A stretch of DNA of 64,000 bases. It comes from Agarivorans litoreus (GTDB lineage: Bacteria > Pseudomonadota > Gammaproteobacteria > Enterobacterales > Celerinatantimonadaceae). How positions within the stretch are numbered: position 1 is the first letter of the stretch; each line of letters starts with the position of its first letter. Both the position numbers and the translations under genes were made by a program. Of the stretch, positions 1 through 64,000 are shown one piece after another. Where the stretch lies: assembly GCF_019649015.1 (NCBI RefSeq), contig NZ_BLPI01000001.1:763501-827500 (forward strand). Reading direction: 5' to 3'. A model generated the notes under the pieces. It saw only the letters and a program-made list of their open reading frames with translations, was not told the origin of the DNA and searched no databases.

Positions 1-1
1 C

Positions 2-397
2 TGCGATTTACTTGGCATGAGCGAAGTGCGTCGTTACGAAAGCGAACAGGGGCGTTTTTCTCTTATCTATTTGGCTGCCGATGAAGACATTGAGCGAGTA
101 AAAGCCGAAAACGCGCCTTGCTTAGAATTAACTTACAACTGGCCAGATGAAAATGGTCAACAGGAAAGCTACACCGGCGGTCGTAACTTTGGTCACATTG
201 CGGTGTCGGTAGAAGACATTTATGGCTTGTGTCAAAAACTGCAAGATGCCGGTGTAACCATTAACCGCCCACCAAGAGACGGCCACATGGCATTTATCGT
301 TTCTCCAGATGGGATCTCCGTAGAGCTGTTGCAACAAGGTGAATCTCTACCTCCACAAGAGCCTTGGGCATCTATGCCAAGCACAGGTTCTTGGTAA
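2..397 (+). CDS. Glyoxalase I-like (VOC family) protein, 5' end outside window
   Basis: The reading frame is open from the first bases of the window (codons C-D-L-L-G precede the first visible Met), so the true start lies upstream and 131 residues are seen. The visible part matches lactoylglutathione lyase: LLGM early, then ELTYNW with a metal-type Glu, a GHIAVSVED segment with a metal-type His, and a final SPDGISVELL strand with the last Glu. GloA-type enzymes convert the hemithioacetal of methylglyoxal and glutathione to S-lactoylglutathione in the cytoplasm. The tail after the last strand is somewhat longer than in E. coli GloA, so a related VOC enzyme cannot be excluded. Confidence 0.8.
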   Translation, partial: CDLLGMSEVRRYESEQGRFSLIYLAADEDIERVKAENAPCLELTYNWPDENGQQESYTGGRNFGHIAVSVEDIYGLCQKLQDAGVTINRPPRDGHMAFIVSPDGISVELLQQGESLPPQEPWASMPSTGSW

Positions 398-430
398 GAA
401 TTAAGGTCTTAAATAACAACTTGTAAACTT

Positions 431-464
431 GGCGATACGGAATAAAAAACTGTATCGCCCTTTA
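431..464 (+). terminator. Probable weak terminator after the glyoxalase gene
   Basis: An 8-bp inverted repeat (GGCGATAC / GTATCGCC) flanks an A-rich 13-nt loop and is followed by CTTT. It lies 34 nt past the stop codon. The T-tract is short, so the strength is uncertain. Confidence 0.4.
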
Positions 465-555
465 GATTTGACCAGAGAGTCAAATAATCATAGGAAAGCG
501 AGAGTAAAATTTGATAAGCTGCTTACAATTGTAAACACATTGTGAAGCCGCATTT

Positions 556-1521
556 ATGGATGAAAGCGACAAGATAATCGCCGAGTTGCGTGAGCAAAAT
601 CGGCATCTACAATCCCAACTCGATGACACTAAAAACCTTCTTAATATTGCCCTAAACGACAGCGGACTTGTGCTTTGGGAGCAGGATATCCCTAGCGGTA
701 GGCTTAGCCTTTACAATTGTGAATACGGCAAAATTTGTGGCATTTCTCCATCTGAGCAGGAAGCACTCTACGAAAACTGGAAATCTAACCTTCACCCCGA
801 AGACAAAGAACTAGCTATTGATGCTTTTGAATCGATGATTCGTGGGCATAGCGATGAATACAATATTGAATACCGCATGGTGCACCAAGATGGCAGTACT
901 CGTTGGATTAAAGACCGCGGCACCATTCAAGAGTATGATCGCGATAACAAACCACTTCGAGTGATAGGCACGCATATCGATGTCACGCAACTGCGTGTGG
1001 ATCAACACCGCTTATCCAAGCTGGCCCACCATGACACCCTGACGGGTTTACTTAACCGCCATGCATTTGAAACGGAATTCAACCGATTTTGCCAAACCAT
1101 AGATGCCAATGGCGGCACCTTGATGTTTATCGATTTAGATCAATTTAAACCAATTAACGACCAATATGGTCATACTGCGGGCGATCACATTCTAAAAGCT
1201 TGTGCTAAACGTATCCATGATTGCTGCCCTAAACGAGGCAAAGCGGGGCGCATTGGCGGTGATGAGTTTGCCCTGCTACTACCCTTTAGTGATCGAAAGG
1301 AACTGGAGCAACTAGCTGAAACATTGATTAATAACTTCAATCAACCACACAACTTTAACCATATCGAAGTTGCGGTAAGCCTTAGCATTGGCATGTGCAG
1401 TTTTCACCGCCACAACGAAGAATTTAACCAAATTCTCCATCGCGCAGACCAAGCTATGTACCAAGTTAAACATAATGGCAAAAACAACTACGCGCTGTGG
1501 AAGGCCCCTACCCCAAAGTAG
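556..1521 (+). CDS. PAS-domain diguanylate cyclase (GGDEF)
   Basis: The 321-residue cytoplasmic protein has a short N-terminal helix (1-30), a PAS_3-type sensor domain (about 30-145, ending in the PAC-like RVIGTHIDVTQLR) and a GGDEF domain (about 155-315). The active-site signature GGDEF is intact at 234-238, and the FIDLDQFKPIND metal/substrate motif precedes it, so synthesis of cyclic di-GMP from GTP is likely. The RxxD product-inhibition site normally found five residues before GGDEF is absent. There is no signal peptide, membrane segment or EAL domain. It stands alone, convergent with msrQ and separated from it by a repeat. Confidence 0.9.
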   Translation: MDESDKIIAELREQNRHLQSQLDDTKNLLNIALNDSGLVLWEQDIPSGRLSLYNCEYGKICGISPSEQEALYENWKSNLHPEDKELAIDAFESMIRGHSDEYNIEYRMVHQDGSTRWIKDRGTIQEYDRDNKPLRVIGTHIDVTQLRVDQHRLSKLAHHDTLTGLLNRHAFETEFNRFCQTIDANGGTLMFIDLDQFKPINDQYGHTAGDHILKACAKRIHDCCPKRGKAGRIGGDEFALLLPFSDRKELEQLAETLINNFNQPHNFNHIEVAVSLSIGMCSFHRHNEEFNQILHRADQAMYQVKHNGKNNYALWKAPTPK

Positions 1522-1527
1522 CTATTT

Positions 1528-1690
1528 ATACCAATCGTACTAAGTAACTGTTCATTCTATCTGGTCAAAATATTCGATAACTGCGTTAGAATTTTTGATT
1601 ATAGAATAACTACTTATCAAAAAATCCTGCCTTACTCTTGAGCATTTTTCCTGCGTTATTTCTGATCACTTACTTAGTGTGATTGGTATT
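1528..1690 (+). repeat. 162-bp foldback repeat, copy 1 (MITE-like)
   Basis: The left end is ATACCAATCGTACTAAGTA and the right end read on the other strand is ATACCAATCACACTAAGTA, giving 19-bp terminal inverted repeats with two differences. The interior is a degenerate palindrome. Near-identical copies lie at 30344-30505 (same orientation) and 43470-43831 (inverted and interrupted). Its right end overlaps the 3' end of msrQ and supplies that gene's final codons and stop. No reading frame lies inside, so a non-autonomous element is likely. Confidence 0.85.
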
Positions 1691-2308
1691 ACTAAAACTA
1701 CCCAACCAACGCTGAATTTGCATCTTTCGCAGTGAAAACAAGCCAGCAACCACGACTAAGTAAAGCACCGGTTCTAACCACCCAGACTTTAATGACCACC
1801 AAAAGTGAACCAGAACAAGTAGGGTTATAGGATAAACTAAGCCATGCAATTGCAACCAACGGCGCCCCAGTTTTTGTTGTAAGGCTTTAAGCGAAGTAAT
1901 GCTCATTGCTAGCAATACCACAAAGGCAATCATACCTAACCAAATGTAAGGTCGTTGTAAATTCTCCTGCCAAAATAGCTGCCAATCTAAACCTAAATCA
2001 ATCACCAAGTAAGCCGCTAAATGCAACAGTGCATAAACGAACACATAAAGGCCAATTAAACGCCGATAAGCTAATAAGCTAGGTAATTTAAACTTGCGTG
2101 ACACAGGTGCTAAACACAGCGTAATGAGCAAAATGTTTAATGCACTGTTCGCTAGGTAATGGATAATAGCCTGAACCGGATCTCCTCCCCACCAGCCATT
2201 AACGACCGCTAATACACAATAAAACAACGGGCATAATAACAGCAGGTGCAACAAGCCTTTTAGTTGCCATCGATAGCTAGCAAGCGTTTTGTTTATAGCT
2301 TTACTCAC
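1670..2308 (-). CDS. msrQ: Heme-binding membrane subunit MsrQ of the methionine sulfoxide reductase system
   Basis: The 212-residue inner-membrane protein has about six hydrophobic helices and the ferric-reductase-like layout of MsrQ (YedZ), including the His in VYALLHLAAYL and the histidines of LQLHGLVYPITLLVLVHFWW. It passes quinol electrons to periplasmic MsrP, which reduces methionine sulfoxide in envelope proteins. It starts 10 bp after msrP and is surely co-transcribed. The last seven residues (SNTNHTK) and the TAA stop are encoded by the end of the 162-bp repeat, so the native C-terminus was probably replaced. Confidence 0.92.
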   Translation of the reverse strand: MSKAINKTLASYRWQLKGLLHLLLLCPLFYCVLAVVNGWWGGDPVQAIIHYLANSALNILLITLCLAPVSRKFKLPSLLAYRRLIGLYVFVYALLHLAAYLVIDLGLDWQLFWQENLQRPYIWLGMIAFVVLLAMSITSLKALQQKLGRRWLQLHGLVYPITLLVLVHFWWSLKSGWLEPVLYLVVVAGLFSLRKMQIQRWLGSFSNTNHTK

Positions 2309-2318
2309 CTAAGCACCA

Positions 2319-3326
2319 TTAGAAGTAGCGGGTTAAATCCATGTTTTTGTATAAGTGGGCAACCTGCTCACCATAACCGTTAAACATTTCGGTATCGATA
2401 CGCTTGCGTCCCAATAAACCCGCGTCATCAATTCTACGTTCAGACGCTTGGCTCCATCGAGGGTGGTCGACCTTGGGATTAACGTTGGCATAAAAGCCAT
2501 ATTCATAAGGTGAAAGAATATTCCAAGTGGTGGGCGGCTCTACATCAGTAAAGCGAATTCGCACTATCGACTTAATGCTCTTAAACCCATACTTCCATGG
2601 CACAACTAAGCGCAATGGCGCACCGTTTTGCGCAGGTAAGGTTTTGCCATACATGCCCACAGCCATAAAGCTTAAGGGGTTCATGGCTTCATCTAAACGC
2701 AAACCTTCTACGTAAGGGTAATTAATACCGCCCCCAACAAATCGGCTTTTCTGCCCTGGCATTTGTTCTGGATCGTACAGCGTTTCAAAAGCAACATAAC
2801 GCGCCGATGACAAGGGTTTAACCTGTTTGAGCAAATCACTCAAAGAAAAGCCTACCCAAGGAATAACCATCGACCAAGCTTCTACACATCGTAATCGGTA
2901 AATACGTTGCTCTAAAGCCATTTTAGCCATTACGTCATCTAAATCTAAGGTCAGTGGTTTTTCCACTAAACCGTCGATGGTGAAAGACCAAGGATTAGGG
3001 TTAAACTGGCGGCTGTTTTTAACGGGGTCATCTTTTGCAGTGCCAAACTCATAAAAATTATTATGGCTAATGGCTTTTGCCTCTGGCGTTAAGGCATCGT
3101 TATGCAAAGGAGGGATATCAGTTTTATTGAGAGCGCGTCGCACTATTGCTGCTGGCTCTTCGTCGTCACCACCAAACCAAGATGCAGCCTGCCCCGTTAC
3201 AGGAAGCAAACTGGCAGCTCCTGCAAGGCCAAAGCCTTTGATAATATTGCGGCGCTGCTTAAACAGCGCTTCAGGGGTAACAGCCGACTCAGGCTCTTCC
3301 CAATCACGTTTAAATTTCAACCACAT
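2319..3326 (-). CDS. msrP: Periplasmic methionine sulfoxide reductase catalytic subunit MsrP (molybdopterin)
   Basis: The 335-residue protein carries a twin-arginine export signal ([12 protein letters not shown], Arg25-Arg26) followed by a hydrophobic stretch ending near GQAAS, so it is exported folded by Tat. The sulfite-oxidase-fold core contains [15 protein letters not shown]; Cys147 is the expected molybdenum ligand. It repairs oxidised methionines in periplasmic proteins using electrons from MsrQ, encoded immediately downstream. Its length and C-terminal [13 protein letters not shown] segment match E. coli YedY. Confidence 0.95.
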
Positions 3327-3403
3327 AGCATCTCCTTTTTATAACAGACCACACTAGTGCCAAATAAATTTCGTGAAACTAAGCGCTGTTAAACTAATTA
3401 CAG

Positions 3404-4684
3404 CTATAGGATTCTATCGGCGCTACAAATACGTTTTAAGTGCTGATAATCACCGAGTACCGGCGAGCCGGTTAAGTAACGACGCAACATATCCATAGCA
3501 ACGGCGGTAGACATAATACGTACTACCGAGCGACTTCGATTACTAAGTAATAACTGCTGGCTAATACATTTATCGCCTTCTGCTAGGGTAAAACAAACGG
3601 TACCTACCGGTTTATCCTCACTACCGCCACTTGGCCCTGCGATGCCAGTGACCGATAAAGCAATATCTGCCTCGCTATGTTTAAGCGCGCCTAGAGCCAT
3701 TGCTTGACTGGTTTCAATTGATACTGCACCGTATTGCTCAATAGTTGCTGCTGGAACCCCTATGCTTTGCTGCTTTGCCTGGTTACTGTAAGTAACAAAG
3801 CCGCGATCTAAGTAGGCAGAACTTCCCGCAACCGCAATCAGTTCTGCAGCTAACATCCCGCCGGTACAAGATTCAGCTAAGGCCAGCTTTTTGCCCTGCG
3901 CTATCATCAACTGTTGCAGATGTAAGGCCCAATTGCCTTGGTCTTCGGTAAATACATGATCGGCTAACTCATTGCGAACAACCTGGCTTAGCTGCTCATA
4001 TTGAGGTGCCTCTCGCGGATAAAACAGCTTAACTTCAATACTTGGACGCGCCGAGCGATACCCTAGGTGAACACCTTCTGGCAGCGCTAAATCGTTAAAG
4101 CGATCACTAAGAGATGACTCAGACAAACCAAAGGTATAAAAGCGCTTAACCTTGGCTTGCGCATTGGGTGCTGCGGCGATTAGCTGTGGAAACCACTGTT
4201 CTTTGAGCATTCGCTTAAACTCGCTAGGCACGCCCGGGGTAAAGATAAGTTTTGCCCCAGCATGTTCCACTATAAAGCCACATGCAGTGCCTATAGGGTT
4301 ATCTACTAACACTGCGCCCTTAGGTAACATAGCTTGCTTGATATTACTCTCAGGCATTTTAGTGTTTTGTGCCACATACCAAGCTTCAAGCTGTTTTAGC
4401 CAATCTTGGTTAAGCTCTAGCTCACAAGCGGTTAACCGCGCTGCGGCTTCAGCACTCAAGTCATCGCTGGTTGGGCCTAAGCCACCATTAACTAATACCC
4501 AATCACTGCGCTCAGCCGCTTGCTGCAGCGCATCAACAATATCATCCATATTATCTGCCACCGTTTGGCGACGGCTAAAGCTTAAACCCAGCTCATTTAA
4601 CTCTTGGCCACACCATGCAGCATTGGTATCGGCGATATCACCTTGTAATACTTCGTCACCAGTACTCAGCATTTCAATTTTCAT
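3404..4684 (-). CDS. cinA: CinA family nicotinamide-nucleotide amidohydrolase
   Basis: The 426-residue two-domain protein has an N-terminal molybdopterin-binding-like (MoaB/MogA fold) domain beginning EMLSTGDEVLQGDIADTNAAW and containing NGGLGPTSDD, and a C-terminal CinA domain (from about 255) with LALAESCTGGMLAAEL and SVTGIAGPSGGSEDKPVGTV. The C-terminal domain deamidates nicotinamide mononucleotide in NAD recycling; the N-terminal domain resembles ADP-ribose pyrophosphatase forms. It is the last gene of a minus-strand set with ltaE and a YeeZ-like gene, starting 12 bp after ltaE. The competence name is historical and nothing here shows a competence role. Confidence 0.92.
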   Translation of the reverse strand: MKIEMLSTGDEVLQGDIADTNAAWCGQELNELGLSFSRRQTVADNMDDIVDALQQAAERSDWVLVNGGLGPTSDDLSAEAAARLTACELELNQDWLKQLEAWYVAQNTKMPESNIKQAMLPKGAVLVDNPIGTACGFIVEHAGAKLIFTPGVPSEFKRMLKEQWFPQLIAAAPNAQAKVKRFYTFGLSESSLSDRFNDLALPEGVHLGYRSARPSIEVKLFYPREAPQYEQLSQVVRNELADHVFTEDQGNWALHLQQLMIAQGKKLALAESCTGGMLAAELIAVAGSSAYLDRGFVTYSNQAKQQSIGVPAATIEQYGAVSIETSQAMALGALKHSEADIALSVTGIAGPSGGSEDKPVGTVCFTLAEGDKCISQQLLLSNRSRSVVRIMSTAVAMDMLRRYLTGSPVLGDYQHLKRICSADRIL

Positions 4685-4696
4685 AGCATCGAGCCC

Positions 4697-5710
4697 TTAT
4701 TGTCCTGCGTAAAACTGTTTAATTGCGGCTATCAGAGTATCTATATCTTGTTTGTTCACATTTAAATGGGTAACAAATCGCATTGGCGCACCAGCGGTCA
4801 TCAAAATCCCTTGCTCAGCTAATGCAGCGGCCAATGCGCTAGACTGCTGCTTTAAACACGTGGCATATACAATATTAGTTTGCACAAGGTTTGGCTCACA
4901 ACTTAACTCCTCAATAGTTGCAAGTTGCTCAGCTAGGTAAAGCGCGTTGGCATGATCATCGGCTAAACGCTGTACATTGTTTTCCAAAACATATTGGCCA
5001 GCAGCTGCAATAATACCTGCTTGACGCATCCCGCCACCCAACATTTTTCTTATTCGAGTAGCACGTGCAATAAACTCTTCGCTACCCAGCAATAAAGAGC
5101 CAATGGGTGCACCAAGTCCTTTGGATAAACAAATTGTAAAGCTGTCGAAAGGGTCAACAAGTTTTCGTTCATCTTCGCCGCTTTTAACTATCGCATTAAA
5201 AATGCGTGCGCCATCCAAATGCAAAGCCAAGTTATTTTGCTCAACAAAAGGACGTAGCGTAGCTAAATAGTCCATTGGCAATACTTTTCCACCAATGGTG
5301 TTTTCTAGCGATAACAAGCGACTTTTCGCAAAGTGGAAATCATCAGATTTAATAGCGGCTTTTACTTTATTTAAATTAAGGCTGCCATCGGCTTCATTTT
5401 CAATAGGCTGAGGCTGAACACTGCCAAGTACCGCTGCACCGCCACCTTCGTATTTATAGTTGTGAGCATTTTGCCCACAAATATACTCATCTCCACGTTG
5501 GCAATGGGCCATTATGGCCAGTAAATTGGCCTGAGTACCAGAACTACAAAATAACGCAGCCTGCTTACCCATGCGCTCTGCAGCGTAGCTTTGCAGGCGA
5601 TTTACCGTTGGATCATCTCCATAAACATCGTCACCTACCGGAGCAGTACTCATTAACTGGCGCATCGCTTGGCTAGGCTGGGTTACAGTATCACTTCTAA
5701 AATCGCTCAT
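4697..5710 (-). CDS. ltaE: Low-specificity L-threonine aldolase
   Basis: The PLP-dependent aldolase cleaves L-threonine or L-allo-threonine to glycine and acetaldehyde. The protein from ATG 5710 is 337 residues and begins MSDFRSDTVTQPSQAM, the standard family start. An in-frame start 33 bp further upstream would add an unconserved basic stretch and overlap the neighbour. The PLP lysine is Lys197 in CLSKGLGAPIGS, and HLDGARIFNA holds the cofactor-binding Asp. The ATG overlaps the upstream gene's TAA by one base (TAATG), which implies translational coupling. Confidence 0.94.
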   Translation of the reverse strand: MSDFRSDTVTQPSQAMRQLMSTAPVGDDVYGDDPTVNRLQSYAAERMGKQAALFCSSGTQANLLAIMAHCQRGDEYICGQNAHNYKYEGGGAAVLGSVQPQPIENEADGSLNLNKVKAAIKSDDFHFAKSRLLSLENTIGGKVLPMDYLATLRPFVEQNNLALHLDGARIFNAIVKSGEDERKLVDPFDSFTICLSKGLGAPIGSLLLGSEEFIARATRIRKMLGGGMRQAGIIAAAGQYVLENNVQRLADDHANALYLAEQLATIEELSCEPNLVQTNIVYATCLKQQSSALAAALAEQGILMTAGAPMRFVTHLNVNKQDIDTLIAAIKQFYAGQ

Positions 5711-6543
5711 TATTCTGCCTCTTCGATGTTGTCCTGCAACCATGCCATAGGGTCAGGATAGGTAAATTGAAAATTTAGGCTGGCTTTAAGTTTGTTATTG
5801 GCAATAACCTTGTTACTTGCTGTTCCATCAACAAAGTTGGGAGCCGCTAAGCCTAACTGCTCTGCTGCTAGTTGGTAGAAAGCTTGCTTAGTGGGATGAA
5901 GATCTGCACTGGCATTAAAGGATTCTCCCCAACAATCGCGCTTAATGATTTGGCTGATGATCTTAATACAATCGCTGCGATGGATAATATTAATCGGGCT
6001 ACTAGGGCCACTCACCGTTTTACCCGAGAGAAAACGCCCTGGTTTACGTTGCCCGCCCACCAAACCTGAAAAACGCAGTATCGAAGCATCAAAATCAACA
6101 TCATTGATTAGCTCATCTTCTATCTGCTTTAAAGCTTTACCGGAGGTAGTCTCTGGCAGCCGTGGGCTGGATTCATCCACCACGCCCTGCATCGGCCCGT
6201 ATACAGAAGTAGACGAAACAAACAGCACCTTTTTCAGCCCTTGTCGTTTGGCTGCAGCGAGCAAATGACTTATTTGTGCAATATGAAATTCAGCAGTGTT
6301 GGTTTTGCGGCCCGGAGGAATATTGATGATCAGCAAGTCGCTGTTCAGTAAAGCTTCAATATTGTTTGAATCAAGCTGCGGGTTTAGCTCTAGGCGGTAA
6401 GCTTCTATGCCTGCGGCACTGAGTTCTGCCAGCTCATCACTGCGTCGCTTAGAGCCAAGCACATGATAGCCTTGCTCAAGTAATGACTTTGCCAACGGCA
6501 TCCCTAACCAACCACAACCTACAATACTAATTCGCTTAATCAC
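5710..6543 (-). CDS. YeeZ-like NAD(P)-binding epimerase/dehydratase family protein
   Basis: The 277-residue single Rossmann-fold protein has an N-terminal dinucleotide motif GCGWLGMPLA (about 9-18) and a central VSSTSVYGPMQG segment like that of extended short-chain dehydrogenases. The family includes E. coli YeeZ, whose substrate is not established. It is the first gene of the yeeZ-like-ltaE-cinA set and overlaps ltaE by one base. I cannot tell whether it acts on a sugar nucleotide or another NAD-linked substrate. Confidence 0.8.
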   Translation of the reverse strand: MIKRISIVGCGWLGMPLAKSLLEQGYHVLGSKRRSDELAELSAAGIEAYRLELNPQLDSNNIEALLNSDLLIINIPPGRKTNTAEFHIAQISHLLAAAKRQGLKKVLFVSSTSVYGPMQGVVDESSPRLPETTSGKALKQIEDELINDVDFDASILRFSGLVGGQRKPGRFLSGKTVSGPSSPINIIHRSDCIKIISQIIKRDCWGESFNASADLHPTKQAFYQLAAEQLGLAAPNFVDGTASNKVIANNKLKASLNFQFTYPDPMAWLQDNIEEAE

Positions 6544-6747
6544 TGCGTTTCCTTCTGTGCCTTAGGTTTGCATAGTATACCTATCTAGCTATGTGGCTGA
6601 TCACTATTAAGAATAAAAATATAACCTTAGCCTAATAGCGTTAAAGATCGGTGAGTTCAGCATTAATTGTTTACATCTTCGAATAGAGGGAGCATTCATT
6701 AGCGGCTTTTATAGAGCTGTTAAAAATCAGCTTCGCCAAAACGCAGA

Positions 6748-6777
6748 CAAAAAAAACGACCTAATAAATTAGGTCGT
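6748..6777 (-). terminator. Rho-independent terminator, distal of two downstream of the LacI-family gene
   Basis: On the minus strand a perfect 10-bp stem (ACGACCTAAT / ATTAGGTCGT, 2-nt loop) is followed by eight T. It lies about 170 nt beyond the LacI-family gene's own terminator, so it may end a separate short transcript. Confidence 0.75.
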
Positions 6778-6944
6778 AACAGCAAGTTTTTAGAATTGTT
6801 GATACCTAGAAAAGGCTAAGTAATTCAAACAACTCTATACAGCGGGAAAGTTTCAATTAAGTCATCTCAAACTCAATCTTCAAATGCGGCTAACAGTTGC
6901 ACTCGATATGAAAACGATACCAGAAAACCTTTTCAAAACAAGTC

Positions 6945-6968
6945 ATAAAAAAGGCTGCAAGCAGCCTT
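6945..6968 (-). terminator. Rho-independent terminator of the LacI-family gene
   Basis: On the minus strand AAGGCTGC / GCAGCCTT forms an 8-bp stem with a 2-nt loop, followed by a T-rich tract. It begins 22 nt past the stop of the regulator gene. Confidence 0.8.
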
Positions 6969-6990
6969 ATTGATTGTTTTTTGAATTAGA

Positions 6991-8010
6991 TCACGATTTA
7001 TCGCTAGCGGAGTCGCGAACGATCAATTCTGGATGGAATTTTAGATCCATAACATTTGGTCCCATTTCGTCATCTTTCGACTCCAAAATATCAATCGCTA
7101 ACTGAGCAGCACGTTTGCCCATGTCTTCAATTGGGTAGCGAACCGTGGTTAGTTTAGGGTGAACAAAGCGCGCGTAGTGGTTGTCGTCGTAACCCACTAC
7201 AGAGATTTGCCCTGGAATATCATAACCCTTGTCACGCAGTGCTGATAAGGCACCTGCCACCATCGAGTCGTTGTAACCCACAATTGCGCTAAACTCTACG
7301 CCGCGCTCTAGCAATTTATCAACGGCCTGGCTCCCCCCTACTTCATCGGGATAAGCTCGTGCAATTAGCTGCTCGTTAAGTGGGCCAGAGCTTTCTTCCA
7401 TTGCTTGACGATAGCCGGATAAACGCTCAACGCCATCAGCAAATGACAAGTCATCGGTGGTGATAAACGCAATATCTTTATGGCCTTTTTCTAACAAGAA
7501 GGACGTCGCTTTATAACAACCTTCATGGTTGTCTAAATACACACAACGGTTTTCAAAACCAGGTACTAAACGGTTAATGAAAATAAATGGCGTATCACAA
7601 TCGGCCACTTCACGTAGCTCTTCATCACTTAAGGCCATCGAGTGAACAATTACCGCATCACATTGGCGCTGCAATAAAATATCGATGGCATGGCGTTCTT
7701 TTTCTGCACTATGGTGACCAGACATCACAATGGTATATTTATCTGACTCATCAACAACTTCTTCAATACCCTTCATCATTTGCACGAAGAATGGGCCGCC
7801 ACCTAAATCACCAACAATCAAGCCAATGCAATCTGAGCGCTTGCTAACTAAAGCTTGGGCAAAGCTGTTAGGGCGATAATGCAGTTCTTCCATCGCTCTG
7901 AGTACAGCCTCTCGCTTCTCCGGGGCAACCTGGGCAGTATTGTTAATAACACGGGATACTGTCGAAATAGATACATTCGCCAACTGAGAAACGTCTTTAA
8001 TTGTGGCCAA
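6991..8010 (-). CDS. LacI/GalR family transcriptional regulator
   Basis: The 339-residue protein has an N-terminal LacI-type helix-turn-helix (residues 2-26, TIKDVSQLANVSISTVSRVINN) with the hinge helix YRPNSFAQALVSKRS, then a periplasmic-binding-protein-like effector domain (about 60-335). Length and style resemble GalR/GalS/AscG repressors of sugar genes. No sugar catabolic operon is adjacent, so the ligand and regulon cannot be read from context. It is divergent from pdxH across about 200 bp and has its own terminator. Confidence 0.9.
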   Translation of the reverse strand: MATIKDVSQLANVSISTVSRVINNTAQVAPEKREAVLRAMEELHYRPNSFAQALVSKRSDCIGLIVGDLGGGPFFVQMMKGIEEVVDESDKYTIVMSGHHSAEKERHAIDILLQRQCDAVIVHSMALSDEELREVADCDTPFIFINRLVPGFENRCVYLDNHEGCYKATSFLLEKGHKDIAFITTDDLSFADGVERLSGYRQAMEESSGPLNEQLIARAYPDEVGGSQAVDKLLERGVEFSAIVGYNDSMVAGALSALRDKGYDIPGQISVVGYDDNHYARFVHPKLTTVRYPIEDMGKRAAQLAIDILESKDDEMGPNVMDLKFHPELIVRDSASDKS

Positions 8011-8206
8011 ATTACTTACCCTCTTTTCGTCTGCTAAGCAGAATTAAACCTGAAATTCGAACAAGGCAAAACTATATCAAGCCAAAGCAAAACTTGATAG
8101 TGAAACCGTGCTACAGAGTGTAAACTATGATCTTTAGTCAGTTACGCTATTTTCACCCTTTTATGCAAATTTTGTTTGTTGCATCAATTAATTAAGCAAA
8201 TCAATT

Positions 8207-8860
8207 ATGTCACTCTTAAGTAAAATACGTTGTGCACTAACCTTAGGCCAAGGGGTGCTACTTTCCCCACCAGAACCTAAAGGAAATGAAGATCCTTTCG
8301 AGCTATTTGGTGATTGGTTTAAACAAGCAGAAACATCGGGCATTGTACTGCCCGAATCAATGACTATTTCTTCAGTTGGGCCCGATGGTCGCCCCTCCGC
8401 AAGAGTGGTGTTGCTCAAAGACTTTAACAAACAAGGTTTTGTTTTTTATACTAATTATGGCAGTAGAAAAGGCCAAGAGTTAGAGAAGCACCCATACGCC
8501 TGCCTTACTTTTCATTGGAACATCTTACAGCGTCAAGTACGAATAGAAGGCCGCGTAGAACGCGTTAGCCCTGAAGAGTCAGAAGCTTACTTTCATAGTC
8601 GTGGTCGAGGTAGTCAAATTGGTGCCTGGGCGAGTCATCAAAGCCAAGTTATTGCAAATCGCGAAATGCTTGAACAACAAGTCGAACAATTCAAAAAGCA
8701 GTTTGCCGATAAACAGGTGCCATTGCCGGAGTTTTGGGGCGGTTATCGAGTCATCCCCGACACGATCGAGTTCTGGCAAGGAAAAGCAGATCGACTCCAT
8801 GATCGCTTTCGCTACACCAGTGATGCCAAGGGTTGGAAGATAGACCGACTTAGCCCTTAG
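8207..8860 (+). CDS. pdxH: Pyridoxamine/pyridoxine 5'-phosphate oxidase
   Basis: The 217-residue FMN enzyme oxidises pyridoxine or pyridoxamine 5'-phosphate to pyridoxal 5'-phosphate. Recognisable blocks are GRPSARVVLLKDF, GFVFYTNYGSRKGQELE, GSQIGAWASHQSQVI and the C-terminal FWQGKADRLHDRFRY, with the substrate-contacting Arg and His. Length equals E. coli PdxH (218). The N-terminal lid segment reads KIRCALTLGQG where E. coli has LRREYTKGG, so the lid tyrosine appears to be missing. Its 3' end overlaps slt by 11 bp, convergently. Confidence 0.92.
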   Translation: MSLLSKIRCALTLGQGVLLSPPEPKGNEDPFELFGDWFKQAETSGIVLPESMTISSVGPDGRPSARVVLLKDFNKQGFVFYTNYGSRKGQELEKHPYACLTFHWNILQRQVRIEGRVERVSPEESEAYFHSRGRGSQIGAWASHQSQVIANREMLEQQVEQFKKQFADKQVPLPEFWGGYRVIPDTIEFWQGKADRLHDRFRYTSDAKGWKIDRLSP

Positions 8861-10790
8861 TGTTTCCGTATTGATAGTCAAGTTCATTAGGTGTTAAAAA
8901 CGGTGTAAGTTGCTGCTTACGCCGATACTGGTATACCACTTGGTAGGCCAATACACTTTGCACGTAATGACGGGTTTCTTTAAATGGAATAGATTCGACC
9001 CATACATCGGCAGGCACATTACCACGCTCTTTCAACCAGCGATTAACTCGGTGTGGGCCTGCGTTGTAAGCTGCTGCGGCAAGAATTCGATTGCCTTGAT
9101 AACGATTAAGTAAACCATCGAAGTAGGCACTGCCTAAGCGTATATTATCTTCGGGTTCGAACAATTGGCTTCGTGAACGATAACGGAAACCTATTTTTCT
9201 CGCGGTTTCTTTAGCTGTAGCTGGCATGAGTTGCATTAACCCACGCGCGCCTACCGAGCTTTGTGCCAAGGGATACATGGCACTTTCTTGACGAGCCACG
9301 GCATATAGCAAGCTTGCCTCAACCTGTCGTTTATTAGCAAAATACTCAAACTCTTTAGCGAAACTCAGAGGAAAACGCATTTCCAGCTGATCCCATTGCT
9401 TTGCAACAATGGAGGCTTGAACCGCGAGGTCTTGCCAATCGTTATTAAGTGCTAATACACCTAGATCTAGTTGGCGTAACAAGCTTGAGCGACGTAACAA
9501 GGTATCCCACTCGGTTCGGGCAGAATAATACTCACCCAAAGCAAGTAGTTCAGTAACTTTAAGCACCACAGGGTGTTGATTGAGCTGTTTTAAAGTATCT
9601 TCACTAGTTATATGGCGTTGCTCACCTAGTTGATAGGGTTTCTGTAGAAATTGCGCAGATAAAAAGCCGTGATAGCTTCGTTCTTTAGCCAGCAGCTCTA
9701 GGGTAGGTTGGGCACGTTCTTTCTGCCCCAAAGCCACCAATGAACGAGCTTGCCAGTAGGTCCAGCGCTCTTGCTTTTGCTTTGCTTCAGGAAGGCGGGC
9801 AATCCACAAGCCTATTTGGTCCCATTGCTGCTCAGCTATGGCTAGGCGAATTCGACGCTCAATTGTTGCAGTATCAGGATTAAGGCGTAACTGCCGATCT
9901 GCCCATTTCAATAGCTCAGGGCTTTTGTCACTAATTACTTTGCGGATAAGATAACGTTCAACATTAAGATACAAGGCGTCTGATTTAGCCAGTACTTTCG
10001 ACCAGCGCTCAATATGCTCTACTGCCGACTCCAAGTCTGAGCGAGCTAAACGCTTGATTGCTAACAAGGCTATTTCTTGGTGGCGGCTAGATTGATTTAA
10101 TTTTAACTTACCAGAGCTTAGCACCGCCATTGGCTTAACATAAGCATCAGCTAATAGCTTGGCATCGGCTTTTTTGGAATCAGATAAAGATTTAGCCACA
10201 TACTTCATTAAACTAGGCTTGCTGGCTTGAAAACTCAACAGCATTCGTTGCCAACGTAGTTGATCGCTAATCTTTCCAGCTTTCTGCCAGCTGTCAAATA
10301 AAGGGTCGCAGGCTTTCGGGCGAGAACGGCCATGTACCCATAATTTCTTTGCGCCTTGCCAAGCTTGACTAGCGTCTCCCACTTTAAGTTGAGCGAAATA
10401 ATAGTGGCACTGCAAATCAATACTATTAGGTAGCTTTGGATAAAACTCCAAGTAGCTTTGCCACTGCTTACGCCTCGCTAATTCCAACAAAAAACGGCGC
10501 TGCAGAGCATTACTTAAGTAAGACTGAGGATTTTCTGAAATAAACTGCTCAATCTGGGTACGTGAGACCTTAGGCAACTGACCACGCAACTGATAGTACT
10601 GCAAATGGTCAACCAAGGGGTAAGCGCCAAGCTTTTCAATAGACTTTTCTGCCTGTGCCCACTTATCGGCACGTTGCAGTTTTCTTATATCTTTATAAGA
10701 CTGCTGTTGGGGACTTAACTCTGCAGCATGAGCCATGCCCAAGCTGCCACACACCAAACAAACCAGTACTCGCCAAAACCGCTTGAGCAT
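8850..10790 (-). CDS. slt: Soluble lytic murein transglycosylase
   Basis: The 646-residue periplasmic enzyme has a signal peptide (FWRVLVCLVCGSLGMAHA), a long alpha-helical superhelical U/L domain (about 25-480) and a C-terminal SLT domain (about 485-630). The catalytic Glu is Glu502 in ARQESAMYPLAQSSVGARG, followed by GLMQLMPATA and AAAAYNAGPHRVNRW. It cleaves the MurNAc-GlcNAc bond to give 1,6-anhydromuropeptides. Its length matches E. coli Slt70. It is a single gene, convergent with pdxH. Confidence 0.95.
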   Translation of the reverse strand: MLKRFWRVLVCLVCGSLGMAHAAELSPQQQSYKDIRKLQRADKWAQAEKSIEKLGAYPLVDHLQYYQLRGQLPKVSRTQIEQFISENPQSYLSNALQRRFLLELARRKQWQSYLEFYPKLPNSIDLQCHYYFAQLKVGDASQAWQGAKKLWVHGRSRPKACDPLFDSWQKAGKISDQLRWQRMLLSFQASKPSLMKYVAKSLSDSKKADAKLLADAYVKPMAVLSSGKLKLNQSSRHQEIALLAIKRLARSDLESAVEHIERWSKVLAKSDALYLNVERYLIRKVISDKSPELLKWADRQLRLNPDTATIERRIRLAIAEQQWDQIGLWIARLPEAKQKQERWTYWQARSLVALGQKERAQPTLELLAKERSYHGFLSAQFLQKPYQLGEQRHITSEDTLKQLNQHPVVLKVTELLALGEYYSARTEWDTLLRRSSLLRQLDLGVLALNNDWQDLAVQASIVAKQWDQLEMRFPLSFAKEFEYFANKRQVEASLLYAVARQESAMYPLAQSSVGARGLMQLMPATAKETARKIGFRYRSRSQLFEPEDNIRLGSAYFDGLLNRYQGNRILAAAAYNAGPHRVNRWLKERGNVPADVWVESIPFKETRHYVQSVLAYQVVYQYRRKQQLTPFLTPNELDYQYGNTKG

Positions 10791-10827
10791 TACTAGTGGC
10801 GCCCTATCAAAAAGAAACTACTGATAT

Positions 10828-12399
10828 TTAGATTAACGCAGCATTGATTAATCGGCGAGTATAATCTTGCTTTGCATTAGAAAAAATTTGCTCGGTTTCT
10901 CCCTGCTCAACCAACTGGCCGTGTTGCATCACCATCACCCGATGACACAAGGCGCGGATAACAGCTAAATCGTGGCTAATGAACAGGTAGCTAAGGTTAT
11001 ATTTTACTTGAAGTTTTTTAAGCAACTCCAATAACTGCTTTTGTACCGTACTGTCTAAAGCTGAAGTAGGCTCGTCTAAAATAAGCACTTCAGGTTTCAA
11101 TACCAATGCTCGCGCCAATGAGATCCGCTGACGTTGCCCGCCTGAGAATTCGTGTGGATAACGATGCATAGTTTCTGGCTCGAGACCAACATCCTGTAAG
11201 GCTTCAGAAACGCGTTGCTTAAGCTGCTGCTCGTTAAGCGAAAAGTGTAAACTTAAGCCTTCGCCAATAATCTGTAGCACCGACATACGAGGACTTAAAC
11301 TGGAGAAGGGATCTTGAAACACAATTTGCATAAAACGACGCAGCGGTCGCATCTGTTTTACCCCATAGTCATGAATAAACTCACGCTTAAACGCAATTTC
11401 ACCTTCACTATCAATTAGCCTTAGTACCGCTTGGGCCAAGGTACTCTTACCTGAGCCACTTTCACCTACAATACCCAGTGTTTCTCCGCGTTTTAGATGA
11501 AAATCGATACTGTTAACTGCTTTTATATGATCAACCGTACGCTGCAAAAAGCCACGCTTAATCGGAAACCATACTTTTAGCTTACTGGCTTCAAGTAACA
11601 GCTCTTGTTTAGCTGCTGGAAGCTGCTCACGCACGGGTTCAGAATCTAACAATACCTTTGTATACGCATGTTGCGGAGCGGCAAATAGTTGCTGGCAAGC
11701 GTTTAACTCTACCAATTCACCAGCCTTCATTACTGCGACTCGATCGGCATAGTTACGCACAACATTTAAATCGTGAGTAATAAGCAAAATTGCCATGCCT
11801 AGTTTTTGCTGTAGCTCTTTAAGCAGCTCCAAAATCTGCAATTGAATTGTGACATCCAAGGCTGTGGTCGGCTCGTCAGCAATGAGTAGCTTTGGCTCAG
11901 TGGCTAAGGCCATAGCAATCATCACCCGTTGCCTTTGCCCACCAGAAAGCTCATGAGGAAAGCTGTTTAAACGTTTTTCTGGCTCAACAATGCCCACCAA
12001 GTTTAACAACTCTAACACCCGCTCGCGCGCCTGTTGTTTATGCATGCCTCGGTGTACACACAATACTTCGCTTATTTGTTTTTCAACACTATGAAGAGGA
12101 TTAAGCGAGGTAAGAGGCTCTTGAAATATCATTGCGATTTGGTCGCCACGTAAGGCCTGCAGCAGTTTTTTTGGTTGATTTAGCACCGACTTCTGCTGCA
12201 GTAAAATCTCGCCCTTAACCTCGGCTTTATCGCCCAGCAAAGACAATACCGACAGCGCAGTCACCGATTTCCCGGAACCACTCTCCCCCACCAAGGCCAA
12301 GATCTCACCAGCATAGACATCAAAACTAACTTGCTTTACTACCGGCTCTGGCAAACCAAAACAAACAGATAGCTGTTTTACTTCTAATAACTTGTTCAT
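10828..12399 (-). CDS. yejF: Peptide ABC transporter ATP-binding protein YejF (two fused ATPase domains)
   Basis: The 523-residue protein has two ABC ATPase domains in tandem, each with Walker A (GESGSGKSVTA in the first, GESGSGKSTLA in the second), a LSGGQ-type signature (ELSGGQRQRV, EFSGGQRQRI) and Walker B (LLIADEPTTALD, VLILDEPTSALD). It powers the YejABEF importer of oligopeptides, which in enteric bacteria also takes up microcin C. It is the last gene of the yejABEF operon, 10 bp after yejE. Confidence 0.95.
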   Translation of the reverse strand: MNKLLEVKQLSVCFGLPEPVVKQVSFDVYAGEILALVGESGSGKSVTALSVLSLLGDKAEVKGEILLQQKSVLNQPKKLLQALRGDQIAMIFQEPLTSLNPLHSVEKQISEVLCVHRGMHKQQARERVLELLNLVGIVEPEKRLNSFPHELSGGQRQRVMIAMALATEPKLLIADEPTTALDVTIQLQILELLKELQQKLGMAILLITHDLNVVRNYADRVAVMKAGELVELNACQQLFAAPQHAYTKVLLDSEPVREQLPAAKQELLLEASKLKVWFPIKRGFLQRTVDHIKAVNSIDFHLKRGETLGIVGESGSGKSTLAQAVLRLIDSEGEIAFKREFIHDYGVKQMRPLRRFMQIVFQDPFSSLSPRMSVLQIIGEGLSLHFSLNEQQLKQRVSEALQDVGLEPETMHRYPHEFSGGQRQRISLARALVLKPEVLILDEPTSALDSTVQKQLLELLKKLQVKYNLSYLFISHDLAVIRALCHRVMVMQHGQLVEQGETEQIFSNAKQDYTRRLINAALI

Positions 12400-12409
12400 T
12401 GTTAGCTAC

Positions 12410-13462
12410 CTACACTCGTTTTCTAGGGTCGAAAGCATCACGGGCTGCTTCACCAATAAATACCAACAACACTAAAATAATCGACATAGAAAAGAATGCA
12501 GTTATCCCTAACCAAGGCGCTTGCAGATTGTTCTTTCCTTGCGCCACCATTTCACCTAACGAAGGCGAGCCTGGCGGCAAACCAAAGCCTAGGTAATCTA
12601 AACCCGTTAAAGCAGTAAGCCCGCCAATAAAAATAAACGGCATAAAGGTTAACGTAGCAATCATCGCATTAGGCAAGATATGTCGTGCCATTATCGCTCG
12701 GTCGCCGACACCTAAGGCACGGGCCGCTTTTACATACTCTAAATTACGGCCTCGTAAAAACTCTGCACGTACTACATCAACCAAACTCATCCAGCTAAAT
12801 AGCAGCAATATGCCTAATAACCACCAAAAGTTTGGCTGCACTAAGCTAGAAAGAATGATTAGCAAGAACATTTGCGGCATGCCTGACCAAATCTCAATGA
12901 AGCGCTGGCCAAACAGATCGACACGTCCGCCAAAGTAGCCTTGCATAGCACCTACCGCTACACCAATTACCGAGCTGCTAATCGCCAGAACTAAGGCAAA
13001 CAATACCGACAAACGAAAGCCATACAATAAGCGCGAGAAAACATCTCGGCCTTGGTCATCGGTACCTAACCAGTTAACACCAGTAGGTGGAGAAGGCGAT
13101 GGCACATTAAGGTTGTAATTTATGGTTCCGTAAGAAAAACGCACCGGTGGCCACAACATCCACCCACCTTGTTCTGTAATCAACTCTTGAATGTAAGGGT
13201 CCGAATAATCAGCCGCTAAATCGAAGTCTCCTCCAAAATCTAGCTCGGTGTATTCACTCACTACCGGCATCATCCATTGCTGTTGGTAGCGAATTAACAC
13301 GGGTTTATCATTAGCAATAAATTCAGCAAATAAGCTAGTGAAAAACAGCAAAATAAATAGCCAAAAACTCCAGTAACCACGACGGTTAGCTTTAAACTGC
13401 AACCAACGACGCTGATTGAGCGGGCTTGCTTTAGCACGTTTCCATTGAGCTACAACTCCCAT
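12410..13462 (-). CDS. yejE: Peptide ABC transporter permease YejE
   Basis: This inner-membrane permease of the DppC/OppC type is about 350 residues from ATG 13462 (MGVVAQWKRAKASPLNQRRW), which follows the yejB stop by one base; a longer frame would overlap yejB by 35 bp. It has an N-terminal membrane helix, a large periplasmic loop typical of YejE, and about five C-terminal helices with the EAA-type loop VRAEFLRGRNLEYVKAARALG that docks with YejF. Confidence 0.93.
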   Translation of the reverse strand: MGVVAQWKRAKASPLNQRRWLQFKANRRGYWSFWLFILLFFTSLFAEFIANDKPVLIRYQQQWMMPVVSEYTELDFGGDFDLAADYSDPYIQELITEQGGWMLWPPVRFSYGTINYNLNVPSPSPPTGVNWLGTDDQGRDVFSRLLYGFRLSVLFALVLAISSSVIGVAVGAMQGYFGGRVDLFGQRFIEIWSGMPQMFLLIILSSLVQPNFWWLLGILLLFSWMSLVDVVRAEFLRGRNLEYVKAARALGVGDRAIMARHILPNAMIATLTFMPFIFIGGLTALTGLDYLGFGLPPGSPSLGEMVAQGKNNLQAPWLGITAFFSMSIILVLLVFIGEAARDAFDPRKRV

Positions 13463-13463
13463 G

Positions 13464-14555
13464 CTAATGCCTCCCCTCAAAGTTAATCCGAGGGTCAATC
13501 ATGGTATAGGTAATATCACTTATCAGCTTAAGCACTAAACCAATTAAGGTAGACATATACAAGGTACCAAACACCACAGGGTAATCACGATTAACCACCG
13601 CCTCAAAGCCCAGCAAACCCAAGCCATCGAGAGAGAAAATAACTTCGATCATGAATGAACCGGTTAAGAAAATACTGATTAAAGTTGCAGGTAAACTCGA
13701 GATAACCAGTAACATCGCATTACGAAAAACATGGCCGTAAAGTACCCGATTTTCGGTTAAGCCCTTAGCGCGCGCAGTAAGCACATATTGCTTGTTAATC
13801 TCATCTAGGAAGGAGTTTTTGGTCAGCATAGTTAGGGTGGCAAAACTGCTAATTACCATTGCCGTTACCGGTAAGGCGAGGTGCCAAAAGTAATCACCCA
13901 CTTTGCCTAGCAAGCTTAGTTCGTCCCAGTTGCTGGACGTTAACCCACGCAACGGGAACCAATCCCAATAACTGCCACCAGCAAAAAGCACAATCAGCAT
14001 AATCGCGAATAAGAAATTGGGAATGGCAAAACCAATGGTAACCGCCGTTGAACTCCATATATCAAAGCGGCTGCCGTGTTGCACCGCTTTGCGGATGCCT
14101 AATGGAATGGAGATCCCGTAGACTAGTAGAGTGGTCCATAAGCCCAAGGAAATAGACACCGGCATCTTTTCTAGAATTAAATCAACGACAGAGCTGTCAC
14201 GATAAAAACTGTCGCCAAAGTCGAAACGAAGGTAGTTGCCTAGCATCTCAAAATAGCGCTCGTGTAAGGGTTTATCAAAACCATACAGTTGCTCTAGCTC
14301 TTCAACCAGCTCTGGTGGTAAACCTTGTGCTCCGCGATACTGGCTAGAACTCCCGCCATTATTAGATTGAATAATCTCGGTATCTACACCGGAATCAACG
14401 CGGCGAGTAGCTGAGGTATCAATGCCTTGTATCTTAGCAATGGCTTGCTCAACCGGCCCACCCGGTGCAGATTGAATAATAATGAAATTAAGAGTCATGA
14501 TCCCCAGCAATGTGGGGATCATCAATAATAAACGTCGAAGAATGTAGCTAGTCAT
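13464..14555 (-). CDS. yejB: Peptide ABC transporter permease YejB
   Basis: The inner-membrane permease begins [18 protein letters not shown], matching the YejB family start; an in-frame TTG 15 bp upstream is less likely and would overlap yejA. About six membrane helices surround the EAA loop [21 protein letters not shown]. It carries the family's long soluble insertion after the first helix ([13 protein letters not shown] onward). It lies 7 bp downstream of yejA. With YejE it forms the channel for peptides delivered by YejA. Confidence 0.92.
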
Positions 14556-14562
14556 TGGGTAA

Positions 14563-16335
14563 CTATTCAACCCACCAGCTATCTAAACCCAGCGCATATT
14601 TAGGGTTACGCTCAGGTCGTTTAAGTTTATCCCAATAGGCCACTCGCCAAGCATTTAAGTGCCATTGCGGCACTACGTAATAAGACCACAACAATACTCG
14701 GTCTAAGGCACGGGTTGCATCTATAAGTGCTTGTCGGTCCTCGGCAGCAATTACCGCTTCAATCAACGAGTCGATAACCGGGCTATTTACACCAATGATA
14801 TTACGCGAACCAACTTGCTCAGCCGCTTTACTTCCCCAAAAGTCACGCTGTTCATTACCCGGAGATGACGACTGACCAAAGCTGCCAACCACCATATCAA
14901 AATCAAAGTTCTGCACCCGATTCACATATTGAGATACATCAACTACGCGAACTTCGGTGCTAATGCCAATTTTTTGTAAGTTGCGCGTGTAAGGTAATAC
15001 GATGCGCTCAAAACTCTTTTGGTATAGCAAAAACTCAATGTGCATTTGCTTGCCGTTAGCATCCAGCAGTTTGCCTTTGTTTAAACTCCAACCCGCCTCT
15101 TTTAGCAGCGCTAAAGCTTGACGCATTTGTGGCCTAATATTACCGTCGCCACGGGTTTTATCTAAAGTAAATTCTTTAGTGAATAACTCTTGCGGCAGCT
15201 GCTTTTTAAAAGGCTCCAACAATGCCAACTCACCCCCCTCTGGTAAGCCCGTTGATGCTAACTCTGAAGCAGCAAAATAGCTGTTCGTGCGTTTGTATGC
15301 CCCGTAAAAAAGTTGCTCGTTAGTCCATTCAAAATCAAACAACAAACCAATCGCTTTACGCACTTCGGTTTGCTTGAACAAATCGCGACGGGTATTAAAT
15401 ACAAAGCCCTGCATGCCTTGTGGATTTTCGTTACTTAAGGTGTCGGTATGTACTTTGCCGCTATCAAACATTGGGCCGGTATATGCGGTTGCCCAGTCCT
15501 TAGCACTGGTTTCGATGCGGTAATCAATACGGCCCGATTTAAACGCTTCTAGCGCTACTGACGAATCTCGGTAGTACTCATATTTAATCTCAGCAAAATT
15601 ATGTCGCCCTCGATTAATCGGTAAATCCTTAGCCCAATAATCCTCTACCAGTTGGTAACTCACCGAGCGGCCAGTATCAAACTCGCCCAGTTTATAAGGA
15701 CCAGAGCCAAGCGGAATGGTTAAATCGGCTTTAGAAAAGTCATGTTTTTGCCAAAAGTGCTTAGGCAATATCGGCAGTTGCCCCAAGATAAGTGGTAACT
15801 CGCGATTGGTGCCATCAGCAAAGGTAAAACGCACACTAGATGCAGACTCGGCTTTTACCTCTTTAACACTGCCGTAATAAGCACGATAAAAAGGTGCACC
15901 TTTTTCGATCAATAAGTTAAAGGTAAAAACAACATCTTCTGCAGTGACTGGTTTGCCATCGTGAAAACGCGCTTCAGGACGAAGGTTAAAGCGAACCCAA
16001 GAACGATCCGCTGGTAAATCGATACTCTCGGCCAGCAAACCGTATTGAGCGAATGCTTCATCATCGTTGCTGGTTAACAAGGTGTCGTATATCTGGCCAA
16101 CACCTGCGGCAGAATTGCCTTTAACGATGAAGGGGTTAAAAGTATCAAAGGTGCCTTGTGCTTCATGGGTCACACTGCCCTGCTTGGGCGCATTAACATT
16201 CACATAAGGAAGATGGCTAAAATCTGCGGCTAAGGCAGGTTCACCGTGCATCACTAGGGCGTGGGAGCGAACAAAATCTTCGGCATGAGCTACGTTTAAA
16301 ACCAAAAGTGCAAAAGCCGATAACAGCCATTTCAT
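14563..16335 (-). CDS. yejA: Periplasmic peptide-binding protein YejA
   Basis: The 590-residue solute-binding protein of the DppA/OppA class has a Sec signal peptide ([15 protein letters not shown], cleavage near residue 18). Family 5 features include [21 protein letters not shown] and the closing [18 protein letters not shown]. It captures oligopeptides in the periplasm for YejBE-F. It is the first gene of the operon, so the promoter should lie in the gap upstream of 16335. Confidence 0.93.
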
Positions 16336-16874
16336 GATACGCGGTTCCTTATTGAGTGAGTCGAATCATCAACTTAACTAATATCTAGTTCTAGTTATAA
16401 CCGACTCGAAAGCAAAAGATAAAGGGCTATTAGCCAAATTTTCTCTGAAAACGCTGAATATATTACTCCAAGGCCTCAGCAGTTATTGCTTTGATGGATA
16501 AATAGCCTTGATAGAAAGTACAGCCCTTTGGTTTTAGCGGATATGACGATGAAAATACGCAGGGGAATTCAAAACGGAGGTCTTGGAATAACAATTAGCT
16601 GCAGTCACCACCAACGGAGCAAGACATCCTTTCATAGTTAAACAGTCAACCATCAAATTGCGAACAACAAGCATTTGTTATTCATTCCAATGTGCCCAAG
16701 TTCGCCATAACATTCAAGCGATTTTGAGTAATTTATAACACTTTTCGCTAAGCAATCACATTCACAAGCTCAGCCAATTTAACCCTTAAGAAATAGTGAT
16801 CTAGATCTGGTTTTTTATTTATGAAAGTCGTATTCTGGAGTTGAAATAATTACTAGAGAGTCTTTGGGAGGCTT
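16336..16874. other. Intergenic region between divergent yejA and raiA
   Basis: About 540 bp without a convincing gene. It must hold the promoters of both flanking genes. A good Shine-Dalgarno (GGGAGG) sits just before the raiA ATG. I saw no strong sigma-70 pair, hairpin terminator or regulator palindrome that I would defend. Confidence 0.6.
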
Positions 16875-17249
16875 ATGATTATTGATATTACCAGCAAAAC
16901 AATTTCTATTACCCCAACCATTCGTGAGCACATTGCCGCGCGCTTTGAGAAGCTAGAAAAAAACCAAATTCCGCTCATATCACCAAAAGTGATTATCACC
17001 ACCGACAATAAAAAGGTAAAAGTAGAAGCGAAGATCAATCTGCCAAACGGACAATTGTTTGCCAGCGATGAACATCAAGACCTGAGCGTTGCCATTAACA
17101 ATTTAGGGCAAAAACTTGAACGCCAGTTACACCGCTTCCAAGATAAGCCTAATGCGCACCGCGCTAGCCGCTCTGGAAAAGATTTTTTACGCTCGCCGAG
17201 TGAAGTAGACGATGGCGAGCCTAATCCCGAGGATGAACAAGCCGCATAA
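16875..17249 (+). CDS. raiA: Ribosome-associated inhibitor A (short HPF/YfiA family)
   Basis: The 124-residue protein has the HPF/RaiA fold over residues 1-95 (IDITSKTISITPTIREHIAARFEKLEK) and an acidic, disordered tail (SPSEVDDGEPNPEDEQAA) like that of E. coli RaiA, which blocks 100S dimer formation. It binds the 30S decoding region and stabilises idle 70S ribosomes in cold or stationary phase. Position immediately before pheL-pheA is the standard gammaproteobacterial arrangement and supports RaiA over Hpf. Confidence 0.93.
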   Translation: MIIDITSKTISITPTIREHIAARFEKLEKNQIPLISPKVIITTDNKKVKVEAKINLPNGQLFASDEHQDLSVAINNLGQKLERQLHRFQDKPNAHRASRSGKDFLRSPSEVDDGEPNPEDEQAA

Positions 17250-17263
17250 AGGCTAAATAAAGA

Positions 17264-17295
17264 GTAATACCAAGCAACTAATCGCTTGGTATTAC
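17264..17295 (+). terminator. 12-bp perfect hairpin after raiA
   Basis: GTAATACCAAGC and GCTTGGTATTAC pair over 12 bp with an 8-nt loop, 15 nt past the raiA stop. No clean T-tract follows, so termination would be weak or Rho-assisted; the hairpin may instead protect the raiA 3' end or isolate the pheL region. Confidence 0.45.
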
Positions 17296-17330
17296 TTGAC
17301 TTTCCCCTGATTGCTTTTTAGTCTGGCGTC

Positions 17331-17387
17331 ATGAAAATATTCAACACCCGATTTTTGTTTGGTTTCTTTTTTACTCCACCCTTTTAG
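17331..17387 (+). CDS. pheL: pheA operon leader peptide (PheL)
   Basis: The 18-residue peptide MKIFNTRFLFGFFFTPPF has seven phenylalanines, five of them clustered at positions 8-14, and closely resembles E. coli PheL in its FFF run and proline-rich end. The stop codon abuts GGGAGGC, which can pair with the first arm of the downstream terminator, so ribosome position would decide whether the terminator forms. No clear Shine-Dalgarno precedes the ATG, which is unusual. The gene is too short for normal gene callers. Confidence 0.88.
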   Translation: MKIFNTRFLFGFFFTPPF

Positions 17388-17462
17388 GGAGGCGAACGGA
17401 ATTGGTGTAAAAACGAAAACACACAGAATCCATAAAGCCTCCTTCTTAGGAGGCTTTTTTGT
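17385..17462 (+). promoter_or_regulatory. Phenylalanine attenuator of pheA
   Basis: The terminator is AAGCCTCC / GGAGGCTT followed by TTTT (about 17435-17460), ending 20 nt before pheA. The alternative antiterminator arm GGGAGGC at 17387-17393 is complementary to GCCTCC at 17437-17442. A CTCC in the last leader codons can pair with that same arm. Ribosome stalling at Phe codons would free GGGAGGC to sequester GCCTCC and allow read-through; a ribosome at the stop would cover it and let the terminator fold. The layout is seen directly; the mechanism is inferred from E. coli pheA. Confidence 0.88.
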
Positions 17463-17480
17463 TAACAGGGAATACAACAG

Positions 17481-19484
17481 ATGGCAGACTTAGAGCAGAT
17501 CCGAACAAAAATAACAGCGCTCGACCAATCATTATTAACACTGCTGACTGAGCGTCGCCAACTCAGTGTTGAAGTAGCAAAAAGTAAAATAGAAAACCCC
17601 AAAGCGATTCGCGACCAAGAACGCGAACAGTTACTGCTGGTTAAGCTAATAAATAAAGGCAGAGAGTTAGGCTTAGACGCCCACTATGTGACTCAGCTTT
17701 ACCATACCATCATCGAAGATTCGGTACTTTCGCAACAAGCATTTTTGCAAGGTATTACTAATCCAGATATTCATGCGCAAGCGGTAAGAGTGGCATTTTT
17801 AGGTAACAAAGGCTCTTACAGTAATATTGCAACTCATCAATACTTCTCGCGTTATAAAAAGCAAATTGTTGAGTTTGGCTGCAGTGCCTTTCAAGACATT
17901 GTTGATACCGTGGAATCTGGTCAAGCTGACTACGGCATGTTACCGATTGAAAACACCAGCTCTGGCAGCATTAATGAAGTATACGATGTTTTGCAGCACA
18001 CCAGTTTGTCGATTGTTGGCGAGTTATCAATACCTATTGACCACTGTATTTTGGCTCATCCAAAAGCCAAACTAGAGCAAATTACTACCTTGTATGCTCA
18101 CCCTCAACCTTATGCTCAATGCAGCCTTTATTTGCGCACCTTAGCGAATACCCGAGTAGATTTTGTAGATAGCTCTTCCAAAGCTATGGAAGTGGTTGCC
18201 GGAGGCGACGATTTAACCGTTGGTGCCATTGGCAGCAAAGTGGGCGGTGAAATGTATGGTTTACAAGCCTTAAAAACCGATATTGCCAATCAACAACAAA
18301 ACTACACTCGCTTCATTGTTGTTTCCCGCAAACCGGTGGAGGTTGCAGAGCAAGTGCCAGCAAGAACAACTTTTATTATGTCAACGGCACAGCAAGCAGG
18401 TTCGTTAGTAGAAGCGCTGTTGGTATTGCGCGAGCACGATATCAACATGAGCAAATTGGAATCTCGCCCAGTACAAGGTAACCCTTGGGAAGAAATGTTT
18501 TATGTGGATGTTTCCGCCAATGTTAAGTCTAGCCAAATGCAATCGGCATTGGCAGAGCTAACACGCCTTACCCGCTACATTAAAGTGCTTGGCTGCTACC
18601 CAAGTGAAAATGTTGACCCAACGCTTATTCCGCTAGAAGCCTTAGCCAACAAAGACAAAAATAAAGGTAGCGAACCAAGCCTAATTAGCACCGTACAAGA
18701 AGATGGTGCGCTCTCTAGCCTCTCGCACAAGGCCAGTGCCACGGTAGTACGCGTTGGCGATGTTAAAATTGGTGATGGTGGCTTTGTTACCTTTGCTGGC
18801 CCTAGTGCAGTAGAGTCTGAACAACAAATCATAAACTGTGCAGGAGCAGCCAAAGAAAGTGGTGCTGCAGTACTTGCCGCAGGTTGCTTTAAACCTCGCA
18901 GTTCGCCTTATAGCTTCCAAGGTTTAGGTGAAGAAGGCCTAAGTTATTTAAACGCCGCAGGTAAAAAGTATAAGCTTCCTACGATGACCGAAGTAAGCTC
19001 GGTTGATCAGGTTGCCTCTTTAGCCGCTAAAGCAGACATACTGCATGTTCGCTCGCGCCACATGAAAAACTTTAACCTGTTAAAAGAACTGGGTAAGTCT
19101 ACTCGCCCTATTCTTTTAGAGCGCAATAATATGGCCTCTCTTGATGAGTGGTTACATGCTGCGGACTACATTTTGGCACAAGGCAACCAACAGGTGATTT
19201 TATGCGAAGCAGGCGTAAGAACGCTTGAAGGCAAGAATAAAATCACCTTGGACTTAGGCGCGATTAGCTTGTTGCGCCAACGAACCCACCTACCGATTGT
19301 GGTAAACCCAGGTGAAGCAGTAGACGAGCTAAGTGCGGTGGGTCCTATGGCCAAAGCTGCCAAGTTACTAGGCGCCGATGGTATTGTACTTTGTGCTCAC
19401 CCATCGCCAAGTGATGCCAGTGTAGATGCTGATAAATCATTAGATTTTAAACAACTACAACACTTGATGAGCGAGCTATACTAA
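17481..19484 (+). CDS. pheA: Bifunctional chorismate mutase/prephenate dehydratase fused to a degenerate DAHP synthase-like domain
   Basis: The 667-residue protein has an AroQ chorismate mutase domain (1-95), a prephenate dehydratase domain (about 107-285; VRVAFLGNKGSYSNIATHQYF, MLPIENTSSGSINEVYD), an ACT domain (about 297-380; LESRPVQGNPWEEMFYVD, the Phe-binding motif) and a linker. E. coli PheA stops at 386. Residues 423-667 resemble KDPG-type DAHP synthases (KPRSSPYSFQGLGEEGL, LDLGAISLLRQRTHLPI), but expected ligands are changed: AGPC to AGPS (Ser442), LLKRG to LLERN, CERG to CEAG, DPSH/DVTH to NPGE (Glu612) and EVHP to CAHP (Cys638). The extra domain is probably non-catalytic. Expression is under the pheL attenuator. 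Confidence 0.93.
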   Translation: MADLEQIRTKITALDQSLLTLLTERRQLSVEVAKSKIENPKAIRDQEREQLLLVKLINKGRELGLDAHYVTQLYHTIIEDSVLSQQAFLQGITNPDIHAQAVRVAFLGNKGSYSNIATHQYFSRYKKQIVEFGCSAFQDIVDTVESGQADYGMLPIENTSSGSINEVYDVLQHTSLSIVGELSIPIDHCILAHPKAKLEQITTLYAHPQPYAQCSLYLRTLANTRVDFVDSSSKAMEVVAGGDDLTVGAIGSKVGGEMYGLQALKTDIANQQQNYTRFIVVSRKPVEVAEQVPARTTFIMSTAQQAGSLVEALLVLREHDINMSKLESRPVQGNPWEEMFYVDVSANVKSSQMQSALAELTRLTRYIKVLGCYPSENVDPTLIPLEALANKDKNKGSEPSLISTVQEDGALSSLSHKASATVVRVGDVKIGDGGFVTFAGPSAVESEQQIINCAGAAKESGAAVLAAGCFKPRSSPYSFQGLGEEGLSYLNAAGKKYKLPTMTEVSSVDQVASLAAKADILHVRSRHMKNFNLLKELGKSTRPILLERNNMASLDEWLHAADYILAQGNQQVILCEAGVRTLEGKNKITLDLGAISLLRQRTHLPIVVNPGEAVDELSAVGPMAKAAKLLGADGIVLCAHPSPSDASVDADKSLDFKQLQHLMSELY

Positions 19485-19500
19485 AAGCTCTCCACTACGT

Positions 19501-19533
19501 AAAAAGCCCAGCCAATTTTTGACTGGGCTTTTT
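19501..19533. terminator. Bidirectional terminator after pheA
   Basis: AAAAAGCCCAG / CTGGGCTTTTT forms an 11-bp stem with an 11-nt loop, 16 nt past the pheA stop. The A and T flanks let it work on both strands. Confidence 0.85.
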
Positions 19534-19599
19534 ACTGTGCAAATGTGCCGCTATCTAAATAGTTGCTCAACTAACGCTATATAAGCGATACGAGACATA

Positions 19600-19630
19600 A
19601 AAATAAAAGCCCAACTAGATGCCGGGCTTA
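19600..19630 (-). terminator. Terminator of ffh
   Basis: On the minus strand AAGCCC / GGGCTT bracket an 11-nt loop and are followed by TTTATTTTTA. It lies about 17 nt past the ffh stop. Confidence 0.7.
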
Positions 19631-19646
19631 TTGCTATCGATATTGT

Positions 19647-21044
19647 TTAGAAGCGACCAGGACCTCGGCCACCGCCACCAAATCCGCCCATACCGCCTGG
19701 AGGCATCATGCCTTTCATTTGGCTCATCATCTTACGCATGCCGCCTTTACCCGACATTTTCTTCATCATTTTTTGCATTTGAGTGAACTGTTTCAACAAC
19801 TTGTTCACATCTTGGATCTGGGTACCAGAACCAGCAGCAATACGACGCTTACGCGAACCTTTAATAATTTCTGGGCGTTGACGCTCACCCGGAGTCATAG
19901 AATTGATAATCGCTTCCATCTGATTGGTAAGCTTATCGTTCATTTGGTTTTTAACGCTGTCAGGAACTTGGCCCATGCCTGGCAATTTATCCATCATGCC
20001 CATCATGCCGCCCATATTCTTCATCTGTACCAACTGCTCGCGGAAGTCTTCTAAATCAAAACCTTTACCTTTTTGAACCTTCTTGGCCAGCTTTTGCGCT
20101 TGCTCTTTGTCAACCTTGCGCTCTACTTCTTCGATAAGAGAAAGTACATCTCCCATACCTAAAATACGCGAGGCAATACGATCAGGATGGAACGGCTCTA
20201 AGGCATCGGTTTTTTCACCAACCCCCATAAATTTAATTGGCTTACCGGTGATATGACGAATAGATAAAGCTGCACCACCACGCGCATCACCATCGGTCTT
20301 AGTTAAGATTACACCAGTAAGTGGCAGCGCTTGGTTAAAGGCCTGAGCGGTATTTGCCGCATCTTGACCAGTCATCGCATCCACGACAAACAAGGTTTCG
20401 ACCGGCTCAACTGCCTGATGAAGCGCTTTAATTTCGTCCATCATGTCTTCGTCAACATGTAAACGACCCGCGGTATCGACAAGCAGTACGTCAGCAAATT
20501 GAGTTCTGGCTTCGGCGATAGCACCGTTAACAATATCTACTGGATTTTGCTTTTCATTACTTGGGAAGAAAATAGCGTCAACTTCTGATGCTAGAGTCTC
20601 TAGCTGTTTAATCGCAGCGGGGCGATAAATATCAGCGCTCACTACCATTACTTTTTTCTTTTCGCGCTCTTTTAGATATTTAGCTAGTTTTGCAACAGAG
20701 GTAGTTTTACCCGCACCTTGCAGACCGGCCATCATAACGACCGCTGGAGGCTGGGCTGCCAAATTAAGGCTTTCGTTAGATTCGCCCATAGCCGATTCCA
20801 GCTCTTGCTGAACAATCTTAACGAATACTTGACCAGGGCTAAGGCTCTTATTTACTTCTTGGCCTAGAGCACGTTCTTTTACTTTTTTAACAAACTCGCG
20901 AACTACGGGTAAGGCAACATCCGCTTCCAACAAGGCCATACGCACTTCGCGCAAAGTGTCTTTAATGTTGTCTTCAGTGAGTCGGCCACGGCCGCTGATA
21001 TTTTTTAAAGTTTTCGAGAGTCGATCAGATAAGTTTTCAAACAT
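19647..21044 (-). CDS. ffh: Signal recognition particle GTPase Ffh
   Basis: The 465-residue cytoplasmic protein has the SRP54 N domain (1-90), the GTPase G domain with P-loop GLQGAGKTTSVAKLA, DTAGRLHVDE and TKTDGDARGG, and a methionine-rich M domain (about 325-465) that binds 4.5S RNA and signal sequences. The M-domain tail is rich in Met and Gly (MMPPGGMGGFGGGG). It directs co-translational targeting of membrane proteins to FtsY and SecYEG. It is divergent from ypjD, the usual gammaproteobacterial pairing. Confidence 0.97.
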   Translation of the reverse strand: MFENLSDRLSKTLKNISGRGRLTEDNIKDTLREVRMALLEADVALPVVREFVKKVKERALGQEVNKSLSPGQVFVKIVQQELESAMGESNESLNLAAQPPAVVMMAGLQGAGKTTSVAKLAKYLKEREKKKVMVVSADIYRPAAIKQLETLASEVDAIFFPSNEKQNPVDIVNGAIAEARTQFADVLLVDTAGRLHVDEDMMDEIKALHQAVEPVETLFVVDAMTGQDAANTAQAFNQALPLTGVILTKTDGDARGGAALSIRHITGKPIKFMGVGEKTDALEPFHPDRIASRILGMGDVLSLIEEVERKVDKEQAQKLAKKVQKGKGFDLEDFREQLVQMKNMGGMMGMMDKLPGMGQVPDSVKNQMNDKLTNQMEAIINSMTPGERQRPEIIKGSRKRRIAAGSGTQIQDVNKLLKQFTQMQKMMKKMSGKGGMRKMMSQMKGMMPPGGMGGFGGGGRGPGRF

Positions 21045-21186
21045 GCTTTTTCCTGTTGATCATATAGCGAGCACTGTTTAGCCGCCACATTATACCGAAG
21101 CGCCGATATTCTAAAAGCTAATTCTAGCTCTGACTGTACAGGGCGAGTATACTGAACCCAAACAATCAGATAGTTAGCTTCAAATC

Positions 21187-21978
21187 ATGAATCTATTGGT
21201 ACTTCCTACCACCGTGTTTTATCTGTTGGCCGCTTATGTTTGCATTACTGGCTTGCTGAATAAACAAAGCGGTGCAAACAAATGGCTATGGCTTAGCGCT
21301 GGCTGCGCTATGCTAATGCATGGCATTTGGGAAGTAGAGCATTTATTTTTGGCGCAAGGCCAAGATTTAAGCATCTTTAATGTGGCAGGTTTAGTCAGCT
21401 TACTGATTGCTCTTACCGTTACCGCCTTAGCTAAACCCTTCAAACTATGGTTTATTTTGCCAGTGGTTTATCTGTTTTCCATTGTTAGCATGTTATTAGC
21501 GGTAATGATCCCGAGTGACTACATCATCCACTTAGAGTTAAAGCCGCAAGTACTAATTCATATCAGCGTTGCGTTAGCCGCCTTTACTGTACTAATGATT
21601 GCAAGCTTGTATGCCTTGCAGATGGCCTATTTAGACTGGACCTTAAAACGCCACAAGCCTGGGGCAATTCACCCAGCAATGCCTTCATTAATGAGCATTG
21701 AGAAACAGTTATTCACCTTGATTCGTGTAGGGCTAATACTGCTTAGCGTGTCGTTGTTGAGCGGCTTTGTATTTTTAACCGACTTTTTTGCCAATGGCCG
21801 TGGTCATAAAGCAATATTCAGCTTAATTGCTTGGTTTATCTACTCAAGTCTTCTTTGGGGACACCATTACCGAGGCTGGCGTGGGAAACTAGTGGTGATC
21901 TTGACGGTAATTGGTTCAATCTTGCTGAGTTTAGCCTATTTTGGTTCACGCTTTGTTAAGGAAATCATTCTCAACTAA
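21187..21978 (+). CDS. ypjD: Cytochrome c assembly-like inner membrane protein YpjD
   Basis: The 263-residue integral membrane protein has about eight hydrophobic helices, the same length as E. coli YpjD and a CcsA/CcmC-like fold. The C-terminal WGHHYRGWRGKLVVILTVIGS segment is the family hallmark. Whether it handles heme is not established. Its place between ffh and the CorC-type gene is conserved, and it is probably co-transcribed with the next gene (72-bp gap). Confidence 0.85.
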   Translation: MNLLVLPTTVFYLLAAYVCITGLLNKQSGANKWLWLSAGCAMLMHGIWEVEHLFLAQGQDLSIFNVAGLVSLLIALTVTALAKPFKLWFILPVVYLFSIVSMLLAVMIPSDYIIHLELKPQVLIHISVALAAFTVLMIASLYALQMAYLDWTLKRHKPGAIHPAMPSLMSIEKQLFTLIRVGLILLSVSLLSGFVFLTDFFANGRGHKAIFSLIAWFIYSSLLWGHHYRGWRGKLVVILTVIGSILLSLAYFGSRFVKEIILN

Positions 21979-22049
21979 AATGAGACCTTGACAGCCCTTT
22001 GGGGCTACATATAAATTAGCCCTGTTATATTAATCAAGGATTCTCCTGT

Positions 22050-23327
22050 TTGGACGACATATCTACGAGTAGCTTACTGCTCCTTCTCGTGTTCCTCATA
22101 ATTTGCTCTGCTTTCTTTTCTAGCTCCGAAACTGGCATGATGTCGCTTAACCGCTATCGCCTTCGGCATTTAGTTAATACTAAACATAAAGCCGCTAGCC
22201 GAGTAGACAAACTGCTTGAACGCCCCGACCGATTAATTGGCCTAATTTTAATTGGCAACAACCTCGTTAATATTTTTGCTTCAGCGATTGCTACGATAAT
22301 CGGTTTGCGCTTATTTGGCGATGTCGGGGTTGCTATCGCTACTCTTGTACTTACTTTTGTCATTTTGATTTTTGCTGAAGTTACGCCCAAAACCATGGCT
22401 GCACTTTACCCAGAAAAAGTTGCCTTCCCAGCTTCAATATTACTACGCCCATTAATGAAATTATTGTTCCCATTTATTTGGGCAACCAATGGCGTCACTA
22501 ATGGTTTACTACGATTACTAGGGGTAAATCCCACAAACAAAGATGATGAAGCGTTAAACCCTGAAGAGTTACGTACCGTAGTTGACCAAGCAGGAACCCT
22601 TATCCCTAAGCGCCACCAAGATATGTTACTCAGTATCTTGGACTTAGAGAAAGTAACCGTTGATGACATCATGATTCCGCGCAACGAGATTGCGGCCATT
22701 GATATTAACGATGATTGGGACAGTATTCTTCGCCAACTCACCCAAAGCACTCACACCAAAATTCTGCTATTTCGCGACACCATTGATGATTCAGTAGGCT
22801 TTGTCCATTCACGTGATTCTTTGCGTCTGTTATCTAGAGAGCAGTTTGATAAAACCTCTATGCTGCGTGCTGCTAAAGAGATCTATTTCATTCCTGAAGG
22901 CACACCGCTCAATGTGCAACTACTAAAGTTTCAGCGTCGTAAAGAGCGAATTGGACTTATTGTCGATGAATACGGCGACATTCAAGGCTTGGTGACATTA
23001 GAGGATATTCTTGAAGAAATTGTTGGTGACTTTACCACTAGCATTGCGCCTGACCCTAGCGACGAAATTCATCCACAAATTGATGGCAGTTACTTAGTAG
23101 ATGGTACTGTAAACATTCGAGACTTAAATAAAGAAATGAGCTGGAACTTACCAACCGATGGTCCTAAAACCTTAAACGGTTTAATTGTTGAGCACTTAGA
23201 AGACATCCCAGATGCAAACCTATGTCTCCGCTTAGCTGGTTACCCTATCGAGATAGTAGAAATAGAGAATAATACCGTGAGTTTAGCGCGAATCATCCCA
23301 GCGTTTTACAGTAAACCCAAAAAATAG
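22050..23327 (+). CDS. CorB/CorC (HlyC/CorC) family transporter, YfjD type
   Basis: The 425-residue protein has an N-terminal DUF21/CNNM membrane domain (about 1-190, four helices; FFSSSETGMMSLNRYRLRHL), a CBS pair (about 200-330; DIMIPRNEIAAID, LVTLEDILEEIVGDF) and a C-terminal CorC/HlyC domain. The family is linked to Mg2+/Co2+ efflux. The start is TTG at 22050, chosen because AAGGA lies at correct spacing and MDDISTSSL aligns with the E. coli YfjD start. It ends at a strong bidirectional terminator shared with luxS. Confidence 0.9.
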   Translation: MDDISTSSLLLLLVFLIICSAFFSSSETGMMSLNRYRLRHLVNTKHKAASRVDKLLERPDRLIGLILIGNNLVNIFASAIATIIGLRLFGDVGVAIATLVLTFVILIFAEVTPKTMAALYPEKVAFPASILLRPLMKLLFPFIWATNGVTNGLLRLLGVNPTNKDDEALNPEELRTVVDQAGTLIPKRHQDMLLSILDLEKVTVDDIMIPRNEIAAIDINDDWDSILRQLTQSTHTKILLFRDTIDDSVGFVHSRDSLRLLSREQFDKTSMLRAAKEIYFIPEGTPLNVQLLKFQRRKERIGLIVDEYGDIQGLVTLEDILEEIVGDFTTSIAPDPSDEIHPQIDGSYLVDGTVNIRDLNKEMSWNLPTDGPKTLNGLIVEHLEDIPDANLCLRLAGYPIEIVEIENNTVSLARIIPAFYSKPKK

Positions 23328-23345
23328 CGCCGTTAGCAAAATAAT

Positions 23346-23374
23346 AAAAAAGCCAGCTTAATGCTGGCTTTTTT
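23346..23374. terminator. Bidirectional terminator between the corC-type gene and luxS
   Basis: AAAAAAGCCAGC / GCTGGCTTTTTT gives a 12-bp stem with a 5-nt loop and T-tracts on both strands. It serves the two convergent genes. Confidence 0.92.
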
Positions 23375-23390
23375 ATTATAGAAATACCAT

Positions 23391-23900
23391 TTAAAGCTTA
23401 CCGAGAATCTCGTCAGATAATCCCAGTTCATCATTTTTGTTTACGCTAATACCGCGTTCAATGATGCTTGTAGCAATGCTCTTCGCCTCATCTAAAGAGT
23501 GCATAGCGTAAGTACCACATTGGTATTCATTGAGCTCTGGAATGTCATTTTGATTGGCTACTGCAAGTACATCATGCATTGAGGCTAACCAAGCGTCAGC
23601 AACTTGTTGCTCGTTAGGGCTACCTATTAAGCTCATGTAAAAGCCTGTGCGACAACCCATTGGCGAAATATCGATGATTTCAACGTCGGCAGAGTTTAAG
23701 TGCTCACGCATAAAGCCGGCATAAAGGTGCTCTAGGGTATGAATACCTTTCTCAGATAAAATCTCTTCGTTAGGCACACAGTAACGTAAATCAAATACAG
23801 TAATAGTGTCTTTGCTAGGCGTAGACATGGTTTTGGCTACGCGAACCGCTGGCGCATGCATGCGGGTGTGGTCTACGGTAAAACTATCTAATAAAGGCAT
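23391..23900 (-). CDS. luxS: S-ribosylhomocysteine lyase LuxS
   Basis: The 169-residue enzyme splits S-ribosylhomocysteine to homocysteine and DPD, the precursor of autoinducer 2. The metal site [10 protein letters not shown] (HxxEH) and the catalytic-cysteine motif [10 protein letters not shown] are intact, and the N-terminal [14 protein letters not shown] block is typical. Its length is normal. It lies downstream of gshA and an SLT-like lipoprotein gene, as in Vibrio-type genomes where gshA and luxS are neighbours. Confidence 0.97.
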
Positions 23901-23952
23901 GATTTTCTCTCTTCATATCTCAGCGTAGCTGAGACTCATTATTTGGGTGTAT

Positions 23953-24603
23953 TTAAGCAAAGAATAGACGCCATAGCCAGCTACTATCTAGATCGTCTTT
24001 ACACTTATTATACTGGGCCGCATAGCGTTTCGATCGCTGGTCGACTGTTCCCGCTACCTTCACCAACCATTGTTTCTGATGATAAGTACCACGCTTATAG
24101 CCGCCCCAGCCTTCGTGATAGTTTAAATACTGGTTGCGCGCATCCCATTTCGATACACCATTAATCTTGTGGGTTTTATTGGTAAACCAACCCATAAAGT
24201 CGATGGCATCATCGAAGTTAGTTCGTGACGACCAAGAGTTGCCGGTTTCGCGCACATAGTCATCCCAGGTCATGGTTTTAGCTTGGCTATAGCCATAAGC
24301 GCTACTAGCACGACCTACAGGAATAAACCCAAACCAATATTGCATTGGTGGGCGAGCATTATGCTTGAAGCTGGATTCTTGATACATCATTGCCATGGGA
24401 ACATGTACTGGCGTGCCCCATTTCTTGTTCATTTTTTTCGCTGATTTATACCAATCGCGCTTTTCTTCAAAAATGCTACATAGGTTCTCAGGATCTTTTG
24501 GCGGCGCACTACTGCATCCCGCCAATACACTTAAACCTAAAACTGCCAAGGCTACCTTAGCCCAGTGAACAAGTGATACATCCCTACTTATTGGCATTCT
24601 CAA
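23953..24603 (-). CDS. Lipoprotein with SLT-like (lytic transglycosylase-type) domain
   Basis: The 216-residue protein has an N-terminal lipobox LSVLAGCSS (Cys about 30) and a compact domain with MMYQESSFKHNARPP followed by SSAYGYSQAKTMTWDDY, which resembles the catalytic Glu and GYAQ motifs of SLT-type transglycosylases. The downstream YLNYHEGWGGYKRG fits the family. It probably sits at the outer membrane and acts on peptidoglycan, but activity is inferred. The start overlaps the end of gshA by 20 bp, so the two are translationally linked. Confidence 0.8.
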   Translation of the reverse strand: MRMPISRDVSLVHWAKVALAVLGLSVLAGCSSAPPKDPENLCSIFEEKRDWYKSAKKMNKKWGTPVHVPMAMMYQESSFKHNARPPMQYWFGFIPVGRASSAYGYSQAKTMTWDDYVRETGNSWSSRTNFDDAIDFMGWFTNKTHKINGVSKWDARNQYLNYHEGWGGYKRGTYHQKQWLVKVAGTVDQRSKRYAAQYNKCKDDLDSSWLWRLFFA

Positions 24604-26161
24604 AATACTTCGTTAAAAAGTGATCAAAATCGAGGTCGTCACTAGCTTCTATTGCTTGTTGCTCAGCAAAGCTTTGTTCAGCCATCGCGCTAAAGTCTTG
24701 ATCTTGCCAGTTAATCGCTTTATGACCAAGCATCTCTTCGCGATATTGTGCAGCCCATTGCAAGCCCAAGCTGCTGTTGTCTACTGAGTGTGATTTTAAC
24801 AAACGCAGAAAACGTGAAGAATAGGTGTTGTCATTAGCAACATCAGCTATCGCCTGCTCTAGCGAAGCGCTAAAGTCTGGCTCTGCACGCTGAGTATCAA
24901 GCAGTTGAGCAGCTTGTTGCATCTTAATCAATAAGCTGTCGATATGCACTGGCAGGCTTTGTTGGTCACCAGCAATAGTTAGCATCAACTCGGGATTACG
25001 CCCTTCAATAGCCACCGCATTGAAGTTGTCACGACAAGCTTGTAACTCCTCTTTGCACATTTCTGGTGAGTCCATCAAAACGCAAGCCAGCAACAAGCTA
25101 TCTATCACTCGCACCTGCGCCTCAGTTACGCCTACAGCATCAAAGGGGTTGACATCTAGCGCTCTAATTTCGATGTATTCAATACCATCTTCAGCTAGAG
25201 CTTGAGAAGGAGTTTGACCAGACTTAGCGACACGCTTGGCCCGAATAGGCGCATACAACTCATTTTCTATCTGCAATATGTTGGCGTTAAGCTGACGATA
25301 TTCACCATCAACTTTCACCCCAATTTTGGCGAACTCTTCAGAATGAGAACTCACCGCTTTGCGAACGCTTTGAACGTATTCACTAACGCTGTTGTAGTTA
25401 ATATCCAGTTCGTGTTGCGCAGAACTAGTATACCCTAAATCGCTTAAACGTAACGAGGTAGCATACGGTAGATAAAGCGTTCCTTTGCCCATTTTTTCAA
25501 AAGCGAGTTGGCTCTCGCCAGCGTTCATAAATGAGCCACATAGCGCAGGTGAGGCACCATAAAGATAAGCCACCATCCAACCATAGCGATAAAAGTTACG
25601 AATTAAAGCCATGTAACGTTGCGAGATGTACTCAGAAAGCGGCTGTTGGTCACCATCAACCTTTTGTAGTTGCTGCCAAAAGCTTTGCGGCAAAGAGAAG
25701 TTATAGTGCACACCAGAGATCACCTGCATGGCGCTGCCATATCGATGACGTAGCCCCTGACGATAAGCATGTTTCATCTTACCAATGTTTGATTGGCCGT
25801 AATCCGCTAACACAATGTCTTGCTCGTCACCAATGTAACAAGGCATGCTCAAAGGCCACAAACGTTGTCCATCAAGCTGCTTTAGTGTTTCATGGTGAAT
25901 ATCGGTAAGACGCGATAATACCTGCTCAACACTGTCAGAAACCGGAGTAATAAACTCTAACAAGGTTTCTGCATAATCGGTGGTAATCAGAGGATGAGTA
26001 AGCGCTGAACCTAATGCTTTAGGATGGCCATTAGGTGCTAGCTTTCCCTGTTCGCAAATACGTAAAGCTTCACGTTCAATACCGCGTTTAATGCCAAGCA
26101 CTCCGGTATCTGCCATTGCTGCGCTCAATTGCGTCAGCCGAGTAGTAAACTGTTGAGTCAA
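24584..26161 (-). CDS. gshA: Glutamate-cysteine ligase
   Basis: The 525-residue enzyme catalyses the first, ATP-dependent step of glutathione synthesis. Family blocks are IKRGIEREALRI near the N-terminus, FITPVSDSVEQVL, QVISGVHYNFSLP, and YIEIRALDVNPFDAVG. The start is a TTG; an E. coli-like N-terminal length supports it over the internal Met16. The length is close to E. coli GshA (518). The downstream lipoprotein gene overlaps its 3' end, and luxS follows. Confidence 0.95.
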   Translation of the reverse strand: MTQQFTTRLTQLSAAMADTGVLGIKRGIEREALRICEQGKLAPNGHPKALGSALTHPLITTDYAETLLEFITPVSDSVEQVLSRLTDIHHETLKQLDGQRLWPLSMPCYIGDEQDIVLADYGQSNIGKMKHAYRQGLRHRYGSAMQVISGVHYNFSLPQSFWQQLQKVDGDQQPLSEYISQRYMALIRNFYRYGWMVAYLYGASPALCGSFMNAGESQLAFEKMGKGTLYLPYATSLRLSDLGYTSSAQHELDINYNSVSEYVQSVRKAVSSHSEEFAKIGVKVDGEYRQLNANILQIENELYAPIRAKRVAKSGQTPSQALAEDGIEYIEIRALDVNPFDAVGVTEAQVRVIDSLLLACVLMDSPEMCKEELQACRDNFNAVAIEGRNPELMLTIAGDQQSLPVHIDSLLIKMQQAAQLLDTQRAEPDFSASLEQAIADVANDNTYSSRFLRLLKSHSVDNSSLGLQWAAQYREEMLGHKAINWQDQDFSAMAEQSFAEQQAIEASDDLDFDHFLTKYFENANK

Positions 26162-26247
26162 GTTGAACTCACTATCTTGTTAAAACGCGTAATGTGGCAA
26201 AGCATAGCGAGATCGCCCATGTTTTGCCACCACTGTGCGTTGCTAAG

Positions 26248-29115
26248 TTACAATGCAAGTTCTTGAACTGGCATACCTATTTTCTGTAGCTCTGGAAGTA
26301 GTTGCTGTTTATCGCCCACTACCACCACTATCATTTCTTCTGGTGAGAAGTACTTCGCCGCCAATTGCTGCAATTCAGCTTGGCTAATATTGGCGGTAAT
26401 TTGATTCTGGGTAGCGACAAACTCTGGCCCCAAATCAAAGGTCAACATTTGCATCAAAAATGAAGCTTTCTGCGATGGTGTTGCATAGGCCAGAGCCTCC
26501 TGCTGGGAGACTGCGCTGCGCATATATGCCAGCTCTTCATCGCTTGGGCCACTTTTTGAGTAAGCTTCTAGCTCAGCCAATAACTCTCGAATAGCCGAAG
26601 CCGTGGCATCTTGTCGCACATCGGTTGAGATAACAAAACTACCGCTATCTTTAAAACCGCCAAATCCACTACTTACGCCATAGGTATAACCTTTGTCTTC
26701 TCGCAAGTTCATGTTAATTCGACTATTAAAGTTTCCGCCAAAATTAAAGTTCATCAAGTTAGCTTTAAAATACTCACCGGTAGCATCGTAAGGCATCGCT
26801 AAACGGCCAATCCGAATCACCGATTGAACCGCACCCGGCTTATCGAGCAGGTAAATGGTGTTGTTATCGGCAGAAGGTTTCGCCGTTAAATGAGCTGCCT
26901 TACTCGCCTCGCCTTGCCATTCTTTTTGTAAAGGCTGCAATGCTTGCTCAATCTGTGTTTGCTTTAGATTGCTCACAGCAACCAGCTGGCTGCCGTTTGG
27001 TTGGTAATGCTGTTGCCAAAACTGCTTCACATCTTCTAGGGTAAGCGCAGCGACGCTATCACGACTTCCCCAGCTAGAGGTTGCTAGACGGCTACCTTCA
27101 CCAAAGAACAAGCTTTGACTAGCAATACTGGCTAGCCAATTTGGCTGATTAAATTTCTGCTCAATACTTTGCAAGTGGCGGGCTTTTTCACGCTCGAACT
27201 CGGCACTATTAAACGCTGGGGTTAATAAGCGCTGCTGCAAAATATCCAGAACCTGAGGCAAGCTCTCGGTTAATGAAGACAGACTAATATTTTGGCTATA
27301 TAGCCCGCTACTAAAGCTCACTGACGCGCCCAACTCGGTAAGTTGATCTGATATCTCAGCGGCGGTGGTTTGCTGGGTGCTTTGCATCAACATTTGCGCA
27401 GTGAACTTAGCCAAGCCTTCTTTGCCTTTGGGCTCTGAAATACTGCCGCCAGGTAACCTGAACTGCAAGGTAACTGTAGGCGTTGGTTGCTCAGAGGTGC
27501 CTAATACTTGTAAGCCATTAGTTAACTCTGCATGCCATAACTCAGGCAATTTAACTGCCACAGCTGGGCCAGAAGGCGGCTCAATGCTACGGTCAAAGTT
27601 ATCTTTCACTTCGCGCAGTGCTAGCTCACTGTCATCAATGTGCTGCTGCTCAGGCAGAGTACGAGGAGCAGGTGTAAAGTTGTCTTCGCCAGCTATTAAC
27701 TGAGTTTGCCCTTTGGGTACCACACTCATCACCACCCTAGGTTTACCTATGATGTAATGCTGATAAGCCTCTTGTACCTGTTGATCATTTACATTTTGAA
27801 ACTGTTGCAATACTTCACTGATATATAAAGGCTGTTCAAAGAAGGTTTCACCAAAGGCAAGCTGAGTGACTACATCAGAGACACTTTCTAAGCTATAAAT
27901 AGTTGAAGCTTTAAGCGATGAGCGAACACGTTGTAAATCTTCTGCGCTTACTCCGCGCTCAGCAAAATCGTTAATGGCTTGGTCGACATCTTGCTCCAGC
28001 TGGGCCAAGGTTAAGCCAGCTTGCGGATTAGCACGCACGTAAATCGACAATGTACAGGCCATTTCACGACAATAATGCGAGCTGCCCGCAGACAAAGCTT
28101 TACCTGATTCAACCAATGATTGATGCAGTAATGAGCTTTTGCCCCCACCTAAGATCTCAGAAAACATATCTAAGGCGACTTCGTCTTCAGCGCCGGCATA
28201 CACCGTTGGGTAGCTAATATAGAGCAAAGGGATATGGATACGGTCTTCTAGAGAAATATAGCGTGTTTCACTAAGCTTGGCTGGGCTTGGCGTAATTTTC
28301 GGGATCTCTGGGCCACTGGGGATCCCACCAAAATATTTGTTTATCCACTCTAGGGTCTGCAACTCATCAATATCACCACCAATGCTTAACACAGCATTAT
28401 TTGGCCCGTACCAACGAAGAAAAAATGCTTTTAAATCATTTACATCTACCCGATTTAAATCCTCTATATAACCGATGGGTTGCCATGAGTAAGGATGTTC
28501 TCGAGGATAAAGCGCTTCATCTACCCGCTCTGACAATAAACCATAGGGAGCATTATCGACTCGCTGCGCACGTTCATTTTTTACGGTATCGCGCTGGATT
28601 TCGAATTTTTTCTGGCTTACCGCTTCAAGTAAAAAGCCCATTCTATCAGCCTCTAACCACAGCACCTTCTCAAGCTGGTTAGCAGGAACAGTTTGGTAGT
28701 AATTAGTGCGATCTTTTGTAGTAGAACCATTCATGGTTCCACCCGCTTCGTTAATAATACGAAAGTGCTCTTGGTCTCCAACATGCTTAGAGCCCTGGAA
28801 CATCATGTGTTCAAAGAAGTGGGCAAAGCCCGATTTACCCGGCTCTTCGCGGTTAGAACCAACATGATAAGTAATATCTACATGCGCTAAAGGCGCATTA
28901 TCATCTTGGTAGAGCAATACCGTTAGGCCATTAGCTAAGCGATACTTTTTGTAAGCTATCTGGATGTCGCTATTATTGGTCTGTGAAGTTTCGACTAACT
29001 CCACACCTTTGGGTAGCTCAACTGAAGAGTTAGGGTCTATCTGAGTACAAGCAGCTAACCACAGGATGCTAAGCACACTTAACCATCTAAGCACTATATT
29101 GACCTCTCTAATCAT
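26248..29115 (-). CDS. M16 family zinc protease, predicted lipoprotein
   Basis: The 955-residue protein has two M16 halves. The N-terminal half holds the inverted zinc motif HFFEH (His99, Glu102, His103) with a downstream KNERAQRVDNAPYG Glu region; the C-terminal half is a non-catalytic partner with GYTYGVSSGFGGFKDSG. A lipobox (SILWLAAC, Cys23) predicts membrane anchoring in the periplasm. A GTG seven codons downstream (29094), preceded by GAGAGG, could be the true start. M16 enzymes degrade or process peptides in a closed chamber. It lies between gshA and yqaA, ending the yqaB-yqaA-M16 set. Confidence 0.88.
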   Translation of the reverse strand: MIREVNIVLRWLSVLSILWLAACTQIDPNSSVELPKGVELVETSQTNNSDIQIAYKKYRLANGLTVLLYQDDNAPLAHVDITYHVGSNREEPGKSGFAHFFEHMMFQGSKHVGDQEHFRIINEAGGTMNGSTTKDRTNYYQTVPANQLEKVLWLEADRMGFLLEAVSQKKFEIQRDTVKNERAQRVDNAPYGLLSERVDEALYPREHPYSWQPIGYIEDLNRVDVNDLKAFFLRWYGPNNAVLSIGGDIDELQTLEWINKYFGGIPSGPEIPKITPSPAKLSETRYISLEDRIHIPLLYISYPTVYAGAEDEVALDMFSEILGGGKSSLLHQSLVESGKALSAGSSHYCREMACTLSIYVRANPQAGLTLAQLEQDVDQAINDFAERGVSAEDLQRVRSSLKASTIYSLESVSDVVTQLAFGETFFEQPLYISEVLQQFQNVNDQQVQEAYQHYIIGKPRVVMSVVPKGQTQLIAGEDNFTPAPRTLPEQQHIDDSELALREVKDNFDRSIEPPSGPAVAVKLPELWHAELTNGLQVLGTSEQPTPTVTLQFRLPGGSISEPKGKEGLAKFTAQMLMQSTQQTTAAEISDQLTELGASVSFSSGLYSQNISLSSLTESLPQVLDILQQRLLTPAFNSAEFEREKARHLQSIEQKFNQPNWLASIASQSLFFGEGSRLATSSWGSRDSVAALTLEDVKQFWQQHYQPNGSQLVAVSNLKQTQIEQALQPLQKEWQGEASKAAHLTAKPSADNNTIYLLDKPGAVQSVIRIGRLAMPYDATGEYFKANLMNFNFGGNFNSRINMNLREDKGYTYGVSSGFGGFKDSGSFVISTDVRQDATASAIRELLAELEAYSKSGPSDEELAYMRSAVSQQEALAYATPSQKASFLMQMLTFDLGPEFVATQNQITANISQAELQQLAAKYFSPEEMIVVVVGDKQQLLPELQKIGMPVQELAL

Positions 29116-29118
29116 TTA

Positions 29119-29550
29119 TTAAATATTCACAACTGCGTTGCCTAATGCCAACAGCAAAGCGTAACGAATCGCTTTGCCAATAAGCATGGCAATAGTGCTT
29201 TGCCAAACCGGAAGCTTAGCCGCGCCCGCAACAAAACAAAGCGCATCGCCAATTACCGGAGCCCAGCTCATGAGTAAACTCCAGGCACCGTATTTGACCA
29301 ACCAAGGCTTAGCCTTGGCTTGTTCGTTCAAGTTAGGTAACCAACTAAAATGCCTATTACCAAAGTAAAAAGCGCCCCAGCCCATAGCAAAGGTAACCAA
29401 GCCACCTAGGGTATTGCCTAAGGTAGCTACCACTAACAAGCTGAGCCATTGTTCAGGAACTTGGCTAGCTAAACCCAACAACACAACTTCTGAGCTACCG
29501 GGTAACAAGGTAGCCGATACGAAGGCGCTAAAAAATAAAACAACTAACAA
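29119..29550 (-). CDS. yqaA: YqaA family inner membrane protein (SNARE-associated/VTT-like)
   Basis: The 143-residue membrane protein aligns with E. coli YqaA: SATLLPGSSEVVLLGL at the start, GNTLGGLVTFAMG, then YGAWSLLMSWAPVIGDALCFVAG and GKAIRYALLLA. Start is a TTG 9 bp past the yqaB stop with AGGCGG upstream. The family belongs to the DedA/VTT superfamily; no substrate is established. It is co-transcribed with yqaB and the M16 protease (3-bp gap). Confidence 0.85.
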   Translation of the reverse strand: MLVVLFFSAFVSATLLPGSSEVVLLGLASQVPEQWLSLLVVATLGNTLGGLVTFAMGWGAFYFGNRHFSWLPNLNEQAKAKPWLVKYGAWSLLMSWAPVIGDALCFVAGAAKLPVWQSTIAMLIGKAIRYALLLALGNAVVNI

Positions 29551-29559
29551 TAGAACCGC

Positions 29560-30165
29560 CTAATCAACAAAATAATTCGCTGGCCACAAGTTTCTTACAT
29601 CAACCACCGCCATCCCGGCGGCTTTTGCAGCCGCTATGCCGGCATCAGCGTCTTCAAATACCAAGCATGCGTGCGGTTCTACCTGCATCAATTCTGCACA
29701 CTTTAAGAAAGTGTCAGGAGCTGGTTTATGGGCAGCGACGAGATCGGCACCAACAATCGCCTGTAACTTATCAGCTATACCTAATTTACTGAGTATCATC
29801 TCGGCTTGCTGCTGGCTCGCACCCGTCCCCACAGCCATCAGTTTTTCACCTAAAAAATGCTGATACACTTTAATTAAAGGTGTTGGCAGTATTTCACTAT
29901 TCACTAGCTGGTGGTAACACTGCTCTTTAGCATCAACCACTTTGTTAACATCCACCCCCTTTATATGGGCATCGGCAAGCAAGTTTTCAACTGTTTGTAA
30001 GGTTGGCATACCACTCATGGCTAGCATTTGCTCAGAGCTAAAAGGAATAGAAAACTGATCTAGAGCAGACTGCCACGCGTTTTGATGATGTTGCATGGAG
30101 TCAATCAAGGTTCCGTCCATGTCAAAAATAAAGGCGGCATAGTTTTGGTAATCTTGGAAGTTCAT
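29560..30165 (-). CDS. yqaB: HAD-superfamily sugar phosphatase YqaB
   Basis: The 201-residue HAD hydrolase has the nucleophile motif FIFDMDGTLID, motif II VGTGASQQ, a Lys in AAHKPAPDTF and the acidic motif VFEDADAGIAAAKAAGM. It belongs to the beta-phosphoglucomutase-like subclass; E. coli YqaB acts on fructose 1-phosphate. ATG 30165 is preferred over an in-frame TTG two codons upstream. It is the first gene of the yqaB-yqaA set; in E. coli these genes also sit between csrA and gshA. Confidence 0.87.
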   Translation of the reverse strand: MNFQDYQNYAAFIFDMDGTLIDSMQHHQNAWQSALDQFSIPFSSEQMLAMSGMPTLQTVENLLADAHIKGVDVNKVVDAKEQCYHQLVNSEILPTPLIKVYQHFLGEKLMAVGTGASQQQAEMILSKLGIADKLQAIVGADLVAAHKPAPDTFLKCAELMQVEPHACLVFEDADAGIAAAKAAGMAVVDVRNLWPANYFVD

Positions 30166-30171
30166 AATCAA

Positions 30172-30577
30172 CTCTGTATGTGGTCGGACTGAACGGCAGC
30201 CGATTTAGCCTGCATCATACCAATTAGCGACAATTTAACTAGAATATTTTATTAAGCGTGGTAACACCGGAAACCAGCAATTAAAGTTAGTTGAGTGAAA
30301 ACGAGTAATCTGTGTGAAGCGTAGCGAAGTTAATGATTAGCTTATGCCAATCGTACTAAGTAGCTGTTCATCCTATCTGGTTAAAATGCTCGATAACTAC
30401 GTTAGGATTTTTGATTGTAGAATAACTACTTATCGAAAAATCCTGGCTTATTCTCGAGTATTTTTCCTGCGTTATTTCTGAACACTTACTTAGTGTGATT
30501 GGTATTACTTCAATTTGTAAGTAATGAAGGTAAACTAAAAGTTCTTCAATTACTTAAGTGACCCAGTAGGTACAATT
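30172..30577. other. Intergenic region between yqaB and the small membrane protein
   Basis: About 400 bp. The right part is filled by copy 2 of the 162-bp repeat (30344-30505). The left 170 bp must hold the yqaB promoter; I see no gene or clear motif in it. Confidence 0.6.
30344..30505 (+). repeat. 162-bp foldback repeat, copy 2 (MITE-like)
   Basis: It is nearly identical to copy 1 and in the same orientation: left end GCCAATCGTACTAAGTA, right end TTAGTGTGATTGGTAT. Scattered single-base differences (for example AGCTGTTCATCC against AACTGTTCATTC) suggest independent ageing. It lies in an intergenic gap and carries no gene. Confidence 0.85.
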
Positions 30578-30745
30578 ATGGTGCGATTTTTCTTGTTGCC
30601 CTTGTTATTAACCATTTTATGGACACTGTTTCTATTCCACTACGGCTTAAGCTTTAAACAAGGTTTAAAAGGCTACTATTGGATTATTGGGATTAGCACT
30701 GCGTTAATAGGATTTTTCACTTTAATGATTTGGTTAACCCATTAG
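30578..30745 (+). CDS. Small hydrophobic membrane protein, function unknown
   Basis: The frame encodes 55 residues starting MVRFFLLPLLLTILWTLFLF and ending FFTLMIWLTH. It has two predicted membrane helices (about 3-20 and 34-52) separated by a short polar loop with GLSFKQGLKGYYW. A modest AGTAGG lies about 7 nt before the ATG, and a strong terminator follows 10 nt after the stop, which makes it look like a real monocistronic gene. I do not assign a family. It is convergent with oadB. Confidence 0.65.
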   Translation: MVRFFLLPLLLTILWTLFLFHYGLSFKQGLKGYYWIIGISTALIGFFTLMIWLTH

Positions 30746-30753
30746 CCAGACAT

Positions 30754-30784
30754 AAAAAAAGCTTGCCGAGGCAAGCTTTTTATT
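30754..30784. terminator. Bidirectional terminator between the small membrane protein and oadB
   Basis: AAAAGCTTGCC / GGCAAGCTTTT forms an 11-bp stem with a 2-nt loop and A/T flanks on both sides, so it can end both convergent units. Confidence 0.9.
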
Positions 30785-30797
30785 TAGCGCTTGAGTA

Positions 30798-31928
30798 TTA
30801 ACCAACTAAAGACAGCAATACACCCGCAGCTACAGCACTACCTAGTACCCCAGCAACGTTTGGCCCCATTGCATGCATCAACAAGAAGTTATGAGGGTTT
30901 GACTCTAAACCAACCTTATTTACTACACGTGCAGCCATTGGCACCGCTGATACACCAGCAGCACCAATTAGTGGGTTAATTTTACCGCCACTTAACCGGC
31001 TCATTAGCTTAGCCATAAGTACCCCAGAAGCAGTACCAATAGCAAATGCCACAGCACCTAGACCAAGAATACCTAAAGTTTCTACGGTTAAGAACTTATC
31101 TGCAGATAACTTAGAACCTACCGCTAAACCTAAGAAAATGGTTACTACGTTGATTAGCTCGTTTTGCGCAGTTTTGCTTAAACGGTCAACTACCCCACTT
31201 TCACGCATTAGGTTACCTAAACAGAACATACCTACTAAAGGCGTTGCTGCTGGCAAGAACAAAATGGTTAAGCCAAGTACTGCGATAGGGAAAACAATCT
31301 TTTCTCGCACGCTTACTGGACGCAATTGCTCCATTTGAATTTCGCGCTCTTCTTTAGAGGTTAAGGCCTTCATAATCGGCGGCTGAATAATTGGAACCAG
31401 CGCCATGTATGAATAAGCAGCTACCGCGATCGCACCTAGTAAATCGGGTGCAAGTTTAGAAGCGAGGAAGATAGCTGTAGGGCCATCAGCACCACCAATA
31501 ATGGCAATCGCAGAAGCATCAGCCAGCGTGAAATCAAAACCTGGGATCATGTTTAATAAAATTGCGCCAAATAGCGTCGCAAAAATACCAAACTGAGCCG
31601 CAGCACCTAACAATAACATTCTTGGGTTTGCGATAAGCGCACCAAAGTCAGTTAAGGCGCCAACTCCCATAAAGATCAGTAGCGGGAAAACACCCGTTTC
31701 GATTCCTACATGGTAAACGTAGTAAAGCAAACCACCTTCATCGTTAAATCCAGCATTTGGAATATTGGCCAGCACCGCACCAAAACCAATGGGTAACAAT
31801 AATAAAGGCTCAAATTTACGCACAATTGCTAAATACAGCAGTAGTAAACCCACTGCCATCATAACCAATTGTGCGGCTTCGAAGTTAGCTAGGCCGGTTT
31901 CTAGCCATAGCTTAGTAATTCCTTCCAC
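30798..31928 (-). CDS. oadB: Oxaloacetate decarboxylase beta subunit (sodium pump)
   Basis: The 376-residue integral membrane protein has about nine hydrophobic helices. It begins with the long family N-terminus ([15 protein letters not shown]), contains the conserved [19 protein letters not shown] stretch with the Asp that takes part in Na+ coupling, and ends [23 protein letters not shown]. It decarboxylates carboxybiotin and exports Na+. It is the last gene of oadGAB, 12 bp after oadA. Confidence 0.96.
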
Positions 31929-31940
31929 GTTCTCGCTCCC

Positions 31941-33716
31941 TTACGCGATGCTAAGCAGGACTTCGCCTACTGCAACGGCATCACCTTCTTTAACGAATAC
32001 CTCGTCAACAACCCCGGTTTTAGCGGAACGGATTTCGGTTTCCATTTTCATTGCTTCCATAATCAGCAATACGTCGCCTTCTTGCACCTTAGCACCAGGC
32101 TTAGCTAACACCTTAAAGATGTTACCCGCTAACGGGGCAGGTAAGGCTTCACCATTACCGCTTGCAGGAGCAGCGGCAGGAGCGGCAGGTGCAGAACCAG
32201 CAGCAGGAGCAACCCCATCGATAGAACCTTCCGGGCCAACGTCAACAGTGTACAACTGACCGTCTACACGCACCGAGTAAGTTTCTACAGCACCAGCTTT
32301 AGCTGGAGCGGCAACTTTTACGTCATCTGCGCTTGGCACAGGCTCAAAGGCATCAGGGTTGCCACGATTCTCTAAGAACTTAAGGCCAATTTGTGGGAAC
32401 AAAGCGTAAGTTAAAGCATCATCAATTTGATCTTCAGCCAGTGCAAAACCTTTTTCTTTAGCTAATTGCACAACTTCAGTCTCTAAGCGCTCCATTTCAG
32501 CTTCCAGTAAATCTGCAGGCCGGCAAGTAATCGCTTCTGCACCATCTAATACTCTTGCTTGTAGTTCAGCATTCAGCTCACCAGGTGCTTTACCGTATTG
32601 ACCACTTAAAATACCAGCAGTTTCTTTGGTAATCGTTTTGTAACGCTCACCGGTTAAAACGTTAAGTACAGCTTGGCTACCAACGATTTGCGAAGTAGGA
32701 GTTACCAGCGGGATGTAGCCCAAATCTTTACGTACTTTAGGGATCTCTAGCAACACTTCATCTAATTTGTCTGCCGCGCCCTGCTCTTTAAGCTGGCCTT
32801 CCATGTTTGTTAACATGCCGCCTGGTACTTGCGCGATAAGAATGCGTGAATCAACACCTTTAAGGCTGCCTTCGAACTTGGCGTACTTCTTACGTACTTC
32901 GCGGAAGTAAGCAGCAATCGACTCAAGTTTAGTTAGGTCTAAGCCGGTATCGCGCTCAGTACCTTCTAGCATCGCCACAATGGTTTCTGTTGGGCTATGA
33001 CCATAAGTACAGCTCATTGAGGAAATTGCGGTATCAATGATGTCTACGCCCGCTTCAATGGCTTTAATGTGGGTAGGCAAGCTCAATCCGGTAGTTGCGT
33101 GGCAATGCAAGGCAATTTCTACATCAGTTTCCGCTTTAAGGCGCTTAATCAAGGTTTCAGCTTCATACGGCTTCAATAAACCAGACATATCCTTAATTGC
33201 AATAGAGTGGCAACCAATGTCTTCTAAACGCTTAGCTAAATCTACCCAGTTATCTGTGGTGTGAATTGGACTAGTGGTATAAGAAATCGTCCCCTGGGCG
33301 TGGGCGCCGCAATCTAGAGCAGCTTTTACCGCCGTTTGGAAGTTTCGTGGATCGTTCATCGCATCAAAGATACGGAATACGTCCATACCATTCTTAACCG
33401 CTCGCTCAACAAAGCGTTCAACTACATCATCGGCGTAGTGACGGTAGCCGAGTAAATTTTGGCCACGCAACAGCATTTGCTGTTTAGTATTAGGCATGGC
33501 TTTTTTCAGCTCACGTAAACGCTCCCAAGGATCTTCACCAAGGTAACGGATACAGGCGTCAAAGGTTGCCCCACCCCAAGTTTCTAAAGACCAATAACCA
33601 ATTTGGTCGAGTTGCTCAGCAATAGGCAACATATCTTCAATACGAAGACGGGTTGCTAATAATGATTGATGCGCGTCGCGCAATACAACATCGGTTAATG
33701 CAAGTGGTTTAGACAT
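31941..33716 (-). CDS. oadA: Oxaloacetate decarboxylase alpha subunit (biotin carboxyltransferase)
   Basis: The 591-residue cytoplasmic subunit has an N-terminal carboxyltransferase TIM barrel ([44 protein letters not shown]), a central PYC/OADA-type domain, an Ala/Pro-rich flexible linker (about 505-530) and a C-terminal biotinyl domain. The biotin-accepting lysine is Lys557 in [10 protein letters not shown]. It transfers the carboxyl group of oxaloacetate to biotin, giving pyruvate; OadB then releases CO2 and pumps Na+. Confidence 0.96.
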
Positions 33717-33736
33717 TGCGTTAAATCCTCTTTTAG

Positions 33737-33979
33737 TTATTGGGCCTTCCGGTACTGTTGAACAGCAGCTGATATAGCGGCTACTACAGTGGCATTATTG
33801 GCTGGTTGGGGAGTTGCAGACGAAGTTTGCTTGGTTTCAGCAACTTCAACTAGCGGTGGCGCAAGTTTAGCTAAACCATTCACCGCAATAATAAGTAGCG
33901 ATAAAAAAGCGAATACGGCGATCATCCCGACCCCCATTAACGTTGCTGCTTCAATCAACAGCTCAGTCAAGTCCATCAT
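33737..33979 (-). CDS. oadG: Oxaloacetate decarboxylase gamma subunit
   Basis: The protein of about 80 residues has one N-terminal membrane helix ([21 protein letters not shown]) and a polar C-terminal part ending [16 protein letters not shown]; the gamma subunit anchors OadA to OadB. Two adjacent ATGs (33979, 33976) fit the family start (MDLTELL). An ATG at 33994 also lies in frame, but the only good AAAGG touches it directly, so the start is uncertain by five or six codons. First gene of the operon. Confidence 0.87.
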
Positions 33980-33994
33980 ATTATTAATCCACAT

Positions 33995-34330
33995 CCTTTG
34001 AGATTGGCGTAAGAATTACATGCTAAACAACAAAAATCAAACTAGAATTTTGAATAAATATTCAAAACCTTGGTATTGTTAACTTTATTTTGCCAATGAC
34101 AAAATCCGCAATTATACGCCACATCGCTCATTACACAGTTTAAATCGCCAAGCGATAACATTTAGTTAACAACTGTTTTACAGCTGTACGACAGCAGAAT
34201 TGATTAACTAATCTAGCAGCTTAGCTACCTCAAAAGTAGTAATCGCGATCACAAGAGATAGATTTTTAAGATGAATAAGAGGTGAATAGTGATCTATGGC
34301 GCTAAAGATAACAAAAAGAAGAAAGTAAAA
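33995..34330. other. Intergenic region upstream of oadG, after the tRNA genes
   Basis: About 330 AT-rich bp between the tRNA-Arg gene and oadG, both on the minus strand. It should hold the oad promoter. I found no convincing operator, hairpin or reading frame. Confidence 0.5.
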
Positions 34331-34407
34331 TGGCGCGCGTGGAAGGATTCGAACCTCCGACCGCCTGGTTCGTAGCCAGGTACTCTATCCAGCTGAGCTA
34401 CACGCGC
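34331..34407 (-). tRNA. tRNA-Arg (anticodon ACG), second copy
   Basis: The 77-nt cloverleaf has acceptor GCGCGTG / CACGCGC, discriminator G and encoded CCA. The anticodon loop CTACGAA within CTGG/CCAG gives ACG. The T arm GGAGGTTCGAATCCTCC is standard. It is identical in sequence to the copy at 34466-34542, 58 bp away. ACG is read as ICG after deamination and decodes CGU, CGC and CGA. Confidence 0.97.
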
Positions 34408-34465
34408 GTGGGGCATGACACAAGCCTAGAAGATAAAAGGCAATGCATCAAATAAAAACCGAAAA

Positions 34466-34542
34466 TGGCGCGCGTGGAAGGATTCGAACCTCCGACCGCC
34501 TGGTTCGTAGCCAGGTACTCTATCCAGCTGAGCTACACGCGC
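34466..34542 (-). tRNA. tRNA-Arg (anticodon ACG), first copy
   Basis: The same 77-nt sequence as the neighbouring copy, with encoded CCA. It lies 11 bp downstream of tRNA-Ser on the same strand, so the three are likely one transcript. Confidence 0.97.
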
Positions 34543-34553
34543 GTTGAAATCGA

Positions 34554-34646
34554 TGGCGGTGAGGGAGGGATTCGAACCCTCGATAGGGCTACAAACCCTA
34601 TACTCCCTTAGCAGGGGAGCGCCTTCGGCCACTCGGCCACCTCACC
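34554..34646 (-). tRNA. tRNA-Ser (anticodon GCT)
   Basis: The 93-nt gene has acceptor GGTGAGG / CCTCACC, discriminator G, encoded CCA, and an anticodon loop giving GCT (reads AGC/AGU). The long variable arm (TATAGGG...CCCTATC) is the serine class II hallmark. It is the first gene of the tRNA set upstream of two tRNA-Arg copies, a usual arrangement next to csrA. Confidence 0.97.
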
Positions 34647-34830
34647 GCGATTTCGGATGCAGATATTACTGCTTCCAAAAATATAGTCAAACCTTTTTTG
34701 TCACTTTTCTTTTGTTCGTTCAGCTTTCGAACAGTTAGCTATGTATTTGTTTAGCAACTGACTATAAAGCAATCATTCTGGCTAACCCGTAGTGATTTAC
34801 TAGTTGCTATCAATAAGCATTATAAGCCCC

Positions 34831-34859
34831 AAAAACAAAAGGAAGCCATGGGCTTCCTT
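34831..34859 (-). terminator. Terminator of csrA
   Basis: On the minus strand GGAAGCC / GGCTTCC form a 7-bp stem with a 3-nt loop, followed by TTTTGTTTTT. It lies about 30 nt past the csrA stop. Confidence 0.88.
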
Positions 34860-34889
34860 AAAGATAAATCGTGGCAATGTAAGGCTTGC

Positions 34890-35069
34890 TTAGGCGCCAG
34901 CACTTTTCTCTGCTTGGATGCGCATGTAGATTTCTTCACGGTGCACAGATACTTCTTTTGGTGCGTTTACGCCGATACGTACTTGGTTACCTTTAACACC
35001 TAATACAGTTACGGTTACTTCATCCCCAATCATTAACGTTTCGCCTACACGGCGCGTCAAAATTAGCAT
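34890..35069 (-). CDS. csrA: Carbon storage regulator CsrA
   Basis: The 59-residue RNA-binding protein begins [20 protein letters not shown] and contains [16 protein letters not shown], both diagnostic, including Arg44 of the VHREE RNA-binding element. It binds GGA motifs in mRNA leaders to repress or activate translation and is antagonised by CsrB-type small RNAs that the BarA-UvrY system induces; barA is encoded later in this window. A strong AAGGAG lies at correct spacing before the ATG. Confidence 0.98.
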
Positions 35070-35176
35070 TCACTATCTCCTTAAATTCATTTACTTGTTC
35101 TTTAGCGACTTATCTAAGCTATTATTTTTCTAATATTAAGCGTATAGACTAGCTTGTTTAAGCCAAAGAGTCATTA

Positions 35177-36391
35177 TTATTGCTCTAGGTTATATGCACT
35201 GTGTAAAGCACGTACAGCCAACTCTAAATATTTCTCGTCCACTACGACAGACACTTTGATTTCAGAAGTCGAGATAAGTTGCATGTTAATGCCCTCGTCT
35301 CCTAAAGTTTCAAACATAGTTTTAGCAACGCCAGGGTGGTTCATCATGCCCACCCCAACGATAGAAATTTTTGCCAAGGAATCTTTACCTTGAACTTCAC
35401 GAGCGCCTAGTTTGCTGGAGGTTGCTTCTAGCAACTCTTTTGCTCGTTTGTAATCATTACGGTGAACGGTAAAGGTAAAGTCTGCTGTATTATCGCCCAT
35501 CGAATTCTGAATGATCATATCAACATCGATATTAGCATCACCAATTGGCGCCAAAATTGATGCAGCTACGGAAGGTTTATCTGGTACACCCAAAATAGTT
35601 AAACTTGCTTCATCACGATTAAATGCGATGCCTGAAATTACGGGTGACTCCATTTTATTTCCCTCATAACTGATTAAGGTGCCATTACCTTCGGTAAAAC
35701 TTGATAGAACACGCAACGGTACATTGTATTTACCCGCAAATTCTACGGCTCTGATCTGTAAAACTTTTGCGCCTAAACTGGCCATTTCTAGCATTTCTTC
35801 AAACGTTATGCTTTCCAGGCGACGAGCTTTGGGTTCGACTCGTGGGTCTGTAGTATAAACACCATCAACATCAGTATATATCTGACATTCATCGGCCTTT
35901 AAGGCTGCTGCGATAGCCACTGCAGTAGTGTCCGAGCCACCACGTCCCAAAGTAGTGATGTGATTATCTGGGCTCCGCCCTTGGAAACCGGCAATCACTA
36001 CCACTTTGTTATCTTTTAAGTGGGCTTGAATATTATGGTCGTCAATGTTGGTAATGCGAGCTTTGCCATGGGCGTCATCGGTATGCATACGAATTTGGTC
36101 GCCCGTCATCGAAATGGCATCACACCCCTTTTTCTGCAAAGCGATACTGAGCAAGGCAATAGTTACTTGCTCACCTGTTGAAACCAATACATCTTTTTCA
36201 CGCTCACTGGCGTTTTCGTCAATCTCTTGAGCCAAGCCCAATAACCGGTTAGTTTCACCCGACATTGCTGAAAGGACAACCACGATGTCATCGCCCGCTT
36301 CTTTACAGCGAATAACACGATCAGCCACCGCTTGAATACGCTCTATGGTACCTACCGAGGTGCCGCCATATTTTTGAACAATTAGTGCCAC
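35177..36391 (-). CDS. lysC: Aspartate kinase
   Basis: The 404-residue monofunctional aspartokinase begins ALIVQKYGGTSVGTIERIQ, with the kinase domain over about 1-245 (GRGGSDTTAVAIAAAL, TDVDGVYTTDPR) and two ACT domains in the C-terminal third. It phosphorylates aspartate at the head of lysine, threonine and methionine synthesis and is normally feedback regulated through the ACT pair. It lies 38 bp downstream of alaS and upstream of csrA. No lysine riboswitch precedes it. Confidence 0.95.
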   Translation of the reverse strand: MALIVQKYGGTSVGTIERIQAVADRVIRCKEAGDDIVVVLSAMSGETNRLLGLAQEIDENASEREKDVLVSTGEQVTIALLSIALQKKGCDAISMTGDQIRMHTDDAHGKARITNIDDHNIQAHLKDNKVVVIAGFQGRSPDNHITTLGRGGSDTTAVAIAAALKADECQIYTDVDGVYTTDPRVEPKARRLESITFEEMLEMASLGAKVLQIRAVEFAGKYNVPLRVLSSFTEGNGTLISYEGNKMESPVISGIAFNRDEASLTILGVPDKPSVAASILAPIGDANIDVDMIIQNSMGDNTADFTFTVHRNDYKRAKELLEATSSKLGAREVQGKDSLAKISIVGVGMMNHPGVAKTMFETLGDEGINMQLISTSEIKVSVVVDEKYLELAVRALHSAYNLEQ

Positions 36392-36429
36392 TTGCTTTCC
36401 TTATTCTCTAACACTTAATGCATAACTAT

Positions 36430-39054
36430 TTAAAGCTTCTCAACAAGCCACTCTTTCACTTCTTGCAGCGCTTTTGGCAAACCATCAGGGTTTGAACCAC
36501 CGGCTTGTGCCATATCTGGACGCCCGCCGCCTTTACCACCTACACATTGCGCAGCAATATTTACCATTTCGCCGGCTTTAACGCGGCTAGTTAGATCTTT
36601 GGTTACACCTGCAATAAGACTCACTTTACCTTCATTTACTGCCGCCAGTAATACCACGCCACTTTCGAGTTTCACTTTAAGTTCATCTACACTACTACGC
36701 AGCGCTTTACCTTCTACGCCATCTAAAAAGGCAATTAATACTTTCACACCGTTAATAGTTTGTATTTGATCTAACACATCATTACTGGCTGCACTAGCAA
36801 GCTTAGCTTTAAGCTGAGTGACTTCTTTTTCCAGCATTTTGTTGCGATCTACTAGTTGAATGACTTTTTCACCAATGTTGAATTGGTCGCCTTTAACCAA
36901 ATTAGCAGCTTTTTCTGTTTCTTCAGCTAAGCGGTGAATCAAATCAATAGCAAATTGCCCGGTTACTGCTTCAATACGACGGACGCCAGCAGCAATGCCT
37001 GCTTCGCTAGTGATCTTAAAGAAACCAATGTCACCGGTGTGGTTTACGTGGGTGCCACCACAAAGCTCTGTAGAGAAGTCCCCCATACTCACAACACGAA
37101 CATCTTCATCATATTTTTCGCCAAATAAGGCCATCGCACCGGCTGCTTTAGCTTCATCCAAGTTCATTACCTTGGTAACAACCGGCAAATTACGACGAAT
37201 TTGTTGATTAACTAGGTGTTCAACCTGACGAATTGAACTCATTGAAATAGCTTCGAAATGAGAAAAGTCAAAACGCAAGCGCGCAGCCTCTACTAAAGAT
37301 CCCTTTTGCGTAACATGTTCACCTAAGGTTTGACGCAATGCTGAATGCAATAGGTGAGTCACAGAGTGATTTAAGGCTGTGTTCCAACGACGACGCGAAT
37401 CTACTTTTGCAGTCACTAATTTTTGTAAACATAAGTCACTACCTTGAACATAACCTTTATGTACAAAAGCTTTACCCACTTTAAGGGTATCTTGTACAAC
37501 AAAGCTTCCGCCTTCATACATTAACTCGCCAGCGTCACCGGCTTGACCACCTGACTCGGCATAAAACGGCGTTTTATCTAAAACAATAATGCCTTGTTCA
37601 CCGCTTAAAAGTGACTGTTGGGGCTCGCCATCTTTAAACATTTCAATAATCTTAACGTCAGCATCTAGGTGTTGGTAACCTAGAAACTCGGTAGCACTAT
37701 CAATAATTAGATTGTCGTTGTAGTCGGTACCAAAGTTACTGGCTTGCTTAGCGCGTTCACGTTGAGCTTGCATAGCCGCTTCAAACTCGGCCTCATCGAC
37801 ACTTAGCTCTCTCTCGCGGGCGATATCAGCGGTTAAATCTGCTGGAAAGCCATAAGTGTCATAAAGCTTAAACACCAAGTCACCAGGAATAACCGAACCT
37901 TCCAATTCGCTAAGTGCTTCATCCAAAATTAACAAACCACGGTCAAGGGTTTTGGCAAACTGCTCTTCCTCTAGCTTAAGAACACGTTCAATAACCGGTA
38001 ACTGAGTTTGCAGTTCAGGGTAAGCTTCACCCATTTCAGCGATTAGTGCAGGCAATAATTTATAAAAGAATGCATCAGTAGCACCCAACTTATTACCATG
38101 ACGCACCGCTCGACGAATGATACGGCGAAGTACGTAACCTCGACCTTCATTAGCTGGCATAACACCATCTGCGATTAAGAATCCACATGAGCGAATATGG
38201 TCGGCAATTACCCGCAACGATTTGTTTTCCAAATCATTGGTGCCAATAATTTTAGCTGCTGCAGCAATCAGGTTCTGAAAAATATCAATTTCGTAGTTAG
38301 AGTGTACGCCTTGTAAAATGGCTGCGATTCGCTCTAAGCCCATACCGGTATCAACCGATGGGTTTGGTAAGGGGTCCATTGTTCCGTCGGCTTGACGGTT
38401 GAACTGCATGAAGACTACGTTCCAAATCTCAATGAAACGGTCGCCATCTTCTTCAGGACTTCCTGGAGGACCACCCCAGATATGTTCACCATGGTCATAA
38501 AAGATTTCGGTACAAGGACCACAAGGCCCGGTGTCACCCATTTGCCAGAAGTTATCTGACTCAAACTTCTTCTCTGGAGACTTATCGCCGATACGAATAA
38601 TGCGATCTTTAGGCACACCAATTTTGTTTGCCCACAAATCAAATGCTTCATCATCGGTTTGGTAAACGGTGACTAAAAGCTTCTCTTTAGGTAGCTTAAC
38701 AACTTCAGTTAAGAACTCCCATGCATAGCCAATGGCTTCTTCTTTGAAGTAATCACCAAAGCTGAAGTTACCTAACATTTCAAAGAAAGTATGGTGACGC
38801 GCCGTGTAGCCTACGTTTTCTAGATCATTGTGCTTACCGCCTGCTCGCACACAGCGTTGTGAGGTAGTGGCCCGACTATAGCTACGCTTATCAATACCAA
38901 GAAATACGTCTTTGAACTGATTCATACCCGCGTTAGTAAACAGTAAGGTAGGATCGTCGTGAGGCACTAATGAACTACTGGCAACTACTTGGTGATTTTT
39001 GCTGTTAAAGAAGCTTAAAAATGCATCTCTTACTTCAGCTGAAGTCATCTTCAT
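36430..39054 (-). CDS. alaS: Alanyl-tRNA synthetase
   Basis: The 874-residue enzyme (E. coli 876) has a class II catalytic core ([35 protein letters not shown]), a tRNA-recognition region, an editing domain with [11 protein letters not shown] and [11 protein letters not shown], and a C-Ala domain ending [19 protein letters not shown] 39054 ([12 protein letters not shown]) is the true start, with AGGAAAGAG just upstream; a longer in-frame extension to 39090 is unconserved. Standard neighbour of recX/recA and lysC. Confidence 0.98.
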
Positions 39055-39196
39055 GAAACTCTTTCCTGGGGGTTTGTAGCAAGTCGACATAGCGGCGAAA
39101 CCTAAAGTTACCCGTCGATAAGCGCTAAAAAAGGTGAAACCGTTATTAATCGCGACAATATATCATGCAGACCTTTGCAGGCAAAGTGTTCAAGGC

Positions 39197-39646
39197 TTAT
39201 TGCTGTTGTAGTTCGTTATACAAGAGATTGATTAGTTCGAAATCGAAGCCTCGTCGAAACAAGTAGGCTGTACATTTTTGCTTTTGCATTCGGTCGCTGG
39301 GTAAACCTTGCTTAAATTTCTTGTTAAAACAAAGTTCGATGGCTTTATACCAATCCCAGTCATCCTGCTCCAAAACCTCAATCGCTAAATCGCCGCTAAT
39401 ACCCTTGGTTTGCAAATACTGCTTAATATAGTTTTTGCCGTAGCCTTTGCTAACTCTAGCGCGGGTTAACGATGCTGCGTAGCTTCTATCATCTAACCAA
39501 GCATTTTGTTGCGCGTACTCTAGAGCATCACTAACTTCGTCATCTTGGTAGCCTTTTTGCTGCAATTTTTGCAACAGCTGCTGTTGGCTATAGGAACGCC
39601 TTGATAGCAAATCGATGGTGGTATGTAAGGCGCTACGATTAGTCAT
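39197..39646 (-). CDS. recX: Regulatory protein RecX
   Basis: The 149-residue helical protein of three-helix repeats includes YSQQQLLQKLQQKGY, AWLDDRSYAASLTRARVSKGYGKNYIKQYL and CTAYLFRRGFDFELINLL, all RecX hallmarks. It caps and limits RecA filament growth. It lies 34 bp after recA, behind a hairpin terminator, which keeps its level far below RecA, as in E. coli. Confidence 0.94.
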   Translation of the reverse strand: MTNRSALHTTIDLLSRRSYSQQQLLQKLQQKGYQDDEVSDALEYAQQNAWLDDRSYAASLTRARVSKGYGKNYIKQYLQTKGISGDLAIEVLEQDDWDWYKAIELCFNKKFKQGLPSDRMQKQKCTAYLFRRGFDFELINLLYNELQQQ

Positions 39647-39647
39647 A

Positions 39648-39675
39648 ATAAAAAGGAGCCCTTAGGCTCCTTTGT
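39648..39675 (-). terminator. Terminator between recA and recX
   Basis: On the minus strand AAGGAGCC / GGCTCCTT (8 bp, 4-nt loop) is followed by TTTATTAT. It sits 6 nt past the recA stop, so recX is expressed only by read-through. Confidence 0.9.
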
Positions 39676-39680
39676 CTCGC

Positions 39681-40724
39681 TTATGCTTCTTGATCAGCAG
39701 GTGCTTCAGCTACAGGTTCTTGCTCGTTTGGCTCAACCTTAGTAAGCAGGTTATTTCGGATAGTCATTTCAATTTCTTTAGCAACTTCTGGGTGTTCTTT
39801 TAAGTAAGTAGATGCGTTTGCTTTACCTTGACCAATTTTATTACCTTTGTAAGAGAACCAAGCACCGGCTTTGTCAACCAGCTTCTCTTTAACACCTAGA
39901 TCAATCAGTTCACCGTAACGATTAAAGCCTTCGCCATACATAATTTGGAACTCAGCTTGCTTAAACGGTGGAGCAATTTTGTTTTTAACCACTTTAACCC
40001 GGGTTTCATTACCAACCACTTCATCACCCACTTTCACCGCACCAATGCGACGAATATCTAAACGAACTGAGGCGTAGAACTTAAGCGCATTACCACCGGT
40101 TGTAGTTTCTGGATTACCAAACATTACACCAATCTTCATACGAATTTGGTTAATGAAGATACACATACAGTTTGTTTGCTTAAGAGTACCAGTTAGCTTA
40201 CGTAACGCTTGAGACATCAAACGTGCTTGCAGGCCTACGTGGCTATCGCCCATGTCACCTTCAATTTCTGCTTTTGGTGTTAAGGCTGCTACCGAGTCAA
40301 TAACAATCATATCTACAGCACCAGAGCGCGCTAACATATCGGTAATTTCTAGCGCTTGCTCACCAGTATCAGGTTGAGATACCAATAGGTTGTCTACATC
40401 TACACCTAGCTTTTTCGCATAGATAGGGTCTAAGGCATGCTCCGCGTCAACAAATGCACATACCTTACCCACTTTTTGGGCTTGCGCAATAGCTTCTAAA
40501 GTAAGTGTGGTTTTACCAGAACTTTCAGGACCATAGATTTCGATCACGCGGCCCATTGGCAAGCCACCTGCACCCAATGCAATATCAATTGATAAAGAAC
40601 CAGTAGAAATGGTTTCAATATCCATGGTACGGTTATCACCAAGCTTCATGATTGAGCCTTTACCAAATTGCTTCTCAATTTGGCCTAGGGCCGCAGCTAA
40701 TGCCTTTTGTTTGTTCTGATCCAT
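39681..40724 (-). CDS. recA: Recombinase RecA
   Basis: The 347-residue DNA-dependent ATPase has Walker [11 protein letters not shown], the MAW-like and L1/L2 regions ([26 protein letters not shown]) and the acidic C-terminal tail ([17 protein letters not shown]). It pairs homologous DNA and triggers LexA self-cleavage. The promoter has a LexA box within its spacer. It is divergent from mutS. Confidence 0.99.
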
Positions 40725-40765
40725 ATCGCCCTCGTTAGGTGCTTTTAACTATCTTGTTGAACAGT

Positions 40766-40793
40766 AGTATACTGGGTATTCATACAGTATCAA
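40766..40793 (-). promoter_or_regulatory. recA promoter with LexA (SOS) box
   Basis: On the minus strand TTGATA and TATACT are 16 bp apart, and the spacer is occupied by CTGTATGAATACCCAG, a LexA box with one mismatch to CTGT-N8-ACAG. The arrangement matches the E. coli recA promoter. LexA binding would block the polymerase directly. Confidence 0.93.
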
Positions 40794-40894
40794 GTTTATT
40801 CCATAAAATTCCTAAAAGAGTTTTGCCTAATTAGCTGGCAGCTTTTATCCTTGCAGCTTCGTTCAACTAAATAGCCAATAATTCGATTACGCTG

Positions 40895-43459
40895 ATGACT
40901 GAAACAAACCTAGAAAAACATACGCCAATGATGCGCCAGTACCTTAATCTAAAGGCGCAACACCCTGATATTCTGCTGTTCTATCGGATGGGCGATTTCT
41001 ATGAGTTGTTTTATGACGATGCTAAACGCGCATCTGAATTAATGGATATTTCTCTAACCAAACGTGGACAATCTGCTGGTACGCCTATTCCCATGGCAGG
41101 CATTCCCTATCACGCAGCCGAGAACTACCTTTCACGACTTGTACAACTAGGCGAGTCAGTCGCGATTTGTGAACAGATTGGCGATCCAGCCACCAGTAAG
41201 GGGCCGGTCGAACGAAAAGTAGTTAGAATCATCACCCCTGGTACAGTAAGTGACGAAGCACTACTAGAGGAAAAGCAAGACAATTTATTAGTCAGCGTGG
41301 TGAACCAACAGGAACAAATCGGTCTTGCTTATCTGGATATTGCCAGTGGTCGCTTCGTTATCAATCAGTTTAATGGTGAGGATCAACTTCAAGCCGAACT
41401 ACAGAGACTAAACCCAGCCGAATTGCTCTACCCCGACGATTTTGAATTTTACCCAAGTTTGCAAAGCTACAAAGGCCTACGCCGACGCGGTGAGTGGGAG
41501 TTTGATTTAGCCACAGCAGAAAAAGTGCTAAACCAGCAATTTGGTACTCGTCATCTAGATGGTTTTGGCGTGAGTGAATATCCCCTCGCCCTGTCTGCAG
41601 CGGGTTGCTTATTGCAATATGTACAGGATACCCAGCGCACTGCATTGCCACATATCAATGCAATTATTATTGAAAGCCAAAGCCAATTTATTCAGTTAGA
41701 TGCAGCTAGTCGTAAGAACTTAGAACTTACTCGAAACTTGGCCGGCACTTATGACAATACTCTCAGCGCCATTTTAGATCGCAGCGCCACCGCCATGGGT
41801 AGTCGTTTGCTCAACCGCTGGATCCATCAACCGTTGAGCAATCAACAAGAAGTTATAGCTCGCCAAAATTGTATTGCCGAGATCTTAAGTGCCGACCTCT
41901 ATCCACAGCTACAAAGTATTCTTAAATCCATCGGCGACATTGAGCGTATTTTAGCGCGCTTAGCACTGCGCTCTGCTCGTCCTCGAGATCTTGCTCGCCT
42001 ACGTAATGCTTTTGACCAACTGCCCGAGCTACAAAGTTATTTACTTAACTGCCAAGCTTTGGCCCCTTTAGCTAACACCATCAGTGAGTTTCCAGAGACT
42101 CTGGCACTACTACAAAATGCAATTATAGATAATCCTCCAGTACTCATTCGAGATGGTGGGGTTATTGCGCCAGGCTACAATCAAGAGCTGGATGAGTGGC
42201 GTGACTTAAGTGACGGGGCTACTCAGTTTTTAAGTGACATAGAGCAACGTGAGCGTGAGCAAACCGGCATAGCTAATCTAAAAATTGGCTATAACAAAGT
42301 GCATGGTTTTTATATTGAAGTTAGTCGAGCCCATGCAGAACAAGTTCCAGAGCACTATATACGTCGCCAAACTTTAAAGAATATGGAGCGCTACATCATC
42401 CCCGAGCTTAAAGAGCACGAAGAAAAAGTGCTTTCTAGTCAAGGTAAAGCGCTAGCCCTTGAAAAACAGTTATACGAGCAACTACTCGACCTGTTAATGC
42501 CAGAGCTAAGCAAAATGCAACAAAGTGCTCAAGCCATTGCTCAACTAGATGTTCTAGCTTGTTTGGCAGAAAGAGCGGAAAGCCTAAACTATTCTCGCCC
42601 AAGCTTTGTGAAAAACTCAGGTATTAGTATCCAAGGCGGCCGTCACCCGGTTGTAGAGCATGTAAATGAAACACCATTTATTGCCAACCCTATTCAACTA
42701 AACAAACAGCGCCAGCTATTAATAGTTACAGGCCCTAACATGGGCGGTAAATCGACTTATATGCGCCAAACAGCACTTATCTGTTTGATGGCTTACATGG
42801 GAAGTTATGTTCCGGCTGATAGCGCAGAGCTTGGACCAATAGATAAGATTTTCACTCGTATTGGGGCGTCCGATGATCTGGCAAGTGGTCGTTCTACCTT
42901 TATGGTTGAGATGACTGAAACTGCAAATATATTGCATAACGCCACTGCCAATAGCCTAGTACTGATGGACGAAATTGGCCGAGGAACAAGCACTTATGAT
43001 GGTATGTCATTAGCTTGGGCTGTCGCACAGGCATTAGCTAAACTTAAATCACAAACGCTTTTTGCTACTCACTATTTTGAGTTAACTCAGCTTCCGGAAT
43101 TATTGGAAGGGGTAGCTAATGTGCACTTAGACGCGGTTGAACATCAGGATACCATCGCATTTATGCATCAAGTACAAGATGGCGCGGCGAGTAAAAGCTA
43201 TGGCTTGCAAGTAGCTGCTCTTGCTGGCATTCCAAAAGCAGTTATTAACCAAGCGAAACGAAAGCTCAAACAACTTGAGGCGATTGAGCCTGCTGGCTCA
43301 AATGCAGTAAATGGAGACTTAGCTGCTCAGTTAAACATGGACTTAGGCGAACCAGAACCTCACCCGGTTGTTGAGCAGCTTAAACAGCTCGACCCCAACG
43401 AACTAACTCCCAAAGCAGCTTTAGACTTATTATTTAAACTAAAACAGCAAAGTCATTAA
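40895..43459 (+). CDS. mutS: DNA mismatch repair protein MutS
   Basis: The 854-residue protein has the mismatch-recognition domain with the wedge motif ([17 protein letters not shown]), the connector, lever and clamp regions, the ATPase with [13 protein letters not shown] and [12 protein letters not shown], and a C-terminal tetramerisation tail. It binds mispairs and recruits MutL. E. coli MutS has 853 residues. It is complete. Its native terminator downstream has been split by an IS element. Confidence 0.98.
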
Positions 43460-43469
43460 ACCGCTTATT

Positions 43470-43831
43470 ATACCAATCACACTAAGTAAGTGATGAGAAA
43501 TAACGCAGGAAGAATACTCGAGAATAAGGCAGAGTTTTATTGATAAGTAACCTGAGCTCGGGATAAAGAAGTGACGATAACTCTGCAACCCAGTACTTAA
43601 TCTAGCTTCATGTTTCTAGCGAGATAGTTTTGCTTAGTTCAGGGCGAAGCTGCGCGCCAATAGCTAGCCTATTGCAAGTAGCTTCAACACCGAAATAAGT
43701 AAAAGTAGCCGCTAGAAACCGACTTATTATCCCAAGCTCAGGTTAAGTAGTATTCTACAATCAAAAATCCTAACGCAGTTATCGAGTATTTTAACCAGAT
43801 AGAATGAACAGTTACTTAATACGATAGGTAT
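43470..43831 (-). repeat. 162-bp foldback repeat, copy 3, interrupted by a nested element
   Basis: The two halves (43470-43548 and 43749-43831, plus a 4-bp duplication) rebuild a 162-bp copy inverted relative to copies 1 and 2, with ends ATACCAATCACACTAAGTA and TACGATAGGTAT. Removing the 196-bp insert and one AAGT restores the same length as the intact copies. It begins 11 bp past the mutS stop. Confidence 0.88.
43549..43744. mobile_element. 196-bp inverted-repeat element nested in repeat copy 3 (MITE-like)
   Basis: The ends AACCTGAGCTCGGGATAA and, on the other strand, AACCTGAGCTTGGGATAA form 18-bp terminal inverted repeats with one difference. AAGT occurs once in the empty site but flanks the element at 43545-43548 and 43745-43748, a 4-bp target duplication. 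The interior has further subterminal inverted segments (TTTCTAGCG / CGCTAGAAA) and no gene, so it would depend on a transposase supplied elsewhere. Confidence 0.85.
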
Positions 43832-43914
43832 TAAGCCAGCAACTAAAAAAGGAAGCCTAAGCTTTAATGCCGATCAGTTAAGACAGATCCATTGACGATC
43901 TTTCTAGGTATAGC

Positions 43915-43948
43915 AAAATCCGATGTCATTAATGGCATCGGATTTTTT
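43915..43948 (+). terminator. Terminator inside the IS left end
   Basis: AAAATCCGATG / CATCGGATTTT forms an 11-bp stem with a 10-nt loop, followed by TT. It lies just before the transposase ATG and would stop read-through from mutS into the transposase. Confidence 0.85.
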
Positions 43949-43953
43949 CGTTT

Positions 43954-45264
43954 ATGGACGTCTCACAAGCACTCAACATCATCAATGACTGGAAGCCCAA
44001 TCAAATTGAAACACTGGCTGATTTGTTACCCCTTGAGCTCATCAATGATGCCTATGCTTTGTCCGATACGGTTACGCTGAGAAAACGCAAGCTGTCGCTT
44101 GAGTCACTGGTCTGGTTGCTTGTTGGAATGGCGCTTTATAATGACAAATCGATAGCCAATATCGTGAATCAGCTCGATATTGTTGACCGTGAAGGTAAGC
44201 CTTTCGTTGCGCCAAGTGCACTCACGCAACGGCGTAAACAGCTAGGCGAACAAGCGATACACGATGTCTTTCAACTCATGTCAAAGCGCTGGTGCCAACA
44301 AGCCAACTTCGCTCACTGGAATGGTTTAACATTACTCGGTGTTGATGGTGTCACTTGGCGTACTGATGATTCTAAAGAGAACAGCGATGCATTTTCTCGA
44401 CCTAAAGGCACACAATACCCACAAGTGCGCATGGTGTGTCAGATGGAGTTAAGCACACATCTCATCACCGCCAGTGCTTTCGACGACTACAACGTCAACG
44501 AAATGGTGTTAGCCGAAAAGCTGATTAAAGATACGCCAGACCATAGCCTAACGATGTTCGACCGTGGCTTTTATTCGATGGGGTTACTGCATGCTTGGCA
44601 GAGTGCAGGTACAGAGCGCCACTGGCTTCTGCCATTAAAGAAAAACACTCAATATACCGTGCTGAGAAGCTTTGGGCGTAACGATAAACTTGTCACCCTT
44701 ACTAGTAATCCTAGAGCGCGTAAGTTATGGCCAGAACTATCCGAAACGATGACTGCTCGTCTCGTGACCCGCAAAATCAATGGCAAGACATTTGAGGTAC
44801 TCACCTCCATGATTGACCCGATGCGCTTTCCCGCAGCAGATATTGGTTCATTGTATGGACACCGTTGGGAAATCGAACTGGGATACCGAGAGCAAAAACA
44901 GTTTATGTTGGGAAGGCGTTTGACACTCAGAAGCCGTAAACCGGAGCTGGTGCGCCAAGAGCTATGGGGCATTTTGCTGAGCTATAATTTGATACGGTAT
45001 CAAATGGTTGAAATGTGCTTTGTGTTGAAAGGGAGCTACTTACCTTACCAGCTGAGTTTTAATGGCGCGTTAGCGCATGTCATGAGGTTATTGGTAGGAC
45101 TGCCTTATTCCAGCCCAGGGGCAATTCCTCGGCAGCTCAAGCATTTTTATGGGATGGCAGAAAGCCTCATTCTTCCGCCAAGGCGAGAACGAACCTTTCC
45201 AAGGTGCGTTAAGCCCAGACCGCAGCGATACGCTAGAAACAAAAATGCCGTTCACCTTAAGTGA
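43954..45264 (+). CDS. IS4-family transposase
   Basis: The 436-residue DDE transposase has the first Asp in [10 protein letters not shown], the second in [12 protein letters not shown], and the C-terminal Y-(2)-R-(3)-E-(6)-K signature in [15 protein letters not shown], diagnostic of the IS4 family. Its length is typical and there is no frameshift, so it is probably active. The stop codon lies inside the right-end hairpin. Confidence 0.95.
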
Positions 45265-45272
45265 ACGGCATT
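45241..45272 (-). terminator. Hairpin at the IS right end acting as terminator for rpoS
   Basis: AATGCCGTTCAC / GTGAACGGCATT is a perfect 12-bp stem with a 5-nt loop. On the minus strand it is followed by TTTGTTT, so transcripts coming from rpoS (stop at 45313) would end here. Confidence 0.75.
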
Positions 45273-45312
45273 GAAGCCTAAGCTTCCTTTTTATTATCTA
45301 ATATTTCTTTAT

Positions 45313-46263
45313 CTACACTTTAAATAACGAGTCGATAGATAGATTCTGTAGAGAAAGTATATCGCGTAAGCGACGTAGTGCTTCAACCTGAATTTGTCTA
45401 ACACGCTCACGAGTTAAGCCAATTTCACGGCCAACATCTTCCAGCGTAGACGCTTCGTAACCAAGTAAACCAAAGCGACGTGCTAATACTTCGCGTTGCT
45501 TGCTGTTTAGCTCGCCTAACCAACCAACGATGCTATTTTTCATATCGTCGTCTTGGGTGCGGTGTTCAGGTCCGTGGTCATTCTCATCTGAAATGATATC
45601 AAGCAGGGCTTTATCATTATCCCCACCGATAGGCGTATCAACTGAGCTGATGCGTTCGTTTAGACGTAACATCTTAGTGACATCTTCAACCGGGCGATCT
45701 AGTGTTTCAGCAATTTCCTCGGCGGTTGGTTCGTGATCTAAACGGTGTGCTAATTCACGTGCTGTACGTAAATATACATTTAGCTCTTTCACCACATGAA
45801 TCGGTAATCGAATAGTTCGAGTTTGATTCATGATTGCCCGTTCAATGGTTTGACGAATCCACCAAGTAGCATAGGTAGAGAATCGGAAACCACGCTCGGG
45901 GTCAAATTTTTCAACTGCTCGAATCAAACCAAGGTTCCCTTCCTCGATTAAATCTAGCAGTGCTAAACCACGGTTATTGTAGCGGCGAGCAATTTTTACT
46001 ACCAAACGAAGATTGCTTTCAATCATTCTTTTACGCGCGGCTTCATCACCTCTTAAGGCGCGGCGGGCATATAGGACTTCTTCTTCGGCGGTAAGTAATG
46101 GAGAGAAACCAATTTCGCCAAGATAGAGCTGAGTAGCATCTAAACTCTTGGAAACATCGGCTTGCATGATGTCATCTTTATCTGATTTTTTATCAACAGT
46201 TTGATTCTTTGAATTTTCTGTTGAAACGCTTTTAAGTTTTACAGCAGTTTTTACTTGGGTCAT
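45313..46263 (-). CDS. rpoS: RNA polymerase sigma factor RpoS
   Basis: The 316-residue stationary-phase sigma factor has region 1.2 ([29 protein letters not shown]), region 2 ([46 protein letters not shown]), region 3, and region 4 ([28 protein letters not shown]). It directs general stress and stationary-phase genes. It follows nlpD, whose coding region in E. coli holds the main rpoS promoter. The native terminator is split by the IS element. Confidence 0.98.
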
Positions 46264-46318
46264 AGCATAACCTCCCTGAACAAGACCTGATTGCTATTAT
46301 TGTTATGTGCAATCTAGG

Positions 46319-47122
46319 CTAGAGTGCCGGTAGATACTTAGCTGGATCTACTGACTTTCCTTTGAAACGGATCTCAAAATGTAATCGCGTATCGGTTGTT
46401 CCTGTATCGCCCATATCGGCGATGTGTTGTCCTACTGCTACTTGCTGTTTTTCTTTGACACGTAAACGACTGTTATGAGCGTAAGCACTTAAATAATCAT
46501 CGTTGTGTTTTATTATTATTAGTTTTCCGTAACCCCGTAATGCACTACCAGCATACACCACTCGACCCGGTGCTGAAGCTACGATTTTTTGGCCTTGCTT
46601 ACCACCAATATCTAGACCTTTATTACCATTCTCTTTATTGGAGAAACCCTTGATAATATTGCCTTTTGTTGGCCAAACCCAACCTTTTACGGAACCTGTT
46701 TGAGCCTTGTTTGTAAGCTTCGACGAGTTTTTAGCGTATGCCTTTGTTGACGTTGATTCAAGTTCTTTTGATGATTTTTTAACATCTTTAACTTGCGGCT
46801 TCACAGTTTTATGCTTGTTGGTTTTAGCTTTGCTGGTTTTAACACTGCTAGCTTTTAGATTTATAGTTTGACCAACATATATTGTGTATGGTGGCGGAAT
46901 ATTATTTCTTTTTGCTAATTGTTCGGGGTCGATCCCAGCCCGCCAAGCAATCGAGTACAGTGTTTCGCCTTTTTTTACTTTATAACTGGCGCTATTTAGG
47001 ACACCTCGGGTCTCGTCGTTATAAGTTCCAGCATTAGTAACTGGCGCGGGGCCGCCTTCTCGACTACACCCTTGTAGCAAGCAAACGAGAACGATTAACC
47101 CCAAATAGCGCCAGTAATTCAT
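46319..47122 (-). CDS. nlpD: Murein hydrolase activator NlpD
   Basis: The 267-residue outer-membrane lipoprotein has a lipobox (CLLQGC, Cys19), a LysM domain (about 52-98; YKVKKGETLYSIAWRAG), a Lys/Ser/Thr-rich linker and a LytM-type domain (about 150-265). The LytM domain lacks the full HxxxD/HxH zinc set (GLDIGG, RLHFEIRF), as in E. coli NlpD, which activates the amidase AmiC rather than cutting peptidoglycan. It sits between the YqaA-type membrane gene and rpoS. Confidence 0.95.
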   Translation of the reverse strand: MNYWRYLGLIVLVCLLQGCSREGGPAPVTNAGTYNDETRGVLNSASYKVKKGETLYSIAWRAGIDPEQLAKRNNIPPPYTIYVGQTINLKASSVKTSKAKTNKHKTVKPQVKDVKKSSKELESTSTKAYAKNSSKLTNKAQTGSVKGWVWPTKGNIIKGFSNKENGNKGLDIGGKQGQKIVASAPGRVVYAGSALRGYGKLIIIKHNDDYLSAYAHNSRLRVKEKQQVAVGQHIADMGDTGTTDTRLHFEIRFKGKSVDPAKYLPAL

Positions 47123-47126
47123 AGTG

Positions 47127-47705
47127 TTAACGAAGCAGCAAGTACGCTACCACAGCTAACACCACAACTAACCAGCCTAATATTTCTACATATTTACGAA
47201 GTTGGGCTTCCATTTTTTCGCCACCCCACATCATCAAGCCAGCCACTAGGTAAAAGCGCATACCGCGACCAACTAAAGAGATAAGCAAAAACGGGATGAA
47301 TGCCATATTCAGAATACCGGCAGTTAAAGTGAAGACCTTGTAGGGAACTGGGGTGAAGCTAGCCACAAAAATTACTAATACCCCCCACTTTTCAAACCAT
47401 TCAAAGGCCACATCCATTTTGTGTTGGTAGCCGACCGATTTAATCAGCGGCTCCACAAGAGGCTCGTAGAAAAACTGACCTAAGGCATAACCCAAAGCCG
47501 CCCCTAATACTGAGAAAATAGTTGCCAACATAGCAAAGCGTAATGCTTTATTAGGGCGAGAAAGCGCCATAGGCGCTAGCATGACATCGACAGGAATAGG
47601 CCAAAAGATAGATTCTATAAAACTCATCCCTGAAAGATAACGTACCGCATGGCGGTGCTCAGACCACGTCATCACTCTATCGTATAAGGCACTAAAAATT
47701 TTCAC
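47127..47705 (-). CDS. DedA/YqaA-type membrane protein (VTT domain)
   Basis: The 192-residue protein has about four to five hydrophobic segments and a VTT-type core ([26 protein letters not shown], then [19 protein letters not shown]). It is widespread between pcm and nlpD in marine gammaproteobacteria. Related DedA proteins help with lipid-carrier flipping and membrane homeostasis; the role here is unknown. It overlaps pcm by 4 bp and ends 5 bp before nlpD, so it belongs to the surE-pcm-nlpD-rpoS set. Confidence 0.85.
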
Positions 47706-48343
47706 GCTAATTCACCATTAATTAAAGGAACAAAACGAACGGGTTCAAGATTACGTTGGGTAAAACCTTGGGTTTGTTTTTCTACTAAGATAAGCGACTG
47801 TTGCTGCTGTTGCTCACCTACTGGAATAATCATTTGACCGCCTACACTTAATTGCTCAACTAATGCTTGCGGAATAGCTGCTGCAGCGGCAGTTACAATA
47901 ATTGCGTCGAATGGCCCTTTGCTTGCCCAACCTTGCCAACCATCGCCATGTTTTGTTGCAACATTATGTAAATCGAGCATTTTTAAGCGGCGTTTAGCTT
48001 GAAACTGCAACGTTTTAATCCGTTCAACTGAGTAAACTTGGTCGACTAAAGAAGCTAAAACCGCAGTTTGATAACCCGAACCGGTGCCAATTTCGAGCAC
48101 TTTTTTTGGCTGTGTTTGCAGCAATATTTCAGTCATTTTGGCCACAATATAAGGTTGAGATAAGGTTTGCCCTTGACCAATTGGCAAGGCCGTATTATCC
48201 CAAGCTTGATGTGCAAGTGCTTCATCAATGAAATACTGTCGGGGTAGTTTAGCGATAGCGTTCAAAACGGCTTGATTTTGTATACCGTGTTGACGTAGTT
48301 GATTCACCAATTTCACACTATTTGGGCTTTCGCCAAATTGCAT
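47702..48343 (-). CDS. pcm: Protein-L-isoaspartate O-methyltransferase
   Basis: The 213-residue SAM-dependent enzyme repairs isoaspartyl residues in aged proteins. The SAM motif [16 protein letters not shown] and the substrate loop [19 protein letters not shown] are clear. ATG 48343 ([13 protein letters not shown]) is chosen because it overlaps the surE stop as TAATG; an open extension upstream is only surE read in another frame. It overlaps the next gene by 4 bp. Confidence 0.95.
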
Positions 48344-49098
48344 TACCTTGCCTCCCAATCCTTGATCCATGTGTCTAGTTTGCCAATAAAGCTGTGGGCT
48401 GTCATATCTATTGTTAAAGGTGTTATTGATACATAGCCCTGAGCAACTGCGTGAAAGTCGGTGCCTTCTCCTGCATCTTGCTTTTCTCCAGGTGGACCAA
48501 GCCAATAAATGTCATGGCCACGTGGGTCTTGTTGTTTAACCATCACTTCTGCACGATGCCGGCTACCAGCCCGAGTTACCTTTACGCCCTTAATCTGCTC
48601 CATTGCTAAATCAGGAACATTCACATTAAGAATTTGATTACTCGGTAAGGCATGCTCGCGCAGTTGCTTAATCAACTTTAAAGTTACTTCTGCAGCGGTT
48701 TGATAGTGCTTCCCTTCACTGCCTACTAACGATACAGCAATCGCGGGTAAACCCAAGTTTCTTCCTTCCATTGCTGCAGCAACGGTACCAGAATATAGTA
48801 CGTCATCACCTAGGTTGGCCCCTGCGTTAATACCCGCCACCACGAGTTCTGGCGGCTCATCCACTAACTCGTTAATCGCCAGATGCACGCAGTCTGTGGG
48901 CGTCCCCTTAACAGAGATAGTTTGTTCATCTAAATGCACAATGCGTAAGGGGTTTTCTAGAGTTAAAGAGTTACTGGCACCGCTACAATTGCGGTCTGGA
49001 GCAACTGTTAACACTGGCGCTAGTTGCTTTAAGCACTGCGCTAAGCATTGAATGCCAGGTGCATGAATACCATCATCATTACTCACTAATATGGTCAT
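48343..49098 (-). CDS. surE: 5'/3'-nucleotidase SurE
   Basis: The phosphatase of about 251 residues begins [15 protein letters not shown], whose DD pair binds the metal, and contains [26 protein letters not shown]. It removes phosphate from nucleoside monophosphates and is a stationary-phase survival factor. ATG 49098 is preferred over an in-frame GTG three codons earlier because AAGGTGAAGG precedes it. Its start overlaps the end of truD and its stop overlaps pcm. Confidence 0.95.
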
Positions 49099-50134
49099 GA
49101 CCTTCACCTTGGCAATTTACTATTTCACGCAATATGCTTGTTGCGTAGTTTCCAGCACTTAGGTAGAAGCTCAGTACTAAGTCATTGCCATCAAGCTTCG
49201 CGCTAAACTGTTGTGGTCTAAGCGCCAAAGCCCTGCGTTCCATCTTCAAACCTGCTTCACTCAAGCCTGAGATAATTAGTGGGTAGAGACTCAGCACACT
49301 TTGCTCAAAACGCAAAGCATCCGCTAGGCAAGCTAACTCTCCCTTCCCCACCATAGGTGCAGAAAGCTCAATTTCACCTTGCTGGAAACGCTCAACAATA
49401 TCTGCATCAATTTGCTCAGCAACAAAGTAAGCATTGCTGCTAGAGAACTTCATCACATCACCAGTTAGTAGCTCAGAAAAATGCTGCTGCGCTATTCGTT
49501 CACTTACTGCTCGGTTGAACACAAAGCTACGCGCAGCTGAGAGGTAAATACTGCGTTTATCGCGGTTTTTAATGCGCTTACCGGCAAACATAGCTAAAGC
49601 ACTGTCTATATTGCTGGCGCCTCGTCCAAAACGCTGCGCTCCGAAGTAATTTGGCACTCCCGCTTTTGCAACTAACTCGGCGCGGAATAACGCATCTTTC
49701 GCATCTGATACATCACGCAAACGGATCTTAAAATTGTTTCCAGACAAGGCCCCGCGTTTTAACTTCCGGTTATGCCGCTCAACGGCAACAACTTTCACCC
49801 CTTCGCCCAAGAGCTCGGGTAACTCAACATTAGGCTTTCCGGGCAACTGAATACTAAACCATTGAGTCGTTACCGCGTGACGATCCTTTAAACCCGCGTA
49901 GCTAATCACTTTAGGGCTTACTTGGCAGGCATCGGCCAGCATTTTTACCACCCATGAAGTATTTTCACCGGTTTTTTCCACCTTAACCATCATGTGTTCG
50001 CCATCGCCACTAAACTCAAAGGGCAATACTTCATCCACACAAAAATCAGCGGCTTGTTGTTTTAAGATACCGCTACTTTGTGGTTTACCATGGAGATAAT
50101 TGAGCTGGTTAATTTGCTCTAGATAATCACTCAC
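49079..50134 (-). CDS. truD: tRNA pseudouridine synthase D
   Basis: The 351-residue enzyme makes pseudouridine 13 in tRNA-Glu. The catalytic Asp lies in [17 protein letters not shown], and the family motifs [16 protein letters not shown] and [13 protein letters not shown] are intact. It overlaps ispF by 4 bp (ATGA) and surE by about 20 bp, the conserved ispDF-truD-surE-pcm arrangement. Confidence 0.96.
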
Positions 50135-50613
50135 TTAATTTTCTCCAGCAATACAACGGCGTGACTAGAGATGCCTTCTTTACGCCCTTCAAAACCAAGC
50201 TTTTCGGTTGTTGTGGCCTTTACATTAATTTGGCTTATATCGGCCTGCAAGTCTGCAGCAATATTTAGCCGCATAGCTCCTATGTGCGGCGCCATCTTAG
50301 GTGCTTGGGCCACAATGGTTAAATCAAGATTTGCCAGTTTAAAGCCGCGCTCAACTATCTGCGCGACCACTTGGCGTAATAAAATTCGCGAGTCTATGCC
50401 GGCATACGTCTGATCATTATCGGGGAAATGGTGACCAATATCGCCCAAGGCTAGTGCGCCTAACAACGCGTCACATAAAGCATGAAGAGCAACATCGCCA
50501 TCAGAGTGAGCAACAAATCCTTGCTCGTAAGGAATGGCAACACCAGCAACCATTAATGGGCCTTCTCCACCAAACTTGTGAACGTCAAAACCGTGGCCAA
50601 TGCGAATACTCAA
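50131..50613 (-). CDS. ispF: 2-C-methyl-D-erythritol 2,4-cyclodiphosphate synthase
   Basis: The 160-residue enzyme of the MEP isoprenoid pathway begins [14 protein letters not shown], whose Asp-x-His binds zinc, and contains [18 protein letters not shown] and the C-terminal [16 protein letters not shown]. It forms MEcPP from CDP-ME 2-phosphate. It abuts ispD and overlaps truD by 4 bp. Confidence 0.97.
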
Positions 50614-51318
50614 TTATATTTCCTCTTCATTCTGTTGCTGGCTGATAAACCATTTTGCTAAGGCCAAATCTTCTGGGCATGTCACTTTAATATTATCGCT
50701 ACGCCCAGTCACTAAGCTCACCGGGCAGTTTGCCCACTCCATAGCAGACGCTTCATCGGTAATCACTGCGCCAGTTAACAAGGCATTTTGTATATTGTCT
50801 TTAAGCTGCTTAACCTTAAACATTTGCGGGGTTAATGCATGCCAAAGCTGTTCTCTAGATATTGTTTGGGCAATTTTGCCACCGGCACCGCGTTTCATCG
50901 TATCGCGAACTTGAGTGGCTAAAATGCCACCACATTGCTGTTGCTCTACCGCGCTAATTAATTTGCTAATGTCACTTTGGGTAATACAAGGCCTGGCCGC
51001 ATCATGGACTAAAATCCATTCATCTTGCTTAGCCGCCTTGAGCCCAGCTAACACAGAGTCAGCCCGCTCATCACCACCAACCACCGTATTAATGCGTCCG
51101 TCTTTGGCTAAGGGTAATTGGTTAAACCAAGTGTCCTTGGGGTGCAATACAATGATTAAGTTTTTAATTGCAGGGTGGGATAAAAATACCTTAGCGGTAG
51201 TTTCTAAAATGGTCTGCTCACCTAAACGCAAATATTGTTTAGGAAGAGAGGCTTGCATACGACTGCCAATACCTGCGGCAGGTAACAGCGCAGTATATTG
51301 CTTGCATTGGGATTTCAT
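50614..51318 (-). CDS. ispD: 2-C-methyl-D-erythritol 4-phosphate cytidylyltransferase
   Basis: The 234-residue nucleotidyltransferase has LLPAAGIGSRMQASLPKQYL (CTP binding), VHDAARPCI and TDEASAMEW. It makes CDP-ME in the MEP pathway. Its stop directly abuts the ispF start, and ftsB lies 23 bp upstream, a conserved ftsB-ispD-ispF order. Confidence 0.97.
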   Translation of the reverse strand: MKSQCKQYTALLPAAGIGSRMQASLPKQYLRLGEQTILETTAKVFLSHPAIKNLIIVLHPKDTWFNQLPLAKDGRINTVVGGDERADSVLAGLKAAKQDEWILVHDAARPCITQSDISKLISAVEQQQCGGILATQVRDTMKRGAGGKIAQTISREQLWHALTPQMFKVKQLKDNIQNALLTGAVITDEASAMEWANCPVSLVTGRSDNIKVTCPEDLALAKWFISQQQNEEEI

Positions 51319-51341
51319 GAAATGTTGATACTCGGAGCCAC

Positions 51342-51629
51342 TTATTGTTCTATTTCGGAGGACGGAATTATGCGATAAAAAGTTTCACCCTGCTTAATCA
51401 TGCCAAGTTCATTACGCGCATGCTCTTCTACCGCGTCTAAACCGCTGCGTAAATCAGCAATTTCGGCAACTAACACCGAGTTTCTCTGCGCTAATTCTTG
51501 ATTTGCTAAGTCATGCTTGGTGACCTCTTCACGCAGCGCGAAGTAGTCATTAAGCGAGTTTTTGCCAAACCACAGTTGATACTGCAACAGCAAAACAATC
51601 AATATCAGTAAAATCTTAAACGAACGCAT
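51342..51629 (-). CDS. ftsB: Cell division protein FtsB
   Basis: The 95-residue bitopic membrane protein has one N-terminal helix (FKILLILIVLLLQYQLWF) and a periplasmic coiled coil (about 28-70), ending in the family segment ARNELGMIKQGETFYRI. It forms the FtsQBL complex that licenses septal peptidoglycan synthesis. It lies between eno and ispD as in most gammaproteobacteria. Confidence 0.95.
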   Translation of the reverse strand: MRSFKILLILIVLLLQYQLWFGKNSLNDYFALREEVTKHDLANQELAQRNSVLVAEIADLRSGLDAVEEHARNELGMIKQGETFYRIIPSSEIEQ

Positions 51630-51708
51630 GGTTCCTCCCTAACAGAGATAATCCCATAAAGCCGTTTGTTACTCCATAAGCAGCGTGTTATTTATCTAAA
51701 TCCTAGGC

Positions 51709-51739
51709 AAAAAAAATCCCCGCTAGTGCGAGGATTTTT
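51709..51739 (-). terminator. Terminator of eno
   Basis: On the minus strand AAAAATCCTCG ... CGGGGATTTTTTTT forms a stem with a short loop and a long T-tract, about 27 nt past the eno stop. Confidence 0.85.
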
Positions 51740-51765
51740 AAAGCTATCGGCTTAATTCTAAAGAA

Positions 51766-53076
<1,311 letters not shown>

Positions 53077-53127
53077 CTATATAAATGAACTTATAACTCT
53101 CTAAAAAACATTACTCGCTAATTGAGT

Positions 53128-54783
<1,656 letters not shown>

Positions 54784-54893
54784 TTAAGGGCGTATCTGCG
54801 ATACTTGGACGGGGGCATAGTATAGCAAAGCCTCTTTAACACCACAATCAATGTCACTCTATCAAGACTAAGATTTAGTGGTTTTGTTGTAAA

Positions 54894-55709
54894 TCAATTT
54901 TTGTAATTTTCTTTCACTTTATCCCACAGCGCGTCCATCTCTTCTAGGCTCATTTCTTCGAGTGTTTTTCCCAAATACCTCGCTAGCGCCTCTACACCCT
55001 GGAATCGCCTCGTGAATTTTTGATTAGCTTGGCGCAACAAGTCTTCTGCATCAAAGTCACAGGCGCGGGCTAAATTTACGCAAGAAAACAACAAATCGCC
55101 AATTTCTTCAGCAATATGCTGTTGATTTTTCTCCGCGATAGCTTGTGTAACTTCCAGTATTTCTTCATTTACCTTATCAATCACTGGAGTGACACCTGGC
55201 CAATCAAAACCAACATTGGCGCAACGCTTTTGTAGTTTTTGCGCTCGGCTTAAAGCCGGAAGCGCCAAGGGCACATCATCTAAAACACTCACTCTGCTAG
55301 AGTGCGCTTTACTGGCGCGCTCTTTGGCTTTTTCAGCTTCCCAATTTTCTTTAATGGCCGCTTCATTCTTAAAAGCTTGTTCAGTGAAAACATGGGGATG
55401 ACGGCGAATAAGCTTCTCACAAATGCCATCCACCACATCGGCAAAGTCAAAGTCGCCTTGCTCTTTAGCAAATTGCGCGTAAAACACCACTTGAAATAGC
55501 ACATCACCTAACTCAAGCTTCACTTCTGAAAAGTCTGCTTGCTCTAAAGCTTGGTTAATTGCATCTGCCAGTTCGTAGGTTTCCTCAATAGTATAAGGAA
55601 CAATACTTTGCCAATCTTGTTTTTGGTCCCAAGGGCAGCCGGTTTCAGGGTCGCGCAGCTTCGACATAATGCTTAACAGCGTCTCTATGCTATATGGGCG
55701 TTGTGACAT
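54894..55709 (-). CDS. mazG: Nucleoside triphosphate pyrophosphohydrolase MazG
   Basis: The 271-residue protein has two MazG domains. The first has CPWDQKQDWQSIVPYTIEETYEL and LGDVLFQVVFYAQ; the second has KVNEEILEVTQAI and EEIGDLLFSCVNLAR, with the metal-binding EExxE/ExxD set. It hydrolyses NTPs and dNTPs to monophosphates and in E. coli lowers ppGpp effects. It lies 22 bp downstream of relA. Confidence 0.95.
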   Translation of the reverse strand: MSQRPYSIETLLSIMSKLRDPETGCPWDQKQDWQSIVPYTIEETYELADAINQALEQADFSEVKLELGDVLFQVVFYAQFAKEQGDFDFADVVDGICEKLIRRHPHVFTEQAFKNEAAIKENWEAEKAKERASKAHSSRVSVLDDVPLALPALSRAQKLQKRCANVGFDWPGVTPVIDKVNEEILEVTQAIAEKNQQHIAEEIGDLLFSCVNLARACDFDAEDLLRQANQKFTRRFQGVEALARYLGKTLEEMSLEEMDALWDKVKENYKN

Positions 55710-55731
55710 TGAAATGAAATTTCCTATGTTT

Positions 55732-57951
55732 TTAGCGTAAGCGACGCGCTTCGATAATGTGGTTTAGCTGATTTATTTTAGCTAATACCCGCGACAAGGT
55801 TTCAAGATTATATATCTCTACTTCCATATCGATAGTCGCAGTTTGGCTTTTAACATCTGAATGGCTTTGCATTCCCATTACATTGACTTTGTCATTAGCT
55901 AATACGGTAGTGATATCACGCAGTAAACCGCTTCTATCATTAGCAATAATGCGAATGGTTAAACTATAACTGCTGGCTGTATTATCGCCCCATACAGCAT
56001 CAATCACCCGCTCTGGGGTGCGACTTGCCAACTCAGCTAGCTGTTCACAGTCATGATTATGAATAGAAATGCCACGGCCTTGGGTAATAAACCCTTTAAT
56101 CACATCACCAGGAATCGGTTGACAGCACTTAGCTATATGAGTCATCAAATTACCGACCCCATCTACCACGATGGAATCTTTAGCCCGCTTTTTCTTTTGA
56201 CCGTGATGCACAGCCTTTTTAGCTATGGTTTCTAATGCTTGGCGATCTTCTTCTTCTGCGGTTGGTTTATTAAGTAAGGCCTGCAGGTGATGAACAAGCT
56301 GATTGAGCTTTACGTCACCAGCGCCAACTGCGGCAAGCAAATCATCAAGATTTTTTACATTGAATCGCTCAATACAAAGCTCGGCATCACTAAGTTTAAA
56401 ACCGTGTTTATGTAGCTCTGCTTCAAGCAGCTCTTTACCAACAACTTGGTTCTTATCTTTATCTTGTTTTTTAAACCAAGTAGCAATTTTATTGCGCGCA
56501 CGTGAAGACTTTACATAGCCCAAATTTGGATTGAGCCAATCACGGCTAGGGCTAGATTCTTTTTGGGTAATAATCTCTACCTGTTCACCAGTATGTAACT
56601 GATAGGTAAAGGGTACAATTCGTCCACCGATTTTAGCGCCGATACAACGATGCCCCACTTGGCTGTGTACGTAGTAAGCAAAGTCTAGCGGCGTAGAGCC
56701 GGCGGGTAAATCAATCACTTCCCCACTAGGTGTAAATACATATACCCGGTCGTCAAACACTTGAGAGCGCAGTTCCTCAAGCATGGCGCCATTTTCTGCA
56801 ATATCGTCTTGCCATGCTAATAGTTTACGCAGCCAAGCAATTTTGTCTTCAAAGTCGTTTCGGCCACCAGTACCACCTTCTTTATACTTCCAGTGCGCGG
56901 CCACACCAAGTTCAGATTCTTCGTGCATCTGCTTGGTTCTGATTTGTACTTCTATCGACTTACCTTCCGGCCCAATCACCACGGTATGAATAGATTGATA
57001 ACCATTGGGTTTTGGATTGGCCACGTAGTCGTCAAATTCGCTAGGAATATGGTGCCAAGAGGTATGTACTATGCCCAATATGGCATAACAATCTTGTAGT
57101 TTCTCTGCCACAATCCTAATTGCACGCACATCAAATAACTTATCGAAAGATAGGTCTTTTTTCTGCATTTTTCGCCAAATGCTATAAATGTGCTTTGGTC
57201 GACCATAAACTTGCGCATCAATGCCTGCAGCTTCAATATCCAGCTGTAACTTAGCTACAAAATCTTCAATATATTGGGTTCTTGCAAGGCGCTTTTCGTC
57301 CAGCTGCTTAGCGATTTGTTTGTAAGTAACCGGATGCAAGTAGCGAAAGGTAAAATCTTCTAACTCCCACTTTAATTGGCCAATACCCAAGCGGTTCGCT
57401 AGCGGAGCATAAATATCCTGGCTTTCTTTGGCCGCTAATACGCGGATCTCTTCTTCTTCATTTTTTACTTCTCGTAAAAAGCAAATACGCTCGGCCAACT
57501 TAATCACAATAGCGCGCACATCGCCCGCCATAGCCAGTAGCATCCGTCGCACGTTATCAATTTGCCCCGATGACAGGTTTTTGTTTTGACCTGTTCTCAG
57601 AGCTTTCATTGCGTCCATTTGCGCCGCATCGTGACGCAACTTAATCACTTCATCACTAAATTGTGGGCTAAGTTTTTCTTCTGCCAGTAACTTAGCATCA
57701 ACAAAAGGAAATAGCAGCGCAGCTTCCAAAGTTGGCAGATCCATGTTAAGGGTAATTAAGATTTCCACCATCTCCTTACCCTTAGTCAAACAACGATGGA
57801 TTTGGTCTTTATCTGCATCTAAAGCACGAAAGTAGTTGCTGGCGGCAAACAAATGCTGTTGATCTTCTACCGCAATATCAAGGCTAGCAACCCACTGATT
57901 CTCATCAAATAAAAGTTGTTCATTTAGATGTGTTTCTCGTACCGAAACCAT
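55732..57951 (-). CDS. relA: (p)ppGpp synthetase RelA
   Basis: The 739-residue protein has an N-terminal pseudo-hydrolase domain whose HD motif is degenerate (LLFPFVDAKLL), a synthetase domain (FDVRAIRIVAEKLQDCYAILG, PKPNGYQSIHTVVIG), a TGS domain, a zinc-finger-like region (AKCCQPIPGDVIKGFI) and an ACT domain. It makes ppGpp on starved ribosomes. Length is close to E. coli RelA (744). Neighbours rlmD, barA and mazG match E. coli. Confidence 0.97.
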   Translation of the reverse strand: MVSVRETHLNEQLLFDENQWVASLDIAVEDQQHLFAASNYFRALDADKDQIHRCLTKGKEMVEILITLNMDLPTLEAALLFPFVDAKLLAEEKLSPQFSDEVIKLRHDAAQMDAMKALRTGQNKNLSSGQIDNVRRMLLAMAGDVRAIVIKLAERICFLREVKNEEEEIRVLAAKESQDIYAPLANRLGIGQLKWELEDFTFRYLHPVTYKQIAKQLDEKRLARTQYIEDFVAKLQLDIEAAGIDAQVYGRPKHIYSIWRKMQKKDLSFDKLFDVRAIRIVAEKLQDCYAILGIVHTSWHHIPSEFDDYVANPKPNGYQSIHTVVIGPEGKSIEVQIRTKQMHEESELGVAAHWKYKEGGTGGRNDFEDKIAWLRKLLAWQDDIAENGAMLEELRSQVFDDRVYVFTPSGEVIDLPAGSTPLDFAYYVHSQVGHRCIGAKIGGRIVPFTYQLHTGEQVEIITQKESSPSRDWLNPNLGYVKSSRARNKIATWFKKQDKDKNQVVGKELLEAELHKHGFKLSDAELCIERFNVKNLDDLLAAVGAGDVKLNQLVHHLQALLNKPTAEEEDRQALETIAKKAVHHGQKKKRAKDSIVVDGVGNLMTHIAKCCQPIPGDVIKGFITQGRGISIHNHDCEQLAELASRTPERVIDAVWGDNTASSYSLTIRIIANDRSGLLRDITTVLANDKVNVMGMQSHSDVKSQTATIDMEVEIYNLETLSRVLAKINQLNHIIEARRLR

Positions 57952-58002
57952 ACAACAAAAATTCCTATATCAATGCTACCAACACTGGTTGCTCATCAAC
58001 CA

Positions 58003-59313
58003 TTAACGCTCAAATAAAGCCATTGTTTCTACATGTTCAGTGTGTGCGAACATATCTACTAAAGCTATTTTACTTAAGCGATAACCCGCCTGTTTAAGCA
58101 CTTTGGCATCTCTGGCTAAGGTAGCAGGATTACATGAGACATATACTACGGTGCTTGGACTAAGCTTGGCAACCTGTGAAATGGCTAGTTTTGCCCCAGC
58201 TCGAGCAGGATCGAGTAATACTTTATTAACCTTGGTTTTCTGCCAGGCTTTAGCCGTTTCAACTTGTTCTAAATCGCCACTAAATGCGCTAATGTTGCTA
58301 AAACCATTTGCTTCAGCATTAACGAGCACTTGCTTAGTCATTGCTGTAACGCCTTCAACCGCAATCACTTGCTGCGCATTTTGTGCCAGAGCCAAACTAA
58401 AATTACCGATGCCGGCATACAAATCCAATATTTGGTCCTTTGCACAAGGCTGTAACCACTCTAAAGCCTGAGAAACCAGAGCTTGGTTCATGGCTTCATT
58501 CACTTGAATGAAATCACCGGGCGTGAAAGCTAAGCGCAAGCCCTGTTCAGCCAAATCGTAGTAAGCCTGCTCGCCCATCAAATAACTCGATTGCTCATCG
58601 GTGGCAATGACTAGGGCTATTGAATATTGCTGAGCAAAGCTGCGTAATTGCGCTGCAATTTTATCGGAAGGCTGGTTACGAACACGGATCCGGCAAACAA
58701 TTTGCGGCTGGCAGTCAATAAGCTCGATATGACCTAAATTGATAGACTTTGGCCATGTTTTTAATAATTGCTGAAGGGGCACCAGTAGAGCCGACAGTTG
58801 TGGTTTAAGCACAATGCATTCTGATATAGCCACAATGTCTTTGCTGGATTTTTGACGAAAACCAAGCTGCCAACCACGCTGCTTATCAAACCAAGTGCTC
58901 AAACGGGTAGCGCGTCGGTAATGCCAATCATCTCCACTTAATATTTCAAACTCGGGCAAGTCTTGATAACCAGACTGGCGGCTGATGAGCTCAGCTACCG
59001 CTTTTAGTTTGTAATCTCGCTGAGCTTGGGCCGACAAATACTGGGCACTACATCCGCCACACTGTTGGTAGAACTGGCAAGCAGGCTCGATACGCTGGGG
59101 CGCATCATTTAAACGTTTAAGTAACTTAGCTGGGCCCGATTTAGCGCTTGGCAATACATCAACCCGCTCTCCAGGCAACACCCCGTCAACAAAATAGGTT
59201 TTGCCTTGGTGTTTTACCACTCCGTTTAAATGGTGATCAAGCGCTAGAACCTGAGCGTCTCTAATTGCCTTTATCGAGGTTGATTTTGCTTTTGCTTTAA
59301 AAAATTGGGCCAT
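58003..59313 (-). CDS. rlmD: 23S rRNA (uracil-1939-C5)-methyltransferase RlmD
   Basis: The 436-residue enzyme has a TRAM domain (about 15-70), the iron-sulfur cysteines in CQFYQQCGGCSAQY, and a SAM methyltransferase domain with LDLYAGIGNFSLALA and the catalytic Cys in VVYVSCNPATLARD. It forms m5U1939 in 23S rRNA. It is divergent from barA across 94 bp, as in E. coli. Confidence 0.96.
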   Translation of the reverse strand: MAQFFKAKAKSTSIKAIRDAQVLALDHHLNGVVKHQGKTYFVDGVLPGERVDVLPSAKSGPAKLLKRLNDAPQRIEPACQFYQQCGGCSAQYLSAQAQRDYKLKAVAELISRQSGYQDLPEFEILSGDDWHYRRATRLSTWFDKQRGWQLGFRQKSSKDIVAISECIVLKPQLSALLVPLQQLLKTWPKSINLGHIELIDCQPQIVCRIRVRNQPSDKIAAQLRSFAQQYSIALVIATDEQSSYLMGEQAYYDLAEQGLRLAFTPGDFIQVNEAMNQALVSQALEWLQPCAKDQILDLYAGIGNFSLALAQNAQQVIAVEGVTAMTKQVLVNAEANGFSNISAFSGDLEQVETAKAWQKTKVNKVLLDPARAGAKLAISQVAKLSPSTVVYVSCNPATLARDAKVLKQAGYRLSKIALVDMFAHTEHVETMALFER

Positions 59314-59407
59314 AGAAGAGACTTATTTACTCGGTGAATACAAAAAAGGACGGGCTTATGTCATCATAAGCGATTGGAACCATGTCATTTTCCCATAAGA
59401 AACGTTT

Positions 59408-62185
59408 ATGACCAAGTATGGCTTACGCGCCCGCGTATATATTCTCACTATTATACCTACACTTTTTGTCGGTATCTTGTTGGCGAGCTACTTCACCTTT
59501 AACCGAAATCAGCAATTGGATAACTTTGTTATCGAGCAAGGTGTGAATGTTATTGAGCCTCTCGCCATAGCCAGTGAAGTTGGGCTAAGCCGCTATAACC
59601 GGGAAAAAGTAAAATCGCTAATTAGCGTTACTCATCGAAAAATGTCACCGTTAATTAAAAGTATTGCGGTGTACGATAAACACAACCAGCTGTTTGTAAC
59701 CAGTAACTATCACCGCAATATTCGCTTACTACAAAGCGATCCAGAATTACCGCTGCCACAATCAACTCAGGTAGAAATTTACCCCAATCGGATTATTTTG
59801 CGTGCGCCCATCTGGGCCGAAGCAGAAGGAAGTTTTGCCGCCTTTAGTAATGGCAAACCAGAACTGCTGGGTTACATCTCAATGCAGTACAACAAAGACC
59901 GCGCCTTGCTGCTGCAGTTTAGGGATACCACGGTAGCGCTGTTTATTGTGTTATTTGGCGTACTCATTAGTGTGCTGTTCGCCTTCCAATTAAGTAAACA
60001 AGTTACCCAACCGATTACCAACATGGTGAATATCGTCGATCGGATCCGCCAAGGTCGCTTAGACGCCCGTGTTGATGGCAGTTATACCGGCGAGCTAGGT
60101 TTGCTAAAACACGGCATTAACTCCATGGCAAAGTCACTGGCTGAGTACCACGAAGAAATGCATCAAAGCATTGACCAAGCCACTAGTGATTTGCGCGAAA
60201 CACTTGAACAAATTGAAATTCAAAACATTGAGTTAGACATTGCCAAAAAAGAGGCGCAACAAGGCGCTAAGGCGAAATCGGAATTTTTAGCCAACATGAG
60301 CCACGAGTTAAGAACTCCGTTAAATGGTGTAATTGGCTTTGCTCGTCAACTGCTTAAAACTCAGCTAAACAGTAATCAAGCCGACTACCTGCTCACCATT
60401 GAAAAGTCAGCTAACAATCTACTTGCCATCATTAATGACATTCTTGATTTCTCTAAATTAGAAGCAGGAAAACTCAAGCTCGAGCGCATTGATTTTAACT
60501 TCCGCGATACCATCAACGACGTGGTAACACTACTAGCACCAAGTGCTCAAGATAAAAACTTAGAGCTTAACCTGCTGATAGAACCTAATGTGCCTGAAGG
60601 TTTACGTGGCGACCCACTGCGTTTACAACAAGTTTTCACTAACCTACTAGGCAATGCCATTAAGTTCACCCACCAAGGTGAGATCACCGTTGCGATTAGT
60701 TTAATCAAGCAACAAGGCCAGCAAGTCGTGCTAAATGCTGCGGTGAAAGATACTGGCATTGGCATTTCTAAAGAGCAGCAATCGCAATTGTTCCAAGCCT
60801 TTAAACAAGCAGATACTAGCATTAACCGCGAATACGGCGGCACCGGTTTAGGCTTAGTCATTACTCAAAAGCTGGTTCAACATATGGGTGGCGATATCAA
60901 ACTAAGCTCCGAACCAGAAAAAGGCGCAGTGTTTAGTTTCGATATTCACCTAGAGCAGGCCAACATGGTACTGGGAGCCCCGCTGCCATTAACCGCGCTA
61001 AGTCAGCTATCGGTGTTGCTATATGAACCGCACCAAGTCAGTCAGTCTGTGATTAGCGGTTTAGCCCAACAGTGGCAATTGCCACTGCAAACCGCAACTA
61101 ACGATGCTCAATGGCAAAGCGCAATTAAAGACTTCTCGGGCACCGTAATCATTGGCCATAGCGACTGGCAAACGCTCGAGCCATTACAACACAAAATAAC
61201 CGAAGCACTAGAGCGCAGTTCGGAAGTGATTGTGTTAATCAACTCCAGTGATCCAGATATACACCAGCGAATTATTGAAGCTGGCGCCAAACACTGCATT
61301 AGCAAGCCAGTTAATCATCGCAAGCTGGCACAAGCATTAGTTGACGAGAAACTAGTTGTAAACGATGTGGTCACTCCAATGGCCAAGGTTTCACGCTCAA
61401 AATTAGTGCTAAAAGTACTAGCAGTAGATGACAACGCCGCTAATTTAAAACTCATTTCAGCGATGTTGCATGAACTAGTAACGCAAGTTGATACCTGTAC
61501 CAATGGCTTAGAAGCAATAACTAAAGCTGAAGAATACCATTACGACCTCATCTTGATGGATATTCAAATGCCGATTTTAGATGGTATTAGCGCCACCCAG
61601 AAAATCCGTCAAAATAGTAACAACCAACAAACCCCGATTATTGCAGTTACTGCACACGCCCTAGCAGGTGAAAAAGAACAATTATTAGGACAAGGGGTAG
61701 ATGACTACTTAGCTAAACCGATAGATGAGTCGTCGCTAGAGAAGCTTATCCATCGCTGGCAGCCTAACGCCAAGCTATTGAGTAAAGAAAATCTAGCAGC
61801 AACGCTAGAGCAACCTAAACTTATCGAATTTGAAAATGCTAGCTTATCATGGCAACTAGCCATGCAGCGGGCCAACAACAACCAAGCCTTAGCGATAGAC
61901 ATGTTTAGTATGCTGCAAGATAGCTTTGCTGAAATATCTGAAGCCATAGAGCAAACGCTAAACCAGAAAATAAATGCCGATGAATTTGTGCTGTTAGTTC
62001 ACCGCTTTAGAGGTGGCTGCGCCTACAGCGGTTGTAAGCGCCTAGAATCACTTACAACTACCATCGAAGACAGCCTTCGCCAACACGGCGATGTTGCTCA
62101 AGTGGAGCCTGAGCTACTGGAATTAAGTGATGAAATAGAAAAAGTTAAGCAAGCGGCTAAACTATTAAACAAACAGCTTAACTGA
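59408..62185 (+). CDS. barA: Hybrid sensor histidine kinase BarA
   Basis: The 925-residue membrane kinase has two membrane helices (about 9-30 and 172-195) around a periplasmic sensor, a HAMP domain (about 195-250), a HisKA domain with His299 in MSHELRTPLNG, an ATPase domain (GDPLRLQQVFTNLLGNAIKF, NREYGGTGLGLVITQ), a degenerate receiver-like part, a true receiver (YDLILMDIQMP) and an Hpt domain (VHRFRGGCAYSG). It relays phosphate to UvrY, which drives CsrB-type RNAs that titrate CsrA. Confidence 0.95.
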   Translation: MTKYGLRARVYILTIIPTLFVGILLASYFTFNRNQQLDNFVIEQGVNVIEPLAIASEVGLSRYNREKVKSLISVTHRKMSPLIKSIAVYDKHNQLFVTSNYHRNIRLLQSDPELPLPQSTQVEIYPNRIILRAPIWAEAEGSFAAFSNGKPELLGYISMQYNKDRALLLQFRDTTVALFIVLFGVLISVLFAFQLSKQVTQPITNMVNIVDRIRQGRLDARVDGSYTGELGLLKHGINSMAKSLAEYHEEMHQSIDQATSDLRETLEQIEIQNIELDIAKKEAQQGAKAKSEFLANMSHELRTPLNGVIGFARQLLKTQLNSNQADYLLTIEKSANNLLAIINDILDFSKLEAGKLKLERIDFNFRDTINDVVTLLAPSAQDKNLELNLLIEPNVPEGLRGDPLRLQQVFTNLLGNAIKFTHQGEITVAISLIKQQGQQVVLNAAVKDTGIGISKEQQSQLFQAFKQADTSINREYGGTGLGLVITQKLVQHMGGDIKLSSEPEKGAVFSFDIHLEQANMVLGAPLPLTALSQLSVLLYEPHQVSQSVISGLAQQWQLPLQTATNDAQWQSAIKDFSGTVIIGHSDWQTLEPLQHKITEALERSSEVIVLINSSDPDIHQRIIEAGAKHCISKPVNHRKLAQALVDEKLVVNDVVTPMAKVSRSKLVLKVLAVDDNAANLKLISAMLHELVTQVDTCTNGLEAITKAEEYHYDLILMDIQMPILDGISATQKIRQNSNNQQTPIIAVTAHALAGEKEQLLGQGVDDYLAKPIDESSLEKLIHRWQPNAKLLSKENLAATLEQPKLIEFENASLSWQLAMQRANNNQALAIDMFSMLQDSFAEISEAIEQTLNQKINADEFVLLVHRFRGGCAYSGCKRLESLTTTIEDSLRQHGDVAQVEPELLELSDEIEKVKQAAKLLNKQLN

Positions 62186-62195
62186 GCTGCTAAAA

Positions 62196-62230
62196 ATCAA
62201 AAAGCCGCGTTACAGCGGCTTTTAAATTTT
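62196..62230. terminator. Bidirectional terminator after barA
   Basis: AAAAGCCGC / GCGGCTTTT is a 9-bp stem with a 6-nt loop and A/T flanks on both sides. It ends barA and the convergent pdxJ-acpS set. Confidence 0.88.
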
Positions 62231-62260
62231 TAATATGTAAGCGGTTCCAGATAGAGCTAA

Positions 62261-62560
62261 TTACATATCCTGATTGGTTTCTTGCTCTTTAAGAAACCTA
62301 CCTGTTAATACTTGACCGCGATTACGATTGCAGTACCAGTTATAAAATGGATAACTGACTAAGCCAAACAAAGCTGTTACTAAAGCATTACTAAATGGCG
62401 AAACAATCATGGGTAACACTGCCTGAATAATGTTACCACCATTCATTACTGTGTATATGAGTAATGCCAACCCAGCAATCACACCCACACCAAAACCTAC
62501 TAAGGCTAGTAACTTCATTAGACCAAATAAATCTAACTGAACACGATATCGTTCAACCAA
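62261..62560 (-). CDS. Hypothetical membrane protein of the pdxJ-acpS operon
   Basis: The 99-residue protein begins VERYRVQLDLFGLMKLLALVG, has two or three hydrophobic helices (about 14-38, 43-60 and 60-75), an aromatic YPFYNWYCNR segment and a polar tail. I do not recognise the family. It starts 14 bp after acpS and ends at a shared terminator, so it is very likely part of the recO-pdxJ-acpS transcript. A good AGGAGAAGG precedes its ATG. Confidence 0.8.
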   Translation of the reverse strand: MVERYRVQLDLFGLMKLLALVGFGVGVIAGLALLIYTVMNGGNIIQAVLPMIVSPFSNALVTALFGLVSYPFYNWYCNRNRGQVLTGRFLKEQETNQDM

Positions 62561-62574
62561 TGTCCTTCTCCTAA

Positions 62575-62949
62575 TTAGCGCTCTAACACTACGGTAGCCA
62601 CCGCGTAATCACGCTCATCACTAATACTAATAAACTGGCTATTTACCCCGAGCTGCTCACACAAGGCCAGTGCAGCGCCGCTGAATACCAACTCAGGTTT
62701 TCCAAACTGATTATTAGATACTTCTATTTGCTGAAAACCAACACCTTTAGCAATCCCGGTTCCTAGCGCTTTTGCGGCGGCCTCTTTGGCAGCAAATCGC
62801 TTCGCCAAAAAGCGAGCAGGTGCAACATGTTGCTCAAAACTATCCCATTCAGCTTGGGTTAATACCCGCTTAGCCAAAGCATGCATTTGCTTGCTTTTAG
62901 CTATTCGCTCTACTTGAACGATATCGGTACCTAAGCCTACTATTGCCAC
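62575..62949 (-). CDS. acpS: Holo-[acyl-carrier-protein] synthase
   Basis: The 124-residue enzyme transfers phosphopantetheine from CoA to the acyl carrier protein. The metal motif GLGTDIVQVERIAK and the RFAAKEAAAKALGTGI motif are intact. It lies 3 bp after pdxJ, the conserved recO-pdxJ-acpS order. Confidence 0.97.
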   Translation of the reverse strand: MAIVGLGTDIVQVERIAKSKQMHALAKRVLTQAEWDSFEQHVAPARFLAKRFAAKEAAAKALGTGIAKGVGFQQIEVSNNQFGKPELVFSGAALALCEQLGVNSQFISISDERDYAVATVVLER

Positions 62950-62952
62950 AGT

Positions 62953-63693
62953 TTATGCATCACCTTGACGAGCTTGAACCATTAAGGCTTTCATTTCACG
63001 CACTGCTGCATCCATACCTACCATGACAGCACGGGCAATAATCGCATGGCCAATGTTAAGCTCAATAATTTCTGGCATCGCAGCAATCGGCAATACATTA
63101 TGGTAATGCAAGCCATGGCCAGCATTTACTTTTAAGCCTTTGTCTGCAGCATAACTGGCCGCAGCGGCAATCTTTTTCAGTTCAGCTTGCTGCTCGGCTT
63201 CATCTTCTGCATCAGCATAATGACCAGTATGCAGCTCAATGAATGGCGCGCCAGATGCAATAGAAGCATCAATTTGCTCATCGTCGGCATCAATAAATAG
63301 CGAAACTAAAATACCGGCGTTAGTTAGCTTAGTAACTGCTTCGGTGATTTTTTCAAGATTACCAACAACATCCAGACCACCTTCGGTCGTTAACTCTTCA
63401 CGCTTTTCTGGCACCAAACACACAAAGTGAGGTTTGTGCTCGCAAGCAATGGCGACCATTTCGTCGGTGACCGCCATTTCTAGGTTTAAGCGGGTTTGCA
63501 CTGTTTGACTCATGATAGCAACATCACGGTCAACAATATGACGACGGTCTTCTCTTAAATGAATGGTAATACCATCTGCGCCAGCCATTTCGGCAATACC
63601 CGCCGCCAGAACTGGATCAGGATAGGTAGTACCACGTGCTTGGCGAAGTGTAGCGATATGGTCAACATTAACGCCTAATAAAATTTCACTCAC
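62953..63693 (-). CDS. pdxJ: Pyridoxine 5'-phosphate synthase
   Basis: The 246-residue TIM-barrel enzyme closes the pyridoxine ring from deoxyxylulose 5-phosphate and aminoacetone phosphate. Blocks are [43 protein letters not shown] and [12 protein letters not shown]. Together with pdxH it makes vitamin B6. It is co-transcribed with recO and acpS. Confidence 0.98.
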
Positions 63694-63716
63694 GAGTTTT
63701 CCTTTTCAACAAGCCT

Positions 63717-64000
63717 TTAATTGAAGGCTCTATTAGTTGTTTTAATTTGACTGAACAATTTGCGACTGGTCAACTCTCTGCCATTGAGCAGTTGGGCAAT
63801 CACAATTCGACAAAATCTTTTGGCACATAATAAGTGTTGTGCTTGCTGTGGGTCAAAAGCTAATAACATAAGTATTTCCTGATAGCTAAATTCCACCTGT
63901 GAAAAGCGGCTGTTGCTAACCACAAAACCTTCATGTAATCGGTATTGATAGCTAAGACCTTGAGCGAATTCTTGCGGCTCGGCTAGGGCAAAACCCAACT
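63717..64000 (-). CDS. recO: DNA repair protein RecO, C-terminal part (5' end outside window)
   Basis: The frame runs open to the right edge of the window, so only the last 94 or so residues are seen. The context (immediately upstream of pdxJ) and the segment LGLQ-style C-terminus with FSYQEILMLLAFDPQQAQ and RELTSRKLFSQIK fit RecO, which loads RecA onto gapped DNA with RecR. The internal TTG used as a start by simple callers is not the true start. Confidence 0.85.
   Translation of the reverse strand, partial: LGFALAEPQEFAQGLSYQYRLHEGFVVSNSRFSQVEFSYQEILMLLAFDPQQAQHLLCAKRFCRIVIAQLLNGRELTSRKLFSQIKTTNRAFN

Follow-up and report, generated by a model that had tools for sequence, protein, structure and literature searches.

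A conserved pseudoenzyme barrel at the C terminus of PheA, probably inherited from a trifunctional ancestor

The PheA protein encoded in the window (the whole stretch of 64,000 nucleotides that we analyzed) is fused at its C terminus to a DAHP synthase (DAHPS) barrel of the I-beta type that has lost most of its metal and PEP ligands, while its predicted fold is intact and its sequence is under strong purifying selection. The same fusion occurs with intact ligands in some relatives, and nearly all fused domains group together in trees. We consider it probable that the domain is a conserved pseudoenzyme derived from a trifunctional ancestor, the barrel having been kept as a structural or allosteric part of PheA. 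Its present role, as far as sequence conservation can suggest one, would be structural or regulatory.

The 667-residue product of pheA (17481..19484, + strand, as are all its parts below) was delineated by reading the open reading frame and by Pfam and NCBIfam models. It starts with an AroQ chorismate mutase (CM) domain (residues 7-86; 17499..17738) and a prephenate dehydratase (PDT) domain (residues 104-284; 17790..18332), which score 65.9 bits with Pfam CM_2 and 189.2 bits with PDT, above the cut-offs of 27 and 25.2, respectively, that define a bifunctional CM/prephenate dehydratase. The following ACT-like Phe-regulatory region (residues ~297-380; 18369..18620) scores 13.5 bits with Pfam ACT, below the cut-off of 27; it contains GSLV and ESRP motifs, which we take to be the Phe-regulatory ACT signature, and PDT structures with bound Phe match its predicted model. 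A fast-evolving linker (residues ~381-408; 18621..18704), with pLDDT below 50 at residues 392-408, leads to the barrel (residues ~409-667; 18705..19481), which is supported by Pfam, TIGR01361, alignments, and the predicted model. PheA passes the cut-off of the PDT model PRK11898 (224.3 vs. 219 bits) and misses that of the equivalog PRK10622 (548.8 vs. 577 bits, NCBIfam).

Upstream of pheA lies a Phe leader (17335..17463, + strand; Rfam RF01859, 73.3 bits, gathering threshold 55), in which a terminator-like hairpin comes after a PheL-type peptide read from the sequence, MKIFNTRFLFGFFFTPPF. The element is a classical Phe leader attenuator whose peptide contains seven Phe codons. A raiA-like gene (16875-17249; Pfam Ribosomal_S30AE) is also found upstream, and an SRP54 (ffh) gene lies downstream on the opposite strand. 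In one Rfam search of 15 loci, a Phe leader was present at seven (L001, which is the window, L010, L011, L015, L167, L182, and L183) and was not found at the other eight (L164, L165, L166, L181, L061, L067, L151, and L153). The seven leader-bearing loci are own-family or decayed loci, in contrast to the three intact fusions of the order (L013, L014, and L012), whose surroundings (L164, L165, and L166, respectively; 16-18 kb each) contain neither raiA nor a Phe leader match.

The affiliation of the C-terminal domain is clear. Pfam DAHP_synth_1 spans residues 427-662 (E 7.9e-50), and TIGR01361 (DAHP_synth_Bsub) scores 274.3 bits, above its cut-off of 267.75. In the predicted model, the domain forms the (beta/alpha)8 barrel of the type I-beta DAHPS family, with rmsd of 1.1-1.2 Å over 256-261 residues and 41-44% identity to 1zco, 1vs1, and 1rzm. 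Its best match in the PDB is 4grs, to which it aligns without a gap across the domain, and the fold matches also include CM-DAHPS I-beta fusions from Listeria (3nvt) and Geobacillus (5j6f), as well as a C11N KDO8P synthase structure. This comparison, performed with VIA-align among the families listed by the fold searches, is well tested for residues 410-667 only. An initial annotation made from the sequence alone had the open reading frame, frame, and residue identities right, and had proposed a DAHPS-type domain at residues 423-667 whose fold is retained while its chemistry is lost. The domain type stands, as does the intact barrel on structure prediction, while the structural comparison moves the start nearer to residue 409; the split between fold and chemistry is borne out by the alignment, the predicted model, and dN/dS.

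Next to this well-preserved fold, the active site is largely gone. We aligned the domain to Pyrococcus furiosus DAHPS (1zco) and took the ligand roles from the available text of PMC6362186, where the enzyme described has a numbering that runs five residues ahead of the P. furiosus one. In the Cys/His/Glu/Asp set of metal ligands, C31 is replaced by S442 (18804..18806), H201 by E612 (19314..19316), and E227 by C638 (19392..19394), which leaves D649 (D238) as the sole ligand kept. Among the six scored PEP residues, K471 (K60) and R526 (R115) are kept, and four are changed: R55 to A466, Q111 to H522, K136 to E547 (19119..19121), and R166 to A577 (19209..19211). On the erythrose 4-phosphate (E4P) side, R473 (R62) is kept and T63 is S474. 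Since four of the six PEP residues are changed, PEP binding by the domain, which the initial annotation had envisaged next to possible binding of E4P, Phe, or a partner DAHPS, appears unlikely. The five replacements it had named (S442, E612, C638, E547, and A577) are all correct; it had mentioned neither the change of D198, the Asp of DPSH, to N609 (19305..19307) nor the E4P-side residues kept in the window's genus. That the metal and PEP ligands might sit in shifted positions, the objection it had raised against itself, is ruled out by the gapless alignment to 4grs.

These losses go beyond chance, since the sites concerned are invariant in free enzymes and are changed more often than other conserved columns. 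Among the matches listed, C31, R55, K60, R115, K136, R166, H201, E227, and D238 are shared by all 67 free DAHPS from other phyla. We compared 72 columns in which at least 95% of 83 active-looking rows agree: the window protein is changed at 7 of 11 ligand columns, vs. 13 of 61 other conserved columns (Fisher p 0.008). All five own-family rows that we tested show the same bias (p 0.008 to 1.5e-6), as do eight out of nine further decayed rows (p 0.004 to 0.049), and it is absent from a partial form, G020 (4/11 vs. 10/61, p 0.13). These alignments confirm that the C-terminal domain has lost most of its DAHPS ligands.

How widespread is this architecture? PheA was detected at E <= 1e-50 in 213 of 247 genomes of the order, and at least 43 fused forms were read, which agrees with the suggestion in the initial annotation of similarly long PheA in relatives. 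They come from 12 genomes of the window's own family (all that match), 17 of genus g9 and one of g31 in family f6, five of f25 g28, three of f14, two of f20, and one each of f10, f12, and f15. Only three of the 43 (G059, G014, and G078) are intact at all 11 ligand columns, and these also pass the Pfam cut-offs for CM_2, PDT, and DAHP_synth_1. The partial form G020 has lost the Cys and the KPRTSP motif and kept LKRG, CERG, and DxxH; own-family fusions are ligand-dead with a full barrel; in the remaining fusions, almost no ligands are left and the barrel itself is incomplete. Erosion is thus graded in f6, f10, f12, f14 g35, f20 g60, and f25 g28, and elsewhere the domain is absent, with f15, f20, and f25 each mixing genomes with and without it. 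Since Escherichia coli and many relatives lack the C-terminal domain, it must be dispensable somewhere; the PheA of f18 is 77% identical to that of E. coli. The most eroded domain that we found is in L153 (G039, f14 g35), from a family in which genus g17 is intact; it scores no better with an intact-fusion profile than with free DAHPS profiles. In f25 g28 (L055-L059), the domain is almost unrecognizable although ~250 residues remain, with GNQQ and THLP still there in four of the five. No domain remnants were detected near unfused pheA at 30 loci in 26 genomes (best E 0.36), the search extending 0.7-4.1 kb past the gene end where that end was located (25 of 30 loci). Candidate fusions in other gammaproteobacteria were rejected, the long frames of G330, G382, G412, and G325 being upstream read-through among the matches listed.

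Despite the lost ligands, the gene is not in free decay. Across seven genomes of the window's genus, median dN/dS (Nei-Gojobori; unused pairs were saturated or too close) is 0.024 for the domain (253 residues, 10 of 21 pairs usable), compared to 0.015 for CM (17 pairs), 0.016 for PDT (13 pairs), 0.010 for ACT (7 pairs), and 0.136 for the linker (residues 381-414, 11 pairs). The domain is therefore under strong purifying selection, with a value five to six times under that of the linker. It evolves much faster, nearer to relaxed, in f6 g9, with 0.17 (6 of 136 pairs) against 0.014 for PheA (5 pairs), and in f25 g28, with 0.20 vs. 0.10 (6 of 6 pairs). We considered that the domain might be an in-frame fossil, functionless and kept only because cutting it off would destabilize PheA. 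The graded erosion in six lineages and the absence in others are in keeping with this, as is the word "pseudogene" used for the Shewanella case in the available text of PMC1173090. We nonetheless find it unlikely for the window's family, in view of the low dN/dS and of two derived residues, E547 and N609, that are fixed in 12 of 12 own-family rows.

Intact relatives turned up well outside the order. We scanned genome contigs with an alignment of the domain, which returned at least 80 loci (578 of 585 candidates were relatives), and 13 of the 80 listed encode PDT-DAHPS fusions. In 10 of these 13, among the matches listed, CM_2, PDT, and DAHP_synth_1 are all above the Pfam cut-offs; they belong to Ignavibacteria, bacterium BMS3Abin04, Melioribacter, Acidobacteria, a planctomycete, a myxobacterium, and an unnamed bacterium. 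The other three, L069 and L072 (Eremiobacterota) and L078 (Calditrichota), have no CM_2 match. The tabulated metal and PEP sites (a table without Q111) are intact in all 13 non-gamma fusions among the matches listed, as they are in six of six further long forms read from the phylum of G612. Candidate trifunctional forms, judged by intact DAHPS ligands, thus comprise 10 CM-bearing non-gamma fusions, six from the G612 phylum, and three of the order; the window protein, with its DAHPS site lost, is not one of them. At least one further PF00793 gene is present in 12 of the 13 non-gamma fusion genomes, G622 having the fused one only. With the CM-PDT part as query, 48 of 198 genomes of the G612 phylum matched at E <= 1e-60, with a long frame (673-736 aa) in 16 and a short one in 32, which rules out that all non-gamma PheA of this kind are fused. 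That the fusion had seemed universal outside gammaproteobacteria is a sampling effect, because those rows were found through the DAHPS domain. With its coexisting fused and unfused PheA, the G612 phylum offers a second setting for following how the DAHPS head is gained or lost.

Trees of the domain point to a common origin. A first tree sampled 12 of the 43 fusions of the order, 13 of 13 others, 45 of 67 free DAHPS, and 14 of 14 free DAHPS of the order; the tree used for AU tests had 6, 13, 18, and 6, respectively. In the latter, the six fused domains of the order and 12 of the 13 others form one group of 18 rows (support 97/91), and inside it a branch (87/94) separates the six of the order plus nine CM-bearing others from the rest. 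Free I-beta DAHPS of the order itself were rejected as the source of the domain, a common clade having p-AU 0.0015. After adding six more fusions, 23 of 24 fused rows were on one side (SH-aLRT 91). The exception is L078, whose domain falls among free DAHPS and may thus be a separate fusion. The likely origin of the domain, judging from these trees, is among intact trifunctional relatives.

Trees of PheA itself link the order to the same organisms. Two smaller trees included 18 of the 43 order fusions, 10 of 13 non-gamma fusions, and 18 of 28 unfused forms (E. coli being added in the second), with 16 of 284 matching gammaproteobacterial genomes and 4 of 12 distant ones; 20 rows from the G612 phylum were added for the widest tree, in which the bootstrap was unsettled. 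G035 and G058, whose genes run off a contig end, were left out of PheA trees and fusion-history models, and G127, a fragment, was not used. In the widest tree, PheA of the order, E. coli included, and of other phyla form a 67-row clade (100/100) apart from the 16 PheA of other gammaproteobacteria. Order rows group together (36 of 37, 99/97), with G039, the most eroded form, outside, and the non-gamma rows fall into groups mixing fused and unfused forms. A grouping of order PheA with that of other gammaproteobacteria to the exclusion of the non-gamma fusions was rejected (p-AU 6.7e-5), while a separate clade of order PheA, excluding the non-gamma rows, was not rejected (p-AU 0.29, smaller tree with E. 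coli). E. coli PheA is 43-44% identical to the non-gamma fusions L061, L063, and L067, and 33-34% identical to the three other gammaproteobacterial PheA compared.

Whether DAHPS was joined to PheA once or several times depends on sampling, since the root states differ between samples. A two-state Markov model with free rates gave a fused root in the widest sample (0.9996 in the best tree, 0.75-1.0 in 10 bootstrap trees), to which the search with the DAHPS domain had contributed 10 of the 16 non-gamma fused rows. In the smaller first sample, the best tree had an unfused root with repeated gains, and fused-root values ranged from 0 to 0.88 over 40 bootstrap trees. That preference for gains, together with the position of L078 and parsimony counts in which Fitch changes are fewer than Dollo losses (9 vs. 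11 in the first tree, and 14 vs. 16 in the wider one, with 12-17 losses in 30 bootstrap trees), would suit several independent fusions. We regard these as improbable, because every other fused domain tested clusters with the rest, away from the free DAHPS of the order, the extensions past the ACT end are similar in length (243-316 residues), 28 of 40 decayed rows (12 do not) score best with the intact-fusion profile, and the wider sample favors a fused root. A single fusion followed by many losses is thus favored by the sequences, although not proved. There is perhaps an even chance that the broader scenario holds, in which 1) PheA of the order, that of E. coli included, would come from a trifunctional CM-PDT-DAHPS that the order has in common with Ignavibacteria, Acidobacteria, and others through lateral transfer, 2) the DAHPS head would have been killed, eroded, or lost ten or more times, and 3) the dead head of the window's family would have been co-opted as a regulatory or structural part.

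Under a single fusion, ancestral PheA would have been a trifunctional CM-PDT-ACT-DAHPS(I-beta) enzyme, presumably active at each site, in which one Phe-sensing chain plausibly controlled both pathway entry and a late step; in an intact fusion, a single Phe-sensing ACT region could govern the two. In the window's lineage, the DAHPS site would then have lost its metal and PEP ligands, with separate I-alpha and class II DAHPS remaining. Each of five own-family genomes tested has one I-alpha and one class II DAHPS, so loss of the fused site could be tolerated. In the window's genome (G000), the class II and I-alpha enzymes are at C1:2579021-2580334 (L035) and C1:3214984-3215862 (L032), respectively, besides a KDO8P synthase; class II DAHPS had no match in ten genomes of f6, f25, and f10 that were tested. 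The barrel would have been kept most likely to hold the oligomer together and to pass on the Phe signal.

Several conserved features fit such a role. The K136-D198 pair, K-D in 80 of 80 rows from other phyla among the matches listed, has become E-N in 28 and E-R in 5 of the 43 fused rows read from the order, N609 co-changing with E547, which is also fixed in f6 g9. This charge-changing covariation fits selection on packing. At the position of P. furiosus D180-I181, the Asp-Leu pair of the window protein (D591-L592) is present in all 12 own-family and all 17 f6 g9 rows, even where the catalytic half is eroded, and the title of PDB entry 4c1l describes I181D as an interface mutant of P. furiosus DAHPS. 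Since Leu is also the commonest residue there in free enzymes (48 of 67 from other phyla, among the matches listed), this is a weak hint of a scaffold. The best-kept part of the barrel is strands 5 and 6, with the run R-P-x-x-L-E-R...W-L...G-N-Q-Q-V-I-L-C, in a family alignment whose columns before residue 413 were ignored because of end gaps in many rows. This pattern suggests to us that selection has favored packing and assembly over ligand binding.

A purely scaffolding role does not explain why K471, R473, S474, and D649 are kept in all seven own-genus rows and in g2, with R526 in six of the seven. These residues would suit the view of the initial annotation that the domain is a metabolite sensor, the old site binding E4P, a phosphate ester, or another ligand and tuning CM-PDT; there is precedent for a DAHPS activating and controlling a chorismate mutase (PMC10520331, available text). 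We find this more doubtful still than a fossil, because four of six PEP residues are gone, and R62 and D238 are missing from two genera of the family, g3 and g4, with K60 missing from g3 as well, which leaves no ligand set common to the family. That the domain is still an enzyme, with a rebuilt site or a metal-free one like that of metal-free KDO8P synthases, which have Asn in place of Cys, is hardly credible: the fold and one face of the site are kept, and the C11N structure is among the fold matches, but Cys, His, and Glu are all replaced, and differently among genera of the family (S/G/A/D, E/D, and C/W/L/N).

Taken together, these findings suggest a testable origin for the "bizarre" Shewanella PheA reported in 2005, namely a three-enzyme protein that is intact in other phyla. 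The available text of PMC1173090 describes AroQ-PheA of Shewanella oneidensis as fused to an "aroAI-beta pseudogene" "of unknown origin", listed as an event of that lineage. By this description, that lower gammaproteobacterial protein has the same domain order and the same DAHPS loss as PheA in the window, which likewise has a decayed I-beta domain after AroQ-PheA. The differences are that the window-type fusion spans many families, with intact relatives in other phyla, and that its domain in the window's genus is constrained, unlike a pseudogene. According to the same text, the enteric lineage has an AroQ-PheA unlike that of other Proteobacteria, a difference that a trifunctional origin would explain. 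We found no description of an intact trifunctional CM-PDT-DAHPS form in the open literature, subscription papers being mostly outside the search; the Geobacter protein described in the available text of PMC2700814 is CM-PDT only. Such a form suggests that the first step of phenylalanine synthesis may be coupled to late ones on a single chain that answers to one Phe sensor, and the series of intact, partial, dead, eroded, and absent domains is a natural experiment in how an enzyme domain turns into a pseudoenzyme and disappears.

Other known systems share parts of this design. E. coli PheA (P-protein) is 56% identical to PheA of the window over 374 residues, in the same raiA-pheL-pheA gene order, but ends just past the ACT region. 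The type I-beta enzymes 1zco, 1vs1, and 1rzm share the fold of the window domain, in which the metal and PEP ligands are lost. The Listeria and Geobacillus fusions likewise combine shikimate enzymes and an I-beta barrel in a single chain; they join CM directly to DAHPS, without PDT or ACT, whereas in the window the barrel follows CM-PDT-ACT and has lost its ligands. Finally, in Mycobacterium tuberculosis, DAHPS bound to chorismate mutase boosts and regulates the mutase (PMC10520331, available text). By analogy, this complex may serve as a model for what the dead barrel could do, with the difference that its partners are separate proteins and its DAHPS is active, whereas the window has a single chain and a dead DAHPS.
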